37,877 bases of DNA from a virus. Below are positions 1 through 37,877 of the stretch, one piece after another (position 1 is the stretch's first letter; the number at the start of each line of letters is the position of its first letter). The DNA lies in the IMG/VR virus record IMGVR_UViG_3300044712_000122, positions 1 through 37,877 of that record. One strand, given 5' to 3'. The notes below the pieces were generated by a model that was not told where the DNA came from, ran no database searches, and saw only the letters and a list, made by a program, of their open reading frames with translations. The position numbers were made by a program, and so were the translations under genes.

Positions 1-53
1 CATACCATTCAAGCACACGACGCAGCGATATAGATTTAAAGTTTGGTTTGAAA

Positions 54-551
54 ATGAATCTGATTACACTTATTTCTTCCTTATTTGGGAAACTACTAAC
101 CCGTGGCATGTTCCTAGACTTATTGAAGAAACGTATACACCGCCTGAGAGCCCTTGGACGCAAGATAAAAGCTGAAAGAAAACTCAAAAAGAGTGGGTAT
201 CGTAGTTGGTCACACTATAAACACAACCGTGATCCTGACGTTGAACGGTATGCTAACCACATAGATGACTTCTATAAGGGTTACCCATACATCTATGCTT
301 GCCCAAACCCAAATCATTATGCGTATCAACATATAGCCGATTATGGGCCCGGCGGGACCATATATGGGTTTAATGAGATAGAATTTTGGTGTCACGAAAA
401 GATAAGGTGGAACTTTCGATGTGATTTTCACAGAGTTTATGAGAACCAATGGGGAAAGATGGAGTTGAATGATATTGGAGGATATGATACAATATTCTTT
501 GCGTTTAAGCGTGAGCAAGATTTCACACACTTTTTACTCAGATGGGCTTAA
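54..551 (+). CDS. LRW-tail family protein with long N-terminal extension
   Basis: 165 aa, function unknown. The ATG at 54 is preferred over an upstream TTG at 48. The N-terminus (residues 1-14) is hydrophobic and could be a short amphipathic or membrane helix. A very basic stretch follows (about 20-50, rich in K/R), then an aromatic-rich middle (YGYPYIYA, HYAYQ). The last 14 residues are the signature of the array: acidic/basic turn (KREQD), aromatic, then FLLRWA-stop. It is the longest member of the family here. Its stop overlaps the next gene by 10 bases, and the next ATG lies inside the R-W codons (AGATGG). Bases 1-53 hold no gene I can call; a frame ending at 33 may be the tail of the previous gene. 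Confidence 0.7.
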   Translation: MNLITLISSLFGKLLTRGMFLDLLKKRIHRLRALGRKIKAERKLKKSGYRSWSHYKHNRDPDVERYANHIDDFYKGYPYIYACPNPNHYAYQHIADYGPGGTIYGFNEIEFWCHEKIRWNFRCDFHRVYENQWGKMELNDIGGYDTIFFAFKREQDFTHFLLRWA

Positions 552-784
552 AAAGAATATTTGTAAACTATCATAAACCACGTACTATGGAAGTGATAGC
601 TTGGTTTCATGATACTTTTGGAGACCCGGAAGAATGGGGAGGCGAAGTATTAGAGCCTGTCAAACTAAAGAAGGGTAAACACTGGGCTAACGGTAAACAT
701 AAATTACCGGGATTTACAAATTCTAGTCCATGTATTTGGTGTACAGAAAAAGCATATATGTTGTATATATTGAGGTGGTTATGA
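542..784 (+). CDS. LRW-tail family small protein
   Basis: 80 aa, function unknown. It shows the usual family layout: a helix with W and a following F-G (IAWFHDTFGDPEEWGG, about 15-30), a basic middle, and a C-terminal helix ending YMLYILRWL-stop. The ATG at 542 has no SD of its own and sits within the AGATGG codons of the preceding gene, so translation is probably coupled. Its own end (TTGAGGTGGTTATGA) supplies the SD and ATGA start of the next gene. An internal ATG at 587 is possible but would remove only the short N-terminal strand. Confidence 0.7.
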   Translation: MGLKRIFVNYHKPRTMEVIAWFHDTFGDPEEWGGEVLEPVKLKKGKHWANGKHKLPGFTNSSPCIWCTEKAYMLYILRWL

Positions 785-1038
785 AAGAGCAAGGCAGTTT
801 TTCTTACAAGACAACAAACTACTACGGTAGCCAGAAAAAGATTCATCTAGTATCCTGGAAAGGTAAGGGTGAGGTTGACGGTGATAAAATTCAGAAATGG
901 TGCATTGATAATTTCGGTAAACCCGGTTACCAAGAAGAACACGGTGAAGCACGTTGGCTAGATGACATTAAAGATGCAGGTGAAATTTATCTTTGCAAAG
1001 ACGAAGACCTGACCTTCTTTCTACTGAAATGGACATAA
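781..1038 (+). CDS. LRW-tail family small protein (LKW variant)
   Basis: 85 aa, function unknown. The start at 781 is set by the ATGA overlap with the preceding stop and the GAGGTGG SD five bases upstream; a longer reading from 730 would ignore that signal. The protein has the central family motif (KWCIDNFGKPGYQ, about 39-51), a GEARW strand, an acidic DDIKDAGEIYLCKDED segment and the end FFLLKWT-stop. The Lys in LKW is encoded AAA, which leaves AAATGG, and the next ATG lies inside it. This is a clean example of the two-helix, two-strand pattern shared across the array. Confidence 0.75.
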   Translation: MKEQGSFSYKTTNYYGSQKKIHLVSWKGKGEVDGDKIQKWCIDNFGKPGYQEEHGEARWLDDIKDAGEIYLCKDEDLTFFLLKWT

Positions 1039-1244
1039 GAGCGTTAGACTACCCTAATAGGGTATATCTAAAATGTAAGACTACTGACACCGACGATATA
1101 GATGGGTGGTGCACCGAACATTTCGGGGAACAAGGTATAAAATGGGATGCTTGGTTTGCTGATGATAGTCCCTGGAACTATGACCAAATCTACTCATTCA
1201 TCAATCACGAAGATGCTGTACTGTTTACACTAAGATGGGTATGA
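1029..1244 (+). CDS. LRW-tail family small protein
   Basis: 71 aa, function unknown. The ATG at 1029 overlaps the preceding gene by 10 bases (ATG within AAATGG); an upstream start at 993 in the same frame would overlap by 46 bases and lacks support. Motifs: DGWCTEHFGEQGIKWDAWF (about 20-38), then INHEDAVLFTLRWV-stop. The stop region (AGATGGGTATGAG) gives an ATGA overlap with the next gene. There is no strong SD, so the gene probably depends on coupling to its upstream neighbour. Confidence 0.7.
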   Translation: MDIRALDYPNRVYLKCKTTDTDDIDGWCTEHFGEQGIKWDAWFADDSPWNYDQIYSFINHEDAVLFTLRWV

Positions 1245-1474
1245 GAAGAATACACTTTGACGGCCTTACTTGGTATGATACCAAACCCGGATGGCATGAG
1301 ATTGAATTGAACCTAAACGGGCAACCAAAACGCTATCGTGAAATTATAGAATGGCTGTATAATACTATAGAACGTTGTGAAAGACATTGTAGATGGTTTG
1401 AAACAACAAACGGAATCAAAATCAAATTTAGATACGAACGGGATTATATTTTATGTCTCTTGCGCTGGGGATGA
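1241..1474 (+). CDS. LRW-tail family small protein, last before homing-endonuclease insertion
   Basis: 77 aa, function unknown. I use the ATGA start at 1241; an in-frame ATG at 1235 is the alternative. The helix motif is IEWLYNTIERCERHCRWF (about 36-53), followed by IKFRYERDYILCLLRWG-stop. It is the only family member not followed by another gene on the same strand, because a minus-strand GIY-YIG gene overlaps its 3' end (1451-1474). It is also the only one whose tail is encoded with CGC for Arg (TTGCGCTGG) and so lacks the SD. This fits the idea that the usual AGG codon is kept for the downstream start. Confidence 0.7.
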   Translation: MRRIHFDGLTWYDTKPGWHEIELNLNGQPKRYREIIEWLYNTIERCERHCRWFETTNGIKIKFRYERDYILCLLRWG

Positions 1475-2248
1475 AATCATCTTACAGTTATCGCCGTGGT
1501 ATCTAGTAAAATTACTTTTGCCCTGTCCAGCTTTACCGCAATGCGGACATGTCCATTTTTGTTGTGAATGATGGGTCCCTGCTTCTAGATGCTTTCTAGC
1601 AGATTCTCGTTGAATATGTCCTCCTAGAAAATGAAATGTCCCGTTTTCAACTCTCTTACGATTCAGTTCACCTCCTAGGAAATGATGGGTGCCATTTTCA
1701 ACTAGTTTTTTGGCACTTTCTTTCTGTTGTTTACCACCTAGTAAATGGTGAGTACCATCCTCAAGTCGTTTTCTATTACTTTCTTTTTGAATCTTTCCAC
1801 CTAGGAAATGGTGAGTGCCATCTTCAATTCGCTTCTTGGTAGTTGCCCTTGATATATCCCCTCCTAGGAAAGGATGAGTTCCATCTTCAACTCTTTTGTT
1901 ATTATTGGTTCTACTTACATCACCGCCTAAAAAAGGGTGAGTCCCGTCTTGAACTCTTTTGTTATTGATTGCTGTGGCTTCTTCACTTGACAACCCTATA
2001 CTTGACTTAGTAGAATTCATACACAACGGATCGTCATAGTGTAGGGAAATGTGGTATTCTTCAAGTTGACATAGTTCGGCGAAATCAGTTGCTTCTACGA
2101 TGATTTCTCTAGTCAATGTTGATTTGTCTTTGATTCCAGATACCCAATTACCGGATCCTATGTAGCCATCATTCAAGTTATCTGTGCTATGGCGACCGAT
2201 GTAATATCTGCCGTTTGTGTGAGTAGTTTTGTATACAAATAAATACAT
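1451..2248 (-). CDS. GIY-YIG homing endonuclease with seven GTH-F repeats and zinc-finger tail
   Basis: 265 aa. The N-terminus carries the GIY-YIG nuclease signature (FVYKTT then YYIGRH, residues 4-20) with a downstream Glu-rich region typical of the fold. The C-terminal half consists of about seven 20-residue repeats (KRVEDGTHPFLGG-type), which resemble NUMOD3-like DNA-contact modules. It ends in a C-P-H-C ... H-x4-C zinc-finger-like segment (CPHCGKAG ... RYHGDNC). The ATG at 2248 has an AAGGA SD 10 bases upstream; the frame stays open to a TTG at 2269, which I reject. A GATAAATA late motif lies on the same strand at 2345-2352. Known role of the class: cuts a specific DNA site to spread its own gene. 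Here it sits inside the small-gene array. Confidence 0.9.
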   Translation of the reverse strand: MYLFVYKTTHTNGRYYIGRHSTDNLNDGYIGSGNWVSGIKDKSTLTREIIVEATDFAELCQLEEYHISLHYDDPLCMNSTKSSIGLSSEEATAINNKRVQDGTHPFLGGDVSRTNNNKRVEDGTHPFLGGDISRATTKKRIEDGTHHFLGGKIQKESNRKRLEDGTHHLLGGKQQKESAKKLVENGTHHFLGGELNRKRVENGTFHFLGGHIQRESARKHLEAGTHHSQQKWTCPHCGKAGQGKSNFTRYHGDNCKMISSPAQET

Positions 2249-2277
2249 TTGCTGATAGTTCCTTTTCAACTGTTAGA

Positions 2278-2315
2278 GTCCTTGGGTATTTCCGGTACCG
2301 CGAAGGACATTTTTA
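2278..2315 (+). terminator. candidate rho-independent terminator
   Basis: GTCCTT (2278-2283) pairs with AAGGAC (2303-2308), with an inner GGTA/TACC stem, followed by ATTTTTATT. It would stop plus-strand transcripts of the first array block just before the promoter at 2316. The inner stem is bulged, so strength is uncertain. Confidence 0.45.
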
Positions 2316-2344
2316 TTGACACAAATTCTTTTTTGTGCTATACT
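2316..2344 (+). promoter_or_regulatory. sigma70 promoter for the second block of the small-gene array
   Basis: TTGACA (2316-2321), a 17-base spacer, then TATACT (2339-2344): one base short of consensus. Transcription would start near 2351, giving a leader of about 27 bases with a TTGAGGTAACCATG start region. The spacer holds an inverted repeat CACAAA (2320-2325)/TTTGTG (2332-2337), possibly an operator. Such host-type promoters normally drive early phage genes. Confidence 0.8.
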
Positions 2345-2352
2345 TATTTATC
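2345..2352 (-). promoter_or_regulatory. T4-type late promoter motif for the GIY-YIG gene
   Basis: Reads GATAAATA on the minus strand, about 96 bases upstream of the endonuclease ATG. It abuts the -10 element of the plus-strand sigma70 promoter, so the two divergent promoters overlap. The motif is short, so chance occurrence is possible. Confidence 0.45.
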
Positions 2353-2377
2353 ATATTCTCGCAACATTGAGGTAACC

Positions 2378-2551
2378 ATGAGTTATTCGTATACCACACC
2401 AGATGATGTTAAGCCTGAATTTGGCGCATGGAGTAATCGCAAAGAATGGTGCGAAAAAAATTGCAAAGGCAAATGGAGTTACCAACTAGAAGGTAAGTTT
2501 GTTTTCTATGATGAAAAAGATTATGTTTTATTTATGTTGAGGTGGTCATGA
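2378..2551 (+). CDS. LRW-tail family small protein, first gene after early promoter
   Basis: 57 aa, function unknown; one of the smallest members and close to the bare domain. Start at ATG 2378 behind TTGAGGTAACC, itself an SD like those at the junctions. Layout: REKEWCEKNCKGKW-like helix (residues about 22-34), EGKFVFYDEKD strand and turn, then YVLFMLRWS-stop. It ends TTGAGGTGGTCATGA, the commonest junction of the array. As the promoter-proximal gene of a polycistronic early transcript it should be well expressed. Confidence 0.75.
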   Translation: MSYSYTTPDDVKPEFGAWSNRKEWCEKNCKGKWSYQLEGKFVFYDEKDYVLFMLRWS

Positions 2552-2823
2552 ACTTTGGAATATGTGATAGTTATATCAAGCGTGTTAATATGGACATGGA
2601 CAGTGGAGCACACATTGTAAGTCATTGGACTCAAGTCAAAGTTACTAGAGCAATGGCAGAACAGATGGTGCCAGAAGTAACTAATTACAAACCAGCCCGG
2701 GGATATCCTCGTGTCAGAAATTGGATTGACAACAACATTCAAGGTCGCTGGGCAAGTCATATTCACTTGTTTTATTTTGAAGATCCTAAAGACGCGGCAT
2801 ATTTTTTGTTGAGGTGGGCATGA
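2548..2823 (+). CDS. LRW-tail family small protein
   Basis: 91 aa, function unknown. The ATGA overlap sets the start at 2548; a GTG six bases upstream is inside the SD. The N-terminal half contains a helix around MAEQMVPEVT. The family motif follows (VRNWIDNNIQGRWASH, about 52-67), then LFYFEDPKDAAYFLLRWA-stop. The end TTGAGGTGGGCATGA provides the SD and start for the next gene. Confidence 0.75.
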   Translation: MNFGICDSYIKRVNMDMDSGAHIVSHWTQVKVTRAMAEQMVPEVTNYKPARGYPRVRNWIDNNIQGRWASHIHLFYFEDPKDAAYFLLRWA

Positions 2824-3038
2824 TTAAAAAACAATATAATTACGGAAATGAATACGGTGACGGTGTGAATTCTCAGTATTTCCGAAATTTTTTAGATACC
2901 CTAGACGGTGAACGTAGTATATGGGATATCCTTTCGGAATACGGTGCCCAAAAAGCAAAATGTAAAAAGAAATGGTGTTATAATGTAAAATGGAATGATA
3001 AACATTTATACACACTGTTTGTTTTAAGGTATTCATAA
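2820..3038 (+). CDS. LRY-tail small protein, paralogue of the gene at 4387
   Basis: 72 aa, function unknown. It is alignable along its whole length with the 73-aa protein at 4387: both start MI(K/R)(K/R)QYN, have a central YF.NFLD segment and W..L.EY, a Lys-rich KGK/KCKKK run, NVKW.D..LYT, and end F-VLRYS. These two form a subfamily in which W is replaced by Y. The end TTAAGGTATTCATAATG still gives an AAGG SD and a one-base stop/start overlap. Confidence 0.7.
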   Translation: MIKKQYNYGNEYGDGVNSQYFRNFLDTLDGERSIWDILSEYGAQKAKCKKKWCYNVKWNDKHLYTLFVLRYS

Positions 3039-3391
3039 TGAGAGCAAGTATTTGGTATCGTACAGAATTACAACAACCTCCTAAGTCAGGTTATTATCTG
3101 AGTTATCGTGGCTGGGGTATTGCTGGCAAGGCTGATGACGATAGTGATTGGGGATATGTTTACTATGATAAGAAAATAAATTCGTGGCGCGACTATCAAT
3201 CTGCTAGCAGTAGCTATGCTATCGTTTACTACTGGACTGATGCTACACCCGATGACTGGACAGAGCAAGACCCGCCTAGTGTTCAACTACGCAAACTAAA
3301 AGAAGAACACAATGTAGCACTAGACGATGCTTGGAAGAAAGTACAGGAAGCAATCGACCAGTACAACATGATTAAAGAGTTGGTGAGATGA
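3038..3391 (+). CDS. hypothetical protein, W/Y-rich, no LRW tail
   Basis: 117 aa. The N-terminal 75 residues are rich in W, Y, G and D (KSGYYLSYRGWGIAGKADDD), ending in a YYWTDATPDDW..QDPP segment. This recalls the W-x-P-L-P-x-P-P closing motif of short phage proteins such as DUF551, but the match is by eye and weak. The C-terminal 40 residues are a charged helix. It starts at the TAATG overlap with the preceding gene and ends ATGA into the next, so it is a full member of the operon although it lacks the family tail. Confidence 0.6.
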   Translation: MRASIWYRTELQQPPKSGYYLSYRGWGIAGKADDDSDWGYVYYDKKINSWRDYQSASSSYAIVYYWTDATPDDWTEQDPPSVQLRKLKEEHNVALDDAWKKVQEAIDQYNMIKELVR

Positions 3392-3795
3392 CATACCAGT
3401 TACACGACTATCAACAAAAACTATTTCAACAGTTGAGTAGAGGATTTCGTGCAGGTGAAATGATGATTATCTCATCCGGTAGGCAAACTGGTAAGAGTTA
3501 TTACCAGAAACAAATTTTAAATGCCATGTACAATGGACATAATGTTACATTGGGCGCAGAGCCTATGAAAGAACAAAAGTACAAATTCAGTCGTGCTAAA
3601 TGGTATGAAGTTCAACTGCCTTCCCCGTTCACCAATAATGACAAGACAAATGAAATGATTGAGTGGGCGAAAAGTCAGTTTGGTAATCCTGATAGTAAAG
3701 TAGATCCATGGTCTACTCGCTGGCATATTACTTGGGATACTATCAAGTTCCGTGACAGCAAAGACTATGAGTGGTTTATGTTGAGGTGGTCATGA
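3388..3795 (+). CDS. chimeric small protein: Walker A peptide plus LRW-tail domain
   Basis: 135 aa. The N-terminal half (1-50) reads like the opening of a P-loop ATPase: LHDYQQKLFQQL, a hydrophobic strand MMIIS, then the Walker A motif SGRQTGKS (about 30-37) and a helix. No Walker B or later ATPase motif follows. Instead the C-terminal half is a standard family domain (IEWAKSQFGNP, TRWHITW, IKFRDSKDYEWFMLRWS-stop). The opening resembles the N-terminal ATPase start of terminase-type proteins (YQ...SRQxGKT), which is an inference. Such a fragment might bind nucleotide or mimic a partner, but activity cannot be told from sequence. ATGA overlap on both sides. Confidence 0.7.
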   Translation: MTYQLHDYQQKLFQQLSRGFRAGEMMIISSGRQTGKSYYQKQILNAMYNGHNVTLGAEPMKEQKYKFSRAKWYEVQLPSPFTNNDKTNEMIEWAKSQFGNPDSKVDPWSTRWHITWDTIKFRDSKDYEWFMLRWS

Positions 3796-4124
3796 GTGAT
3801 ACTCTAAAAAACATGAAGATATTACTTCCTATGATTAGGAATCTAATGCCTAAGGTAATAGCACAAGAGATTGTGGGTGTGCAACCTATGGATTTCCCCA
3901 AAGATCCAAAATGGAAAGTTGTCACTGAATATGTTGAAACCGTGCCTGATGGCTATGTAGTTGTAGATGCTAATAAAGAAATCAGTGTATGGATAGAAGA
4001 ACAAGCATTACATATGTGGAAGCACGGGGAACTATCCAAACTGGATATATTGCGTCCAGGATTCTATGATCGCTATATCATTAGTGAAGAATTGTTGTCT
4101 TGGCTAACATTGAGGTGGTCATGA
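3792..4124 (+). CDS. chimeric small protein: capsid-like N-terminal segment plus LRW tail
   Basis: 110 aa. Residues about 8-33 read LLPMIRNLMPKVIAQEIVGV then QPM. This matches the pattern R..P..IA.DI.GVQPM found in the N-terminal region of T4-family major capsid proteins (gp23), where it is followed by TGPTG; here the following residues differ (DFPKDPKW). The rest contains VWIEEQALHMWKHGE and ends ISEELLSWLTLRWS-stop. It is far too short to be a capsid protein and sits among early-type genes. The start at 3792 is fixed by the GAGGTGGTC SD and ATGA overlap. Confidence 0.65.
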   Translation: MSDTLKNMKILLPMIRNLMPKVIAQEIVGVQPMDFPKDPKWKVVTEYVETVPDGYVVVDANKEISVWIEEQALHMWKHGELSKLDILRPGFYDRYIISEELLSWLTLRWS

Positions 4125-4390
4125 GACCAGAATACAAAGTAGACCTGCTACACGGTTACGATGACAATACAATAGATATTATGTCTGAATGGCTAATGTC
4201 TAATGTTGGTAAGCCTTACCCCTTTGATGAAGAAGCAACATATAAAAGATTTGACTGGGAGCAAGATGGTAAGTGGGCTTGTGTTATGGGTTCAAACAAG
4301 TACAATAGACAAGTAGGTGATGCACTTATGGATACATGGTGGTTTGCCAATGAAAAAGATGCTATGTTGTTTAGTTTGAGGTGGCTATGA
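4121..4390 (+). CDS. LRW-tail family small protein
   Basis: 89 aa, function unknown. Family features: MSEWLMSNVGKPYPFDEE (about 21-38), several tryptophans (FDWEQDGKWACVMG), and a final WWFANEKDAMLFSLRWL-stop. Start at the ATGA overlap (4121) behind TTGAGGTGGTC. Its own end TTGAGGTGGCTATGA starts the next gene. Confidence 0.75.
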   Translation: MRPEYKVDLLHGYDDNTIDIMSEWLMSNVGKPYPFDEEATYKRFDWEQDGKWACVMGSNKYNRQVGDALMDTWWFANEKDAMLFSLRWL

Positions 4391-4608
4391 TTAGACGGCA
4401 ATACAATCACAATAAATGGCATGGTGAAAATCCTAGTCAGCGATACTTTCTTAACTTTCTTGATAGTTGTCAGGCCAACGGCGAAGATGTATGGAAAGCA
4501 TTAACTGAATACAAAGCAACCAAAGGCAAGGGAAAGAAACATTACTCTCACAATGTAAAGTGGCACGATCACGAACTATACACCATTTTTGTATTGAGAT
4601 ATTCATGA
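4387..4608 (+). CDS. LRY-tail small protein, paralogue of the gene at 2820
   Basis: 73 aa, function unknown. It shares start (MIRRQYNHN), middle (RYFLNFLDS, KGKGKKHY) and end (VKWHDHELYTIFVLRYS) with the 2820 protein, so the array has grown at least partly by gene duplication. The two copies are separated by five other genes, so later shuffling or insertion is also implied. End TTGAGATATTCATGA: weaker SD (GAGA) but the same ATGA overlap. Confidence 0.7.
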   Translation: MIRRQYNHNKWHGENPSQRYFLNFLDSCQANGEDVWKALTEYKATKGKGKKHYSHNVKWHDHELYTIFVLRYS

Positions 4609-4808
4609 TATTGGATTTAGATCCTCTGCCGTATAGAGTAGCGATTGACATTATCAAGTGGTGCTATGATAATGACATAGATCGTAAGAAGTCGCGTGAA
4701 CTAATTGAAATGATGAATCTAAAGCCACATGATTGGCCAGAACACGTTGATTGGACATTGGATGTACCGGATACTTACGCAAGTTGGTTAGTGTTGAGGT
4801 ATGCATGA
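4605..4808 (+). CDS. LRY-tail family small protein
   Basis: 67 aa, function unknown. The start at 4605 follows from the ATGA overlap. The first 40 residues are mostly helical (VAIDIIKWCYDNDIDRKK, RELIEMMNL). The end VPDTYASWLVLRYA-stop is a divergent form of the family tail without the preceding charged strand. TTGAGGTATGCATGA gives SD and start for the next gene. Confidence 0.65.
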   Translation: MILDLDPLPYRVAIDIIKWCYDNDIDRKKSRELIEMMNLKPHDWPEHVDWTLDVPDTYASWLVLRYA

Positions 4809-5080
4809 GATTTGAATGTAATCAAGGTGTACCTAAAGGTTGTATAGAATGGTTGTGCGAAAATGTAGGAAATGGTAATGTAACCATTGACGGATTTAGA
4901 AAAACTAAGGACGGAGAACGATGGAACATAGACAAACCTGAATACGATTGGTTCTTTGAGCGTATAGAAGTTCCAATCCCAAGTACCGATCCTTCTAGGG
5001 ATTCTAATGCTAGATATGTCCCTACGATTACTGTTAAAGATGAAAAGAAAGCAATACTATTTGCATTGAGGTGGTTATGA
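4805..5080 (+). CDS. LRW-tail family small protein with insert
   Basis: 91 aa, function unknown. The N-terminal helix motif CIEWLCENVGNGNVTIDGF (about 14-32) is followed by a longer loop than usual (RIEVPIPSTDPSRDSNARYV) before the closing strand and TVKDEKKAILFALRWL-stop. Start at 4805 by ATGA overlap. End TTGAGGTGGTTATGA. Confidence 0.7.
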   Translation: MRFECNQGVPKGCIEWLCENVGNGNVTIDGFRKTKDGERWNIDKPEYDWFFERIEVPIPSTDPSRDSNARYVPTITVKDEKKAILFALRWL

Positions 5081-5499
5081 CTGACAATGAATTGATTGAT
5101 TACACCATCAAGTTTGACACTGATCCTGTTCGTGTCAGGCTTGCTACATATATGGATCGGCATCCTGGTGCTATCCTAGATGACCTTGAACGAGCAGGTA
5201 TGGACCCGGAGTTTTGTACCTTTAGGGATAAAGACACTTGTAATGATTATCTTCCTGGTCAGTATATTACTCACCTTGAAGAAGAAGTTCGTTACCTAAA
5301 AGAACAACTACATGAAGCATTGGATGAAATTGAAGAAATGAAACCAATGTCAGTGACTGAATTGATTGCTACCTTACGACAAGAGATCCTCGCAGAAAAA
5401 TATCGCAAGGAACACGCAGAACACAAGCGGTGGCAAGCAGAAAAAGAGCGTGAAGAAATGAAGGAAAAACTTGACATGTGGGCGATCTTGAACCGATGA
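5077..5499 (+). CDS. hypothetical coiled-coil protein within the array
   Basis: 140 aa, function unknown, no LRW tail. The N-terminal 70 residues are globular (VRVRLATYMDRHPGAILDDL, PGQYITHLEEEV). From about residue 68 to the end it is a long charged helix with heptad-like spacing (EEEVRYLKEQLHEALDEIEE, then KYRKEHAEHKRWQAEKEREE), so a dimeric coiled coil is likely. It uses the SD supplied by the preceding LRW gene and passes translation to the next by an ATGA overlap (CCGATGACA). Confidence 0.65.
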   Translation: MTDNELIDYTIKFDTDPVRVRLATYMDRHPGAILDDLERAGMDPEFCTFRDKDTCNDYLPGQYITHLEEEVRYLKEQLHEALDEIEEMKPMSVTELIATLRQEILAEKYRKEHAEHKRWQAEKEREEMKEKLDMWAILNR

Positions 5500-5750
5500 C
5501 AGCTAAACTTACATTAGAGGAAAAAACATGGCACGGATGTAAGTACTACACCGTACAGCCATTTCTAACCTCATGGAGTTTGTCAGAGAATAACGATACA
5601 TGGAACAAGATATCACAGTGGTGTTATGACACATATGGACAACCCGCAGATCCTTGGGATCAAAAGCCTGGTAGATGGTATCTTAACAATAGTCAATATT
5701 GGTTTCGTGAAGAATCTGATAGAACGATGTTCATATTGAGGTGGAGTTGA
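5496..5750 (+). CDS. LRW-tail family small protein
   Basis: 84 aa, function unknown. The ATGA overlap at 5496 is preferred to a GTG at 5478. Good example of the domain: ISQWCYDTYGQPADPWDQKP (about 41-60), GRWYLNN strand, YWFREESDRTMFILRWS-stop. The junction TTGAGGTGGAGTTGATG keeps the SD and uses a one-base TGATG overlap. Confidence 0.75.
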   Translation: MTAKLTLEEKTWHGCKYYTVQPFLTSWSLSENNDTWNKISQWCYDTYGQPADPWDQKPGRWYLNNSQYWFREESDRTMFILRWS

Positions 5751-5992
5751 TGAATAACATTTCTGTTCATAATCTTATCGATAGTCGCATTCTAACCCAG
5801 CTGAGGGAGATTAATAAGCCCAGTAAAACTTATTGGCCCTATCAGATTATCCTGACTTCTTGGCGTGATGTACTTCCTGCTGAACGATTCTGCTATGATA
5901 ATTTCAAAAGCAGAAACTGGAGGAACATCGGAGGCGACTTTTATTTTAAGCGCAAAGAAGATTACGAGTGGTTTGTATTGAGGTGGTCATAA
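5750..5992 (+). CDS. LRW-tail family small protein
   Basis: 80 aa, function unknown. Start ATG 5750 overlaps the stop by one base; the SD is the GAGGTGG in the previous LRW codons. Family domain: ERFCYDNFKSRNWRNIGG (about 46-63), then DFYFKRKEDYEWFVLRWS-stop, close to the tail of the 3388 protein. Junction TTGAGGTGGTCATAATG. Confidence 0.75.
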   Translation: MNNISVHNLIDSRILTQLREINKPSKTYWPYQIILTSWRDVLPAERFCYDNFKSRNWRNIGGDFYFKRKEDYEWFVLRWS

Positions 5993-6240
5993 TGTTCATT
6001 CATACGTACACACAAAAGAACTATGACGCACGAGAGCCAGAAATAGAAAAATGGCACGTTGCGGCATTTACTCTTCCAAAAAATCATTATGAGATTTATG
6101 ATTGGTGCTACCACACATTCGGACCATCAGGCTTCAATCACGATACACGACAAACTAGATGGGGTGATGAAATTCGTGACGGTGAGGTTTACTTTAGGGA
6201 TGAAAAAGACCTTGAGTGGTTTGTGTTGAGGTGGGAATGA
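5992..6240 (+). CDS. LRW-tail family small protein
   Basis: 82 aa, function unknown. Start at the TAATG overlap. Domain: IYDWCYHTFGPSGFNHDTR (about 35-53), TRWGDEI strand, EVYFRDEKDLEWFVLRWE-stop. The W-C-x3-F-G motif here is closest to those at 781 and 5496. The final residue is Glu rather than S/A/L, giving GGGAATGA at the junction with the SD kept. Confidence 0.75.
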   Translation: MFIHTYTQKNYDAREPEIEKWHVAAFTLPKNHYEIYDWCYHTFGPSGFNHDTRQTRWGDEIRDGEVYFRDEKDLEWFVLRWE

Positions 6241-6392
6241 GATACAAAGAAAGTCGTTGGGAAATCAAAAATATAGAAGGCAATTGGCGTGCTACTCATT
6301 TCTTTGTAAGCACTTATGGCACTGTTGGATACACTTATGATGAATTTGACACAGAAGCCGAAGCCTTGATGTATGTGTTGAGATGGTCGTGA
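6237..6392 (+). CDS. LRW-tail family mini-protein
   Basis: 51 aa, function unknown; the smallest member, essentially one domain. ATG 6237 overlaps the preceding stop (ATGA) behind TTGAGGTGGGA. It has W-R-A-T-H-F-F-V-S-T-Y-G in place of the usual W-C-x3-F-G helix, and ends EAEALMYVLRWS-stop. The frame is open with the right overlap on both sides, so it is a real gene despite its size. Its end (TTGAGATGGTCGTGA) starts the next gene with GTG. Confidence 0.7.
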   Translation: MRYKESRWEIKNIEGNWRATHFFVSTYGTVGYTYDEFDTEAEALMYVLRWS

Positions 6393-6562
6393 AACGTCAT
6401 AAAATTACAACAGAATTTTGGAACTGGAATCGTAAGTTAGAAATTAAACTTTGGCTAGTAAAAAACTTTGGCGTAAATGGTGACCGATGGGGCGAAGGCC
6501 TTGGCGATAATTTTTGGATGAACGAAGATGTTTATGTATTATATTGTTTGAGGTGGTCATAA
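6389..6562 (+). CDS. LRW-tail family mini-protein with GTG start
   Basis: 57 aa, function unknown. GTG 6389 overlaps the upstream stop as GTGA, the only GTG start in the array. Sequence: EIKLWLVKNFGVNGDRWGEG (about 18-37), then MNEDVYVLYCLRWS-stop. Together with the gene at 6237 it fills 6237-6562, leaving no gap. The junction TTGAGGTGGTCATAATG is identical to that at 5992. Confidence 0.7.
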   Translation: MKRHKITTEFWNWNRKLEIKLWLVKNFGVNGDRWGEGLGDNFWMNEDVYVLYCLRWS

Positions 6563-6846
6563 TGGAAATATTTTATGGTGGTGGAGGCGCAAGCAATCCT
6601 AGTTTTATATATCAATTTAAAGTAAAAAAATGCACGACTGAAATGTATGAATGGGCTAAACAATATCCTAGTAAAGGTTCTTTTAGTCGTTGGTATGTAG
6701 AATGGGCTGCTGTTTATAACAGTGCAGGTAGGCAAAGAGATTACGATGTAATACAGATTGAACATAGCGAAGCAGCCAAAGTATTCCGTATCGCATTTGC
6801 AGGTGAGTATGAAGATATCACTATGAAAGAGTATAGGCTTGATTGA
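6562..6846 (+). CDS. divergent array protein, lost LRW tail
   Basis: 94 aa, function unknown. Start ATG 6562 at the TAATG overlap. It keeps the family plan (MYEWAKQYPSKGSFSRWYVEW, about 27-47; VIQIEHSEAAKVFRIAF near the end), but the LRW is replaced by RIAFAGEY and the chain runs about a dozen residues further. The next start no longer has the AGGTGG SD, which fits loss of the double-use codons here. Confidence 0.6.
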   Translation: MEIFYGGGGASNPSFIYQFKVKKCTTEMYEWAKQYPSKGSFSRWYVEWAAVYNSAGRQRDYDVIQIEHSEAAKVFRIAFAGEYEDITMKEYRLD

Positions 6847-7057
6847 AGTCAGACTATTAGACCAAACAATCACTGGGTATTTAGAAATAGTTATTGATCT
6901 TAAATCTCGAGGCTATGTTATAGGCCAAGACTTTGACTTTGCATACCATCCACCCAAATTTGATGACTTTTCAGGCGATGCCGTCTATAATAGGTGTGTA
7001 GTATTCACGTTTTACAAAGAAGAAATAGCAACATGGTTCAGTCTACTGTATCAATAA
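6839..7057 (+). CDS. divergent array protein, TTG start
   Basis: 72 aa, function unknown. No ATG is available near the N-terminus; a TTG at 6839 overlapping the upstream stop is the best start, with weak SD-like purines upstream. The end FTFYKEEIATWFSLLYQ-stop is a degenerate version of the family tail (F-x-L-L-Y for F-x-L-R-W). The start is uncertain. Confidence 0.45.
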   Translation: MIEVRLLDQTITGYLEIVIDLKSRGYVIGQDFDFAYHPPKFDDFSGDAVYNRCVVFTFYKEEIATWFSLLYQ

Positions 7058-7323
7058 CATCGAGTGATTGTTTGGCTGAGGAATATGTTGCTATACTAGC
7101 AGATGAAATCCAAAAAGAAATTGACGAGAGTATTATGTTAGACATGTTAGTTGAAATGGGTTGGACTAAAGTCGAATTAGAACGTTTGAAAGATAGATAT
7201 GAATCCATTGATATTGAACTATGGATTGATGAAAATTGTAAAGGTAAGCACACGAAGTTAGGTAGAACATTTGTTTTTGAAAAGAAACAAGACGCAGAAT
7301 GGTTCATGCTTAAATGGCTATAA
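7033..7323 (+). CDS. chimeric LRW-family protein (LKW variant) with Asp/Glu-rich helical N-terminus
   Basis: 96 aa, function unknown. Start ATG 7033 overlaps the preceding gene by 25 bases; longer readings are unlikely. Residues about 13-48 form helices (LAEEYVAILADEIQKEIDES, then MLVEMGWTKVELERLK). The first helix faintly resembles the ILxxEIxxEI(N/D)RE helix of gp23 capsid proteins, which I treat as a weak hint only. The second half is a standard domain: LWIDENCKGKHTKLG, TFVFEKKQDAEWFMLKWL-stop. It is closest to the 2378 protein. The AAATGG codons contain the next ATG. Confidence 0.65.
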   Translation: MVQSTVSITSSDCLAEEYVAILADEIQKEIDESIMLDMLVEMGWTKVELERLKDRYESIDIELWIDENCKGKHTKLGRTFVFEKKQDAEWFMLKWL

Positions 7324-7604
7324 ACTGGGGTAGAAGTATAGGTTGGAATCTAGACTTCATGGCCTTAAAGAAAGAAGGAATGAATTATACTATCATTGAA
7401 AATGGCGCTGATTGCTATCCGTGGCGTGAAGTTTTTGTTTGGTGGCCGTGGGCGACAACTGTAACAGGTAAAAGAGTTTGGTTACAAAAAGTGTATAAGC
7501 GCAAAGTTTGGGTAGTGTGGGGATCGGGGTTTCATATGGAACCAGAAGTACAATACGCTACCGCATTTGATTTGTTAACATATGAAAACAACAATAAACC
7601 TTAA
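7314..7604 (+). CDS. hypothetical protein, relative of the gene at 26517
   Basis: 96 aa, function unknown. The ATG 7314 lies in the preceding AAATGG. It belongs to a second small family: PWREVFVWWPWAT ... RVWLQKVYKRKV ... VQYATAFDLLTYE. The protein at 26517 shares PW...FxW.P, RVWLKTVYRRKI and QYGTIFDVLT. The two are far apart in the genome but both sit in early-type small-gene clusters. No LRW tail. Confidence 0.6.
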   Translation: MAINWGRSIGWNLDFMALKKEGMNYTIIENGADCYPWREVFVWWPWATTVTGKRVWLQKVYKRKVWVVWGSGFHMEPEVQYATAFDLLTYENNNKP

Positions 7605-7803
7605 ACACGGTCTAAGCGGAGAACAAGAACAATGGCTAGCTAAGAACATTGGACCCAGAATGCATTACCTACACAATAGTATAGGTGGACAAGGTTGGAT
7701 AGCTAGATATGATTGGACTTCAGGAGTTGTCCAACGACAATGGACACTAACTTTTGAGGATGAACGCTATGCCACGTTCTTTTTACTAAATTTCCCGCAG
7801 TGA
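7582..7803 (+). CDS. divergent array protein
   Basis: 73 aa, function unknown. ATG 7582 overlaps the previous gene by 23 bases. It keeps the layout (QEQWLAKNIGPRMHYLHN, then WTLTFEDERYATFFLLNFPQ-stop), with NFP in place of LRW. Probably a diverged family member. Confidence 0.6.
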   Translation: MKTTINLKHGLSGEQEQWLAKNIGPRMHYLHNSIGGQGWIARYDWTSGVVQRQWTLTFEDERYATFFLLNFPQ

Positions 7804-7810
7804 GACAAAT

Positions 7811-8062
7811 ATGGCAATAGGACCCTTAGATTCATTTCATCCAGTAATAGAATACGTAGATGCTGTTAGAAACAATACAGACTACGCAACCAAAAAACAA
7901 TACGCACCAAAAGTAGAAGATGCATTAGAACACGTAAAATGGTGTCGTAGAAATTTGGGAGAACGAGGAGACGGCTGGGACTTTGCAGGTTCTGGGAGAA
8001 GTTTGACTATCTTTATATGGTCAAATAAGTTACAATTCATGTATGAAATGTGGCAGCAATGA
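7811..8062 (+). CDS. divergent array protein
   Basis: 83 aa, function unknown. It follows the previous stop by seven bases. The helix motif VKWCRRNLGERGDGWDF (about 43-59) is clearly of the family type, and the end LTIFIWSNKLQFMYEMWQQ-stop looks like a rearranged tail. The last codons (GCAATGATAG) give an ATGA start to the next gene. Confidence 0.6.
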   Translation: MAIGPLDSFHPVIEYVDAVRNNTDYATKKQYAPKVEDALEHVKWCRRNLGERGDGWDFAGSGRSLTIFIWSNKLQFMYEMWQQ

Positions 8063-8271
8063 TAGATAACGGACGAGAAAACACATGGAGACAGTTACAG
8101 GGCTTAAAGCCCATTCAGTCGTTGCGATGTAGATTGGGTTGGCATCGTTGGACAAGTTACGAAACATTGGAGCGCGGCGAATATGGTGGAGTATGGGCTA
8201 GATGCAACTGTGCTGACTGTGGTATGCCTAGAATAGAACAACCTTATACGAGTAAAAAAAATGGCAAATGA
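8059..8271 (+). CDS. small Cys-rich phage protein
   Basis: 70 aa. C-R-L-G-W-H-R-W near the N-terminus and C-N-C-A-D-C-G-M-P-R near the C-terminus suggest one zinc-binding site. The pattern C.l.GH.W...C..CG recalls short phage proteins of the DUF1660 type; not certain. The ATGA start at 8059 is preferred over GTG 8050. Its last codons (ATGGCAAATGA) overlap what was once the start of dexA (see 8261). Confidence 0.6.
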   Translation: MIDNGRENTWRQLQGLKPIQSLRCRLGWHRWTSYETLERGEYGGVWARCNCADCGMPRIEQPYTSKKNGK

Positions 8272-8284
8272 TATAATGATTGAC
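8261..8284 (+). pseudogene. duplicated 5' end of dexA left by HNH gene insertion
   Basis: These 24 bases match the first 24 bases of dexA (8942-8965) at 21 positions, with the last 15 bases (GATATAATGATTGAC) identical. They encode MANDIMID versus MAADIMID. After 8284 the sequence departs into the leader of the HNH gene. The old start overlapped the stop of the preceding gene, as is normal in this operon. I infer that the HNH gene inserted at the beginning of dexA and that a second copy of the start was kept or restored. Confidence 0.75.
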
Positions 8285-8290
8285 AGATTA

Positions 8291-8298
8291 GATAAATA
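8291..8298 (+). promoter_or_regulatory. T4-type late promoter motif for the HNH gene
   Basis: GATAAATA followed by CT. Transcription from about 8304 would give a leader of some 15 bases with an AAGGA SD before ATG 8319. The motif lies inside the inserted segment. Confidence 0.5.
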
Positions 8299-8318
8299 CT
8301 CTATCAAGGAAATATATT

Positions 8319-8939
8319 ATGTCATACAGAAAAATATGGGAATCGGTGTACGGACCTATACCAAAAGACAAAGATGGTAGAAGTTATGAGATACACCATA
8401 TAGATGGAAATCACGAGAATGATTCATTGGATAATCTAAAATTGGTAACTATTGAGGAGCATTATCAAATTCATTTTGAGCAAGGAGATTATGGTGCATG
8501 TTGGTCTATAGCTAATAGAATGAGTATACCGGTCGAAGTAAGTAAGAAACTACAAAGTGAATTAAGTAAAAAATTAGCCAAGCAACGGATAGAAAACGGA
8601 ACACATAATTTTTCTAGTGAACTAAGTAAACAAACTCAACTAGCCCGTATCAAAGAAGGCACACATAATTTTCAAGGGGTGCGCGGGAGTATTAATGCGA
8701 TTAAGAGAAATAAAAAATTAGTAGAGTTGGGAAAGCACCCTTGGGCAGGCGAAAGAGGTCAAGAGCACAATAGTAAACAGACTAAAGAAAGACTTGATAA
8801 TGGTACTCATAATTTTTTAGGAGATTCACACCCTAATAAAAATATGATGAAATTATCATGTACTCATTGCGGTAAGATCGGTGGAAAAAATTTAATGAAA
8901 AGATATCATTTTGATAATTGTAAATTTAAAAAGGAATAA
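8319..8939 (+). CDS. HNH homing endonuclease with GTH-F repeats and zinc-finger tail
   Basis: 206 aa. Catalytic HNH motif: YEIHHIDGNHENDSLDNL (about 23-40), followed by a His-containing helix (TIEEHYQIHF). The rest has about four modules of the type RIENGTHNF / RIKEGTHNF / RLDNGTHNF and a terminal C-T-H-C-G-K ... RYHFDNC zinc-finger segment. Both the repeats and the tail match those of the GIY-YIG protein at 1451-2248, although the catalytic domains are unrelated. It lies between the small-gene array and dexA, with a duplicated dexA start on its left. Role: site-specific DNA cutting for gene spread. Confidence 0.92.
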   Translation: MSYRKIWESVYGPIPKDKDGRSYEIHHIDGNHENDSLDNLKLVTIEEHYQIHFEQGDYGACWSIANRMSIPVEVSKKLQSELSKKLAKQRIENGTHNFSSELSKQTQLARIKEGTHNFQGVRGSINAIKRNKKLVELGKHPWAGERGQEHNSKQTKERLDNGTHNFLGDSHPNKNMMKLSCTHCGKIGGKNLMKRYHFDNCKFKKE

Positions 8940-8941
8940 TA

Positions 8942-9511
8942 ATGGCAGCGGATATAATGATTGACCTTGAAACACTTGACACGACACCTTATTGTGTAAT
9001 TCTCACAATTGGTGTTGTTAGATTTGATCCCAGAGGTCAGGGTGTCGTAGAGCGATTAGAACTACGACCCACGGTCGAGGATCAAACAGACATTCATAAT
9101 AGGATTATCAATGAAGATACATTACGATGGTGGTCTACGCAGAGCCCTGACGCACTTGAAGAAGCACTGGGAGACAGGGGACGTACATCATTTAAAGAGT
9201 GCATGGAGACCCTTTATAAGTTCTGTTGGAATCGTCGTGCTGTTTGGAGTAATGGTGCGTCATTTGACGTAGTAGCTTGCGAAACGGGTATGCGTCAAAC
9301 ACTAACTGACTATTCTAATCCTATTCCCTGGCCTTTCTGGACTGTTAGGGACACACGTACACTGTACGAGATTGCAGGTGTTAGTTTGAAAGATAAAAAA
9401 TACGGCAGCAAAACAACTCACAAGGCAGTCGAAGATGCAGAGCATCAGGCTATCGTTGTGCAAGACGCATACATGAAACTGATGAAAGCAGGATTGGCGG
9501 CACCGCGATGA
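8942..9511 (+). CDS. dexA: DexA-like 3'-5' exonuclease (DEDDh, RNase H fold)
   Basis: 189 aa, slightly shorter than T4 DexA (about 227). Exo I motif D8-x-E10 in DIMIDLET; Exo II region WSNGASFD with D109; Exo III H160 and D165 in HKAVEDAEHQ. This DEDDh set matches the DexA / Rv2179c-like exonuclease family. T4 DexA degrades DNA from 3' ends and is thought to help break down host DNA. SD AAGGA upstream. The third codon differs from the displaced copy at 8261 (GCG for AAT). ATGA overlap with the next gene. Confidence 0.9.
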   Translation: MAADIMIDLETLDTTPYCVILTIGVVRFDPRGQGVVERLELRPTVEDQTDIHNRIINEDTLRWWSTQSPDALEEALGDRGRTSFKECMETLYKFCWNRRAVWSNGASFDVVACETGMRQTLTDYSNPIPWPFWTVRDTRTLYEIAGVSLKDKKYGSKTTHKAVEDAEHQAIVVQDAYMKLMKAGLAAPR

Positions 9512-10101
9512 AATTCAATTCAGATATTGACATTGACTTTGGAAACCGTGATGATATACTAAAGCATATCAAGCATGTTCCTGCGGCGATGCGCAATGTC
9601 AAGCCTATTCGTAAACACGCTACAGGTATCTATGTCACTGACATTCCATATGATGCTGTAAATGATATGGCTAATATAGACTACACAGAAGCAGAAGAAC
9701 GTGGATACATTAAGCTAGATTTATTGAATGTACATGTCTACAATAATGTCAGGAATGAACTGCATCTAATTGAGTTGATGCGAGAGCCGAATTGGTCAAG
9801 GCTAAGAGAAAAAGACTTTGTAGAAAAGCTAATTCACCTCAGTAACCACTACAATAGTCTATGTAAGATGCCTGAACCTGTTGACAGTATTCCTAGACTA
9901 GCTATGTTTCTAGCAGTTATTCGTCCAGCAAAGAAACATTTGATTGGCTTGCCTTGGAAAGAAGTTGCTAAGACGGTTTGGGATAAAGATGCTGACGGGT
10001 ATGTTTTTAAGAAAAGCCACTCGATTAGTTATTCATGGCTTGTTGCAGTGCATATGAATTTGTTAGAAGAATCAGAGCATTCGCTTGACAAGGGTGATTG
10101 A
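9508..10101 (+). CDS. miniature DnaE-like (Pol III alpha palm-like) protein
   Basis: 197 aa. It shows, in the right order, short versions of signature segments of the bacterial Pol III alpha subunit: SDIDIDFGNRDDIL (5-18; DnaE PDIDIDF with catalytic Asps), KHATGIYVTDIP (DnaE H-A-x-G-V-V), GYIKLDLLNVHVYNNV (DnaE GLxKxDxLGLxxL), and LAVIRPAKKHLIG (DnaE IAxxRPGP). PHP, thumb and tau-binding parts are absent. Whether such a protein can polymerise is unknown; it may be a structural or regulatory relative. ATGA overlap with dexA places it in the replication block. Its 3' end overlaps the convergent minus gene by 30 bases. Confidence 0.6.
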   Translation: MKFNSDIDIDFGNRDDILKHIKHVPAAMRNVKPIRKHATGIYVTDIPYDAVNDMANIDYTEAEERGYIKLDLLNVHVYNNVRNELHLIELMREPNWSRLREKDFVEKLIHLSNHYNSLCKMPEPVDSIPRLAMFLAVIRPAKKHLIGLPWKEVAKTVWDKDADGYVFKKSHSISYSWLVAVHMNLLEESEHSLDKGD

Positions 10102-10452
10102 TTTTCTCTTAGATTTCTTTTTGCTTAGTTCTAACATACTGCATATAGGACCATGTAATATTGTTAGACTTTTGTTATTGAATGTTCTGATATAGGGCTT
10201 GAAAATAGCCCAATCTTCTTTAAGAAACATATTGATCGGGACTAGTCTATTAGATTCCCACCACCACTGATCTCCTAACTCTAGGAACCTCTCCCTCAAT
10301 TCTGATTGGGTAATCGAACCATAGTCATAAATCGTAGTAACTATGTCATCACGGTTCTGGATTATTCCCACATAATCTTGGCCTGCATAGGAACAAACCG
10401 TAATGAAGGGGTGATTTTCAGTTAACTTCTTAAAAAATTCGTTTTGGATCAT
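10072..10452 (-). CDS. conserved-looking hypothetical protein
   Basis: 126 aa from the ATG at 10452. The frame is open to a TTG at 10494, but a late promoter motif at 10472-10479 lies inside that extension, which argues for the shorter form. Features: FITVCSYAGQDYVGIIQNRD strand region, ITQSELRERFLELGDQWWWE helix with three tryptophans, NRLVPINMFLKEDW, and a very basic end (LSKKKSKRKSI). No catalytic motif. It converges with the DnaE-like gene. It could be a late regulatory or virion-associated protein; I do not recognise a named family. Confidence 0.65.
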   Translation of the reverse strand: MIQNEFFKKLTENHPFITVCSYAGQDYVGIIQNRDDIVTTIYDYGSITQSELRERFLELGDQWWWESNRLVPINMFLKEDWAIFKPYIRTFNNKSLTILHGPICSMLELSKKKSKRKSITLVKRML

Positions 10453-10471
10453 ACTATATAATGCACCGAAA

Positions 10472-10479
10472 TATTTATC
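10472..10479 (-). promoter_or_regulatory. late promoter motif for the minus-strand gene at 10452
   Basis: Reads GATAAATA on the minus strand, giving a predicted start near 10466 and a leader of about 14 bases before ATG 10452. Confidence 0.5.
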
Positions 10480-10503
10480 AAATCTAATAACCAAACTGTT
10501 TTT

Positions 10504-10511
10504 TATAAATA
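10504..10511 (+). promoter_or_regulatory. late promoter TATAAATA inside a small inverted repeat
   Basis: Exact T4 late consensus TATAAATA. TTTTATA (10501-10507) pairs with TATAAAA (10512-10518), next to the AAAAGGAGC SD of the gene at 10529. A transcript started near 10517 would lack the left arm. Confidence 0.7.
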
Positions 10512-10528
10512 TATAAAAGGAGCTTTCT

Positions 10529-11281
10529 GTGTACTCAACAAACGTTTATTATTTTATTCCAAGACAAACTGTTGTGGTTTACAGCGGCAACTCTACCAGG
10601 AGGTATGCAATAGTGTACGCTAAGAATTTAAAGCTAAACAAGGGTGTGGATAATAAGTTACAATTCCAATACCTAAACCAAGAACAGAAACCAGTCAATA
10701 TTACAAACTTTGAGATATCCTTTAGATTACTCAACTACAACGGCACAGAAACTCTTTTACAAAAGACTGTAACCAAGACTTTATCATTGAATGGGCTTTG
10801 TGAGCTATTAGTGACCGCAAATGAGCTAATGGACATTGATCCTCAAATGTGTTACTACAGTTTAGAAGTCAACGAAAACGGATATGATTACCCTACATTT
10901 GTAAATAGCGAAGCAGGGGCTAGGGGAACTATCGAAGTAGTCAACAGTGTATTACCAAGCTTCCTTCCAGCAGCTAATGTGACTATTCCATCACATGCTA
11001 CTCCTGGACCAAATGCTGGCCCAGTTACTTATTATTCCAGTATTATCAATACATCAGAAAACCCAATTTTAACTATTCAAACTAAGCTAGACCAATACTC
11101 TGGTAATATACAGGCACAAGGTTCTACGGAACCTCAAGCAGGATGGTACAACATCGGTAACGTACAGACTTATAGTAATACTACATCTAGTGCTGGTTAT
11201 ACACTTGATGGGTTTCATCCATATGTCAGACTTCAGTTTGTTAGTACACAGGGCAACGTCACGCAAATATTAGCCAGATAA
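10529..11281 (+). CDS. probable virion (baseplate/fibre-type) protein
   Basis: 250 aa, GTG start supported by an AAAAGGAGC SD eight bases upstream. The N-terminal half looks like an all-beta domain (IVYAKNLKLNKGVDNKLQF, FRLLNYNGTE), reminiscent of BppU-type N-terminal domains of phage baseplate proteins. The C-terminal half is T/S/N/Q-rich beta sequence (TIQTKLDQYSGNIQAQGS, GYTLDGFHPYVRLQF), as in fibre or receptor-binding proteins. A late promoter directly upstream agrees with a structural role. The exact position in the particle is unknown. Confidence 0.65.
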   Translation: MYSTNVYYFIPRQTVVVYSGNSTRRYAIVYAKNLKLNKGVDNKLQFQYLNQEQKPVNITNFEISFRLLNYNGTETLLQKTVTKTLSLNGLCELLVTANELMDIDPQMCYYSLEVNENGYDYPTFVNSEAGARGTIEVVNSVLPSFLPAANVTIPSHATPGPNAGPVTYYSSIINTSENPILTIQTKLDQYSGNIQAQGSTEPQAGWYNIGNVQTYSNTTSSAGYTLDGFHPYVRLQFVSTQGNVTQILAR

Positions 11282-11283
11282 TA

Positions 11284-11313
11284 TTGAAATCTTTATCAGT
11301 ATTGTGTTAATAT
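11284..11313 (+). promoter_or_regulatory. candidate sigma70 promoter for primase-helicase
   Basis: TTGAAA (11284-11289), then TTAATA (11307-11312) at 17 bases or TAATAT (11308-11313) at 18. Transcription would start at about the ATG (11320), so the primase mRNA would be nearly leaderless. Moderate support. Confidence 0.45.
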
Positions 11314-11319
11314 AACGAG

Positions 11320-12291
11320 ATGTTTGATATCCTTAGCCTAATTCCTGGTAAGAAAAAAAGAACGCATAGTGGTTGGTATAGCTTCAATGCTATATGCTGT
11401 AGCCATCGCGGTCATCGTAGTGATACTAGAAGTCGTGGCGGATTGAAAATTGATGGACACAATTGGATCATGCACTGCTTCAATTGTGGTTATAGTTGTA
11501 GCTTCAATTTGGGTAAGCAGATACCTCCTAAAACAAGACAGTTTCTAGTTTGGTGTGGCGTAGATACTGAGCAAGTACAGAAATGGAATCTAGAGAGTTT
11601 ACAACAACGTGACTTGCTAGATATACTAGTTCCCGAACGTAGCAAGTTGTTCATCAACTTCAAAGGTAAAGACTTGCCCAAAGGTGAACTACTTGATCCC
11701 AATAAAGAGTCACACAAATATTACGTAGATTATCTGTTAAAACGTAAAGTAGACTTATCATCATACAAGTTCTACGTCAATCCTGAGGGCAAAGGTCGAG
11801 AAAAGTATGGCATTATCGTTCCCTATACATTCAGGAACAAAAACGTAGGGTCAACTATACGATTCTTAGACAATAGAATACCTAAATTTCTCAATGACCA
11901 GCAGCCTGGTTATGTTTTCAACTTTGACAAGCAACACCCAGACTGGCAAGTTTGCATAGTCACTGAAGGTATATTTGATGCTATCAGTATTGACGGAGTA
12001 GCACTAACACACGATGATATCAGCAATGAACAAGCAACGGTGTTAGCACAATTAAATAGAACCATCATTGTAGTACCTGATTTTGATAAAACAGGGCTGA
12101 AGATCACAGACCGGGCTTTAGAACTAGGATACAAAGTTAGCTTACCAAACTGGGGACCCGGTATAAAAGACGTTAACGATGCAGTAGTAAAATACGGTAA
12201 GCTCCCTACACTGTTAAGTATACTTGAGAATGCGACAAACAGTAAAATAAAAATTGAATTAAGAAAAAAACAGATTTTAAAAGAACAATAA
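11320..12291 (+). CDS. 61: DNA primase, T4 gp61 type
   Basis: 323 aa; T4 gp61 has 342. The N-terminal zinc site is C26/C27/H29 with C53 and C56 (HCFNCG). The TOPRIM core carries E216 (VTEGIFDAIS), D254 and D256 (VVPDFDKTG), and a KDVND motif near the end. It makes the RNA primers for lagging-strand synthesis at the fork together with the helicase encoded directly downstream, the same pairing as T4 61 and 41. The start is chosen at ATG 11320, with MFDILSLIPGKK as a natural N-terminus. The gap to the helicase is eight bases. Confidence 0.9.
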   Translation: MFDILSLIPGKKKRTHSGWYSFNAICCSHRGHRSDTRSRGGLKIDGHNWIMHCFNCGYSCSFNLGKQIPPKTRQFLVWCGVDTEQVQKWNLESLQQRDLLDILVPERSKLFINFKGKDLPKGELLDPNKESHKYYVDYLLKRKVDLSSYKFYVNPEGKGREKYGIIVPYTFRNKNVGSTIRFLDNRIPKFLNDQQPGYVFNFDKQHPDWQVCIVTEGIFDAISIDGVALTHDDISNEQATVLAQLNRTIIVVPDFDKTGLKITDRALELGYKVSLPNWGPGIKDVNDAVVKYGKLPTLLSILENATNSKIKIELRKKQILKEQ

Positions 12292-12299
12292 AGGTTTAG

Positions 12300-13742
12300 A
12301 TGATTACAGAATATAACATCGAAGTACAAAAATTATTTTTGCGGATGATGGTAACAAACGCAGAGTTGTATACCAGAGTTACAAATATTATGAATCCGCA
12401 AAACTTTGATAAGTCACTGAGACCAATAGCAGAGTTTTTCAAAGAGCATAGCAACACATATAAAGTACTTCCCGATCCTGCACAGATCAAAGCAACTACT
12501 GGTATTGATATTGATCCGGTAGAAAATCTTAACGACGGTCATAGTGAATGGTTCTTGGATGAGTTTGAGAAATTCACTAAACGACAAGAACTTGAACGGG
12601 CAATTCTTAAGGCGGCCGACCTGTTAGAAAAAGGTGAGTATGACCCAGTTGAGAAACTAATAAAAGATGCAGTACAAATCAGTCTACAAAAAGATATGGG
12701 CACTGATTACTTTGCTGATCCTAGAGGTCGTTTGATGCAATTAAAATCAAACAACGGACAGAACAGTACAGGCTGGCCATGCATGGATCAGAAACTCTAT
12801 GGTGGTTTCAATAGGGGTGAATTACAAATCTTTGCAGGCGGGTCAGGCTCAGGTAAGAGTTTGTTTATGCAAAACTTGGCTGTTAACTGGACTCAGGCAG
12901 GATTGAACGGTGTCTATATTACACTAGAACTTAGTGAAGGTCTGTGTTCTATGCGTATTGATAGCATGATGACCGACACCAGTAGTCGAGAGATTTTCAA
13001 ATCAATTGATGATATTGAAATGAAGGTCAAAATGCTACAGAAAAAAGCAGGTAAATTGCGTATCAAGTATATGCCTGCACAGTCTACTGTGAATGACCTA
13101 AGAGCATATTGTAAGGAATTAGAAATACAGACGGGGTCGAAGATTGATTTCTTGTGTGTCGATTATCTAGACTTATTGATGCCTGTCAGTGCAAAAGTCA
13201 GCCCAAGTGACCTGTTCGTCAAGGACAAGTACGTTTCGGAAGAATTACGTAATTTAGCGAAAGAACTTAATGTTTTATTTGTCACAGCTTCGCAGCTTAA
13301 CCGTTCAGCGGTCGAAGAAATTGAATTCGACCATTCGCATATTTCAGGTGGTATTTCAAAGATTAATACTGCGGATAATGTATTTGGTATCTTTACTAGT
13401 CGTAGTATGCGTGAGCGCGGTCAGTATCAACTTCAACTTATGAAAACCCGTAGCAGTTCGGGTGTTGGTCAAAAGATCGAATTAGCGTTTGATCTGGAAA
13501 CATTGAGAATTACTGATCCTAATCCTGAAGGAGATCAGAATAGTTATAGGCCTAGTAACCCGCAGCCCAGTCCCAACGACATTATGAGCAAGTTAAAAAC
13601 AACGTCAATTGTCACAGATTCGACAAATGATAAAATACATACGGAAGTGGATCAAGTGAATAAAACAGTTAAAGTAGACGTTAAGGGTGCAAAGTTGAAT
13701 TCTTTGCTGTCTAGTATTAAAGCCCAAAACATGAATAAGTGA
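12300..13742 (+). CDS. 41: replicative DNA helicase, T4 gp41 type (DnaB/RecA fold)
   Basis: 480 aa; T4 gp41 has about 475. An N-terminal helical domain (1-130) is followed by the RecA-type motor: Walker A GSGSGKS (181-187), catalytic-Glu region YITLELSE (about 206-213), Walker B FLCVDYLDLL with D288, sensor region FVTASQLNRSA, and an arginine-finger-type segment near MKTRSSSGVG. The hexamer unwinds the fork 5'-3' and activates primase. The last about 80 residues are polar and probably disordered, contacting primase or loader. SD AAAGG. The stop codon overlaps the late motif of the next gene. Confidence 0.95.
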   Translation: MITEYNIEVQKLFLRMMVTNAELYTRVTNIMNPQNFDKSLRPIAEFFKEHSNTYKVLPDPAQIKATTGIDIDPVENLNDGHSEWFLDEFEKFTKRQELERAILKAADLLEKGEYDPVEKLIKDAVQISLQKDMGTDYFADPRGRLMQLKSNNGQNSTGWPCMDQKLYGGFNRGELQIFAGGSGSGKSLFMQNLAVNWTQAGLNGVYITLELSEGLCSMRIDSMMTDTSSREIFKSIDDIEMKVKMLQKKAGKLRIKYMPAQSTVNDLRAYCKELEIQTGSKIDFLCVDYLDLLMPVSAKVSPSDLFVKDKYVSEELRNLAKELNVLFVTASQLNRSAVEEIEFDHSHISGGISKINTADNVFGIFTSRSMRERGQYQLQLMKTRSSSGVGQKIELAFDLETLRITDPNPEGDQNSYRPSNPQPSPNDIMSKLKTTSIVTDSTNDKIHTEVDQVNKTVKVDVKGAKLNSLLSSIKAQNMNK

Positions 13743-13748
13743 TAAATA
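13741..13748 (+). promoter_or_regulatory. late promoter motif
   Basis: GATAAATA followed by CT, overlapping the helicase stop codon; it would start transcription near 13754, ahead of ATG 13768. Confidence 0.5.
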
Positions 13749-13767
13749 CTAGTAGGACATCTTCATC

Positions 13768-14013
13768 ATGCAAAGAAAAACACGCAGCCTATTAGAAGAA
13801 CTAGAGGCGATAGGAAATAACCGTGATACTTCTCACGTTGTTGAAAGCCGCGCCCATAACATAATCACTAGTGCGATAAATTTGCTCGAAATGATTAACA
13901 AACATTACGGTGAAGAAAAAGCACAAATTTTAGAGAAAAAATTATTAAGTGCAATCAAAGCCCGAGACCAATCGAGGTTTAGCAAAAGTCTAAGGAAAAA
14001 AGATGAGAGTTAA
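13768..14013 (+). CDS. small helical hypothetical protein
   Basis: 81 aa. All-helical and charged (RSLLEELEAIG, HVVESRAHNIITSAINLLEM, KAQILEKKLLSAIKARD). No catalytic motif. It overlaps the next gene by 11 bases and is preceded by a late-type motif, so it may be a minor head-associated or assembly protein. I do not recognise the function. Confidence 0.6.
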   Translation: MQRKTRSLLEELEAIGNNRDTSHVVESRAHNIITSAINLLEMINKHYGEEKAQILEKKLLSAIKARDQSRFSKSLRKKDES

Positions 14014-14695
14014 TGAGTTTGTTTCTGAAGGTATTGCTGACAGTATCCGCGGTAGCATGTATCGTAACCTAGGCATCGGTGGTGTTGAAGGTAATGAAAT
14101 TGCAGCAAAAAATAACTTTGTCAACAGATTCAAGCAACAAATCAAACTAAATCAAAAAGCGGGACAAAAAGCAGGCGGATTTTCTAGCGCAGACTTGCAG
14201 CAAATGGTAGATAGCTATCTTTCTCAGTATGGGTGGGTAGCTAATTCGCAAGATAGAGTTGCTATCTCAAAATTTATTGAAGCAGGCGACATGGATGCAC
14301 TCGCTAATCAGATGTATCTAGTTGGTAGTAAACAAATGCGTGACCCTAAAACAGGGGCATCAATAGATCCTAGTAAATTAGGTGGAAATCAAACAGGCTC
14401 AGGTGCGGCCCCCGATGCCCCGCAATTAAGCAGTACTACCCAGTCAATCGTATCACAATTGAGCAAAATGACCGGTAAAGAGAGTCTAGACGACCTAGAA
14501 CAAATCACAAAGCAAGCTATGCAAAGACTATACAAAATGAGTCCAGCAAGATATCAAAAACTCTATAAAGAGATTATGACAGGACAATCCTCAAAGCCTA
14601 CGATGACTGTTCCTGCTAAAGGATCTCCGGAAGACTTTGCTGCAAGACGCTCATTAGCTGCGCAAAAAGCGCAGTCTATGATGGTTCCCAAGTAA
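14003..14695 (+). CDS. hypothetical head-associated protein with CTS-like N-terminus
   Basis: 230 aa. It begins MRVNEFVSEG. T4 internal head proteins begin MKTYQEFIAE (the capsid targeting sequence, cut by protease gp21 after IAE), so the shared M-x(3-4)-E-F-x-x-E pattern is suggestive. The body is Q/S/A-rich and helical (FKQQIKLNQKAGQKAGGFSS, SSTTQSIVSQLSKMTG, PARYQKLYKEIM). The late promoter and neighbouring scaffold-like genes fit a place in the prohead core. This is an inference. Confidence 0.5.
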   Translation: MRVNEFVSEGIADSIRGSMYRNLGIGGVEGNEIAAKNNFVNRFKQQIKLNQKAGQKAGGFSSADLQQMVDSYLSQYGWVANSQDRVAISKFIEAGDMDALANQMYLVGSKQMRDPKTGASIDPSKLGGNQTGSGAAPDAPQLSSTTQSIVSQLSKMTGKESLDDLEQITKQAMQRLYKMSPARYQKLYKEIMTGQSSKPTMTVPAKGSPEDFAARRSLAAQKAQSMMVPK

Positions 14696-14732
14696 AAATT
14701 CTACCCAAATACCATATTTTTTTTCGCAGAGG

Positions 14733-14740
14733 CATAAATA
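14733..14740 (+). promoter_or_regulatory. late promoter motif overlapping a long inverted repeat
   Basis: CATAAATA. It overlaps the left arm of an inverted repeat: TAAATGT-A-TGAATC (14739-14752) against GATTCA-A-ACATTTA (14758-14771), 13 pairs with one A-A mismatch, just before the AAAAGG SD of the gene at 14786. A late transcript from about 14746 would keep only the inner TGAATC/GATTCA stem at its 5' end. Confidence 0.65.
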
Positions 14741-14785
14741 AATGTATGAATCTATATGATTCAAACATTTAAAAGGAAATTTATC

Positions 14786-15154
14786 ATGGCTATCCAAACT
14801 AAAACACACGGTGACTATCAACCAGTAATGAACTATGATTCACGTGAATATACAGTTGGTTCTTTGAACGCTGTTACTTCTGCTGTTACAGTTCAACCTC
14901 AAGGTCCTAAGCTAGACTTCTTCACAGTTACAGCTACTGGTGCTTTGACTGGTGCACAAGTCAACACAATCGTTCAAACTCTACAACAACTAGCAGTTGT
15001 TTACTTGTATGAGTACACCGATACAACAAACGACACACTAGCAGTTGCTGTTTACCCAACAGCAGCATGGACAACTGGTGCAATCGATACAGCAATTGCA
15101 GCAGCAGGTATCTCTGGTACAACTACTACAGCTTCTGCTACATTCACAAACTAA
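14786..15154 (+). CDS. probable abundant virion protein (Ala/Thr-rich)
   Basis: 122 aa. Start at ATG 14786 after an AAAAGGAAA SD; an in-frame start at 14756 lies inside the hairpin. A beta-rich protein with many A, T and V (LNAVTSAVTVQPQG, FFTVTATGALTGAQ, AAWTTGAIDTAIAAAG). Codon use looks biased (ACA, GTT, CAA). It forms a single-gene unit with its own late promoter, strong SD and a terminator 17 bases after the stop, as expected for a highly made structural protein, for example a head decoration protein. No family recognised. Confidence 0.55.
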   Translation: MAIQTKTHGDYQPVMNYDSREYTVGSLNAVTSAVTVQPQGPKLDFFTVTATGALTGAQVNTIVQTLQQLAVVYLYEYTDTTNDTLAVAVYPTAAWTTGAIDTAIAAAGISGTTTTASATFTN

Positions 15155-15170
15155 TCTAATTTAGTTTAGT

Positions 15171-15199
15171 AAAAACCCGAGAATTTCTCGGGTTTTTTT
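15171..15199 (+). terminator. rho-independent terminator
   Basis: CCCGAG (15176-15181) pairs with CTCGGG (15187-15192), loop AATTT, preceded by AAAAA and followed by seven T. Strong. Confidence 0.93.
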
Positions 15200-15204
15200 A
15201 CCGC

Positions 15205-15212
15205 TATAAATA
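15205..15212 (+). promoter_or_regulatory. late promoter TATAAATA, five bases before a start codon
   Basis: Exact T4 late consensus. The expected start (about 15218) coincides with the ATG of the next gene, suggesting a leaderless mRNA. ATAACTC (15210-15216) and GAGTTAT (15220-15226) would form a hairpin with the start codon in its loop in any longer transcript. Confidence 0.7.
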
Positions 15213-15217
15213 ACTCT

Positions 15218-15676
15218 ATGAGTTATAAGATTAGGTGCTACACTCTGTTTGATATCGCACAGACTAATTTAGTTAGTCGAAAACCTCCCATCGACCTAAC
15301 TGACGAACAGAAAAAAGAATGGCAAACTAACAGAAATTCTCAACTAAATTTTGATACTATAATTCAGGTTATTTCTCTACGAAGTCAGCCAGAAGAAATC
15401 ACTGGTATCACTAAACAGAATGTCAACTTTAAAGAGTTTGATAATTTTGGGTTTTTATTTGAGGACGAAGAAGATCAGCCTTGTTGGAATTTTGAGTTTA
15501 CTATATCACATGCAAAAGTATTTGATGACGGTATCTCAGAATTAGGAATGTTATACAGTGACTGTGAAGGAGTTCCTATGATTAGAACAGGTAGAGAATG
15601 GAAAAAACTTCCAGACTTTCTCGACACTACCCCTGAACTAAAAAACATTTATTTTAAGGTCATTTCATATGAATGA
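15218..15676 (+). CDS. hypothetical late protein
   Basis: 152 aa. It begins MSYKIRCYTLFDIAQTN. An acidic, mixed alpha/beta protein (ITGITKQNVNFKEFDNFGFL, DDEEDQ region, WNFEFTISHAKVFDDGISEL). No motif identified. No SD is visible because the late promoter ends five bases before the ATG. It overlaps the next gene by eight bases. Late expression and position between probable head genes suggest a virion or assembly role. Confidence 0.6.
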   Translation: MSYKIRCYTLFDIAQTNLVSRKPPIDLTDEQKKEWQTNRNSQLNFDTIIQVISLRSQPEEITGITKQNVNFKEFDNFGFLFEDEEDQPCWNFEFTISHAKVFDDGISELGMLYSDCEGVPMIRTGREWKKLPDFLDTTPELKNIYFKVISYE

Positions 15677-16142
15677 ATCACACATGTTTGATATCTTAAA
15701 AAAAATTTTAAGCGACCAATCCGTCAAGCAAATACAGAGTATTCTAGTGATTGACAATCCCGACGGGTATGAATTATTTGGAGAGTACTTGATACGCAAG
15801 AACAATTCAGGATACACTGTTGAGAAATACAACACCGATCTAAATGAACACTTTTACAATTTAAAAAATGCTGTTATATGGACTACCTTGTATTATCGCA
15901 ACATGATAGACAAAGCCAAACGAATTGCGGCTTTGGATTCTAGCTTAGAGGGTGCTTTAACGGAAATCAAGATCCAAACAGAACTGTCTAGGAAAACAAA
16001 AGATTTGACGTTTAAGTCGGTATACGTGGCTAAACTGATGGAAGCAAAGTCTAAAAAGGTTGCTATTTTAAATGAAATTCAGGGCTATGAGTTGTCAGTG
16101 AAGAACTGGCAATACAGAATGTATAGACAACTTTCGACCTAA
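15669..16142 (+). CDS. hypothetical helical late protein
   Basis: 157 aa. It starts within the end of the preceding gene (ATATGAATGA), so translation is coupled. Mostly helical with many charged residues (MFDILKKILSDQSVKQIQSI, LEGALTEIKIQTELSRKTKD, YVAKLMEAKSKKVAIL). A chaperone or minor structural role is possible. Not recognised. Confidence 0.6.
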   Translation: MNESHMFDILKKILSDQSVKQIQSILVIDNPDGYELFGEYLIRKNNSGYTVEKYNTDLNEHFYNLKNAVIWTTLYYRNMIDKAKRIAALDSSLEGALTEIKIQTELSRKTKDLTFKSVYVAKLMEAKSKKVAILNEIQGYELSVKNWQYRMYRQLST

Positions 16143-16157
16143 AATAATTTACAAAAA

Positions 16158-16165
16158 GATAAATA
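16158..16165 (+). promoter_or_regulatory. late promoter motif
   Basis: GATAAATA, 27 bases before ATG 16193; weak SD (CTAGGA) between. Confidence 0.55.
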
Positions 16166-16192
16166 TATAATAAGTATCTCTAGGATAAAACT

Positions 16193-16927
16193 ATGAAACT
16201 AACAGAATTTAACGCAAAACCAACTCAAGTTGCTAAGAAGGCTCTAAAAGAGCACTTCAACACCGATATCAAACTAGACACCATGAGTCTGTATGATACA
16301 CAGCGTATGATGCGCAAAGTAGGAAACTTGATGAATGAAATGCGTCAATCTAGCAATGGATTGAACACTGAAAAGAATCCAGCTTACTTAAAGCTAGTAT
16401 TCATGGAGCAAGCATTAGCACATCACTATGGTGAACTAAAAGCTCTTCCAATGTACAACACTCGTATGGTTGTAGAGAACGAAGAAGTTGAAAAGTCACA
16501 AGTTATTCTTGCTGCACAAGAAATGGTTGACAGTCTACAGAAGATGGTCGAACAAGTTTCTGACATGCTAGTGAAAGAATTACCTGCAGTTGTTGACGGT
16601 GTTAACAGCGAAGTCGGTACAGAACAAGGTGAGCAATTCAACACTACCGTTAGCGAAGCATTGAGCGCACTACAAGGTGCATTGACTCAAGCTAAGGCTG
16701 GTATTCAAGGTGGTCTAGGTATCATCACTGGTCAAGGTGGCGGCATGGCTGACATGGGAATGGGTGCTGACATGGGAATGGGCGATGAAGAACCATTAGC
16801 AGATATGGGCGACGGTGAAGACATGGAAGACTTAGGTGGTGAACAACCTGACGCAGAGCTTCCTAACTTAGCTGCTGAACCCGATGAAGATGAAACCGTT
16901 GCTGGTGTAGGTCGTTCAGTACGCTAA
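16193..16927 (+). CDS. probable prohead core/scaffold-like acidic protein
   Basis: 244 aa. It begins MKLTEFNAKP, a start like that of its neighbours (MRVNEF, MRIFEF). Long helical middle (VEKSQVILAAQEMVDSLQKM, then VSEALSALQGALTQAKAG), then Gly/Met repeats (ADMGMGADMGMG) and a very acidic tail (DEEPLADMGDGEDMEDLGGE). Length, helicity and acidity fit a T4 gp22-like scaffold or core protein, but no specific motif proves it. It has its own late promoter. Confidence 0.5.
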   Translation: MKLTEFNAKPTQVAKKALKEHFNTDIKLDTMSLYDTQRMMRKVGNLMNEMRQSSNGLNTEKNPAYLKLVFMEQALAHHYGELKALPMYNTRMVVENEEVEKSQVILAAQEMVDSLQKMVEQVSDMLVKELPAVVDGVNSEVGTEQGEQFNTTVSEALSALQGALTQAKAGIQGGLGIITGQGGGMADMGMGADMGMGDEEPLADMGDGEDMEDLGGEQPDAELPNLAAEPDEDETVAGVGRSVR

Positions 16928-16928
16928 T

Positions 16929-17258
16929 ATGAGAATATTTGAATTTGCAGGAGATAACCCGCTAAGTATCAAACTTGCGGCAGTCGCCAAACAACTTCAA
17001 GACCGCGTAGAAAAAACTGGTCAGAGCATTAGTACTGACCAGTTATTAAATTTTCTAAGACAAAACGATATTATTCTTGACAAGCCGGATCTTTTTGACA
17101 TTGTTCAAAAAGAACCATTAAAGAACATCATCAAAAACGTTAACAAGGATGAAGTTACGTTTGTAGGTCAAGAAGATGAAGATGATATGGCACTAGATGC
17201 TAAGCCAGACGAAGCAGAAAAAGTTCGTCAGCAAATGGCTAAATCAGCAATGAAGTAA
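16929..17258 (+). CDS. hypothetical head-region protein
   Basis: 109 aa. It begins MRIFEFAGDN, sharing the M-R/K-x-x-E-F start of nearby head-region proteins. Helical domain (IKLAAVAKQLQDRVEKTGQS, STDQLLNFLRQND) and acidic tail (GQEDEDDMALDAKPDEAE). One base separates it from the preceding stop. A terminator follows, closing the operon that starts at 16158. Confidence 0.5.
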   Translation: MRIFEFAGDNPLSIKLAAVAKQLQDRVEKTGQSISTDQLLNFLRQNDIILDKPDLFDIVQKEPLKNIIKNVNKDEVTFVGQEDEDDMALDAKPDEAEKVRQQMAKSAMK

Positions 17259-17266
17259 CCAAAGAG

Positions 17267-17302
17267 ATTGTACTATGTAGAAATATATAGTACAATTTTT
17301 TT
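17267..17302 (+). terminator. rho-independent terminator abutting the next start codon
   Basis: ATTGTACTAT (17267-17276) pairs perfectly with ATAGTACAAT (17287-17296), followed by seven T. The next ATG (17303) comes directly after the T run, so no SD is available there. Confidence 0.85.
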
Positions 17303-17989
17303 ATGTACATTCCTAACAAATTTAATTATCAGCCCATCAAAAGAATAGACACTCCTGAAGGTCGTAGATATGCTACCCCCGATGGTCAAAAACTTCCTAG
17401 TGTCACCACGATTCTGTCAACAACAACTCCCAAAGAAAAGATCGAAAAACTAAATGAATGGCGCAAAGCCGTCGGCCACAAGAAAGCACAAGAGATTACT
17501 ACTGAGGCTGCGGGTCGTGGCACACGAATGCACAAATGGATCGAAGATTATATCAAAACAGGACAGTTAGGTACACCTGGTTCTAATCCCTATTCTGTGC
17601 AAAGTCATAAGATGGCTCAGACTATTATCTATCAAGGTCTGAGCAAATGTAATGAGTTCTGGGGCACAGAAGTTCCTCTATATTTCCCCGGGGTCTATGC
17701 AGGAACTACTGACTTAGTTGGGGTGCATGACGGTGAGGAAGCAATCATGGACCACAAGCAAACAAACAAACCCAAAAAGCGTGAGTGGATTGACGATTAT
17801 TTCATTCAGTTAGCAGCTTATGCTACAGCACATAACGAAGTTCACGGAACAAAAATACGTAAGGGTGTGATTTTTATGTCAGATCCTAATGCATTGTACC
17901 AAGAATTCATTATTGAGGGAACAGAATTCGATTCTTGGGTAGACAAGTGGTATAGACGTTTGGAACAGTACTATACCCAGTTCGTGTAA
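17303..17989 (+). CDS. PD-(D/E)XK exonuclease (MGME1-like)
   Basis: 228 aa. Motifs in order: PSVTTIL (32-38), GRGTRMHKWIEDYI (71-84), YAGTTDLVG with D137, EEAIMDHKQTN with D150 and K152, and DDYFIQLAAYA with Q169. This is the RecB-type nuclease layout of single-strand exonucleases related to mitochondrial MGME1, common in T4-like phages of water. Likely role: DNA end processing in recombination or repair. The start lies at the end of a terminator T run with no SD or late motif; how it is transcribed is unclear. Confidence 0.88.
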   Translation: MYIPNKFNYQPIKRIDTPEGRRYATPDGQKLPSVTTILSTTTPKEKIEKLNEWRKAVGHKKAQEITTEAAGRGTRMHKWIEDYIKTGQLGTPGSNPYSVQSHKMAQTIIYQGLSKCNEFWGTEVPLYFPGVYAGTTDLVGVHDGEEAIMDHKQTNKPKKREWIDDYFIQLAAYATAHNEVHGTKIRKGVIFMSDPNALYQEFIIEGTEFDSWVDKWYRRLEQYYTQFV

Positions 17990-17993
17990 CTGC

Positions 17994-18001
17994 GATAAAT
18001 A
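17994..18001 (+). promoter_or_regulatory. late promoter motif in an inverted repeat covering the next ATG
   Basis: GATAAATA. ATAGTATAATC (17999-18009) is the exact complement of GATTATACTAT (18017-18027); the right arm contains the first two bases of ATG 18026. A late transcript (start about 18007) loses the left arm. Confidence 0.75.
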
Positions 18002-18025
18002 GTATAATCAAACTAAGATTATACT

Positions 18026-19258
18026 ATGGCTATCGTACAAATTTCCAAAATCATTCACAGAACAGGGTCTTATGCTGACTTACCTCAGTTAGACACTGGA
18101 GAAATAGGTTTCGCTACTGACGAACAACGTGTGTTCATCGGTAATGATCCAACTATTGTTCCCCCTGTTGGAGTAGGTGCAACTACTCAGACTGAGATTC
18201 TTACTGATGCTAGTCCATTAGACTTTTCTAGAATCAACGGTGCAAGCAACTCTGTCATGAACATGGCTAATGTTCAAACAGGTGACATCATAGTTGCTAA
18301 TTACAATTCAAGTTTCAGTGGGTATGCTTGGGAAAATTGGAAAGGCAATCTACTAACTGGAAGTACAGGTAACGCTAACGTCAAAGTTAGTCTAGGTTCT
18401 GCTTCCAACTTGAAAATATCCGGCGGTGTAAACGGATTTGTTTTACAAACTGACGGCACTGGTAATTTAACTTGGACTACTAACGGTACACTATCGTACA
18501 AGATTGCCAATATTTCTCCTGCTAACGTTTCTAATTTTGCACAAGGCACGATCATTACCACATCAACCCCTCATTATTTTGGTACTAGTGTGTCAGTTAC
18601 GATCAGTGATGTTCTACCTTCTGTTACTGTTGGATCTAGTGTTCAGACCGCAGGAGTAAACGGGACCAATCAGTTTTATATAAAGAGATTGTCCGCTAAC
18701 ACATTTGCTATATACGATGAATCCAACGTTGCTAGTGCTACTGCTATTGTTCCGTATAACCCACTATGGTCAGGCTATACTGCAAATAGCGGTGATGTTA
18801 TAGGACAGATTTCTCCGACGGGAAATGCTGTACCTGGTGGTTCGAACACTCAAATTCAATTCCAGGACACCTCGGGCGCATTCGGTGGTTCAGCTAACTT
18901 AGTATTCAACAAAGTTACTAACGTACTCACAATCACTGGTAATACCAATTCTACTAATTTTAATGGAAATTTTTATGGTAACCTGAATGGTGTAATTGGT
19001 GCAACTTCTGCAAATTTAGCGACATTTAGCAGTGTTACAGTCAACAACAATGCTAATGTTGCAGGTAATTTAGATGTAGGAAACACTGTAACTGCTGACA
19101 AAGTTAATACTGGTGTTGTTATGCAACTTGCAGTATATGCTAATGATTCAGCAAGAGATACTGCTATTCCTTCCCCGGCAGAAGGTATGATGATATTCAA
19201 TCAAACCAATGCTAAGTTTCAAGGGTACGACGGAACAGACTGGGTAGATTTAAACTAA
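18026..19258 (+). CDS. tail-fibre-like virion protein
   Basis: 410 aa. The N-terminus (IHRTGSYADLPQLDTGEIGF, then ATDEQRVFIGND) matches the common opening of phage fibre and hyaluronidase-like proteins, which read R-T-G-x-x-x-x-L-P-x-L-x-x-G-E-I-G. The middle is G/N/T/S-rich beta sequence with glycine turns (GNANVKVSLGSASNLKISGG). The C-terminus ends PAEGMMIFNQTNAKFQGYDG-TDWVDLN, a frequent fibre closing module. Probably host recognition. Own late promoter with hairpin. Confidence 0.75.
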   Translation: MAIVQISKIIHRTGSYADLPQLDTGEIGFATDEQRVFIGNDPTIVPPVGVGATTQTEILTDASPLDFSRINGASNSVMNMANVQTGDIIVANYNSSFSGYAWENWKGNLLTGSTGNANVKVSLGSASNLKISGGVNGFVLQTDGTGNLTWTTNGTLSYKIANISPANVSNFAQGTIITTSTPHYFGTSVSVTISDVLPSVTVGSSVQTAGVNGTNQFYIKRLSANTFAIYDESNVASATAIVPYNPLWSGYTANSGDVIGQISPTGNAVPGGSNTQIQFQDTSGAFGGSANLVFNKVTNVLTITGNTNSTNFNGNFYGNLNGVIGATSANLATFSSVTVNNNANVAGNLDVGNTVTADKVNTGVVMQLAVYANDSARDTAIPSPAEGMMIFNQTNAKFQGYDGTDWVDLN

Positions 19259-19261
19259 TAC

Positions 19262-19269
19262 GATAAATA
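19262..19269 (+). promoter_or_regulatory. late promoter motif with an unusually long leader
   Basis: GATAAATA. The leader to ATG 19352 is about 77 bases and holds three short stems: ACTCT/AGAGT, GCGG-TCC-CCGC, and GTGG/CCAC with a seven-base loop. The SD is AGGAG. Confidence 0.55.
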
Positions 19270-19351
19270 TCTAATACACTCTTAATTCTGAGAGTTTATG
19301 CGGTCCCCGCCGCGTAGTGGCTAGAACCCACAATTAACTAGGAGAAAACAA

Positions 19352-20182
19352 ATGGGACGTCCTTTAAAAACAAGAAAATATCAACAAGATACAGGCACAA
19401 CAGTTGACTACGGTTTTCCAAACGATGGTACTACCGATAACGACTATAGTAATAATCAACCAGGTATCGTAGGCGGTTATGATAGTCCGACTAGAGTTAC
19501 TGCAACTTTCAGTATGAATGGTCAAGGCACAATCGATGCAGACTCAACATCTACTACAATTACTGGTAATGGCACGGATTTCCAATATTGTGGTATCGAA
19601 GCTGGCTCGCTAATTTATGTAGGAGATACATTATTGGGTGAAGTAGCTAGTATCACCGACGGTACAGAACTTGAACTTGGTGACAATGCAGCAGTAGATG
19701 TTACAGCCGGTACATGGACATTTACACGTGGTCCACGCAACGCATACATCTTGCGTCAAAAAGGTAAAAAGAAGTTTATGATTGTTGATGCAAACGACCT
19801 TCAAGATGAAGGTATTGCTAAGAACAATACATATTTTATCACAAATGCTAGTGATACTGATTGGGTCGCACTAGGTGCAGGTCCAGATGCTGCATATGGT
19901 AAAATCTTTACTGCTACCGCAGATGGAGTAGGTCTTGCAACAAACGGAACTGTTGCACCAGTTATGGTTGCAACATTAGTACAAGCTACACCTGAAGGTA
20001 ATGAGTTCAGTATGGAAGTCTACAACGACGGTGACACATATCAAGCAACTGCTATCACTAACCACTGGGTATCTAGTGACGAAGATGATACGTCTAAGTA
20101 CATTGCTACTATCTTTAATAGCAATGGTGACGTTGATCCTGCTACAGGATACACAATCGTTGCTGTTGAAAACTGGTGCTAA
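19352..20182 (+). CDS. probable virion structural protein
   Basis: 276 aa. It begins MGRPLKTRKYQQDTGTTVDY. All-beta, rich in T, G, N and D (ATFSMNGQGTIDADSTSTTI, LELGDNAAVDVTAGTWTFTR), with one basic loop (RQKGKKKFMIVD). The composition is that of a head-fibre or tail decoration protein. Strong SD (AGGAGAAAACAA), own promoter and own terminator point to high late expression. No named family recognised. Confidence 0.6.
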   Translation: MGRPLKTRKYQQDTGTTVDYGFPNDGTTDNDYSNNQPGIVGGYDSPTRVTATFSMNGQGTIDADSTSTTITGNGTDFQYCGIEAGSLIYVGDTLLGEVASITDGTELELGDNAAVDVTAGTWTFTRGPRNAYILRQKGKKKFMIVDANDLQDEGIAKNNTYFITNASDTDWVALGAGPDAAYGKIFTATADGVGLATNGTVAPVMVATLVQATPEGNEFSMEVYNDGDTYQATAITNHWVSSDEDDTSKYIATIFNSNGDVDPATGYTIVAVENWC

Positions 20183-20202
20183 TCAGTTTTTAGCAAATAA
20201 AA

Positions 20203-20222
20203 AAGCGGCGCAAGCCGCTTTT
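20203..20222 (+). terminator. rho-independent terminator
   Basis: AAGCGGC (20203-20209), loop GCAA, GCCGCTT (20214-20220), then TT; preceded by an A run. A GNRA-type loop on a GC stem. Confidence 0.88.
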
Positions 20223-20224
20223 CC

Positions 20225-20232
20225 ATTAAATA
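20225..20232 (+). promoter_or_regulatory. possible late promoter motif, four bases before a start codon
   Basis: ATTAAATA, less close to consensus. Transcription would begin at about the ATG at 20237. No SD is present between the terminator and the ATG. Confidence 0.4.
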
Positions 20233-20236
20233 CCAT

Positions 20237-20920
20237 ATGATTAAACATAGGCCAGCAAACACAAGAAAACACATGGGTGATACGTGGATTGAAACATATC
20301 GCTCTTTCAGCAACAACTCATACTGGAACACCGACTACATAAATTACTCTTTACTAGAAGTAATCAATGACGATAGAGTTGCTCCACATAGCTTTGTACC
20401 TATCCATCAGCACATGGATATGGAGATATTGGGATACATAGTAGAAGGTGATTGCTACCATAACGACAATCTACACAATATATGTGAAGTACCTGCAGGT
20501 GGAGTTCAACATATGTCTGCTGGTACAGGCATTTGGCATATCGAAGGTAACAACACAAACAAACCTAATCGATATTTACAGATTTGGTTGCGACCTAATC
20601 AAATGAATATCAAACCAGAATACAATGGCTATATCTTCGACCGGGAAGACAAATTAAACAACTTCTGTTTGATTGCACGTGAATATGACGCACCTATAAT
20701 TATTCAAAGTGATGCTGTCGTTAGTGCCGGAATTTTTACAGAAGATCATACACACAATATAAATCCAAATATCAAGCACTACATATACATCGTTAAAGGT
20801 ACTGCGACCGTTAACGGATATCCATGTGTTGAAGGTGATGCATTGATGTATGAGAATGAAGGTCAAATCTCAATCACACACGCAACTGAATGTGAAATGA
20901 TACTGTTTAATCTGCTTTGA
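20237..20920 (+). CDS. pirin-like bicupin protein
   Basis: 227 aa, typical of bacterial pirins such as E. coli YhhW. It begins MIKHRPANTR as bacterial pirins do, which fixes the start. Metal ligands H57 and H59 (PIHQHMDMEI), H101 and E103 (WHIEGNN) sit at the same residue numbers as in YhhW. Flanking pirin motifs are present: VEGDCYHND and GGVQHMSAGTG. Known members bind iron; some have quercetin 2,3-dioxygenase activity and some regulate metabolism or transcription. A second cupin half follows (120-227). In a phage this is a host-type accessory gene; its substrate is unknown. Its end overlaps the convergent Nudix gene by 14 bases. Confidence 0.88.
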   Translation: MIKHRPANTRKHMGDTWIETYRSFSNNSYWNTDYINYSLLEVINDDRVAPHSFVPIHQHMDMEILGYIVEGDCYHNDNLHNICEVPAGGVQHMSAGTGIWHIEGNNTNKPNRYLQIWLRPNQMNIKPEYNGYIFDREDKLNNFCLIAREYDAPIIIQSDAVVSAGIFTEDHTHNINPNIKHYIYIVKGTATVNGYPCVEGDALMYENEGQISITHATECEMILFNLL

Positions 20921-21326
20921 TTAAACGCTTCAATTTTTCTTGAACAACATCAAAGTTAATCGTATTGAACAATCCGGGATGCAATGGTTTGGGATAATGT
21001 GCGGGGTCTACCCAACAATATCCCGAGTGTTCTTCGTTCAGGGTTGGCATGAACTCATTTTCAACTTTGCAGAAGAACGTATGATATGTAAAGTTATGAT
21101 TGATGAACTTCTGTATGGGTACAAGTTTTACATTGGTTGGAAAGAATCCAATCTCTTCGGTACATTCACGTTCTATACCTTCAATTAATGTTTCACCCTT
21201 CTCAACCTTCCCACCAGGAATACCCCAGTTACTAGGGTTCCTAGTGTCGTTTCTTAATAAAAACAAAAATCGGTTGGTCGCAGAAGAATAGAAGAAAACT
21301 CCTGCGGATACGTTATCAGTAGTCAT
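20907..21326 (-). CDS. Nudix hydrolase
   Basis: 139 aa from ATG 21326 (a GTG at 21341 in frame overlaps the late motif). A perfect Nudix box G-x5-E-x7-R-E-x2-E-E-x-G spans residues 39-60 (GKVEKGETLIEG, then RECTEEIG). Substrate-side features: WGIPGG before the box and a C-terminal helix. Nudix enzymes cleave nucleoside diphosphates linked to another group; T4 itself encodes NudE. Here it may clean nucleotide pools or act on dinucleotides or RNA caps. It lies downstream of gp15 and gp14 on the same strand but has its own late-type motif. Confidence 0.9.
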   Translation of the reverse strand: MTTDNVSAGVFFYSSATNRFLFLLRNDTRNPSNWGIPGGKVEKGETLIEGIERECTEEIGFFPTNVKLVPIQKFINHNFTYHTFFCKVENEFMPTLNEEHSGYCWVDPAHYPKPLHPGLFNTINFDVVQEKLKRLIKAD

Positions 21327-21331
21327 ATACT

Positions 21332-21339
21332 GATTTATC
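21332..21339 (-). promoter_or_regulatory. late-type motif, five bases before the Nudix ATG
   Basis: GATAAATC on the minus strand (one base from GATAAATA). It implies a transcript beginning at about the ATG at 21326. Confidence 0.4.
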
Positions 21340-21341
21340 AC

Positions 21342-22712
21342 TTAGATAACGATGCTATAACTTCCTTGATCGTACCAGCCTTCCCAAGACTTCATCCAAG
21401 CACCTTGGGTGTAGCGATATTGTACTTTAGTCGTTAGGTTAGTGACATACTGTACTGTTGTTAGTTCAGTGCTGTCAAAACTCACATACCAATTTACACC
21501 GTCGAATTCAATGATATCATTTGCCTTAGCGACAACATTGCCCCATGAAACTGAAGGACCGGTATTGTTGACATTTCCTATATCTTCTACAATTAGATAA
21601 CGTTGTCCGGCACTAGCGATAGGCAAGCCCTCACCAGGCCCTTTTTGTAACGGGTTAATAACGCTATCGACTGGTTGTAATGTATTTTGTGGTAAAGTAT
21701 CAGGGTCAATGGTGAAGATCAAAAGTCTGTCGTCAGTTGGGTGATAGTTAATAGTGCCTACTATCTCTGTATCCATGTAAGGGTTTTCTAGCCATATTTG
21801 ACTGAGTCCCTCTCTTACAGTTCCGTAAACATTCAAGACACTATGCCAATACACTGCCGTATTCGGATTAGGTGGCAAATCTAGATTATCATTATTGGGT
21901 GAAAAGTTCTGATTCGCAGGTAAAATCTGTAATGTGTTGCCGATTAGTAATAGCTTATATCCATAGGGAGTAACCTTCTGTCTAGTACCTAACAACAGAT
22001 CATCCTCTTGCATGTCATCTAGCGCAGAACCTTGATAGATACTTGCAATGATCTTGTGTATAACACCGAGCTTTTTGATTTTTGCTGCGCTGCTAATCCA
22101 GATAGGCATATAGAATTTCCAAGTCATAACATCAATAGGGTTACCTGTACCCTGTGGTATAGACCTTGAACTGAATGTTAAACCGTCTTGATACACAACA
22201 CTTAACGATGTCCAATCGATGAAGTTGTCAGTGCTTTGAATCTCCATGCTAGGGTTGAATAATACCCCTAGCTGTTCAATCAATTCTAATTTCTGCTGAT
22301 AGTTAGTTGTCCAGAATTCTACTGTGATCCTTAACGTATAGGGCACTGGCATTACACGTTCAACAGTGAATGCTTGTCCCTGTGTTTGCTCAAAACTTTG
22401 TGTTTCAGGATTCCAAGTACGTTGTCTGACAGCCATTTTATCAATGAAGTACGGGTCTTGGGTTCTTCTTTGATCGTATTCAAGTCCACTGATATAGTAT
22501 GTAATTAGTGGCGCGCTAGGTAAACTACTTGGACTATTGCCTGCAATCTGCGTAGCAACCATACGACTACTATCACCGTACATAACAGGAACTCGTACAA
22601 GAATATCGTTTCCTGCAGGATCTTTTCCCTTAGTTACTTGCCAGTTAGAAAAAATTCTAGCGAATTGTACCAGAAACCTACGTATCTGGTTGTCATAAAA
22701 AAACTTTGCCAT
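21342..22712 (-). CDS. 15: tail sheath stabiliser/terminator, T4 gp15 type
   Basis: 456 aa; T4 gp15 has 272, so about 180 residues are extra, mostly at the C-terminus. Gp15-like landmarks: FFYDNQIRRFLVQFARIFSN near residue 4 (T4: FYNSSFRRYATLMGDLFSN), ILVRVPVMYGD, ITYYISGLEYD, a VPYTLRITVEFWTTN strand with QQKLELIEQLGVLFNPSMEI after it, and TWKFYMPIWISS. Gp15 forms the ring that caps the tail tube and sheath and docks to gp13/gp14 at the neck. It follows the gp14 gene by eight bases, the same order as in T4. SD AAGG. Confidence 0.87.
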   Translation of the reverse strand: MAKFFYDNQIRRFLVQFARIFSNWQVTKGKDPAGNDILVRVPVMYGDSSRMVATQIAGNSPSSLPSAPLITYYISGLEYDQRRTQDPYFIDKMAVRQRTWNPETQSFEQTQGQAFTVERVMPVPYTLRITVEFWTTNYQQKLELIEQLGVLFNPSMEIQSTDNFIDWTSLSVVYQDGLTFSSRSIPQGTGNPIDVMTWKFYMPIWISSAAKIKKLGVIHKIIASIYQGSALDDMQEDDLLLGTRQKVTPYGYKLLLIGNTLQILPANQNFSPNNDNLDLPPNPNTAVYWHSVLNVYGTVREGLSQIWLENPYMDTEIVGTINYHPTDDRLLIFTIDPDTLPQNTLQPVDSVINPLQKGPGEGLPIASAGQRYLIVEDIGNVNNTGPSVSWGNVVAKANDIIEFDGVNWYVSFDSTELTTVQYVTNLTTKVQYRYTQGAWMKSWEGWYDQGSYSIVI

Positions 22713-22720
22713 GTGTTACC

Positions 22721-24622
22721 TTAATCTGGTTGAATTGTTAATATACTACTTAGCGGTTGTTGCTGTGGTATCACAGTTCCGTCTGTCAATGTCAATGTGG
22801 CATCATTGTTAATGAAGGATGCCAATTGAGATTGTTGTTCTGGGTTAGTTGTGTCGAATGCGACACCTGCTCTGCTACTTTCACCGATGCGTACCCATAA
22901 TGAACCGTCGAATCGATATAACAAGTTTGGTAGATAATCGATGCGTAAGAAATAGTCACCGACTTTAGGATTAGATGGGAATGTTGTTCCTGAACCTACA
23001 GGGAACCCATTGGGTGCAGTACCGTCTCCGATCATGTAACCATTAGTATACCCATATCCTTCAGGTGATACTCTAGCAATGAATTGGAATCTAGGGTCAC
23101 AGTCTGCTCTAAAATCCATTTGTTGACTTACAGTACCTGTGAAGTTGCTTGCGGCTACTACTTCAGTACCGTTATCCATAAACACTACTGTTGCCTGATC
23201 TACTGTGAATGTGTTGGTTATGAAATCAACAGTGACAACCTTAGTAAAAGGAGGGAACACTTGAATTATTTGTCCCGTTTGTGTAGTTACGAACGCATCT
23301 ATGTATACTCCCGGAACTAGTTTGGGGTCTAATTTTTGCACTCCTACTATAGTCGAACCTATTGGCGTAGGCAAAGCTGTCATAGTTAGTGACGGGAATT
23401 GATCTGCTGTTGAATACGTGTTGTCTGCTGTTCCGTAAGGTGCAGTGATAGGCCCCATAGACATAGCAGTAAGTACTAATGTACCATCAACTTGCCCTGA
23501 TCCTGTATCAAGTTTCTCTGGAGCAAGTTTGGCAGTCTCTAACGATAGTCCTGCAAATGCTTTAAGTGCGTTAATTTCTTCACTTGTCAATTCAAGTAAC
23601 TTCTTACGAGCTTCTGCACCTATTCTTAGAACAGGACTAGGGTTCTTGTATTGTGGATTCGCAATAAAAGATACAACTGCCCTAGTTGGCGTAGGAGCAC
23701 TATTACTTACAACGATATTGATCGGTGGCGCAGGAGCATCTTGGAACGTAGGTACGATATACAATTGGCTTCTGTCGTATCCAGTCTTTGGAAGCAATCT
23801 ATTTGCTTCTGCAATTGCAGCTTCGTTGATTTCGATATTCTTGTTGTACCTACCTAGAATATCTCTTAGATTATCTGCGGTACTCAACTCCCAATATATA
23901 GGATCAGTGGGGGCGATACCTGCAGGAACAGGTCCCGGTGCTTTAGGGGTATAAATTTTGTCTCCATACGTAACTGTATATCCTAATGTGTACGTTTTAG
24001 TGGAGTCCCAATCGCCGAGATAATTGTCTTTCTGAATAGGTTCACTGAGGATGTTAGAGAATTCTTGACTATCGACTAACGGTTCACACTTGATACGCCA
24101 CAAATGTGGGTACCATGTTTGGCTGAAACCCTCACTGGCGAAATTGGCATCAGTGATCTGATAATATCTACGAAGACCAATGGGTATTGTTTCGTTTAAT
24201 GGATGATAATCTGTAAGATGCGGTAATTCTAAAACATCTCCTACCATTAACTTACGACCTATCAAATCAATCATTTCATTATAATGTACAGTTATAAAGA
24301 TAATGTCATTATTTAAAAATAGACCAAATTGACTTAAATCAAAGTCTAGGTTTTGTACATTATAGTGACCTCTAATTCTATAGATATTAGGGTCATATTT
24401 TCTGTCTCTGTTTTCTAAAAACAAAAGGTCTTGAATATTAGTCGGATCTAATGAATCATATTGAGGCTGTGTTAGATCCTTACTAGGACCTGTATTTGGC
24501 ACACCTAGATATTTGTGAATATATAAATCTGTCCCACCCGCGACAAACATTTCCTTTATGGTTCTGTCTAAAAACTTATAATCCCTTGTTTTTTCGGGGC
24601 GGTATAATGAAATTCTTGGCAT
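22721..24622 (-). CDS. 14: neck protein, T4 gp14-like
   Basis: 633 aa versus 256 in T4, so strongly enlarged. The N-terminal 200 residues read as the conserved part (MPRISLYRPEKTRDYKFLDR, YNVQNLDFDLSQFGLFLNND, GRKLMVGDVLELPHL, YYQITDANFASEGFSQTWYP). The VGDxxxxP...yyqI block parallels T4 gp14 EGDLIYFP...FEI. The C-terminal 400 residues are P/T/S-rich beta sequence with no T4 equivalent, and look like added surface or fibre-type domains. The order 14 then 15 supports the call. A late motif lies on the same strand at 24643-24650. Confidence 0.7.
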   Translation of the reverse strand: MPRISLYRPEKTRDYKFLDRTIKEMFVAGGTDLYIHKYLGVPNTGPSKDLTQPQYDSLDPTNIQDLLFLENRDRKYDPNIYRIRGHYNVQNLDFDLSQFGLFLNNDIIFITVHYNEMIDLIGRKLMVGDVLELPHLTDYHPLNETIPIGLRRYYQITDANFASEGFSQTWYPHLWRIKCEPLVDSQEFSNILSEPIQKDNYLGDWDSTKTYTLGYTVTYGDKIYTPKAPGPVPAGIAPTDPIYWELSTADNLRDILGRYNKNIEINEAAIAEANRLLPKTGYDRSQLYIVPTFQDAPAPPINIVVSNSAPTPTRAVVSFIANPQYKNPSPVLRIGAEARKKLLELTSEEINALKAFAGLSLETAKLAPEKLDTGSGQVDGTLVLTAMSMGPITAPYGTADNTYSTADQFPSLTMTALPTPIGSTIVGVQKLDPKLVPGVYIDAFVTTQTGQIIQVFPPFTKVVTVDFITNTFTVDQATVVFMDNGTEVVAASNFTGTVSQQMDFRADCDPRFQFIARVSPEGYGYTNGYMIGDGTAPNGFPVGSGTTFPSNPKVGDYFLRIDYLPNLLYRFDGSLWVRIGESSRAGVAFDTTNPEQQSQLASFINNDATLTLTDGTVIPQQQPLSSILTIQPD

Positions 24623-24642
24623 ATTGTAATCCGTTTACTTAT

Positions 24643-24650
24643 TATTTATT
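24643..24650 (-). promoter_or_regulatory. late promoter motif for the gp14-gp15 operon
   Basis: AATAAATA on the minus strand (in TAATAAATAATAAG); predicted start about 24637, leader about 15 bases to ATG 24622. Confidence 0.5.
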
Positions 24651-24662
24651 ACAAAAGTATTA

Positions 24663-24719
24663 CCTTAAGAATGCTTGACAATAATTGGGCGATGCTATAT
24701 AATAACAACATTCTTAAGG
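24663..24719 (+). repeat. 11-base inverted repeat flanking a sigma70 promoter
   Basis: CCTTAAGAATG (24663-24673) and its exact complement CATTCTTAAGG (24709-24719). The -35 begins one base after the left arm and transcription would start at the right arm, which contains the AAGG of the SD. Confidence 0.85.
24675..24703 (+). promoter_or_regulatory. consensus sigma70 promoter
   Basis: TTGACA (24675-24680), 17-base spacer, TATAAT (24698-24703): a perfect match. Start near 24710, leader about 17 bases with an AAGGAG SD. It should be a very strong early promoter for the operon 24727-26741. Confidence 0.93.
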
Positions 24720-24726
24720 AGAACTC

Positions 24727-25890
24727 ATGGCAACTCGCAAGCCTAAAAAGACTGACGACCATTTCATTAAAGCCCTGAACCCTCGGGATCCGGATACAAA
24801 GTACATGGGTGACGAACCTTACTTTGCACTACAACCCGATGCGGAATATCGCGGTGTTGCTTTGGCTCGCAGTTTTAACTGGTATAATCGGTTCTATGGC
24901 AAAAAAGATGCTAAAGAACTCATGTGTCAGTACCTTGAGCATCATGACCGGCAAGATGATGCTAAAAAGCTACGTAAGGTAGATGACAAAGAATTCCTCA
25001 TGACATTGTGCTGGCTAGCACGAATGACCCTCCGAGGTCTTGAATTGAATGAACATGAGCAAGCTACCCTCGAAAATGAACTTAGCCGTCTGTTGAAATT
25101 GACGGGCAAAGTTACTGTGGTCGAAAAAGTAGAAGAAAAACCGGTAAACAATCGACCCAATGTGCAGGAAATCATGCGTGACAAAGCACGTGAAGCCGCA
25201 GGAGAACTTGAGGGTCTATTCGATGATTTTATCATGAACGGTAAAGCATCTGAAAAGACAGTTGATATTGTTGCCCGATCCAATGTCATGCCTCAACACA
25301 TTCCTCTTATTGTTGAATTCTGGAAGCGCAAACAGGATGAATTCAATGTTCTGCAAGAGGGTTCTGACAAAGATATCAAGGAAGCGTACTCGCATTTGGG
25401 TAAAGTACAGGTTCGCAACATCCTCAAATTTATTGAACAGGTCCTCGGTGATCTGAATTCTTATATTTCTATCAAGAAAGCAAGCAAGGCTCCTCGTAAG
25501 CGCAAGGCTGTGCCTGTCGAGAAACTTGTTAGTAAACTCAAATACCTCAAAGAATTCAAAGACCCTGCAAACAAGCTGGATCTTGTCAGTGTGCATCCGA
25601 CCAAATTGCATGGTGCTAGCGAAGCATGGGTGTATGATACAGCTAAACGCAAACTACATCACTACATTGCGGATGAGTATAGCAAATCCTTCACTGTGAA
25701 GGGCAACACTATTCTTGGTTTTGACACAAACAAATCTGAGATTAAAACTCTGCGTAAGCCGGGTGAACAAATCAAAGAAGTCATGGGTTCAAAGCCCGCG
25801 GCACGTAAATTCTTTGCAGACATTAAAGCGGTTGCGACTACACCGAACGGTCGCTTTAATGAAAATATGATTATTCTAAAGGCATTCTAA
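24727..25890 (+). CDS. hypothetical early protein, lead gene of a strong operon
   Basis: 387 aa. No enzyme motif recognised. Basic and helical: N-terminal ATRKPKKTDDHFIKALNPRD, YRGVALARSFNWYNRFYGKK, a helical centre (about 85-255), then a basic linker (KKASKAPRKRKAVPVEKLVS) and a C-terminal beta-rich domain (AWVYDTAKRKLHHYIADEYS, FTVKGNTILGFDTNKS). The basic linker and early expression suggest nucleic-acid binding, as an inference. Codon choice (CGC, CTC, GAA) is somewhat different from the structural genes. It is joined to the MazG-like gene by a TAATG overlap. AAGGAGAACTC SD. Confidence 0.7.
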   Translation: MATRKPKKTDDHFIKALNPRDPDTKYMGDEPYFALQPDAEYRGVALARSFNWYNRFYGKKDAKELMCQYLEHHDRQDDAKKLRKVDDKEFLMTLCWLARMTLRGLELNEHEQATLENELSRLLKLTGKVTVVEKVEEKPVNNRPNVQEIMRDKAREAAGELEGLFDDFIMNGKASEKTVDIVARSNVMPQHIPLIVEFWKRKQDEFNVLQEGSDKDIKEAYSHLGKVQVRNILKFIEQVLGDLNSYISIKKASKAPRKRKAVPVEKLVSKLKYLKEFKDPANKLDLVSVHPTKLHGASEAWVYDTAKRKLHHYIADEYSKSFTVKGNTILGFDTNKSEIKTLRKPGEQIKEVMGSKPAARKFFADIKAVATTPNGRFNENMIILKAF

Positions 25891-26300
25891 TGACACAAAA
25901 AATCGACTTAAACAAATATCAGGACTTTGTCCAAGCAGTTACTAGCGATCCTAGTAACAATCTAGAAGCATTCATTGCACGTGTGCGTGAGTTGGATGCT
26001 CTCGGAGTAAACGTTCCACTGTTGCTTACCGGTAGCGTAGGACTCTCAAGCGAGGGCGGTGAATTCAGTGAGATTGTCAAAAAGATGATCTTCCAAGGTA
26101 AGCCATACAATGAAGAAAATCGCTTTCACATGAAGCGTGAACTCGGTGACATTGGTTGGTACTGGATTAACAGTTGCAGGGCACTCGGATATGAACCCAA
26201 TGAGGTTCTACTTGAGAACGTTTCTAAGCTAGAATCTCGCTATCCCGGTGGCAAGTTCGATGCTCACTACTCTGAGAATCGCAAAGAAGGCGATCTGTAA
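25890..26300 (+). CDS. MazG-like nucleotide pyrophosphohydrolase
   Basis: 136 aa. All-alpha NTP-pyrophosphatase signature: E55-x2-E58 in LSSEGGEFSEIVKK, then E84-x2-D87 in RELGDIGWYW, followed by LENVSKLESRYPGGKF, the usual closing helix of phage MazG-like enzymes. These hydrolyse NTPs or dNTPs to monophosphates and are frequent in T4-like phages of water, where a role in nucleotide recycling or in the (p)ppGpp response has been proposed. It is translated from a one-base overlap with the preceding gene under the strong early promoter. Confidence 0.9.
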   Translation: MTQKIDLNKYQDFVQAVTSDPSNNLEAFIARVRELDALGVNVPLLLTGSVGLSSEGGEFSEIVKKMIFQGKPYNEENRFHMKRELGDIGWYWINSCRALGYEPNEVLLENVSKLESRYPGGKFDAHYSENRKEGDL

Positions 26301-26301
26301 T

Positions 26302-26520
26302 ATGCACCCTTGGGACGAAAACTTAGAGTTGTTCACTCCCGAGGAGTTCGAACAATTACCTGACGGAATTGAACTAACTTCAATCAGCGGCGATACCAAA
26401 GTCAAGGGTAAAGATACTATTGATATGGACACACGTTTCGGGCATATTGCCTATGGCGTGAAAGATCCATGGAGTCATTCACTAAAGGACTTATTTTTGA
26501 TTTTCAAGATCAAAAAATGA
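26302..26520 (+). CDS. small hypothetical protein
   Basis: 72 aa. Start ATG 26302, one base after the MazG stop; a longer reading from 26248 would overlap MazG and is rejected. The core LPDGIELTSISGDTKVKG, then DTIDMDTRFGHIAYGV, is a compact beta motif that I associate with small phage proteins, without known function. ATGA overlap with the next gene. Confidence 0.6.
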   Translation: MHPWDENLELFTPEEFEQLPDGIELTSISGDTKVKGKDTIDMDTRFGHIAYGVKDPWSHSLKDLFLIFKIKK

Positions 26521-26741
26521 ACTTCAACCCCGCTCCCAAGTATCCAACTTGGAACGATTATGTTGCGAGAAAGATTGTCAAATCTCCTTGGGAGCAGTGG
26601 TTCGCCTGGTACCCCGTCAAAGTACACAACGAACGAGTGTGGTTAAAGACTGTATACCGTCGCAAAATAAACGAATATGTAGACATGGAGAGTTGGTCTA
26701 GATACCAATATGGTACAATCTTCGATGTATTGACTGATTGA
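26517..26741 (+). CDS. small hypothetical protein, relative of the gene at 7314
   Basis: 74 aa. Start ATG 26517 overlaps the preceding stop (ATGA). Shared motifs with the 7314 protein: PWEQWFAWYP, RVWLKTVYRRKI, and QYGTIFDVLTD at the end. The Trp/Arg-rich composition suggests a compact domain that binds nucleic acid or protein. It is the last gene of the early operon, and its stop codon is the first base of the hairpin that guards gp13. Confidence 0.6.
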   Translation: MNFNPAPKYPTWNDYVARKIVKSPWEQWFAWYPVKVHNERVWLKTVYRRKINEYVDMESWSRYQYGTIFDVLTD

Positions 26742-26769
26742 TCTCCTGATAAATACAGTATCAGGAGAT
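26741..26769 (+). promoter_or_regulatory. late promoter in the loop of an SD-masking hairpin
   Basis: ATCTCCTGAT (26741-26750) is the exact complement of ATCAGGAGAT (26760-26769), which contains the AGGAG SD of gp13. GATAAATAC (26748-26756) occupies the end of the left arm and the loop. Read-through RNA would hide the SD; RNA started near 26761 cannot. This is the arrangement known for T4 genes e, soc and I-TevI. Confidence 0.85.
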
Positions 26770-26773
26770 ATCC

Positions 26774-27535
26774 ATGGCTGGACAAACATTATCAGAACTC
26801 AAAGAAGCATTATTCAATAATTTACGACTACGCCTCGGCGATGGTATGGTCGATGTTGAATTAGATCCAGAACATTATGAAGCGGCGTATCAATACACAA
26901 TTAAGTTATACAGACAACGTGCGCAAAATGCTACAGAGGAATCGTACACTTTGATGGAAATTCATGCTAACGTCAATTCATACACATTACCTAGCGAATT
27001 CATCAATGTTCGTCAAGTATTCCGTAGAACAGTAGGTTTGGAAACTGGTCCAGCAGCCAGTTCATTTGACCCCTTTTCAAGTGCTATTCTTAATACCTAT
27101 TTGCTGAACTACAACTATGCAGGTGGTTTGGCAACGTATGACTTTTATGCCCAATACATTGAATTAGCAGCACGTATGTTCGGTGGATATGTAATTTATA
27201 CATTCAACCCTGTTACTAAAGTATTGCAGATTGTGCGTGATCCAAAAGGCACCGGTGAAAAAATTCTAATTTGGGCCGACACACAGAAGCCGGAAACAAC
27301 ACTACTGCAAGACCCGGGCGCAGGAGTTTGGATCGGTGACTATATCCTAGCTGTTTTGAAGGGCATCTTGGGTGAGGCACGTGAGAAGTTTGCAAGTATC
27401 GCGGGTCCAGGTGGAGGTACATCTTTAAATGGTTCAGCATTGAAAGCAGAATCTAAAGCCGAACAAGATCGATTACTTGAAGACCTAAAACGATTCGTAG
27501 ATTACAGTCAGCCATATTCATTCGTTATTGGTTAA
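26774..27535 (+). CDS. 13: neck/head completion protein, T4 gp13 type
   Basis: 253 aa; T4 gp13 has 309. The opening LSELKEALFNNLRLRLGDGM, then VDVELDPEHYEAAYQYTIKL, parallels T4 LKDVILRRLGAP-INVELTPDQ. The ending GPGGGTSLNGSALKAESKAE, then PYSFVIG, parallels T4 [20 protein letters not shown] and PFGILVG. Gp13 closes the filled head with gp14 and forms the docking site for the tail. It is on the plus strand, more than 2 kb from the inverted 14-15 pair. Translation appears gated by a hairpin with a late promoter in its loop. Confidence 0.88.
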   Translation: MAGQTLSELKEALFNNLRLRLGDGMVDVELDPEHYEAAYQYTIKLYRQRAQNATEESYTLMEIHANVNSYTLPSEFINVRQVFRRTVGLETGPAASSFDPFSSAILNTYLLNYNYAGGLATYDFYAQYIELAARMFGGYVIYTFNPVTKVLQIVRDPKGTGEKILIWADTQKPETTLLQDPGAGVWIGDYILAVLKGILGEAREKFASIAGPGGGTSLNGSALKAESKAEQDRLLEDLKRFVDYSQPYSFVIG

Positions 27536-27542
27536 ATTCACA

Positions 27543-27571
27543 TTTACTTTTTCATACTCCTGTAATACAAT
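27543..27571 (+). promoter_or_regulatory. candidate sigma70 promoter with -10 in a hairpin loop
   Basis: TTTACT (27543-27548), 17 bases, TACAAT (27566-27571). ACTCCTG (27556-27562) and CAGGAGT (27580-27586) form a stem whose right arm is the AGGAG SD of the kinase gene. A start near 27578 frees the SD. The same stem followed by TTTTCTTTT could also end the gp13 transcript. Confidence 0.6.
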
Positions 27572-27594
27572 AAGTACTGCAGGAGTTTTCTTTT

Positions 27595-28227
27595 ATGATT
27601 ATAGGTGTTACAGGATTAATAGGTAGCGGCAAAGATACGATTGCTGACTACTTAGTTACCCATCATGGGTTCAAGCGTATTAGTTTCGCATCTAGCCTCA
27701 AAGATGCAGTGTCTTCGGTGTTCGGTTGGGACAGAGAAATGCTAGAAGGCACGACTAAATCTAGTCGTGAATGGCGAGAGGAAAAAGACGAATGGTGGTC
27801 TAATCGACTGGATATGAATATCACCCCTCGTTGGGTACTACAGTACTGGGGAACAGATGTTCTACGCAATCATTTCCACAACGATATCTGGGTTGCAAGT
27901 GTGGAAAATAAACTACGACAAGCGAAGGACGATATCGTTATCACTGACTGTCGGTTTGCTAACGAAGTTAAAGCAATCAAGGATGCCGGTGGGCTTACTA
28001 TGAGAGTTTCACGTGGTCCTAATCCAGACTGGTATCAGTATGCAATCGAATACAACAAAGGACCTAATGGGAACGCAATGTGGTCTATAAGCAAGACAAG
28101 ATTAGACAATATAGGAATTCATGCTAGTGAATATTCTAGCGTTGGTTTAGTCTATGATTACCACGTTGACAATAATAGTTCGATTGATGATTTACATTCG
28201 CAAATCAGGTCAATAATCAACCTCTAA
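27595..28227 (+). CDS. 1: deoxynucleoside monophosphate kinase, T4 gp1 type
   Basis: 210 aa; T4 gp1 has 241. P-loop GLIGSGKDT (7-15), SFASSLKDAV, a middle region with WVLQYWGTDVLRNHFHNDIW (T4: MQALGTDLIVNNFDRMYW), VITDCRFANEVKAIKDAGG (the D-x-R segment of this kinase class), and a C-terminal helix. The T4 enzyme phosphorylates dTMP, dGMP and hydroxymethyl-dCMP for phage DNA synthesis. Early gene lying downstream of late gp13, with its own sigma70-like promoter. Convergent with the next minus gene (18-base overlap). Confidence 0.85.
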   Translation: MIIGVTGLIGSGKDTIADYLVTHHGFKRISFASSLKDAVSSVFGWDREMLEGTTKSSREWREEKDEWWSNRLDMNITPRWVLQYWGTDVLRNHFHNDIWVASVENKLRQAKDDIVITDCRFANEVKAIKDAGGLTMRVSRGPNPDWYQYAIEYNKGPNGNAMWSISKTRLDNIGIHASEYSSVGLVYDYHVDNNSSIDDLHSQIRSIINL

Positions 28228-28557
28228 GTCACCCCTGCGCCAAGTAACTTCTTTGCGCTTAACGACTTCGATGCAGTTTAAACAGACGGTTCTTAGATTG
28301 GCGAACTCATTATTTTCTAAATTCCCATCTATGTAGTAAACTACCATCTGTGTTGTAAACAGACTTCGAAACCCACATAAATCACATGTGGGTTTTTTCT
28401 TGTATCCGGCTTTTTGCCACCCTGGTGTCCTAGTCTTTTTCTTATTTTTCTTCCTGCCACATTCATCACACATACTCCTATAGTATGTTTTTCCGTTACG
28501 GATATAGTTGATAGCGCAGAAATTCTTATTGCAAGTCTTACAAATAGGGCGTTTCAT
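28210..28557 (-). CDS. HNH-like zinc-finger protein, one His replaced
   Basis: 115 aa. Cysteine pairs at C6/C9, C30/C33, C58/C61 and near the C-terminus (TVCLNC) suggest two zinc sites. The segment VVYYIDGNLENNEFANLRTV has the shape of an HNH core (usual form V-x-H-I-D-G-N...NLK), but Tyr stands where His is expected. It may therefore be a non-cutting DNA-binding relative, or its residues may be shifted. A very basic patch KKNKKKTRTPGWQKAGYKKK lies between the sites. A TATAAATA motif ends four bases before the ATG, so the mRNA is probably leaderless. Confidence 0.75.
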   Translation of the reverse strand: MKRPICKTCNKNFCAINYIRNGKTYYRSMCDECGRKKNKKKTRTPGWQKAGYKKKPTCDLCGFRSLFTTQMVVYYIDGNLENNEFANLRTVCLNCIEVVKRKEVTWRRGDLEVDY

Positions 28558-28561
28558 ATTG

Positions 28562-28569
28562 TATTTATA
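28562..28569 (-). promoter_or_regulatory. late promoter TATAAATA, four bases before the ATG at 28557
   Basis: Exact late consensus on the minus strand, followed by CAAT-ATG. The predicted start coincides with the initiation codon. Confidence 0.65.
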
Positions 28570-28615
28570 AAGTAACCTTTAAAGGCACGGTTATTGGGTG
28601 TTTTTGAAAGTTTTC

Positions 28616-28623
28616 GCTAAATA
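28616..28623 (+). promoter_or_regulatory. late promoter motif for tail sheath
   Basis: GCTAAATA; leader about 50 bases with a small AGGG/CCCT stem (28636-28649) and an AAAGGAAAA SD. Confidence 0.5.
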
Positions 28624-28678
28624 TTAATACGACTTAGGGCGTTAACCCTCACAATCATAACATAAAGGAAAAATTAAC

Positions 28679-31600
28679 ATGGCACTAGTATCACCAGGCG
28701 TACAAGTTACGATCATTGACCAAAGTCAGTATCTACCTTCAGCCTCAAGTTCAGTTCCGTTTGTGCTAGTAGCAACTGCACAGAACAAAGCTAATGCAGC
28801 GGGCACCGGAGTAGCTGCTGCAACAACTGCATCGAATGCAAATAAACTATATTTGGTCACAAGTCAGCGTGACTTAGTTAACCTATACGGTACACCATTC
28901 TTCTATAAGACTTCAAACGGTACTGCAATTCAGGGTTACGAATTAAACGAGTACGGATTGCTAGCTGCTTACAGCTTACTAGGTACTACTAATCGTTGCT
29001 ATGTTTTACGTGCAGATATTGATCTAGCAAGTTTAGTTGGAACATTGTCTAGACCAGTAGGAGACCCTGATGATGGCCAGTATTGGTTAGAAACTTCATT
29101 ACTAGGACAGAATTGGGGTATTAACGTTTTCAACTCTGCTACCGGTAAATTTGATCCTATCACCCCATTGGTATTAACAGATGCTAATCAACTAGTAGGT
29201 GGTTTCCCAGCACCGTCTGTTGGTGCTGTGGGTGGTTATGCTGTAATACCTACTTACGTAGGGCAAAAGAATTTTGCTAGATCAACTTATTTCTTTAAGA
29301 AATATGATAACACATGGGTTGAACTTGGATCTATGGATTGGAAAATGTCTATCCCAACAGTTCAAGGAACAATCTCTGGTCCTAGCTTAACTTCTGGTGA
29401 TTCGTTTACTATTTCTGCAGGAACAGCAACAAGAACAATCATAGTTTCACAAGGTGATACTGTTTTTGATATTGCAAATAGCATCAATTCTTTAGGCATT
29501 GGATATTTGACTTCACGAGTTGAAAGTGGAAAACTTATTATTTCTTACGGTCAACCTAGTGTTAATACATTTATCACATTAGCCAATGGTTCAGGAACAC
29601 CCTTACAAACTATGGGCATCGCACCAGGTACCTATTACGCACCTGATGTAGTATACGCTTCTTCAGCCAATATGCCATTGTGGACTTCTAGCCAAGTTAC
29701 TCCGCACCCAACAGGAAGTGTATGGATCAAAACTAGTGTAGTAGGAAACGGTATGACATTGCCGTTGTATCGATATTCTGCTACGACTGATGCATGGATT
29801 ACGATTCCAGTAGGTCGCTACTCTAGTCCAATTAACGCTATCGCAGATTTAGATTCTACCGGTGGTAAGTTAATTCCCGAAGGTACAGTATTTGCCCAAG
29901 TAGGGTCATCTACTTATGCACCTGCTCCTTATTTAGGAATGCAGTTCTACAAGAGAATGACTACTGGACCAGTAATCAAAGAAGGCACAGTAACAGACTT
30001 TGAAAATAATCCCATCACTGTAGGATCTACACTATTAGTTGCGGTCACTATACCTGGCACAACTTCAGTAGGAACATATTCGTTCACTACAACTGGTTCA
30101 ACTGCACAAGATTTTGTGACTGATTGGTTGTCTGCTAATATTCCTAACACATATGCTGCGGTTTCGTCTTCTGGGGCTATTATTCTAAGTAATAACGCTG
30201 GTGGCGACATTTACTTAGATGATGCACCTGATGGTATTTCTAGTGGATTAATAGCTGAAATTGGATTTACTCCAGAATTAAACTCTAGTGTATCTTACGG
30301 AGCAATATCTGAATTCACATATACTAACGTAACACAATCTTCTACTACAGGTGGTGGCGACGGCGCATCGTTCACAGTTAATGATAAGGGAACTTATTAT
30401 ATCGTAACACTTAATGCTGGCGGCGGAACAGGCTACTCAGTTGGTGACCTCATCACTATAGACGGTGCTGATATTGGCGGCGATAGCGGAACTAACGATT
30501 TAGTTGTTTCTGTGCAGTCTATCAATGGTTCAGGTGGTGTTACATCTGCTGCATATTATTCAGGTGCACCTAAAGAACTATATTCAGTTATGTTAAGTAA
30601 CTGGGAATTATTCGATTATATCGCAAATGAAGGCGCACCAGCTAAGAACCCAGTTAACGGTACTAATTGGTTCTACAGCACAGCCACAGAAGTTGACATT
30701 ATGGTTAACAAGAACGGACAATGGCATGGTTACAGAAATGTAAACTATGACAACACCGGTAGCCCTGCTAATTCAGGACAGAACACAACTGATCCAAATG
30801 GTGTAATTTTCTCAACTACTGCACCTACAACACAGTCTAATCAAAGTCCTCTATCTTATGGTGATCTATGGTTAGACACAAGTCCTGCAGGCTTAGAAAA
30901 TTATCCAACGCTAAGTCGCTGGCAACAAGTTAATGGTCAGGATACTTGGGTGGCTATCGATAACACAGATCAAGTCAGTGGCGACGGTATCGTGTTTGCT
31001 GATGCTCGTTGGGGATCTTCCGGTAACGTAGATCCAGTAAGTGATCCTATCCCATCTATCACTGGATTGTTAACAAGTGATTATGTTGATTTAGATTGTG
31101 TCAACCCTGCACTATACCCACAGGGCATGTTGTTGTTCAACACACGCCGTTCTGGTTATAATGTTAAGCAATTCAGAACAAACTACTTCACATCACAGGC
31201 ATATCCATCTGGTCCTCTACCAACATACTCATACACATGGGTATCAGTAAGCGGATTACAGACAAATGGTGCTGCATACATGGGTCGTAAGGCACAGCGT
31301 AATATGGTAGTTCAAGCAATGAGATCCGCAATTGGAACTAACTTGACTATCCGTGAAGAAGATACATTCTTTAACTTAATCGCTGCTCCTAACTATCCTG
31401 AACTACAGCCTGCTATGGTATCATTGAATAACGAGCGTAACAATACTGCGTACATTATCGGTGACACACCATTGCGTTTACCAGATCAAGCTACAGCTAT
31501 AACTAACTGGGCAAACAACACAGCAGAAGCAGCAAGCACAGGCGAAGATGGTTTAGTAACACGTGACGAATACATGGGTCTATTCTATCCAAGCGGAATC

Positions 31601-32221
31601 ACTACTGACTTGTCAGGTGCAGCAGTCGTTGTTCCTGCAAGCCATATGATGCTACGTACATTCTTGCGTAATGACACAATCGCTTATCCTTGGTTAGCTC
31701 CAGCAGGTACACGTAGAGGTCTAATTGACAATGCTACAAACATTGGTTACTTAGATGCTACTACTGGTGAGTTCGTGGTTACTAAGAACCGTATGGCGAT
31801 TCGTGATGTTCTATACGTTAACCAGATTAACCCATTGGCATTCTTCACTGGTGTTGGTTTGTTGAACTATGGTAACAAGAACTCACGCAACACACTAAGC
31901 GCATTGGATCGTATCAACGTAGCTCGTCTAGTTTGCTACATCCGTGAGCGTCTACAAGTTGTTGCTAGACCGTTCGTATTCGAACCAAACGATGCATTGA
32001 CACGTAGCCAAATTCAAGGTGTCGTGCAGTCATTGTTTGTTGACTTAGTTGCTAAACGTGGTTTATATGACTACTTGGTAGTCTGTGACGAAAGCAATAA
32101 CACACCTGCTCGTATCGATAGAAACGAACTATGGATTGATGTTGCAATTGAACCTGTAAAAGCTGCTGAATTCATCTACATCCCTGTACGAGTTCTAACA
32201 ACAGGACAGGCAAACAGCTAA
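28679..32221 (+). CDS. 18: tail sheath protein, T4 gp18 type, with large central insertions
   Basis: 1180 aa, far above T4 gp18 (659). Conserved N-terminus SPGVQVTIIDQSQY and LVATAQNKANAAGTG, and conserved C-terminal third (about 860-1180) with PWLAPAGTRRG, NRMAIRDVLYVNQINPLAFF, GNKNSRNTLSALDRINVARL, and IDVAIEPVKAAEFIYIPVRV. Between them lie added domains: two similar beta modules (about 227-320 and 434-537; GDSFTISAGTATRTIIVSQG-type, like hook IN motifs) and a GGTGYSVGDLITIDGADIGG segment (about 575-595). The sheath contracts to drive the tube into the host. AAAGG SD, own late promoter. Confidence 0.93.
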   Translation: MALVSPGVQVTIIDQSQYLPSASSSVPFVLVATAQNKANAAGTGVAAATTASNANKLYLVTSQRDLVNLYGTPFFYKTSNGTAIQGYELNEYGLLAAYSLLGTTNRCYVLRADIDLASLVGTLSRPVGDPDDGQYWLETSLLGQNWGINVFNSATGKFDPITPLVLTDANQLVGGFPAPSVGAVGGYAVIPTYVGQKNFARSTYFFKKYDNTWVELGSMDWKMSIPTVQGTISGPSLTSGDSFTISAGTATRTIIVSQGDTVFDIANSINSLGIGYLTSRVESGKLIISYGQPSVNTFITLANGSGTPLQTMGIAPGTYYAPDVVYASSANMPLWTSSQVTPHPTGSVWIKTSVVGNGMTLPLYRYSATTDAWITIPVGRYSSPINAIADLDSTGGKLIPEGTVFAQVGSSTYAPAPYLGMQFYKRMTTGPVIKEGTVTDFENNPITVGSTLLVAVTIPGTTSVGTYSFTTTGSTAQDFVTDWLSANIPNTYAAVSSSGAIILSNNAGGDIYLDDAPDGISSGLIAEIGFTPELNSSVSYGAISEFTYTNVTQSSTTGGGDGASFTVNDKGTYYIVTLNAGGGTGYSVGDLITIDGADIGGDSGTNDLVVSVQSINGSGGVTSAAYYSGAPKELYSVMLSNWELFDYIANEGAPAKNPVNGTNWFYSTATEVDIMVNKNGQWHGYRNVNYDNTGSPANSGQNTTDPNGVIFSTTAPTTQSNQSPLSYGDLWLDTSPAGLENYPTLSRWQQVNGQDTWVAIDNTDQVSGDGIVFADARWGSSGNVDPVSDPIPSITGLLTSDYVDLDCVNPALYPQGMLLFNTRRSGYNVKQFRTNYFTSQAYPSGPLPTYSYTWVSVSGLQTNGAAYMGRKAQRNMVVQAMRSAIGTNLTIREEDTFFNLIAAPNYPELQPAMVSLNNERNNTAYIIGDTPLRLPDQATAITNWANNTAEAASTGEDGLVTRDEYMGLFYPSGITTDLSGAAVVVPASHMMLRTFLRNDTIAYPWLAPAGTRRGLIDNATNIGYLDATTGEFVVTKNRMAIRDVLYVNQINPLAFFTGVGLLNYGNKNSRNTLSALDRINVARLVCYIRERLQVVARPFVFEPNDALTRSQIQGVVQSLFVDLVAKRGLYDYLVVCDESNNTPARIDRNELWIDVAIEPVKAAEFIYIPVRVLTTGQANS

Positions 32222-32222
32222 T

Positions 32223-32250
32223 AAATTTGGCACTTAACGGTGCCAAATTT
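32223..32250 (+). terminator. strong hairpin between sheath and tube genes (partial terminator?)
   Basis: AAATTTGGCAC (32223-32233) pairs perfectly with GTGCCAAATTT (32240-32250), loop TTAACG. No long T run follows, so it may be a weak terminator or a 3' stability element. Confidence 0.6.
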
Positions 32251-32252
32251 AA

Positions 32253-32260
32253 GATAAATA
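32253..32260 (+). promoter_or_regulatory. late promoter motif for tail tube
   Basis: GATAAATA, then an ATAGGAG SD 10 bases before ATG 32280. Confidence 0.6.
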
Positions 32261-32279
32261 AAAATATAGGAGAAACAAC

Positions 32280-32915
32280 ATGGCAATAGCCTCACAATCA
32301 CTGTTCAATATGACTGTAGCATCAGATAATGCTGCGAACTCACAGGGTCTATTGATGCCAAAATTACAATATCGTTTTAGAGCGATGTTCCTAAACTTCG
32401 GTGTCGGTGGTGCTACACAAGAACTAACGAAACAAGTTGTTGATATCACTCGTCCTCAAGTTAACTTTACTGAAATTCCGTTAGACGTTTATAACAGCAA
32501 GGTTTATCTTGCAGGTAAGCATGAGTGGCAAACAACTACAGTTAACTTACGTGACGATGCACAAGGTAATGTATCTAAACTAGTCGGTCAACAAATCCAG
32601 AAACAAATGGACTTTGTTGAACAAGCTAGTGCTGCTACTGGTCAAGACTACAAGTTCCAATTGAACTATGAAGTACTAGATGGTGGTAATGGCGTACTAA
32701 CACCTAACGTATTAGAAACATGGGAATTATATGGTTGCTTCATTCAATCAGCAAACTATAACACAATGAACTATGCAACAAGTGAACCAGTCACAATTTC
32801 GTTGACAATTCGCTTCGATAACGCAGTTCAGAGTCCATTGTCTTCTGGCGTTGGTACAAACGTTGGTCGTGTATTCGGTGGTACGTCTGTAACTGGTATC
32901 GGTTCAAACGGTTAA
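32280..32915 (+). CDS. 19: tail tube protein, T4 gp19 type
   Basis: 211 aa; T4 gp19 has 163. Tube-fold features: LQYRFRAMFLNFG strand, VVDITRPQVNFTEIPLDVYN (the typical V..v.rP...f...... segment), YLAGKHEWQTTTVNLRDDAQ, NVLETWELYGCFIQSANYNT and EPVTISLTIRFDNAVQ. Forms the inner tube through which DNA passes. It directly follows the sheath gene, as in T4. The C-terminal 30 residues are G/S/T-rich. Confidence 0.93.
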   Translation: MAIASQSLFNMTVASDNAANSQGLLMPKLQYRFRAMFLNFGVGGATQELTKQVVDITRPQVNFTEIPLDVYNSKVYLAGKHEWQTTTVNLRDDAQGNVSKLVGQQIQKQMDFVEQASAATGQDYKFQLNYEVLDGGNGVLTPNVLETWELYGCFIQSANYNTMNYATSEPVTISLTIRFDNAVQSPLSSGVGTNVGRVFGGTSVTGIGSNG

Positions 32916-32925
32916 TAGGTGATTC

Positions 32926-34386
32926 ATGGTTGAAATAACCGGAATACCTGGAACGGTGCAGGTCGGTGCACCGTTCACCGCTTTTATTAAAGGTGGACCA
33001 GCTAATGGTTCAGTAGTAATCAAAGACCAAACTACTGGGTACATTAAAACATCAAGTTTAGATTCTTCGGGAAGCCTATCGCAGTCTGTGCCATTAAGCA
33101 CACCCGTAGGCCTACATAGAATAATTATATCTGTAGGTGATAAAAACTACACTTATGACATTGATGTAACTCAAACCGCCACTGTTCCTAAAAGCGCAGG
33201 AAATAATATTCTAGGTGATTTCGTTCAGGATGCCGCAAGAGCATTTTTTACAAGCGATTATTTGCGTGATTACACTCATGCAAGTAAAACTTTTAGAGCC
33301 AATTCGTACGGGTATGCACCCAAGTACAAATTTTTGTTCCATGTTTATTTTGATGTGAACAAAGATTACATAGGTGCAACTAATCAATGGCCACAAGATC
33401 AAAACTTTGGCCTCGCAGTTAAGACAGTTCAATTACCCAAGTACTCATTTGAATTACAGACACTGAACCAATATAATCGTAAAAGAATTGTTCAGACTAA
33501 AATCAACTACGATCCAATCAATATAACGTTCCATGATGATAATTCTAATCTAATTAGAAGATTGTGGTATACTTACTACACCTATTATTATAAAGATGCG
33601 TCACAAGTCGATACAAACATGGGGTTCAATCCTACAAATTTAGGAGATAGCCCTTTAGCGTCTGGATCGAAACATGATTTAAACAGAAGAAATATTTACG
33701 ATGCTTCTATATCAGGTAGTGATGATTGGGGCTATATCGGCGAGACTAGTAATTCTCAAGCAACTAATGCAGCAGCAAGTCTAGGTATTTCTAAAGCCCC
33801 GTTCTTCAAAGCAATTAACATATACGGATTCAACCAACACAACTTTGTCTTGTACAGACTTGTTAACCCGATGATTGAAAGTTTCAGTCATGACACTTAT
33901 GATTATTCTCAAGGTAATGGGATTATGGAGAATCAAATGACTCTCCGATACGAAACTGTAAAATATTACGAAGGTGCAATAGACGGTAGAACTCCGGATC
34001 AAATTGTAAAAGGATTTGGGTCAGAACGTCATTATGATAGGACGCTTAGTCCTATCGCCCGCCCTGGTTCGCAAGCTGCTATCTTGGGTCCAGGTGGATT
34101 ACTATCTGCTGCAGGCGGAGTATTAGAAGACCTAGAAAGCGGTAATATTGTAGGTGCTATTCAAAAAGCAGGGACTGCTGCCAACACTTTTAAAAATCCG
34201 CAGGCTATTCTAAAAACAGCAAAGGCAGAAGCACTAGGCGCAGTAAATGATGCACTTAAGGGAACTCCTAACAGAAATACATTGTTTGATTTTCCAACCA
34301 ATGCTTCTACTGTTATCAAGAATCTACCTAACACAATCAACGGCGCATATCAAGGTGTAATTAAACAACCTCCTACTGTAGGGTAA
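32926..34386 (+). CDS. probable tail tube initiator/baseplate cap protein (gp54/gp48-like)
   Basis: 486 aa. N-terminal Ig-like domain (about 1-85, GTVQVGAPFTAFIKGGPANG). The middle looks like a tube-related fold: YKFLFHVYFDVN, LAVKTVQLPKYSFELQTLNQ, KINYDPINITFHDDNSNLIR, YGFNQHNFVLYRLVNPMIES, and MTLRYETVKYYEGAID. The C-terminus (about 370-486) is helical and A/G-rich. The fold hints and the place next to the tube gene suggest the protein on which the tube starts; assignment to gp54 or gp48 is by inference only. SD AGGTGA. Confidence 0.55.
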   Translation: MVEITGIPGTVQVGAPFTAFIKGGPANGSVVIKDQTTGYIKTSSLDSSGSLSQSVPLSTPVGLHRIIISVGDKNYTYDIDVTQTATVPKSAGNNILGDFVQDAARAFFTSDYLRDYTHASKTFRANSYGYAPKYKFLFHVYFDVNKDYIGATNQWPQDQNFGLAVKTVQLPKYSFELQTLNQYNRKRIVQTKINYDPINITFHDDNSNLIRRLWYTYYTYYYKDASQVDTNMGFNPTNLGDSPLASGSKHDLNRRNIYDASISGSDDWGYIGETSNSQATNAAASLGISKAPFFKAINIYGFNQHNFVLYRLVNPMIESFSHDTYDYSQGNGIMENQMTLRYETVKYYEGAIDGRTPDQIVKGFGSERHYDRTLSPIARPGSQAAILGPGGLLSAAGGVLEDLESGNIVGAIQKAGTAANTFKNPQAILKTAKAEALGAVNDALKGTPNRNTLFDFPTNASTVIKNLPNTINGAYQGVIKQPPTVG

Positions 34387-34394
34387 CATAAATA
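34387..34394 (+). promoter_or_regulatory. late promoter motif
   Basis: CATAAATA directly after the preceding stop; SD GAGGT follows before ATG 34410. Confidence 0.5.
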
Positions 34395-34409
34395 CTTTAC
34401 GAGGTACAT

Positions 34410-34772
34410 ATGGCACAAATAATTGACGCACCTAGAAATAATCTAGACAAAACAGTTCGAGTTTTTGACCAATTCTATAATTTTGATTTGGTCGTAAATG
34501 CTTCTCAATATGAAGTAATCTACTCTTATTTTTATTCAGTTAACAAAAACAAAACGATAGCGTCAAACTTCACAACGTTGTTGTTTAGGATATCATCAAT
34601 AACTGGTGAAGATGTTATGACTTTGCTCAACGATATCACAGGTAAGGAAAAATTGAAAGCTAACGCATTGCTAACATATTACCTTAACAGTGTAAAAAGC
34701 AAAACAACATTGTACGGATTAAGTTCAGTACCACAACCTAATCAAAGTGTTCAACGTAACGTAGTAGTCTAA
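34410..34772 (+). CDS. hypothetical late structural or assembly protein
   Basis: 120 aa. It begins MAQIIDAPRNNLDKTVRVFD. The first half is mixed (FYNFDLVVNASQYEVIYSYF), the second helical (LNDITGKEKLKANALLTYYL), and the end polar (QPNQSVQRNVVV). No catalytic motif. Late promoter and place between tube and head-completion genes suggest a tail or baseplate role. One base from the next gene. Confidence 0.6.
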   Translation: MAQIIDAPRNNLDKTVRVFDQFYNFDLVVNASQYEVIYSYFYSVNKNKTIASNFTTLLFRISSITGEDVMTLLNDITGKEKLKANALLTYYLNSVKSKTTLYGLSSVPQPNQSVQRNVVV

Positions 34773-34773
34773 A

Positions 34774-35211
34774 ATGGCAAACTGGGCTCAAGGAATTTAT
34801 ACACCAAAGAATCCCGAAAAGTACATCGGGAAGCACAAACCCAAATATCGCAGTGGTTGGGAATTTACGTTTATGCAATTTTGCGACAACAACAGTGCAG
34901 TGTTGAAGTGGGCCAGCGAAGCAATGTCTATCCCCTACATGCATCCACTAACAGGAAAAAAGACAAATTACATCCCTGATTTCTTTATTGTATATCAAAA
35001 CAAATTTGGTCAGCAATTAGCAGAAGTTGTTGAAATTAAACCAAAGAAACAAAGTCTAATCGAAAGCCGTGTTGCAAGTGCAAAAGACAGGGCAATCGTA
35101 GCTATCAACCACGCTAAGTGGGGAGCAGCAATGGCATATTGCAAGCAGAACGGTTTTACATTTCGTGTAATTACCGAAGATGACCTTTTCTATAACGGAA
35201 GACGCAAGTAA
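34774..35211 (+). CDS. 4: head completion nuclease, T4 gp4 type
   Basis: 145 aa; T4 gp4 has 150. Landmarks shared with T4: GIYTPKNPEKYIGK, YRSGWEFTFMQFCDNNSAVL (T4 YRSNWEKFFFEWLDKNPEI), IPYMHPLTGKK, YIPDFF with D69, EVVEIKPKKQ with E87 and K89, NHAKWGAAMAYCKQNGFTFR, ITEDDL. E30, D69 and ExK form a PD-(D/E)XK-type site. Gp4 acts late in head completion, probably trimming DNA before tail joining. No SD close to the ATG; probably coupled to the previous gene. Confidence 0.95.
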   Translation: MANWAQGIYTPKNPEKYIGKHKPKYRSGWEFTFMQFCDNNSAVLKWASEAMSIPYMHPLTGKKTNYIPDFFIVYQNKFGQQLAEVVEIKPKKQSLIESRVASAKDRAIVAINHAKWGAAMAYCKQNGFTFRVITEDDLFYNGRRK

Positions 35212-35232
35212 TAAATACTACTATTATTACTT
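35206..35232 (+). promoter_or_regulatory. late promoter inside an inverted repeat
   Basis: AAGTAATAA (35206-35214) pairs with TTATTACTT (35224-35232), which adjoins the TTAGG SD of the gene at 35242. AATAAATA (35210-35217) spans the left arm and loop; a start near 35223 removes the left arm. Confidence 0.65.
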
Positions 35233-35241
35233 AGGCGTCAC

Positions 35242-35733
35242 ATGACAAAGAAATTATCTGAACTATTTGATTTACCGGTCGATGATGAACCGGATCATCT
35301 CAACGAACAAATCATTCAAAGTGCTGAGGCACAAGAAATAACGCAAGAAGCATATTCGAATTTAGAAAAGATTGAAAATGCCTTACCTCAAGTAAAGGGT
35401 TTGGAAGCCGCTGACGGCGAGATGGATGATCTTGCTCAACTAGCACAAGACAGTTATAAAGACTTAATGGATTTAGGTATGCAAGTAGACAGTCGTTTTG
35501 CTAGTGAAATATTCGGGGTCGCAGGTACTATGTTAGGACATGCGATTACAGCTAAAACAGCAAAAATCAACAAGAAATTAAAGATGCTGGATCTTCAATT
35601 AAAGAAGGCTCAGTTAGACCAGAAAGCAATGTCTCAGACTAAAGAGATAGAAAACACTCCAATGGGTGAAGGTAGTCTCGTAGATCGCAACGAACTATTG
35701 CGTCAGATTTTAGCAAACAAAAAATCCGACTGA
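35242..35733 (+). CDS. 16: probable small terminase subunit, T4 gp16 type
   Basis: 163 aa; T4 gp16 has 164. Acidic N-terminus, a helical centre (LAQLAQDSYKDLMDLGMQVD, SRFASEIFGVAGTMLGHAI) and a long Lys-rich helix (TAKINKKLKMLDLQLKKAQL), then a short C-terminal segment with LVDRNELLRQIL. This layout (central helical hairpin for ring formation, C-terminal large-subunit contact) fits gp16, which recognises DNA and stimulates gp17 packaging. No gp17 gene follows within the window. Call rests on length, pattern and location. Confidence 0.65.
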   Translation: MTKKLSELFDLPVDDEPDHLNEQIIQSAEAQEITQEAYSNLEKIENALPQVKGLEAADGEMDDLAQLAQDSYKDLMDLGMQVDSRFASEIFGVAGTMLGHAITAKTAKINKKLKMLDLQLKKAQLDQKAMSQTKEIENTPMGEGSLVDRNELLRQILANKKSD

Positions 35734-35735
35734 TT

Positions 35736-35743
35736 GATAAATA
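35736..35743 (+). promoter_or_regulatory. late promoter motif
   Basis: GATAAATA two bases after the preceding stop; TATAGGA SD before ATG 35762. Confidence 0.5.
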
Positions 35744-35761
35744 ATATATAGGAATATTAAA

Positions 35762-36361
35762 ATGAAGAACCTACGTCATTACCTAACAGAAAGTGCCAGA
35801 ACTTACCACTATACTATCAAAATCCTTGGAGATGTTGATAAGAAGTTCGTGGATATGTTCAAGTACAATCTTACTAAATTTGATCCAGTAAAGATCGAAG
35901 AACCAAAAACTACCCCTATTCAAAAGACAGTTGTTGGTTTTCCCGAAGCACAAAACGATAGTCTAACAATCATGAAGGTTGAGTTTAGATATCCTGCAAC
36001 AGAACCGATGATTCAACAATGTGCTCAGGCATGTGGTTGCAATATTAATCGTGTGAGAATGCAAACAACTGATTTCGCTGATAGCATCGAAACACAAAAC
36101 GAACAGTATAAAAACCAAGTAGATAGTTCTCCGTTGTTGTTGAAAACTGAAATGGAAGACAACGGCAAAGAAGCTAGCAAAGAATATGCTAATCAATACT
36201 TAGATAGAGTGATGCCAAAGAAACCTAGCATCGATATCCCGTTTGCAGGAAAAGCAACACCTATCGCACCAAAAAACAATAAAGAAGAAGCACACATGAG
36301 TCCGATGAGTAAGATTACTCGTCCTCAGAAACCTGCAACTGGGGCTAGCAAGGCAAAATGA
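35762..36361 (+). CDS. hypothetical head-associated protein
   Basis: 199 aa. It begins MKNLRHYLTESARTYHYTIK, with LTE followed by S, a possible gp21-type cleavage point (consensus L/I-x-E). The body (25-110) looks like a small alpha/beta domain (YTIKILGDVDKKFVDMFKYN, TIMKVEFRYPATEPMIQQCA). The C-terminal 80 residues are polar and basic (PKNNKEEAHMSPMSKITRPQ) and likely flexible. Perhaps a prohead core or internal protein. ATGA overlap with the next gene. Confidence 0.5.
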   Translation: MKNLRHYLTESARTYHYTIKILGDVDKKFVDMFKYNLTKFDPVKIEEPKTTPIQKTVVGFPEAQNDSLTIMKVEFRYPATEPMIQQCAQACGCNINRVRMQTTDFADSIETQNEQYKNQVDSSPLLLKTEMEDNGKEASKEYANQYLDRVMPKKPSIDIPFAGKATPIAPKNNKEEAHMSPMSKITRPQKPATGASKAK

Positions 36362-36588
36362 TCGACTTCACATCTACACAATTAAGTTGGATATTAATTG
36401 GCGCTTGTAGTATTGGTGGCACTGGATACATGACAATTGATAACAAGATTGGTGCTATGGATACAAAAGTAGCAGTCATTCAAACTAAAGCAGATATTTC
36501 TGAAAAGAAGCTAGAAGAAATGGCTGCACAACTTAGCCGCATGGAAAAGTTATTAATAGAACAGAATAGTAAAAAAGGATCACGATAA
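36358..36588 (+). CDS. small membrane protein with coiled coil
   Basis: 76 aa. One predicted membrane span (about 8-26, LSWILIGACSIGGTGYMTI), then a heptad-patterned coil (VAVIQTKADISEKKLEEMAA, QLSRMEKLLIEQN) and a basic end. The shape (N-terminal anchor, coil outside) resembles small phage envelope proteins, but nothing identifies it as holin or spanin. ATGA overlap upstream and TAATG overlap downstream, so it is translated with two head-type proteins. Confidence 0.6.
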   Translation: MIDFTSTQLSWILIGACSIGGTGYMTIDNKIGAMDTKVAVIQTKADISEKKLEEMAAQLSRMEKLLIEQNSKKGSR

Positions 36589-37877
36589 TGGATTTTAAAA
36601 ATATACTCAAATCTTTAACCTCGTTGTCTGAGGGTGAAACTAAAGATACGAAAACCGGACGTGTACATAAAGGTAGTTATGGTACAGCATACGACGGTGA
36701 CGACGAAAAGAAAGAAAAGAAGCCAGAAGTAAAGCGTGGTCGTGGACGTCCTAAGAAGGACGCAGGCGAAGACGGCGAAAAGAAAACATATGACACTAAA
36801 GGTCTACACAATGTTTTCGGCGGTGGTCAGAAGCCTAAGAAAGAAGTAGGTAAAGTTACTAAGAAGCACTCACTAAAAGAGTACATCGAAGAAGTCGCTG
36901 AATCAAAACCGCAATTAGATGAAGCAGAACAAGTAACAATTGCCCCTGCACAACAGAACACTCAAGTTATCAAACAAGGTAACAAGACATTAGGTACAGT
37001 AACAAATCCTCAATTAGCTGCACAAATCAAGCAGTCAATTGGTAAAGGTGAAATGTCATTGATGCCCGACGAAGAAATGCAAGAAGGTTTAAGTGATGTC
37101 GCTAAGAGAGTTGGCGGCGCTCTAAAGACAGGTGCAAAAGCAGTTGGTAAAGCTATCGTCGGTATGGATGACGATGAAATGCTAAGAGACTTGCAAAAGA
37201 AAGCAGGTGTTCGTGGTATGAATCATGGCAAGCCAAGTATGGCTATCTCTGATGTAGAGAAGCGAGTCAGAGAACAAGCTAATGGCGCCAGCGCACAACG
37301 AATGATGGGCAAAGACGGTGACATTTATGAAGTGGGTGCAGAATTAACAGAAAAGGCTCCTCCAGGTGACAAAGCCGAACGTATGGTAAAGCATATTAAG
37401 GCTAGCTACGCAAAAGACGGTAAGTTGACTCCTAAAGAGAAGTCAATTGCCTATGCTACTGCTTGGAAAGCACACAATAAGGGCAAAGTAGAAGAATCAT
37501 TCGTGTACGAAGGTGTTGTGTTAACCGAAGGTGCAATGAAAGATTTGGTAATCAATTTGCTTACTGATTTAGAATCTGGTCCAAAAGGTTACAATATCAA
37601 TCCTGCAGTTGAAATGCAAGACAAAGCAATGGCACAACGTATCATTGACAAGACATTAGCACACGGTGAACGTTATAAGCGTTTAGCTGGTACACTAAAG
37701 AGTCAATTGCGTGATGCAGCACTTGAAGAATTTGGTTTCGTAAACTATGACCAGTCACTAGAAGAAGCTAATACTGATCCTGACTTCGATATGCCTATCG
37801 CAGACACAGTTGTTCCTATGAAGAAGCCATCTATCTTTACTAAAGCAAAACCCGTTATTTCAAAACCAATGGGAATG
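36588..37877 (+). CDS. internal/prohead-core-like protein with AT-hook, 3' end outside window
   Basis: At least 430 aa; no stop before the window ends. Start ATG 36588 at a TAATG overlap with an AAAAAAGGA SD. It begins MDFKNILKSLTSLSEGETKD, with LSE followed by G matching the gp21-type site. Residues about 50-57 contain GRGRPKK, an AT-hook-like DNA-binding motif, within a K/E/D-rich low-complexity stretch (40-100). Further LxE sites occur (AELTEK, VVLTEGAM). Later parts are helical (IVGMDDDEMLRDLQKKAG, PAVEMQDKAMAQRIIDKTLA). DNA-binding plus possible processing fits an internal head or core protein. Function unproven. Confidence 0.6.
   Translation, partial: MDFKNILKSLTSLSEGETKDTKTGRVHKGSYGTAYDGDDEKKEKKPEVKRGRGRPKKDAGEDGEKKTYDTKGLHNVFGGGQKPKKEVGKVTKKHSLKEYIEEVAESKPQLDEAEQVTIAPAQQNTQVIKQGNKTLGTVTNPQLAAQIKQSIGKGEMSLMPDEEMQEGLSDVAKRVGGALKTGAKAVGKAIVGMDDDEMLRDLQKKAGVRGMNHGKPSMAISDVEKRVREQANGASAQRMMGKDGDIYEVGAELTEKAPPGDKAERMVKHIKASYAKDGKLTPKEKSIAYATAWKAHNKGKVEESFVYEGVVLTEGAMKDLVINLLTDLESGPKGYNINPAVEMQDKAMAQRIIDKTLAHGERYKRLAGTLKSQLRDAALEEFGFVNYDQSLEEANTDPDFDMPIADTVVPMKKPSIFTKAKPVISKPMGM

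Follow-up and report, generated by a model that had tools for sequence, protein, structure and literature searches.

An I-TevIII-like HNH endonuclease gene between a displaced and a recoded start of a phage dexA gene: a candidate natural home-and-rescue element

The window, i.e., the whole stretch of 37,877 nucleotides of viral DNA analysed here, carries an HNH endonuclease gene between two versions of the first eight codons of dexA. The features of this locus, in the order of their coordinates, are:

8059..8271, + strand: last small gene of the upstream 'array' (ATG at 8059 or GTG at 8050), with its stop codon within the displaced dexA start
8261..8284, + strand: displaced ancestral dexA codons 1-8, ATGGCAAATGATATAATGATTGAC, encoding MANDIMID and identical to the dexA start of L001
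8284..8285, no strand: insertion point after codon 8 (GAC), identical in five loci
8291..8298, + strand: putative late promoter of the HNH gene, GATAAATA, of T4 type, located in the loop of a predicted hairpin; GATAAATA is invariant in five loci
8306..8310, + strand: ribosome-binding site of the HNH gene (AAGGA), predicted to be paired and hidden in read-through transcripts
8319..8939, + strand: I-TevIII-like HNH homing endonuclease gene, 206 aa, with the HNH motif and the C-terminal CxxC..HxxxxC finger intact
8930..8935, + strand: ribosome-binding site AAAGGA of the working dexA, within the last HNH codons, as likewise in L082, L148, L266 and L083
8942..8965, + strand: working, recoded dexA codons 1-8, ATGGCAGCGGATATAATGATTGAC, encoding MAADIMID; 3' end of the putative mobile unit
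8966..9511, + strand: remainder of the working dexA, a DEDD-type 3'-5' exonuclease gene (Pfam PF16473, 1.5e-31; PHROG exonuclease, 7e-37)

The dexA start at 8942-8965 recurs at 8261-8284 with 21 of 24 matching positions, and the sole difference is codon 3, which is AAT in the upstream and GCG in the working copy. Both the repeat and the peptides MANDIMID (displaced) and MAADIMID (working) had been recognised in a preliminary description of this DNA and are borne out by direct comparison, as is the location of the HNH gene (8319-8939) and its late promoter (8291-8298) between the two dexA starts. Two details of that description have to be corrected. The offset between the copies is 681 bp and not 705 bp, the latter being the whole span, and the displaced copy does not directly follow the last array gene: the TGA stop of this gene at 8269-8271 lies within ATGGCAAATGA, so that the displaced copy overlaps the last 11 nt of its upstream neighbour. 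No further site with up to three mismatches exists in the window beyond 8261-8284 and 8942-8965, and the 24-mer repeat was absent from 100 dinucleotide shuffles of the window (0 in 100), which rules out a chance repeat of the dexA start. The displaced start at 8261-8284 presumably represents the left half of the homing site.

The region upstream of the locus, from about 4750 to 8271 of the window, consists of a run of overlapping small genes, many with (W)F.LRW-type C-terminal residues. Similar small genes are located upstream of dexA in relatives, where they are gained, lost and swapped at that junction. Orthologues of the last array gene were found in L082, L148, L228, L280 and L246.

The HNH gene product matches Pfam HNH_3 (2e-11, 43.8 bits versus a cut-off of 24.8) and the intron-like DNA endonuclease of PHROG (2.4e-35). 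The residues EIHHIDGNHEN..NLK..EH are conserved across the aligned relatives, leaving the HNH catalytic motif intact, and the protein is 36-37% identical to the I-TevIII-type proteins of T-even phages over 99% of its length. Its nearest known relatives are intron-encoded, and the displaced copy joined to codon 9 gives exactly MANDIMIDLETL, both of which would suit a self-splicing, HNH-bearing intron with the displaced MANDIMID as exon 1 and codon 9 onward as exon 2. We nevertheless regard such an intron as extremely improbable. Rfam yields no match at this locus even at E=1, and the approximately 36 nt that remain once the HNH gene and the repeated start are subtracted are too few to accommodate a group I core. 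The second copy is equipped with a start codon and a ribosome site of its own, and in three loci the putative exon 1 lacks a start codon. Judged by its sequence, the HNH gene is an I-TevIII-family endonuclease gene without an intron, which would home in a free-standing manner.

Relatives of dexA provide insight into the uninterrupted state of the locus. A set of 80 relatives and another 80 around the L148 dexA resulted in 97 distinct loci, one of which is a duplicate record of L082; 96 were taken into the dexA tree. An adjoining HNH gene is lacking in 91 distinct loci and present in five. Nearly all of the HNH-free loci have a single dexA start, usually MANDIMID, and the consensus of their starts matches the displaced sequence ATGGCAAATGATATAATGATTGAC exactly. 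In L001 this 24-mer is followed directly by a window-type dexA body, the closest to that of the window, with which it forms a sister pair in the dexA tree (support 99/97). The preliminary description had suggested comparing the array-dexA junction of relatives without the HNH gene, and had named a relative of this kind with both copies of the dexA start as evidence against a homing insertion. In L228, L280 and L246 the junction is uninterrupted: the same upstream gene runs straight into a single MANDIMID start. L228 and L280 are 78% identical to the window over 210-218 bp through the last base of codon 8, and this identity ends where the insertion in the window begins. For 86 of the HNH-free loci 300 bp or more of sequence upstream of dexA is available, and a second copy of the start occurs in none of them, the best weak match (L227, 5 mismatches in 21) being at chance level.

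The occupied state is found in the window, L082, L148 (identical to L149), L194+L266 and L083 (identical to L084), in all of which the HNH gene follows codon 8. L194 and L266 lie at contig ends with 49 bp in common and therefore probably belong to one genome. The HNH-positive loci have different dexA backbones and an identical insertion point, and each displays the same order of elements, i.e., the ancestral start stranded upstream, the late promoter, the HNH gene and a changed dexA start. In an alignment of all five HNH proteins, those of the other loci are 64-73% identical to that of the window. The changed dexA starts read ATGGCAGCGGAT... in the window, ATGGCGGCGGAT... in L082 and L266, ATGGCGGCGGAC...ATAGAT in L148 and TTGAGTAATGAT...TTGGAT in L083, and the working dexA is complete in all of these, with its own start and ribosome site. 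The displaced start has lost the ATGG in L082, L148 and L194. The upstream genes in the window, L082, L194 and L084 match those at HNH-free junctions; the displaced start supplies the stop codon of the upstream gene in the window and L082, and from a reading of the sequence it also seems to do so in L083/L084. The displaced copies vary solely at third codon positions (p=0.003-0.007), a pattern that fits either a recent origin from coding dexA or recognition of the conserved bases at the DNA level. Used as a DNA pattern, the recoded dexA start had no exact match in viral contigs, and the displaced start combined with the late promoter had 21 matches, with dexA downstream only in the known dexA loci. 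The empty junctions, together with the same footprint in four further HNH-positive loci, uphold the earlier interpretation of the repeat as the footprint of a homing endonuclease insertion.

An insert flanked by short direct repeats may likewise recall a transposon or an integrase-type element with target-site duplication. However, the insertion is invariably at the same codon of a single site, the HNH gene alone lies inside and neither a transposase nor an integrase accompanies it, the right copy does not duplicate the left one exactly but is a recoded, codon-aligned gene start, and other members of the HNH family are without such flanking repeats. As no case of an element with exact duplications at unrelated sites was found either, we give this origin hardly any credence. 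Among the 75 HNH-family loci checked, flanking start repeats are confined to the dexA loci, which rules out that such repeats are a general habit of the family. A full-length HNH gene was not found elsewhere in the HNH-free records searched, including those of 260, 135 and 352 kb; these records yielded nothing more than finger-like ends in the phage of L298.

In the dexA tree, which was built without the start codons, the presence of the HNH gene requires five changes: L148, for example, groups with the HNH-free L228/L246, and L083 with the HNH-free L062. This scattered distribution, with a changed start always alongside, implies that the HNH gene is transferred from one dexA backbone to another along with the changed start. 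The mobile unit would consequently extend over about 8285-8965 of the window and comprise the late promoter, the HNH gene, the dexA ribosome site and the changed dexA codons 1-8. We consider the empty junctions, the constant insertion point, the spread over different backbones and the co-transfer of the changed start to be established by these sequence comparisons.

The working start protein differs from MAND(I/V)MID in 5/5 HNH-positive loci versus 17/91 HNH-free loci (Fisher p=4e-4, ignoring relatedness), and alanine at codon 3 is found in 4/5 versus 3/91 (p=5e-5, again ignoring relatedness). In independent pairs the start change follows the HNH gene 5 to 0 in most pairings, where p=0.0625 is the floor with five pairs. 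Only about two independent recodings can be distinguished, the GCG lineage and TTG AGT.../TTG GAT in L083. The recoding would likely block re-cutting of the working dexA start, an idea already put forward in the preliminary description for the AAT to GCG change and lent indirect support by these counts, and protection from cutting is the simplest reason that the sequences suggest for two different recodings. We think it rather unlikely that the codon changes, following a homing insertion, are merely a donor allele that hitch-hiked along with no protective role. The GCG codon could descend from a single donor, and alanine at codon 3 is present in the HNH-free L061 and L298 too, but the two HNH lineages changed differently, the replacement of AAT by GCG alters all three bases, and all five HNH-linked starts are changed, whereas 74 of the 91 HNH-free starts are unchanged.

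The recoding might also mainly prevent recombination between the two copies, as two identical direct repeats of 24 bp would lead to precise deletion of the HNH gene. The longest run common to both copies is just 15, 9, 11, 9 and 12 bases in the five loci, and HNH-free sisters are common, which points to frequent loss or non-acquisition. We are still more doubtful about this as the main cause, since the window retains a run of 15 bases and the changes in four loci are concentrated at codons 2-3 instead of being evenly spread. Avoidance of recombination and protection from cutting are, moreover, compatible with each other.

Three HNH-free loci (L061, L068 and L298) have alanine at codon 3, of which only L068 displays a scar. 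L068 (3988-4024) has no HNH gene, and its GCGGCG start follows AATAAGGAATAA, 12 bases that exactly match the 3' end of the HNH gene in L082/L148/L266. Compared with its sister L052, L068 differs by 25% in the dexA start and by 3.7% in the body. It is probable from this pattern that L068 acquired or kept the replacement start without the nuclease, as a scar or by partial transfer. The HNH-free dexA genes at L298:3001 and L061:4001, which start with MAAD, may represent old conversions or independent changes.

The late promoter motif ATAAATA is located 8-45 bp upstream of 12 of 58 crude genes in the window, several of them structural (null mean 0.66, maximum 4 in 1000), and is a real promoter signal in this phage; its use by the HNH gene is inferred from the placement of the motif. 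Folding predictions for all five loci assign the displaced start to the 5' arm of a hairpin over the HNH ribosome site and start codon, with the late promoter in the loop. The z-scores of this hairpin are -2.66, -4.90, -2.35, -3.45 and -4.38 with the displaced copy. Removal of the copy brings them close to zero for the window, L082 and L083 and weakens the score of L194; the trimmed pieces of L148 and L194 still contained part of the displaced copy. According to the predicted folding, the unpaired probability of the HNH ribosome site and start is 0.20-0.44 in read-through RNA versus 0.54-0.79 in late RNA, taken to begin directly downstream of the late promoter. When the displaced copy is shuffled, the observed unpaired value is attained in 5, 22, 6, 11 and 6 of 500 trials in the five loci. 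Two-sided covariation in the hairpin was not found across the five loci, and the window hairpin pairs in a register different from the other four. Based on these folding models, the displaced copy has probably been reused as a regulatory RNA arm for the HNH gene, a role overlooked in the preliminary description. By analogy to I-TevI, a function as operator is possible. A conserved leader peptide from the displaced start was considered and rejected: the frame is 39 aa long in the window and stops right after codon 8 in L083, and three loci have no start codon. Elsewhere in the window, at 26735-26776 by a neck-protein-like gene (26774-27535), CTCCTGATAAATACAGTATCAGGAG has a late promoter inside a perfect hairpin over the ribosome site.

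We interpret the locus, with a probability of roughly three in four, as the result of a free-standing, I-TevIII-like HNH gene that homed in after dexA codon 8 and would carry a recoded start with it, rescuing dexA, while being regulated by a hairpin. The HNH enzyme would cut the uninterrupted dexA start of co-infecting relatives, and repair of the cut dexA would copy the mobile unit across. The insertion would strand the original start upstream and supply a new one, so that dexA, the gene entered, is rescued. Both products should escape further cutting: the right half of the site is missing from the displaced copy, and in the working copy the left half is altered. In RNA that reads through, the displaced start may base-pair with the ribosome site and start codon of the HNH gene; RNA initiated at the late promoter would be free of the displaced arm, and the HNH protein would consequently be made late. 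The mobile unit would act like a home-and-rescue gene drive. For the more far-reaching proposal, a natural drive of this kind in which the HNH gene enters the start of its target with a cleavage-resistant replacement and the displaced half-site serves as the RNA arm silencing the nuclease until late, we see the chances as evenly balanced. Correct regulation would in that reading depend on sitting at the right target.

The locus resembles I-TevIII-type systems in the HNH protein and in the predicted late promoter with a hairpin at the ribosome site, but it has no intron, and the gene lies inside the dexA start and carries a replacement start. T-even intron endonucleases are known to have late promoters, hairpins by which the ribosome site is masked in read-through RNA, and, immediately preceding the ORF, operators similar to the homing site, and T4 DexA itself affects homing and co-conversion (PMC2988022). 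Unlike in that scheme, the predicted hairpin arm here is the displaced target gene itself. The T4 Seg and Mob endonucleases (SegE by uvsW, SegF by 56, MobE; PMC2988022) are likewise free-standing beside core genes and present or absent among relatives, with flanking sequence co-converted. Those genes, however, lie between genes or split a gene, with cut sites far from the insertion, whereas the HNH gene here enters dexA codons 1-8 and brings new codons 1-8.

MobA and the T4 bypass sequence (PMC5009743) similarly combine an endonuclease with an accessory sequence thought to protect an altered target while the product is kept, there by translational bypass and a split gene, here by a recoded start and an intact gene. 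The engineered HomeR (PMC7968924) parallels our locus in pairing a homing nuclease with a recoded target piece that restores function and is expected to escape cutting, and in the appearance of a resistant functional allele, here the putative one of L068. The present unit differs in being natural and of phage origin, in its use of an HNH enzyme and in a recoding restricted to 8 codons at the 5' end. What sets it apart from known free-standing phage endonucleases is its entry into the first codons of the target and the changed replacement that it brings for them; in a partial literature search no report came to light in which an endonuclease gene brings along a replacement start for its target gene.

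A homing gene can accordingly insert into the conserved IMIDLE motif, after codon 8 and ahead of codon 9, with neither an intron nor an intein and without splitting the gene, and insertion inside an active coding start would be possible because the unit carries the repaired piece along. The locus would be nature's equivalent of engineered rescue drives, with L068 as a putative resistant allele that lacks the drive. How the riboregulation of endonucleases originated likewise becomes a testable question, with the target's own stranded sequence as the candidate regulatory arm.

Members of the HNH family in other phages have a leader of their own, which is conserved in 24 cases (e.g., L098:2896-3006, L165:2898-3009, L204:2905-3015). 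It consists of a late promoter GATAAATAAA, followed by GTAGTTCGCGG, a variable stem and CCCAACTACTCTAAYGCT, then AAGGAG and ATGnnTATTTAT. No Rfam match was obtained for this leader in the 8 loci searched. Its inner stem covaries (29 two-sided cells versus 7 in shuffles), and its late promoter is complementary to the first codons, which suggests a read-through hairpin. Near an HNH gene on a viral-labelled contig, a tmRNA-like gene is located on the minus strand at L097:640-1042 (RF01850, 122 bits; permuted tmRNA model, 118 bits).
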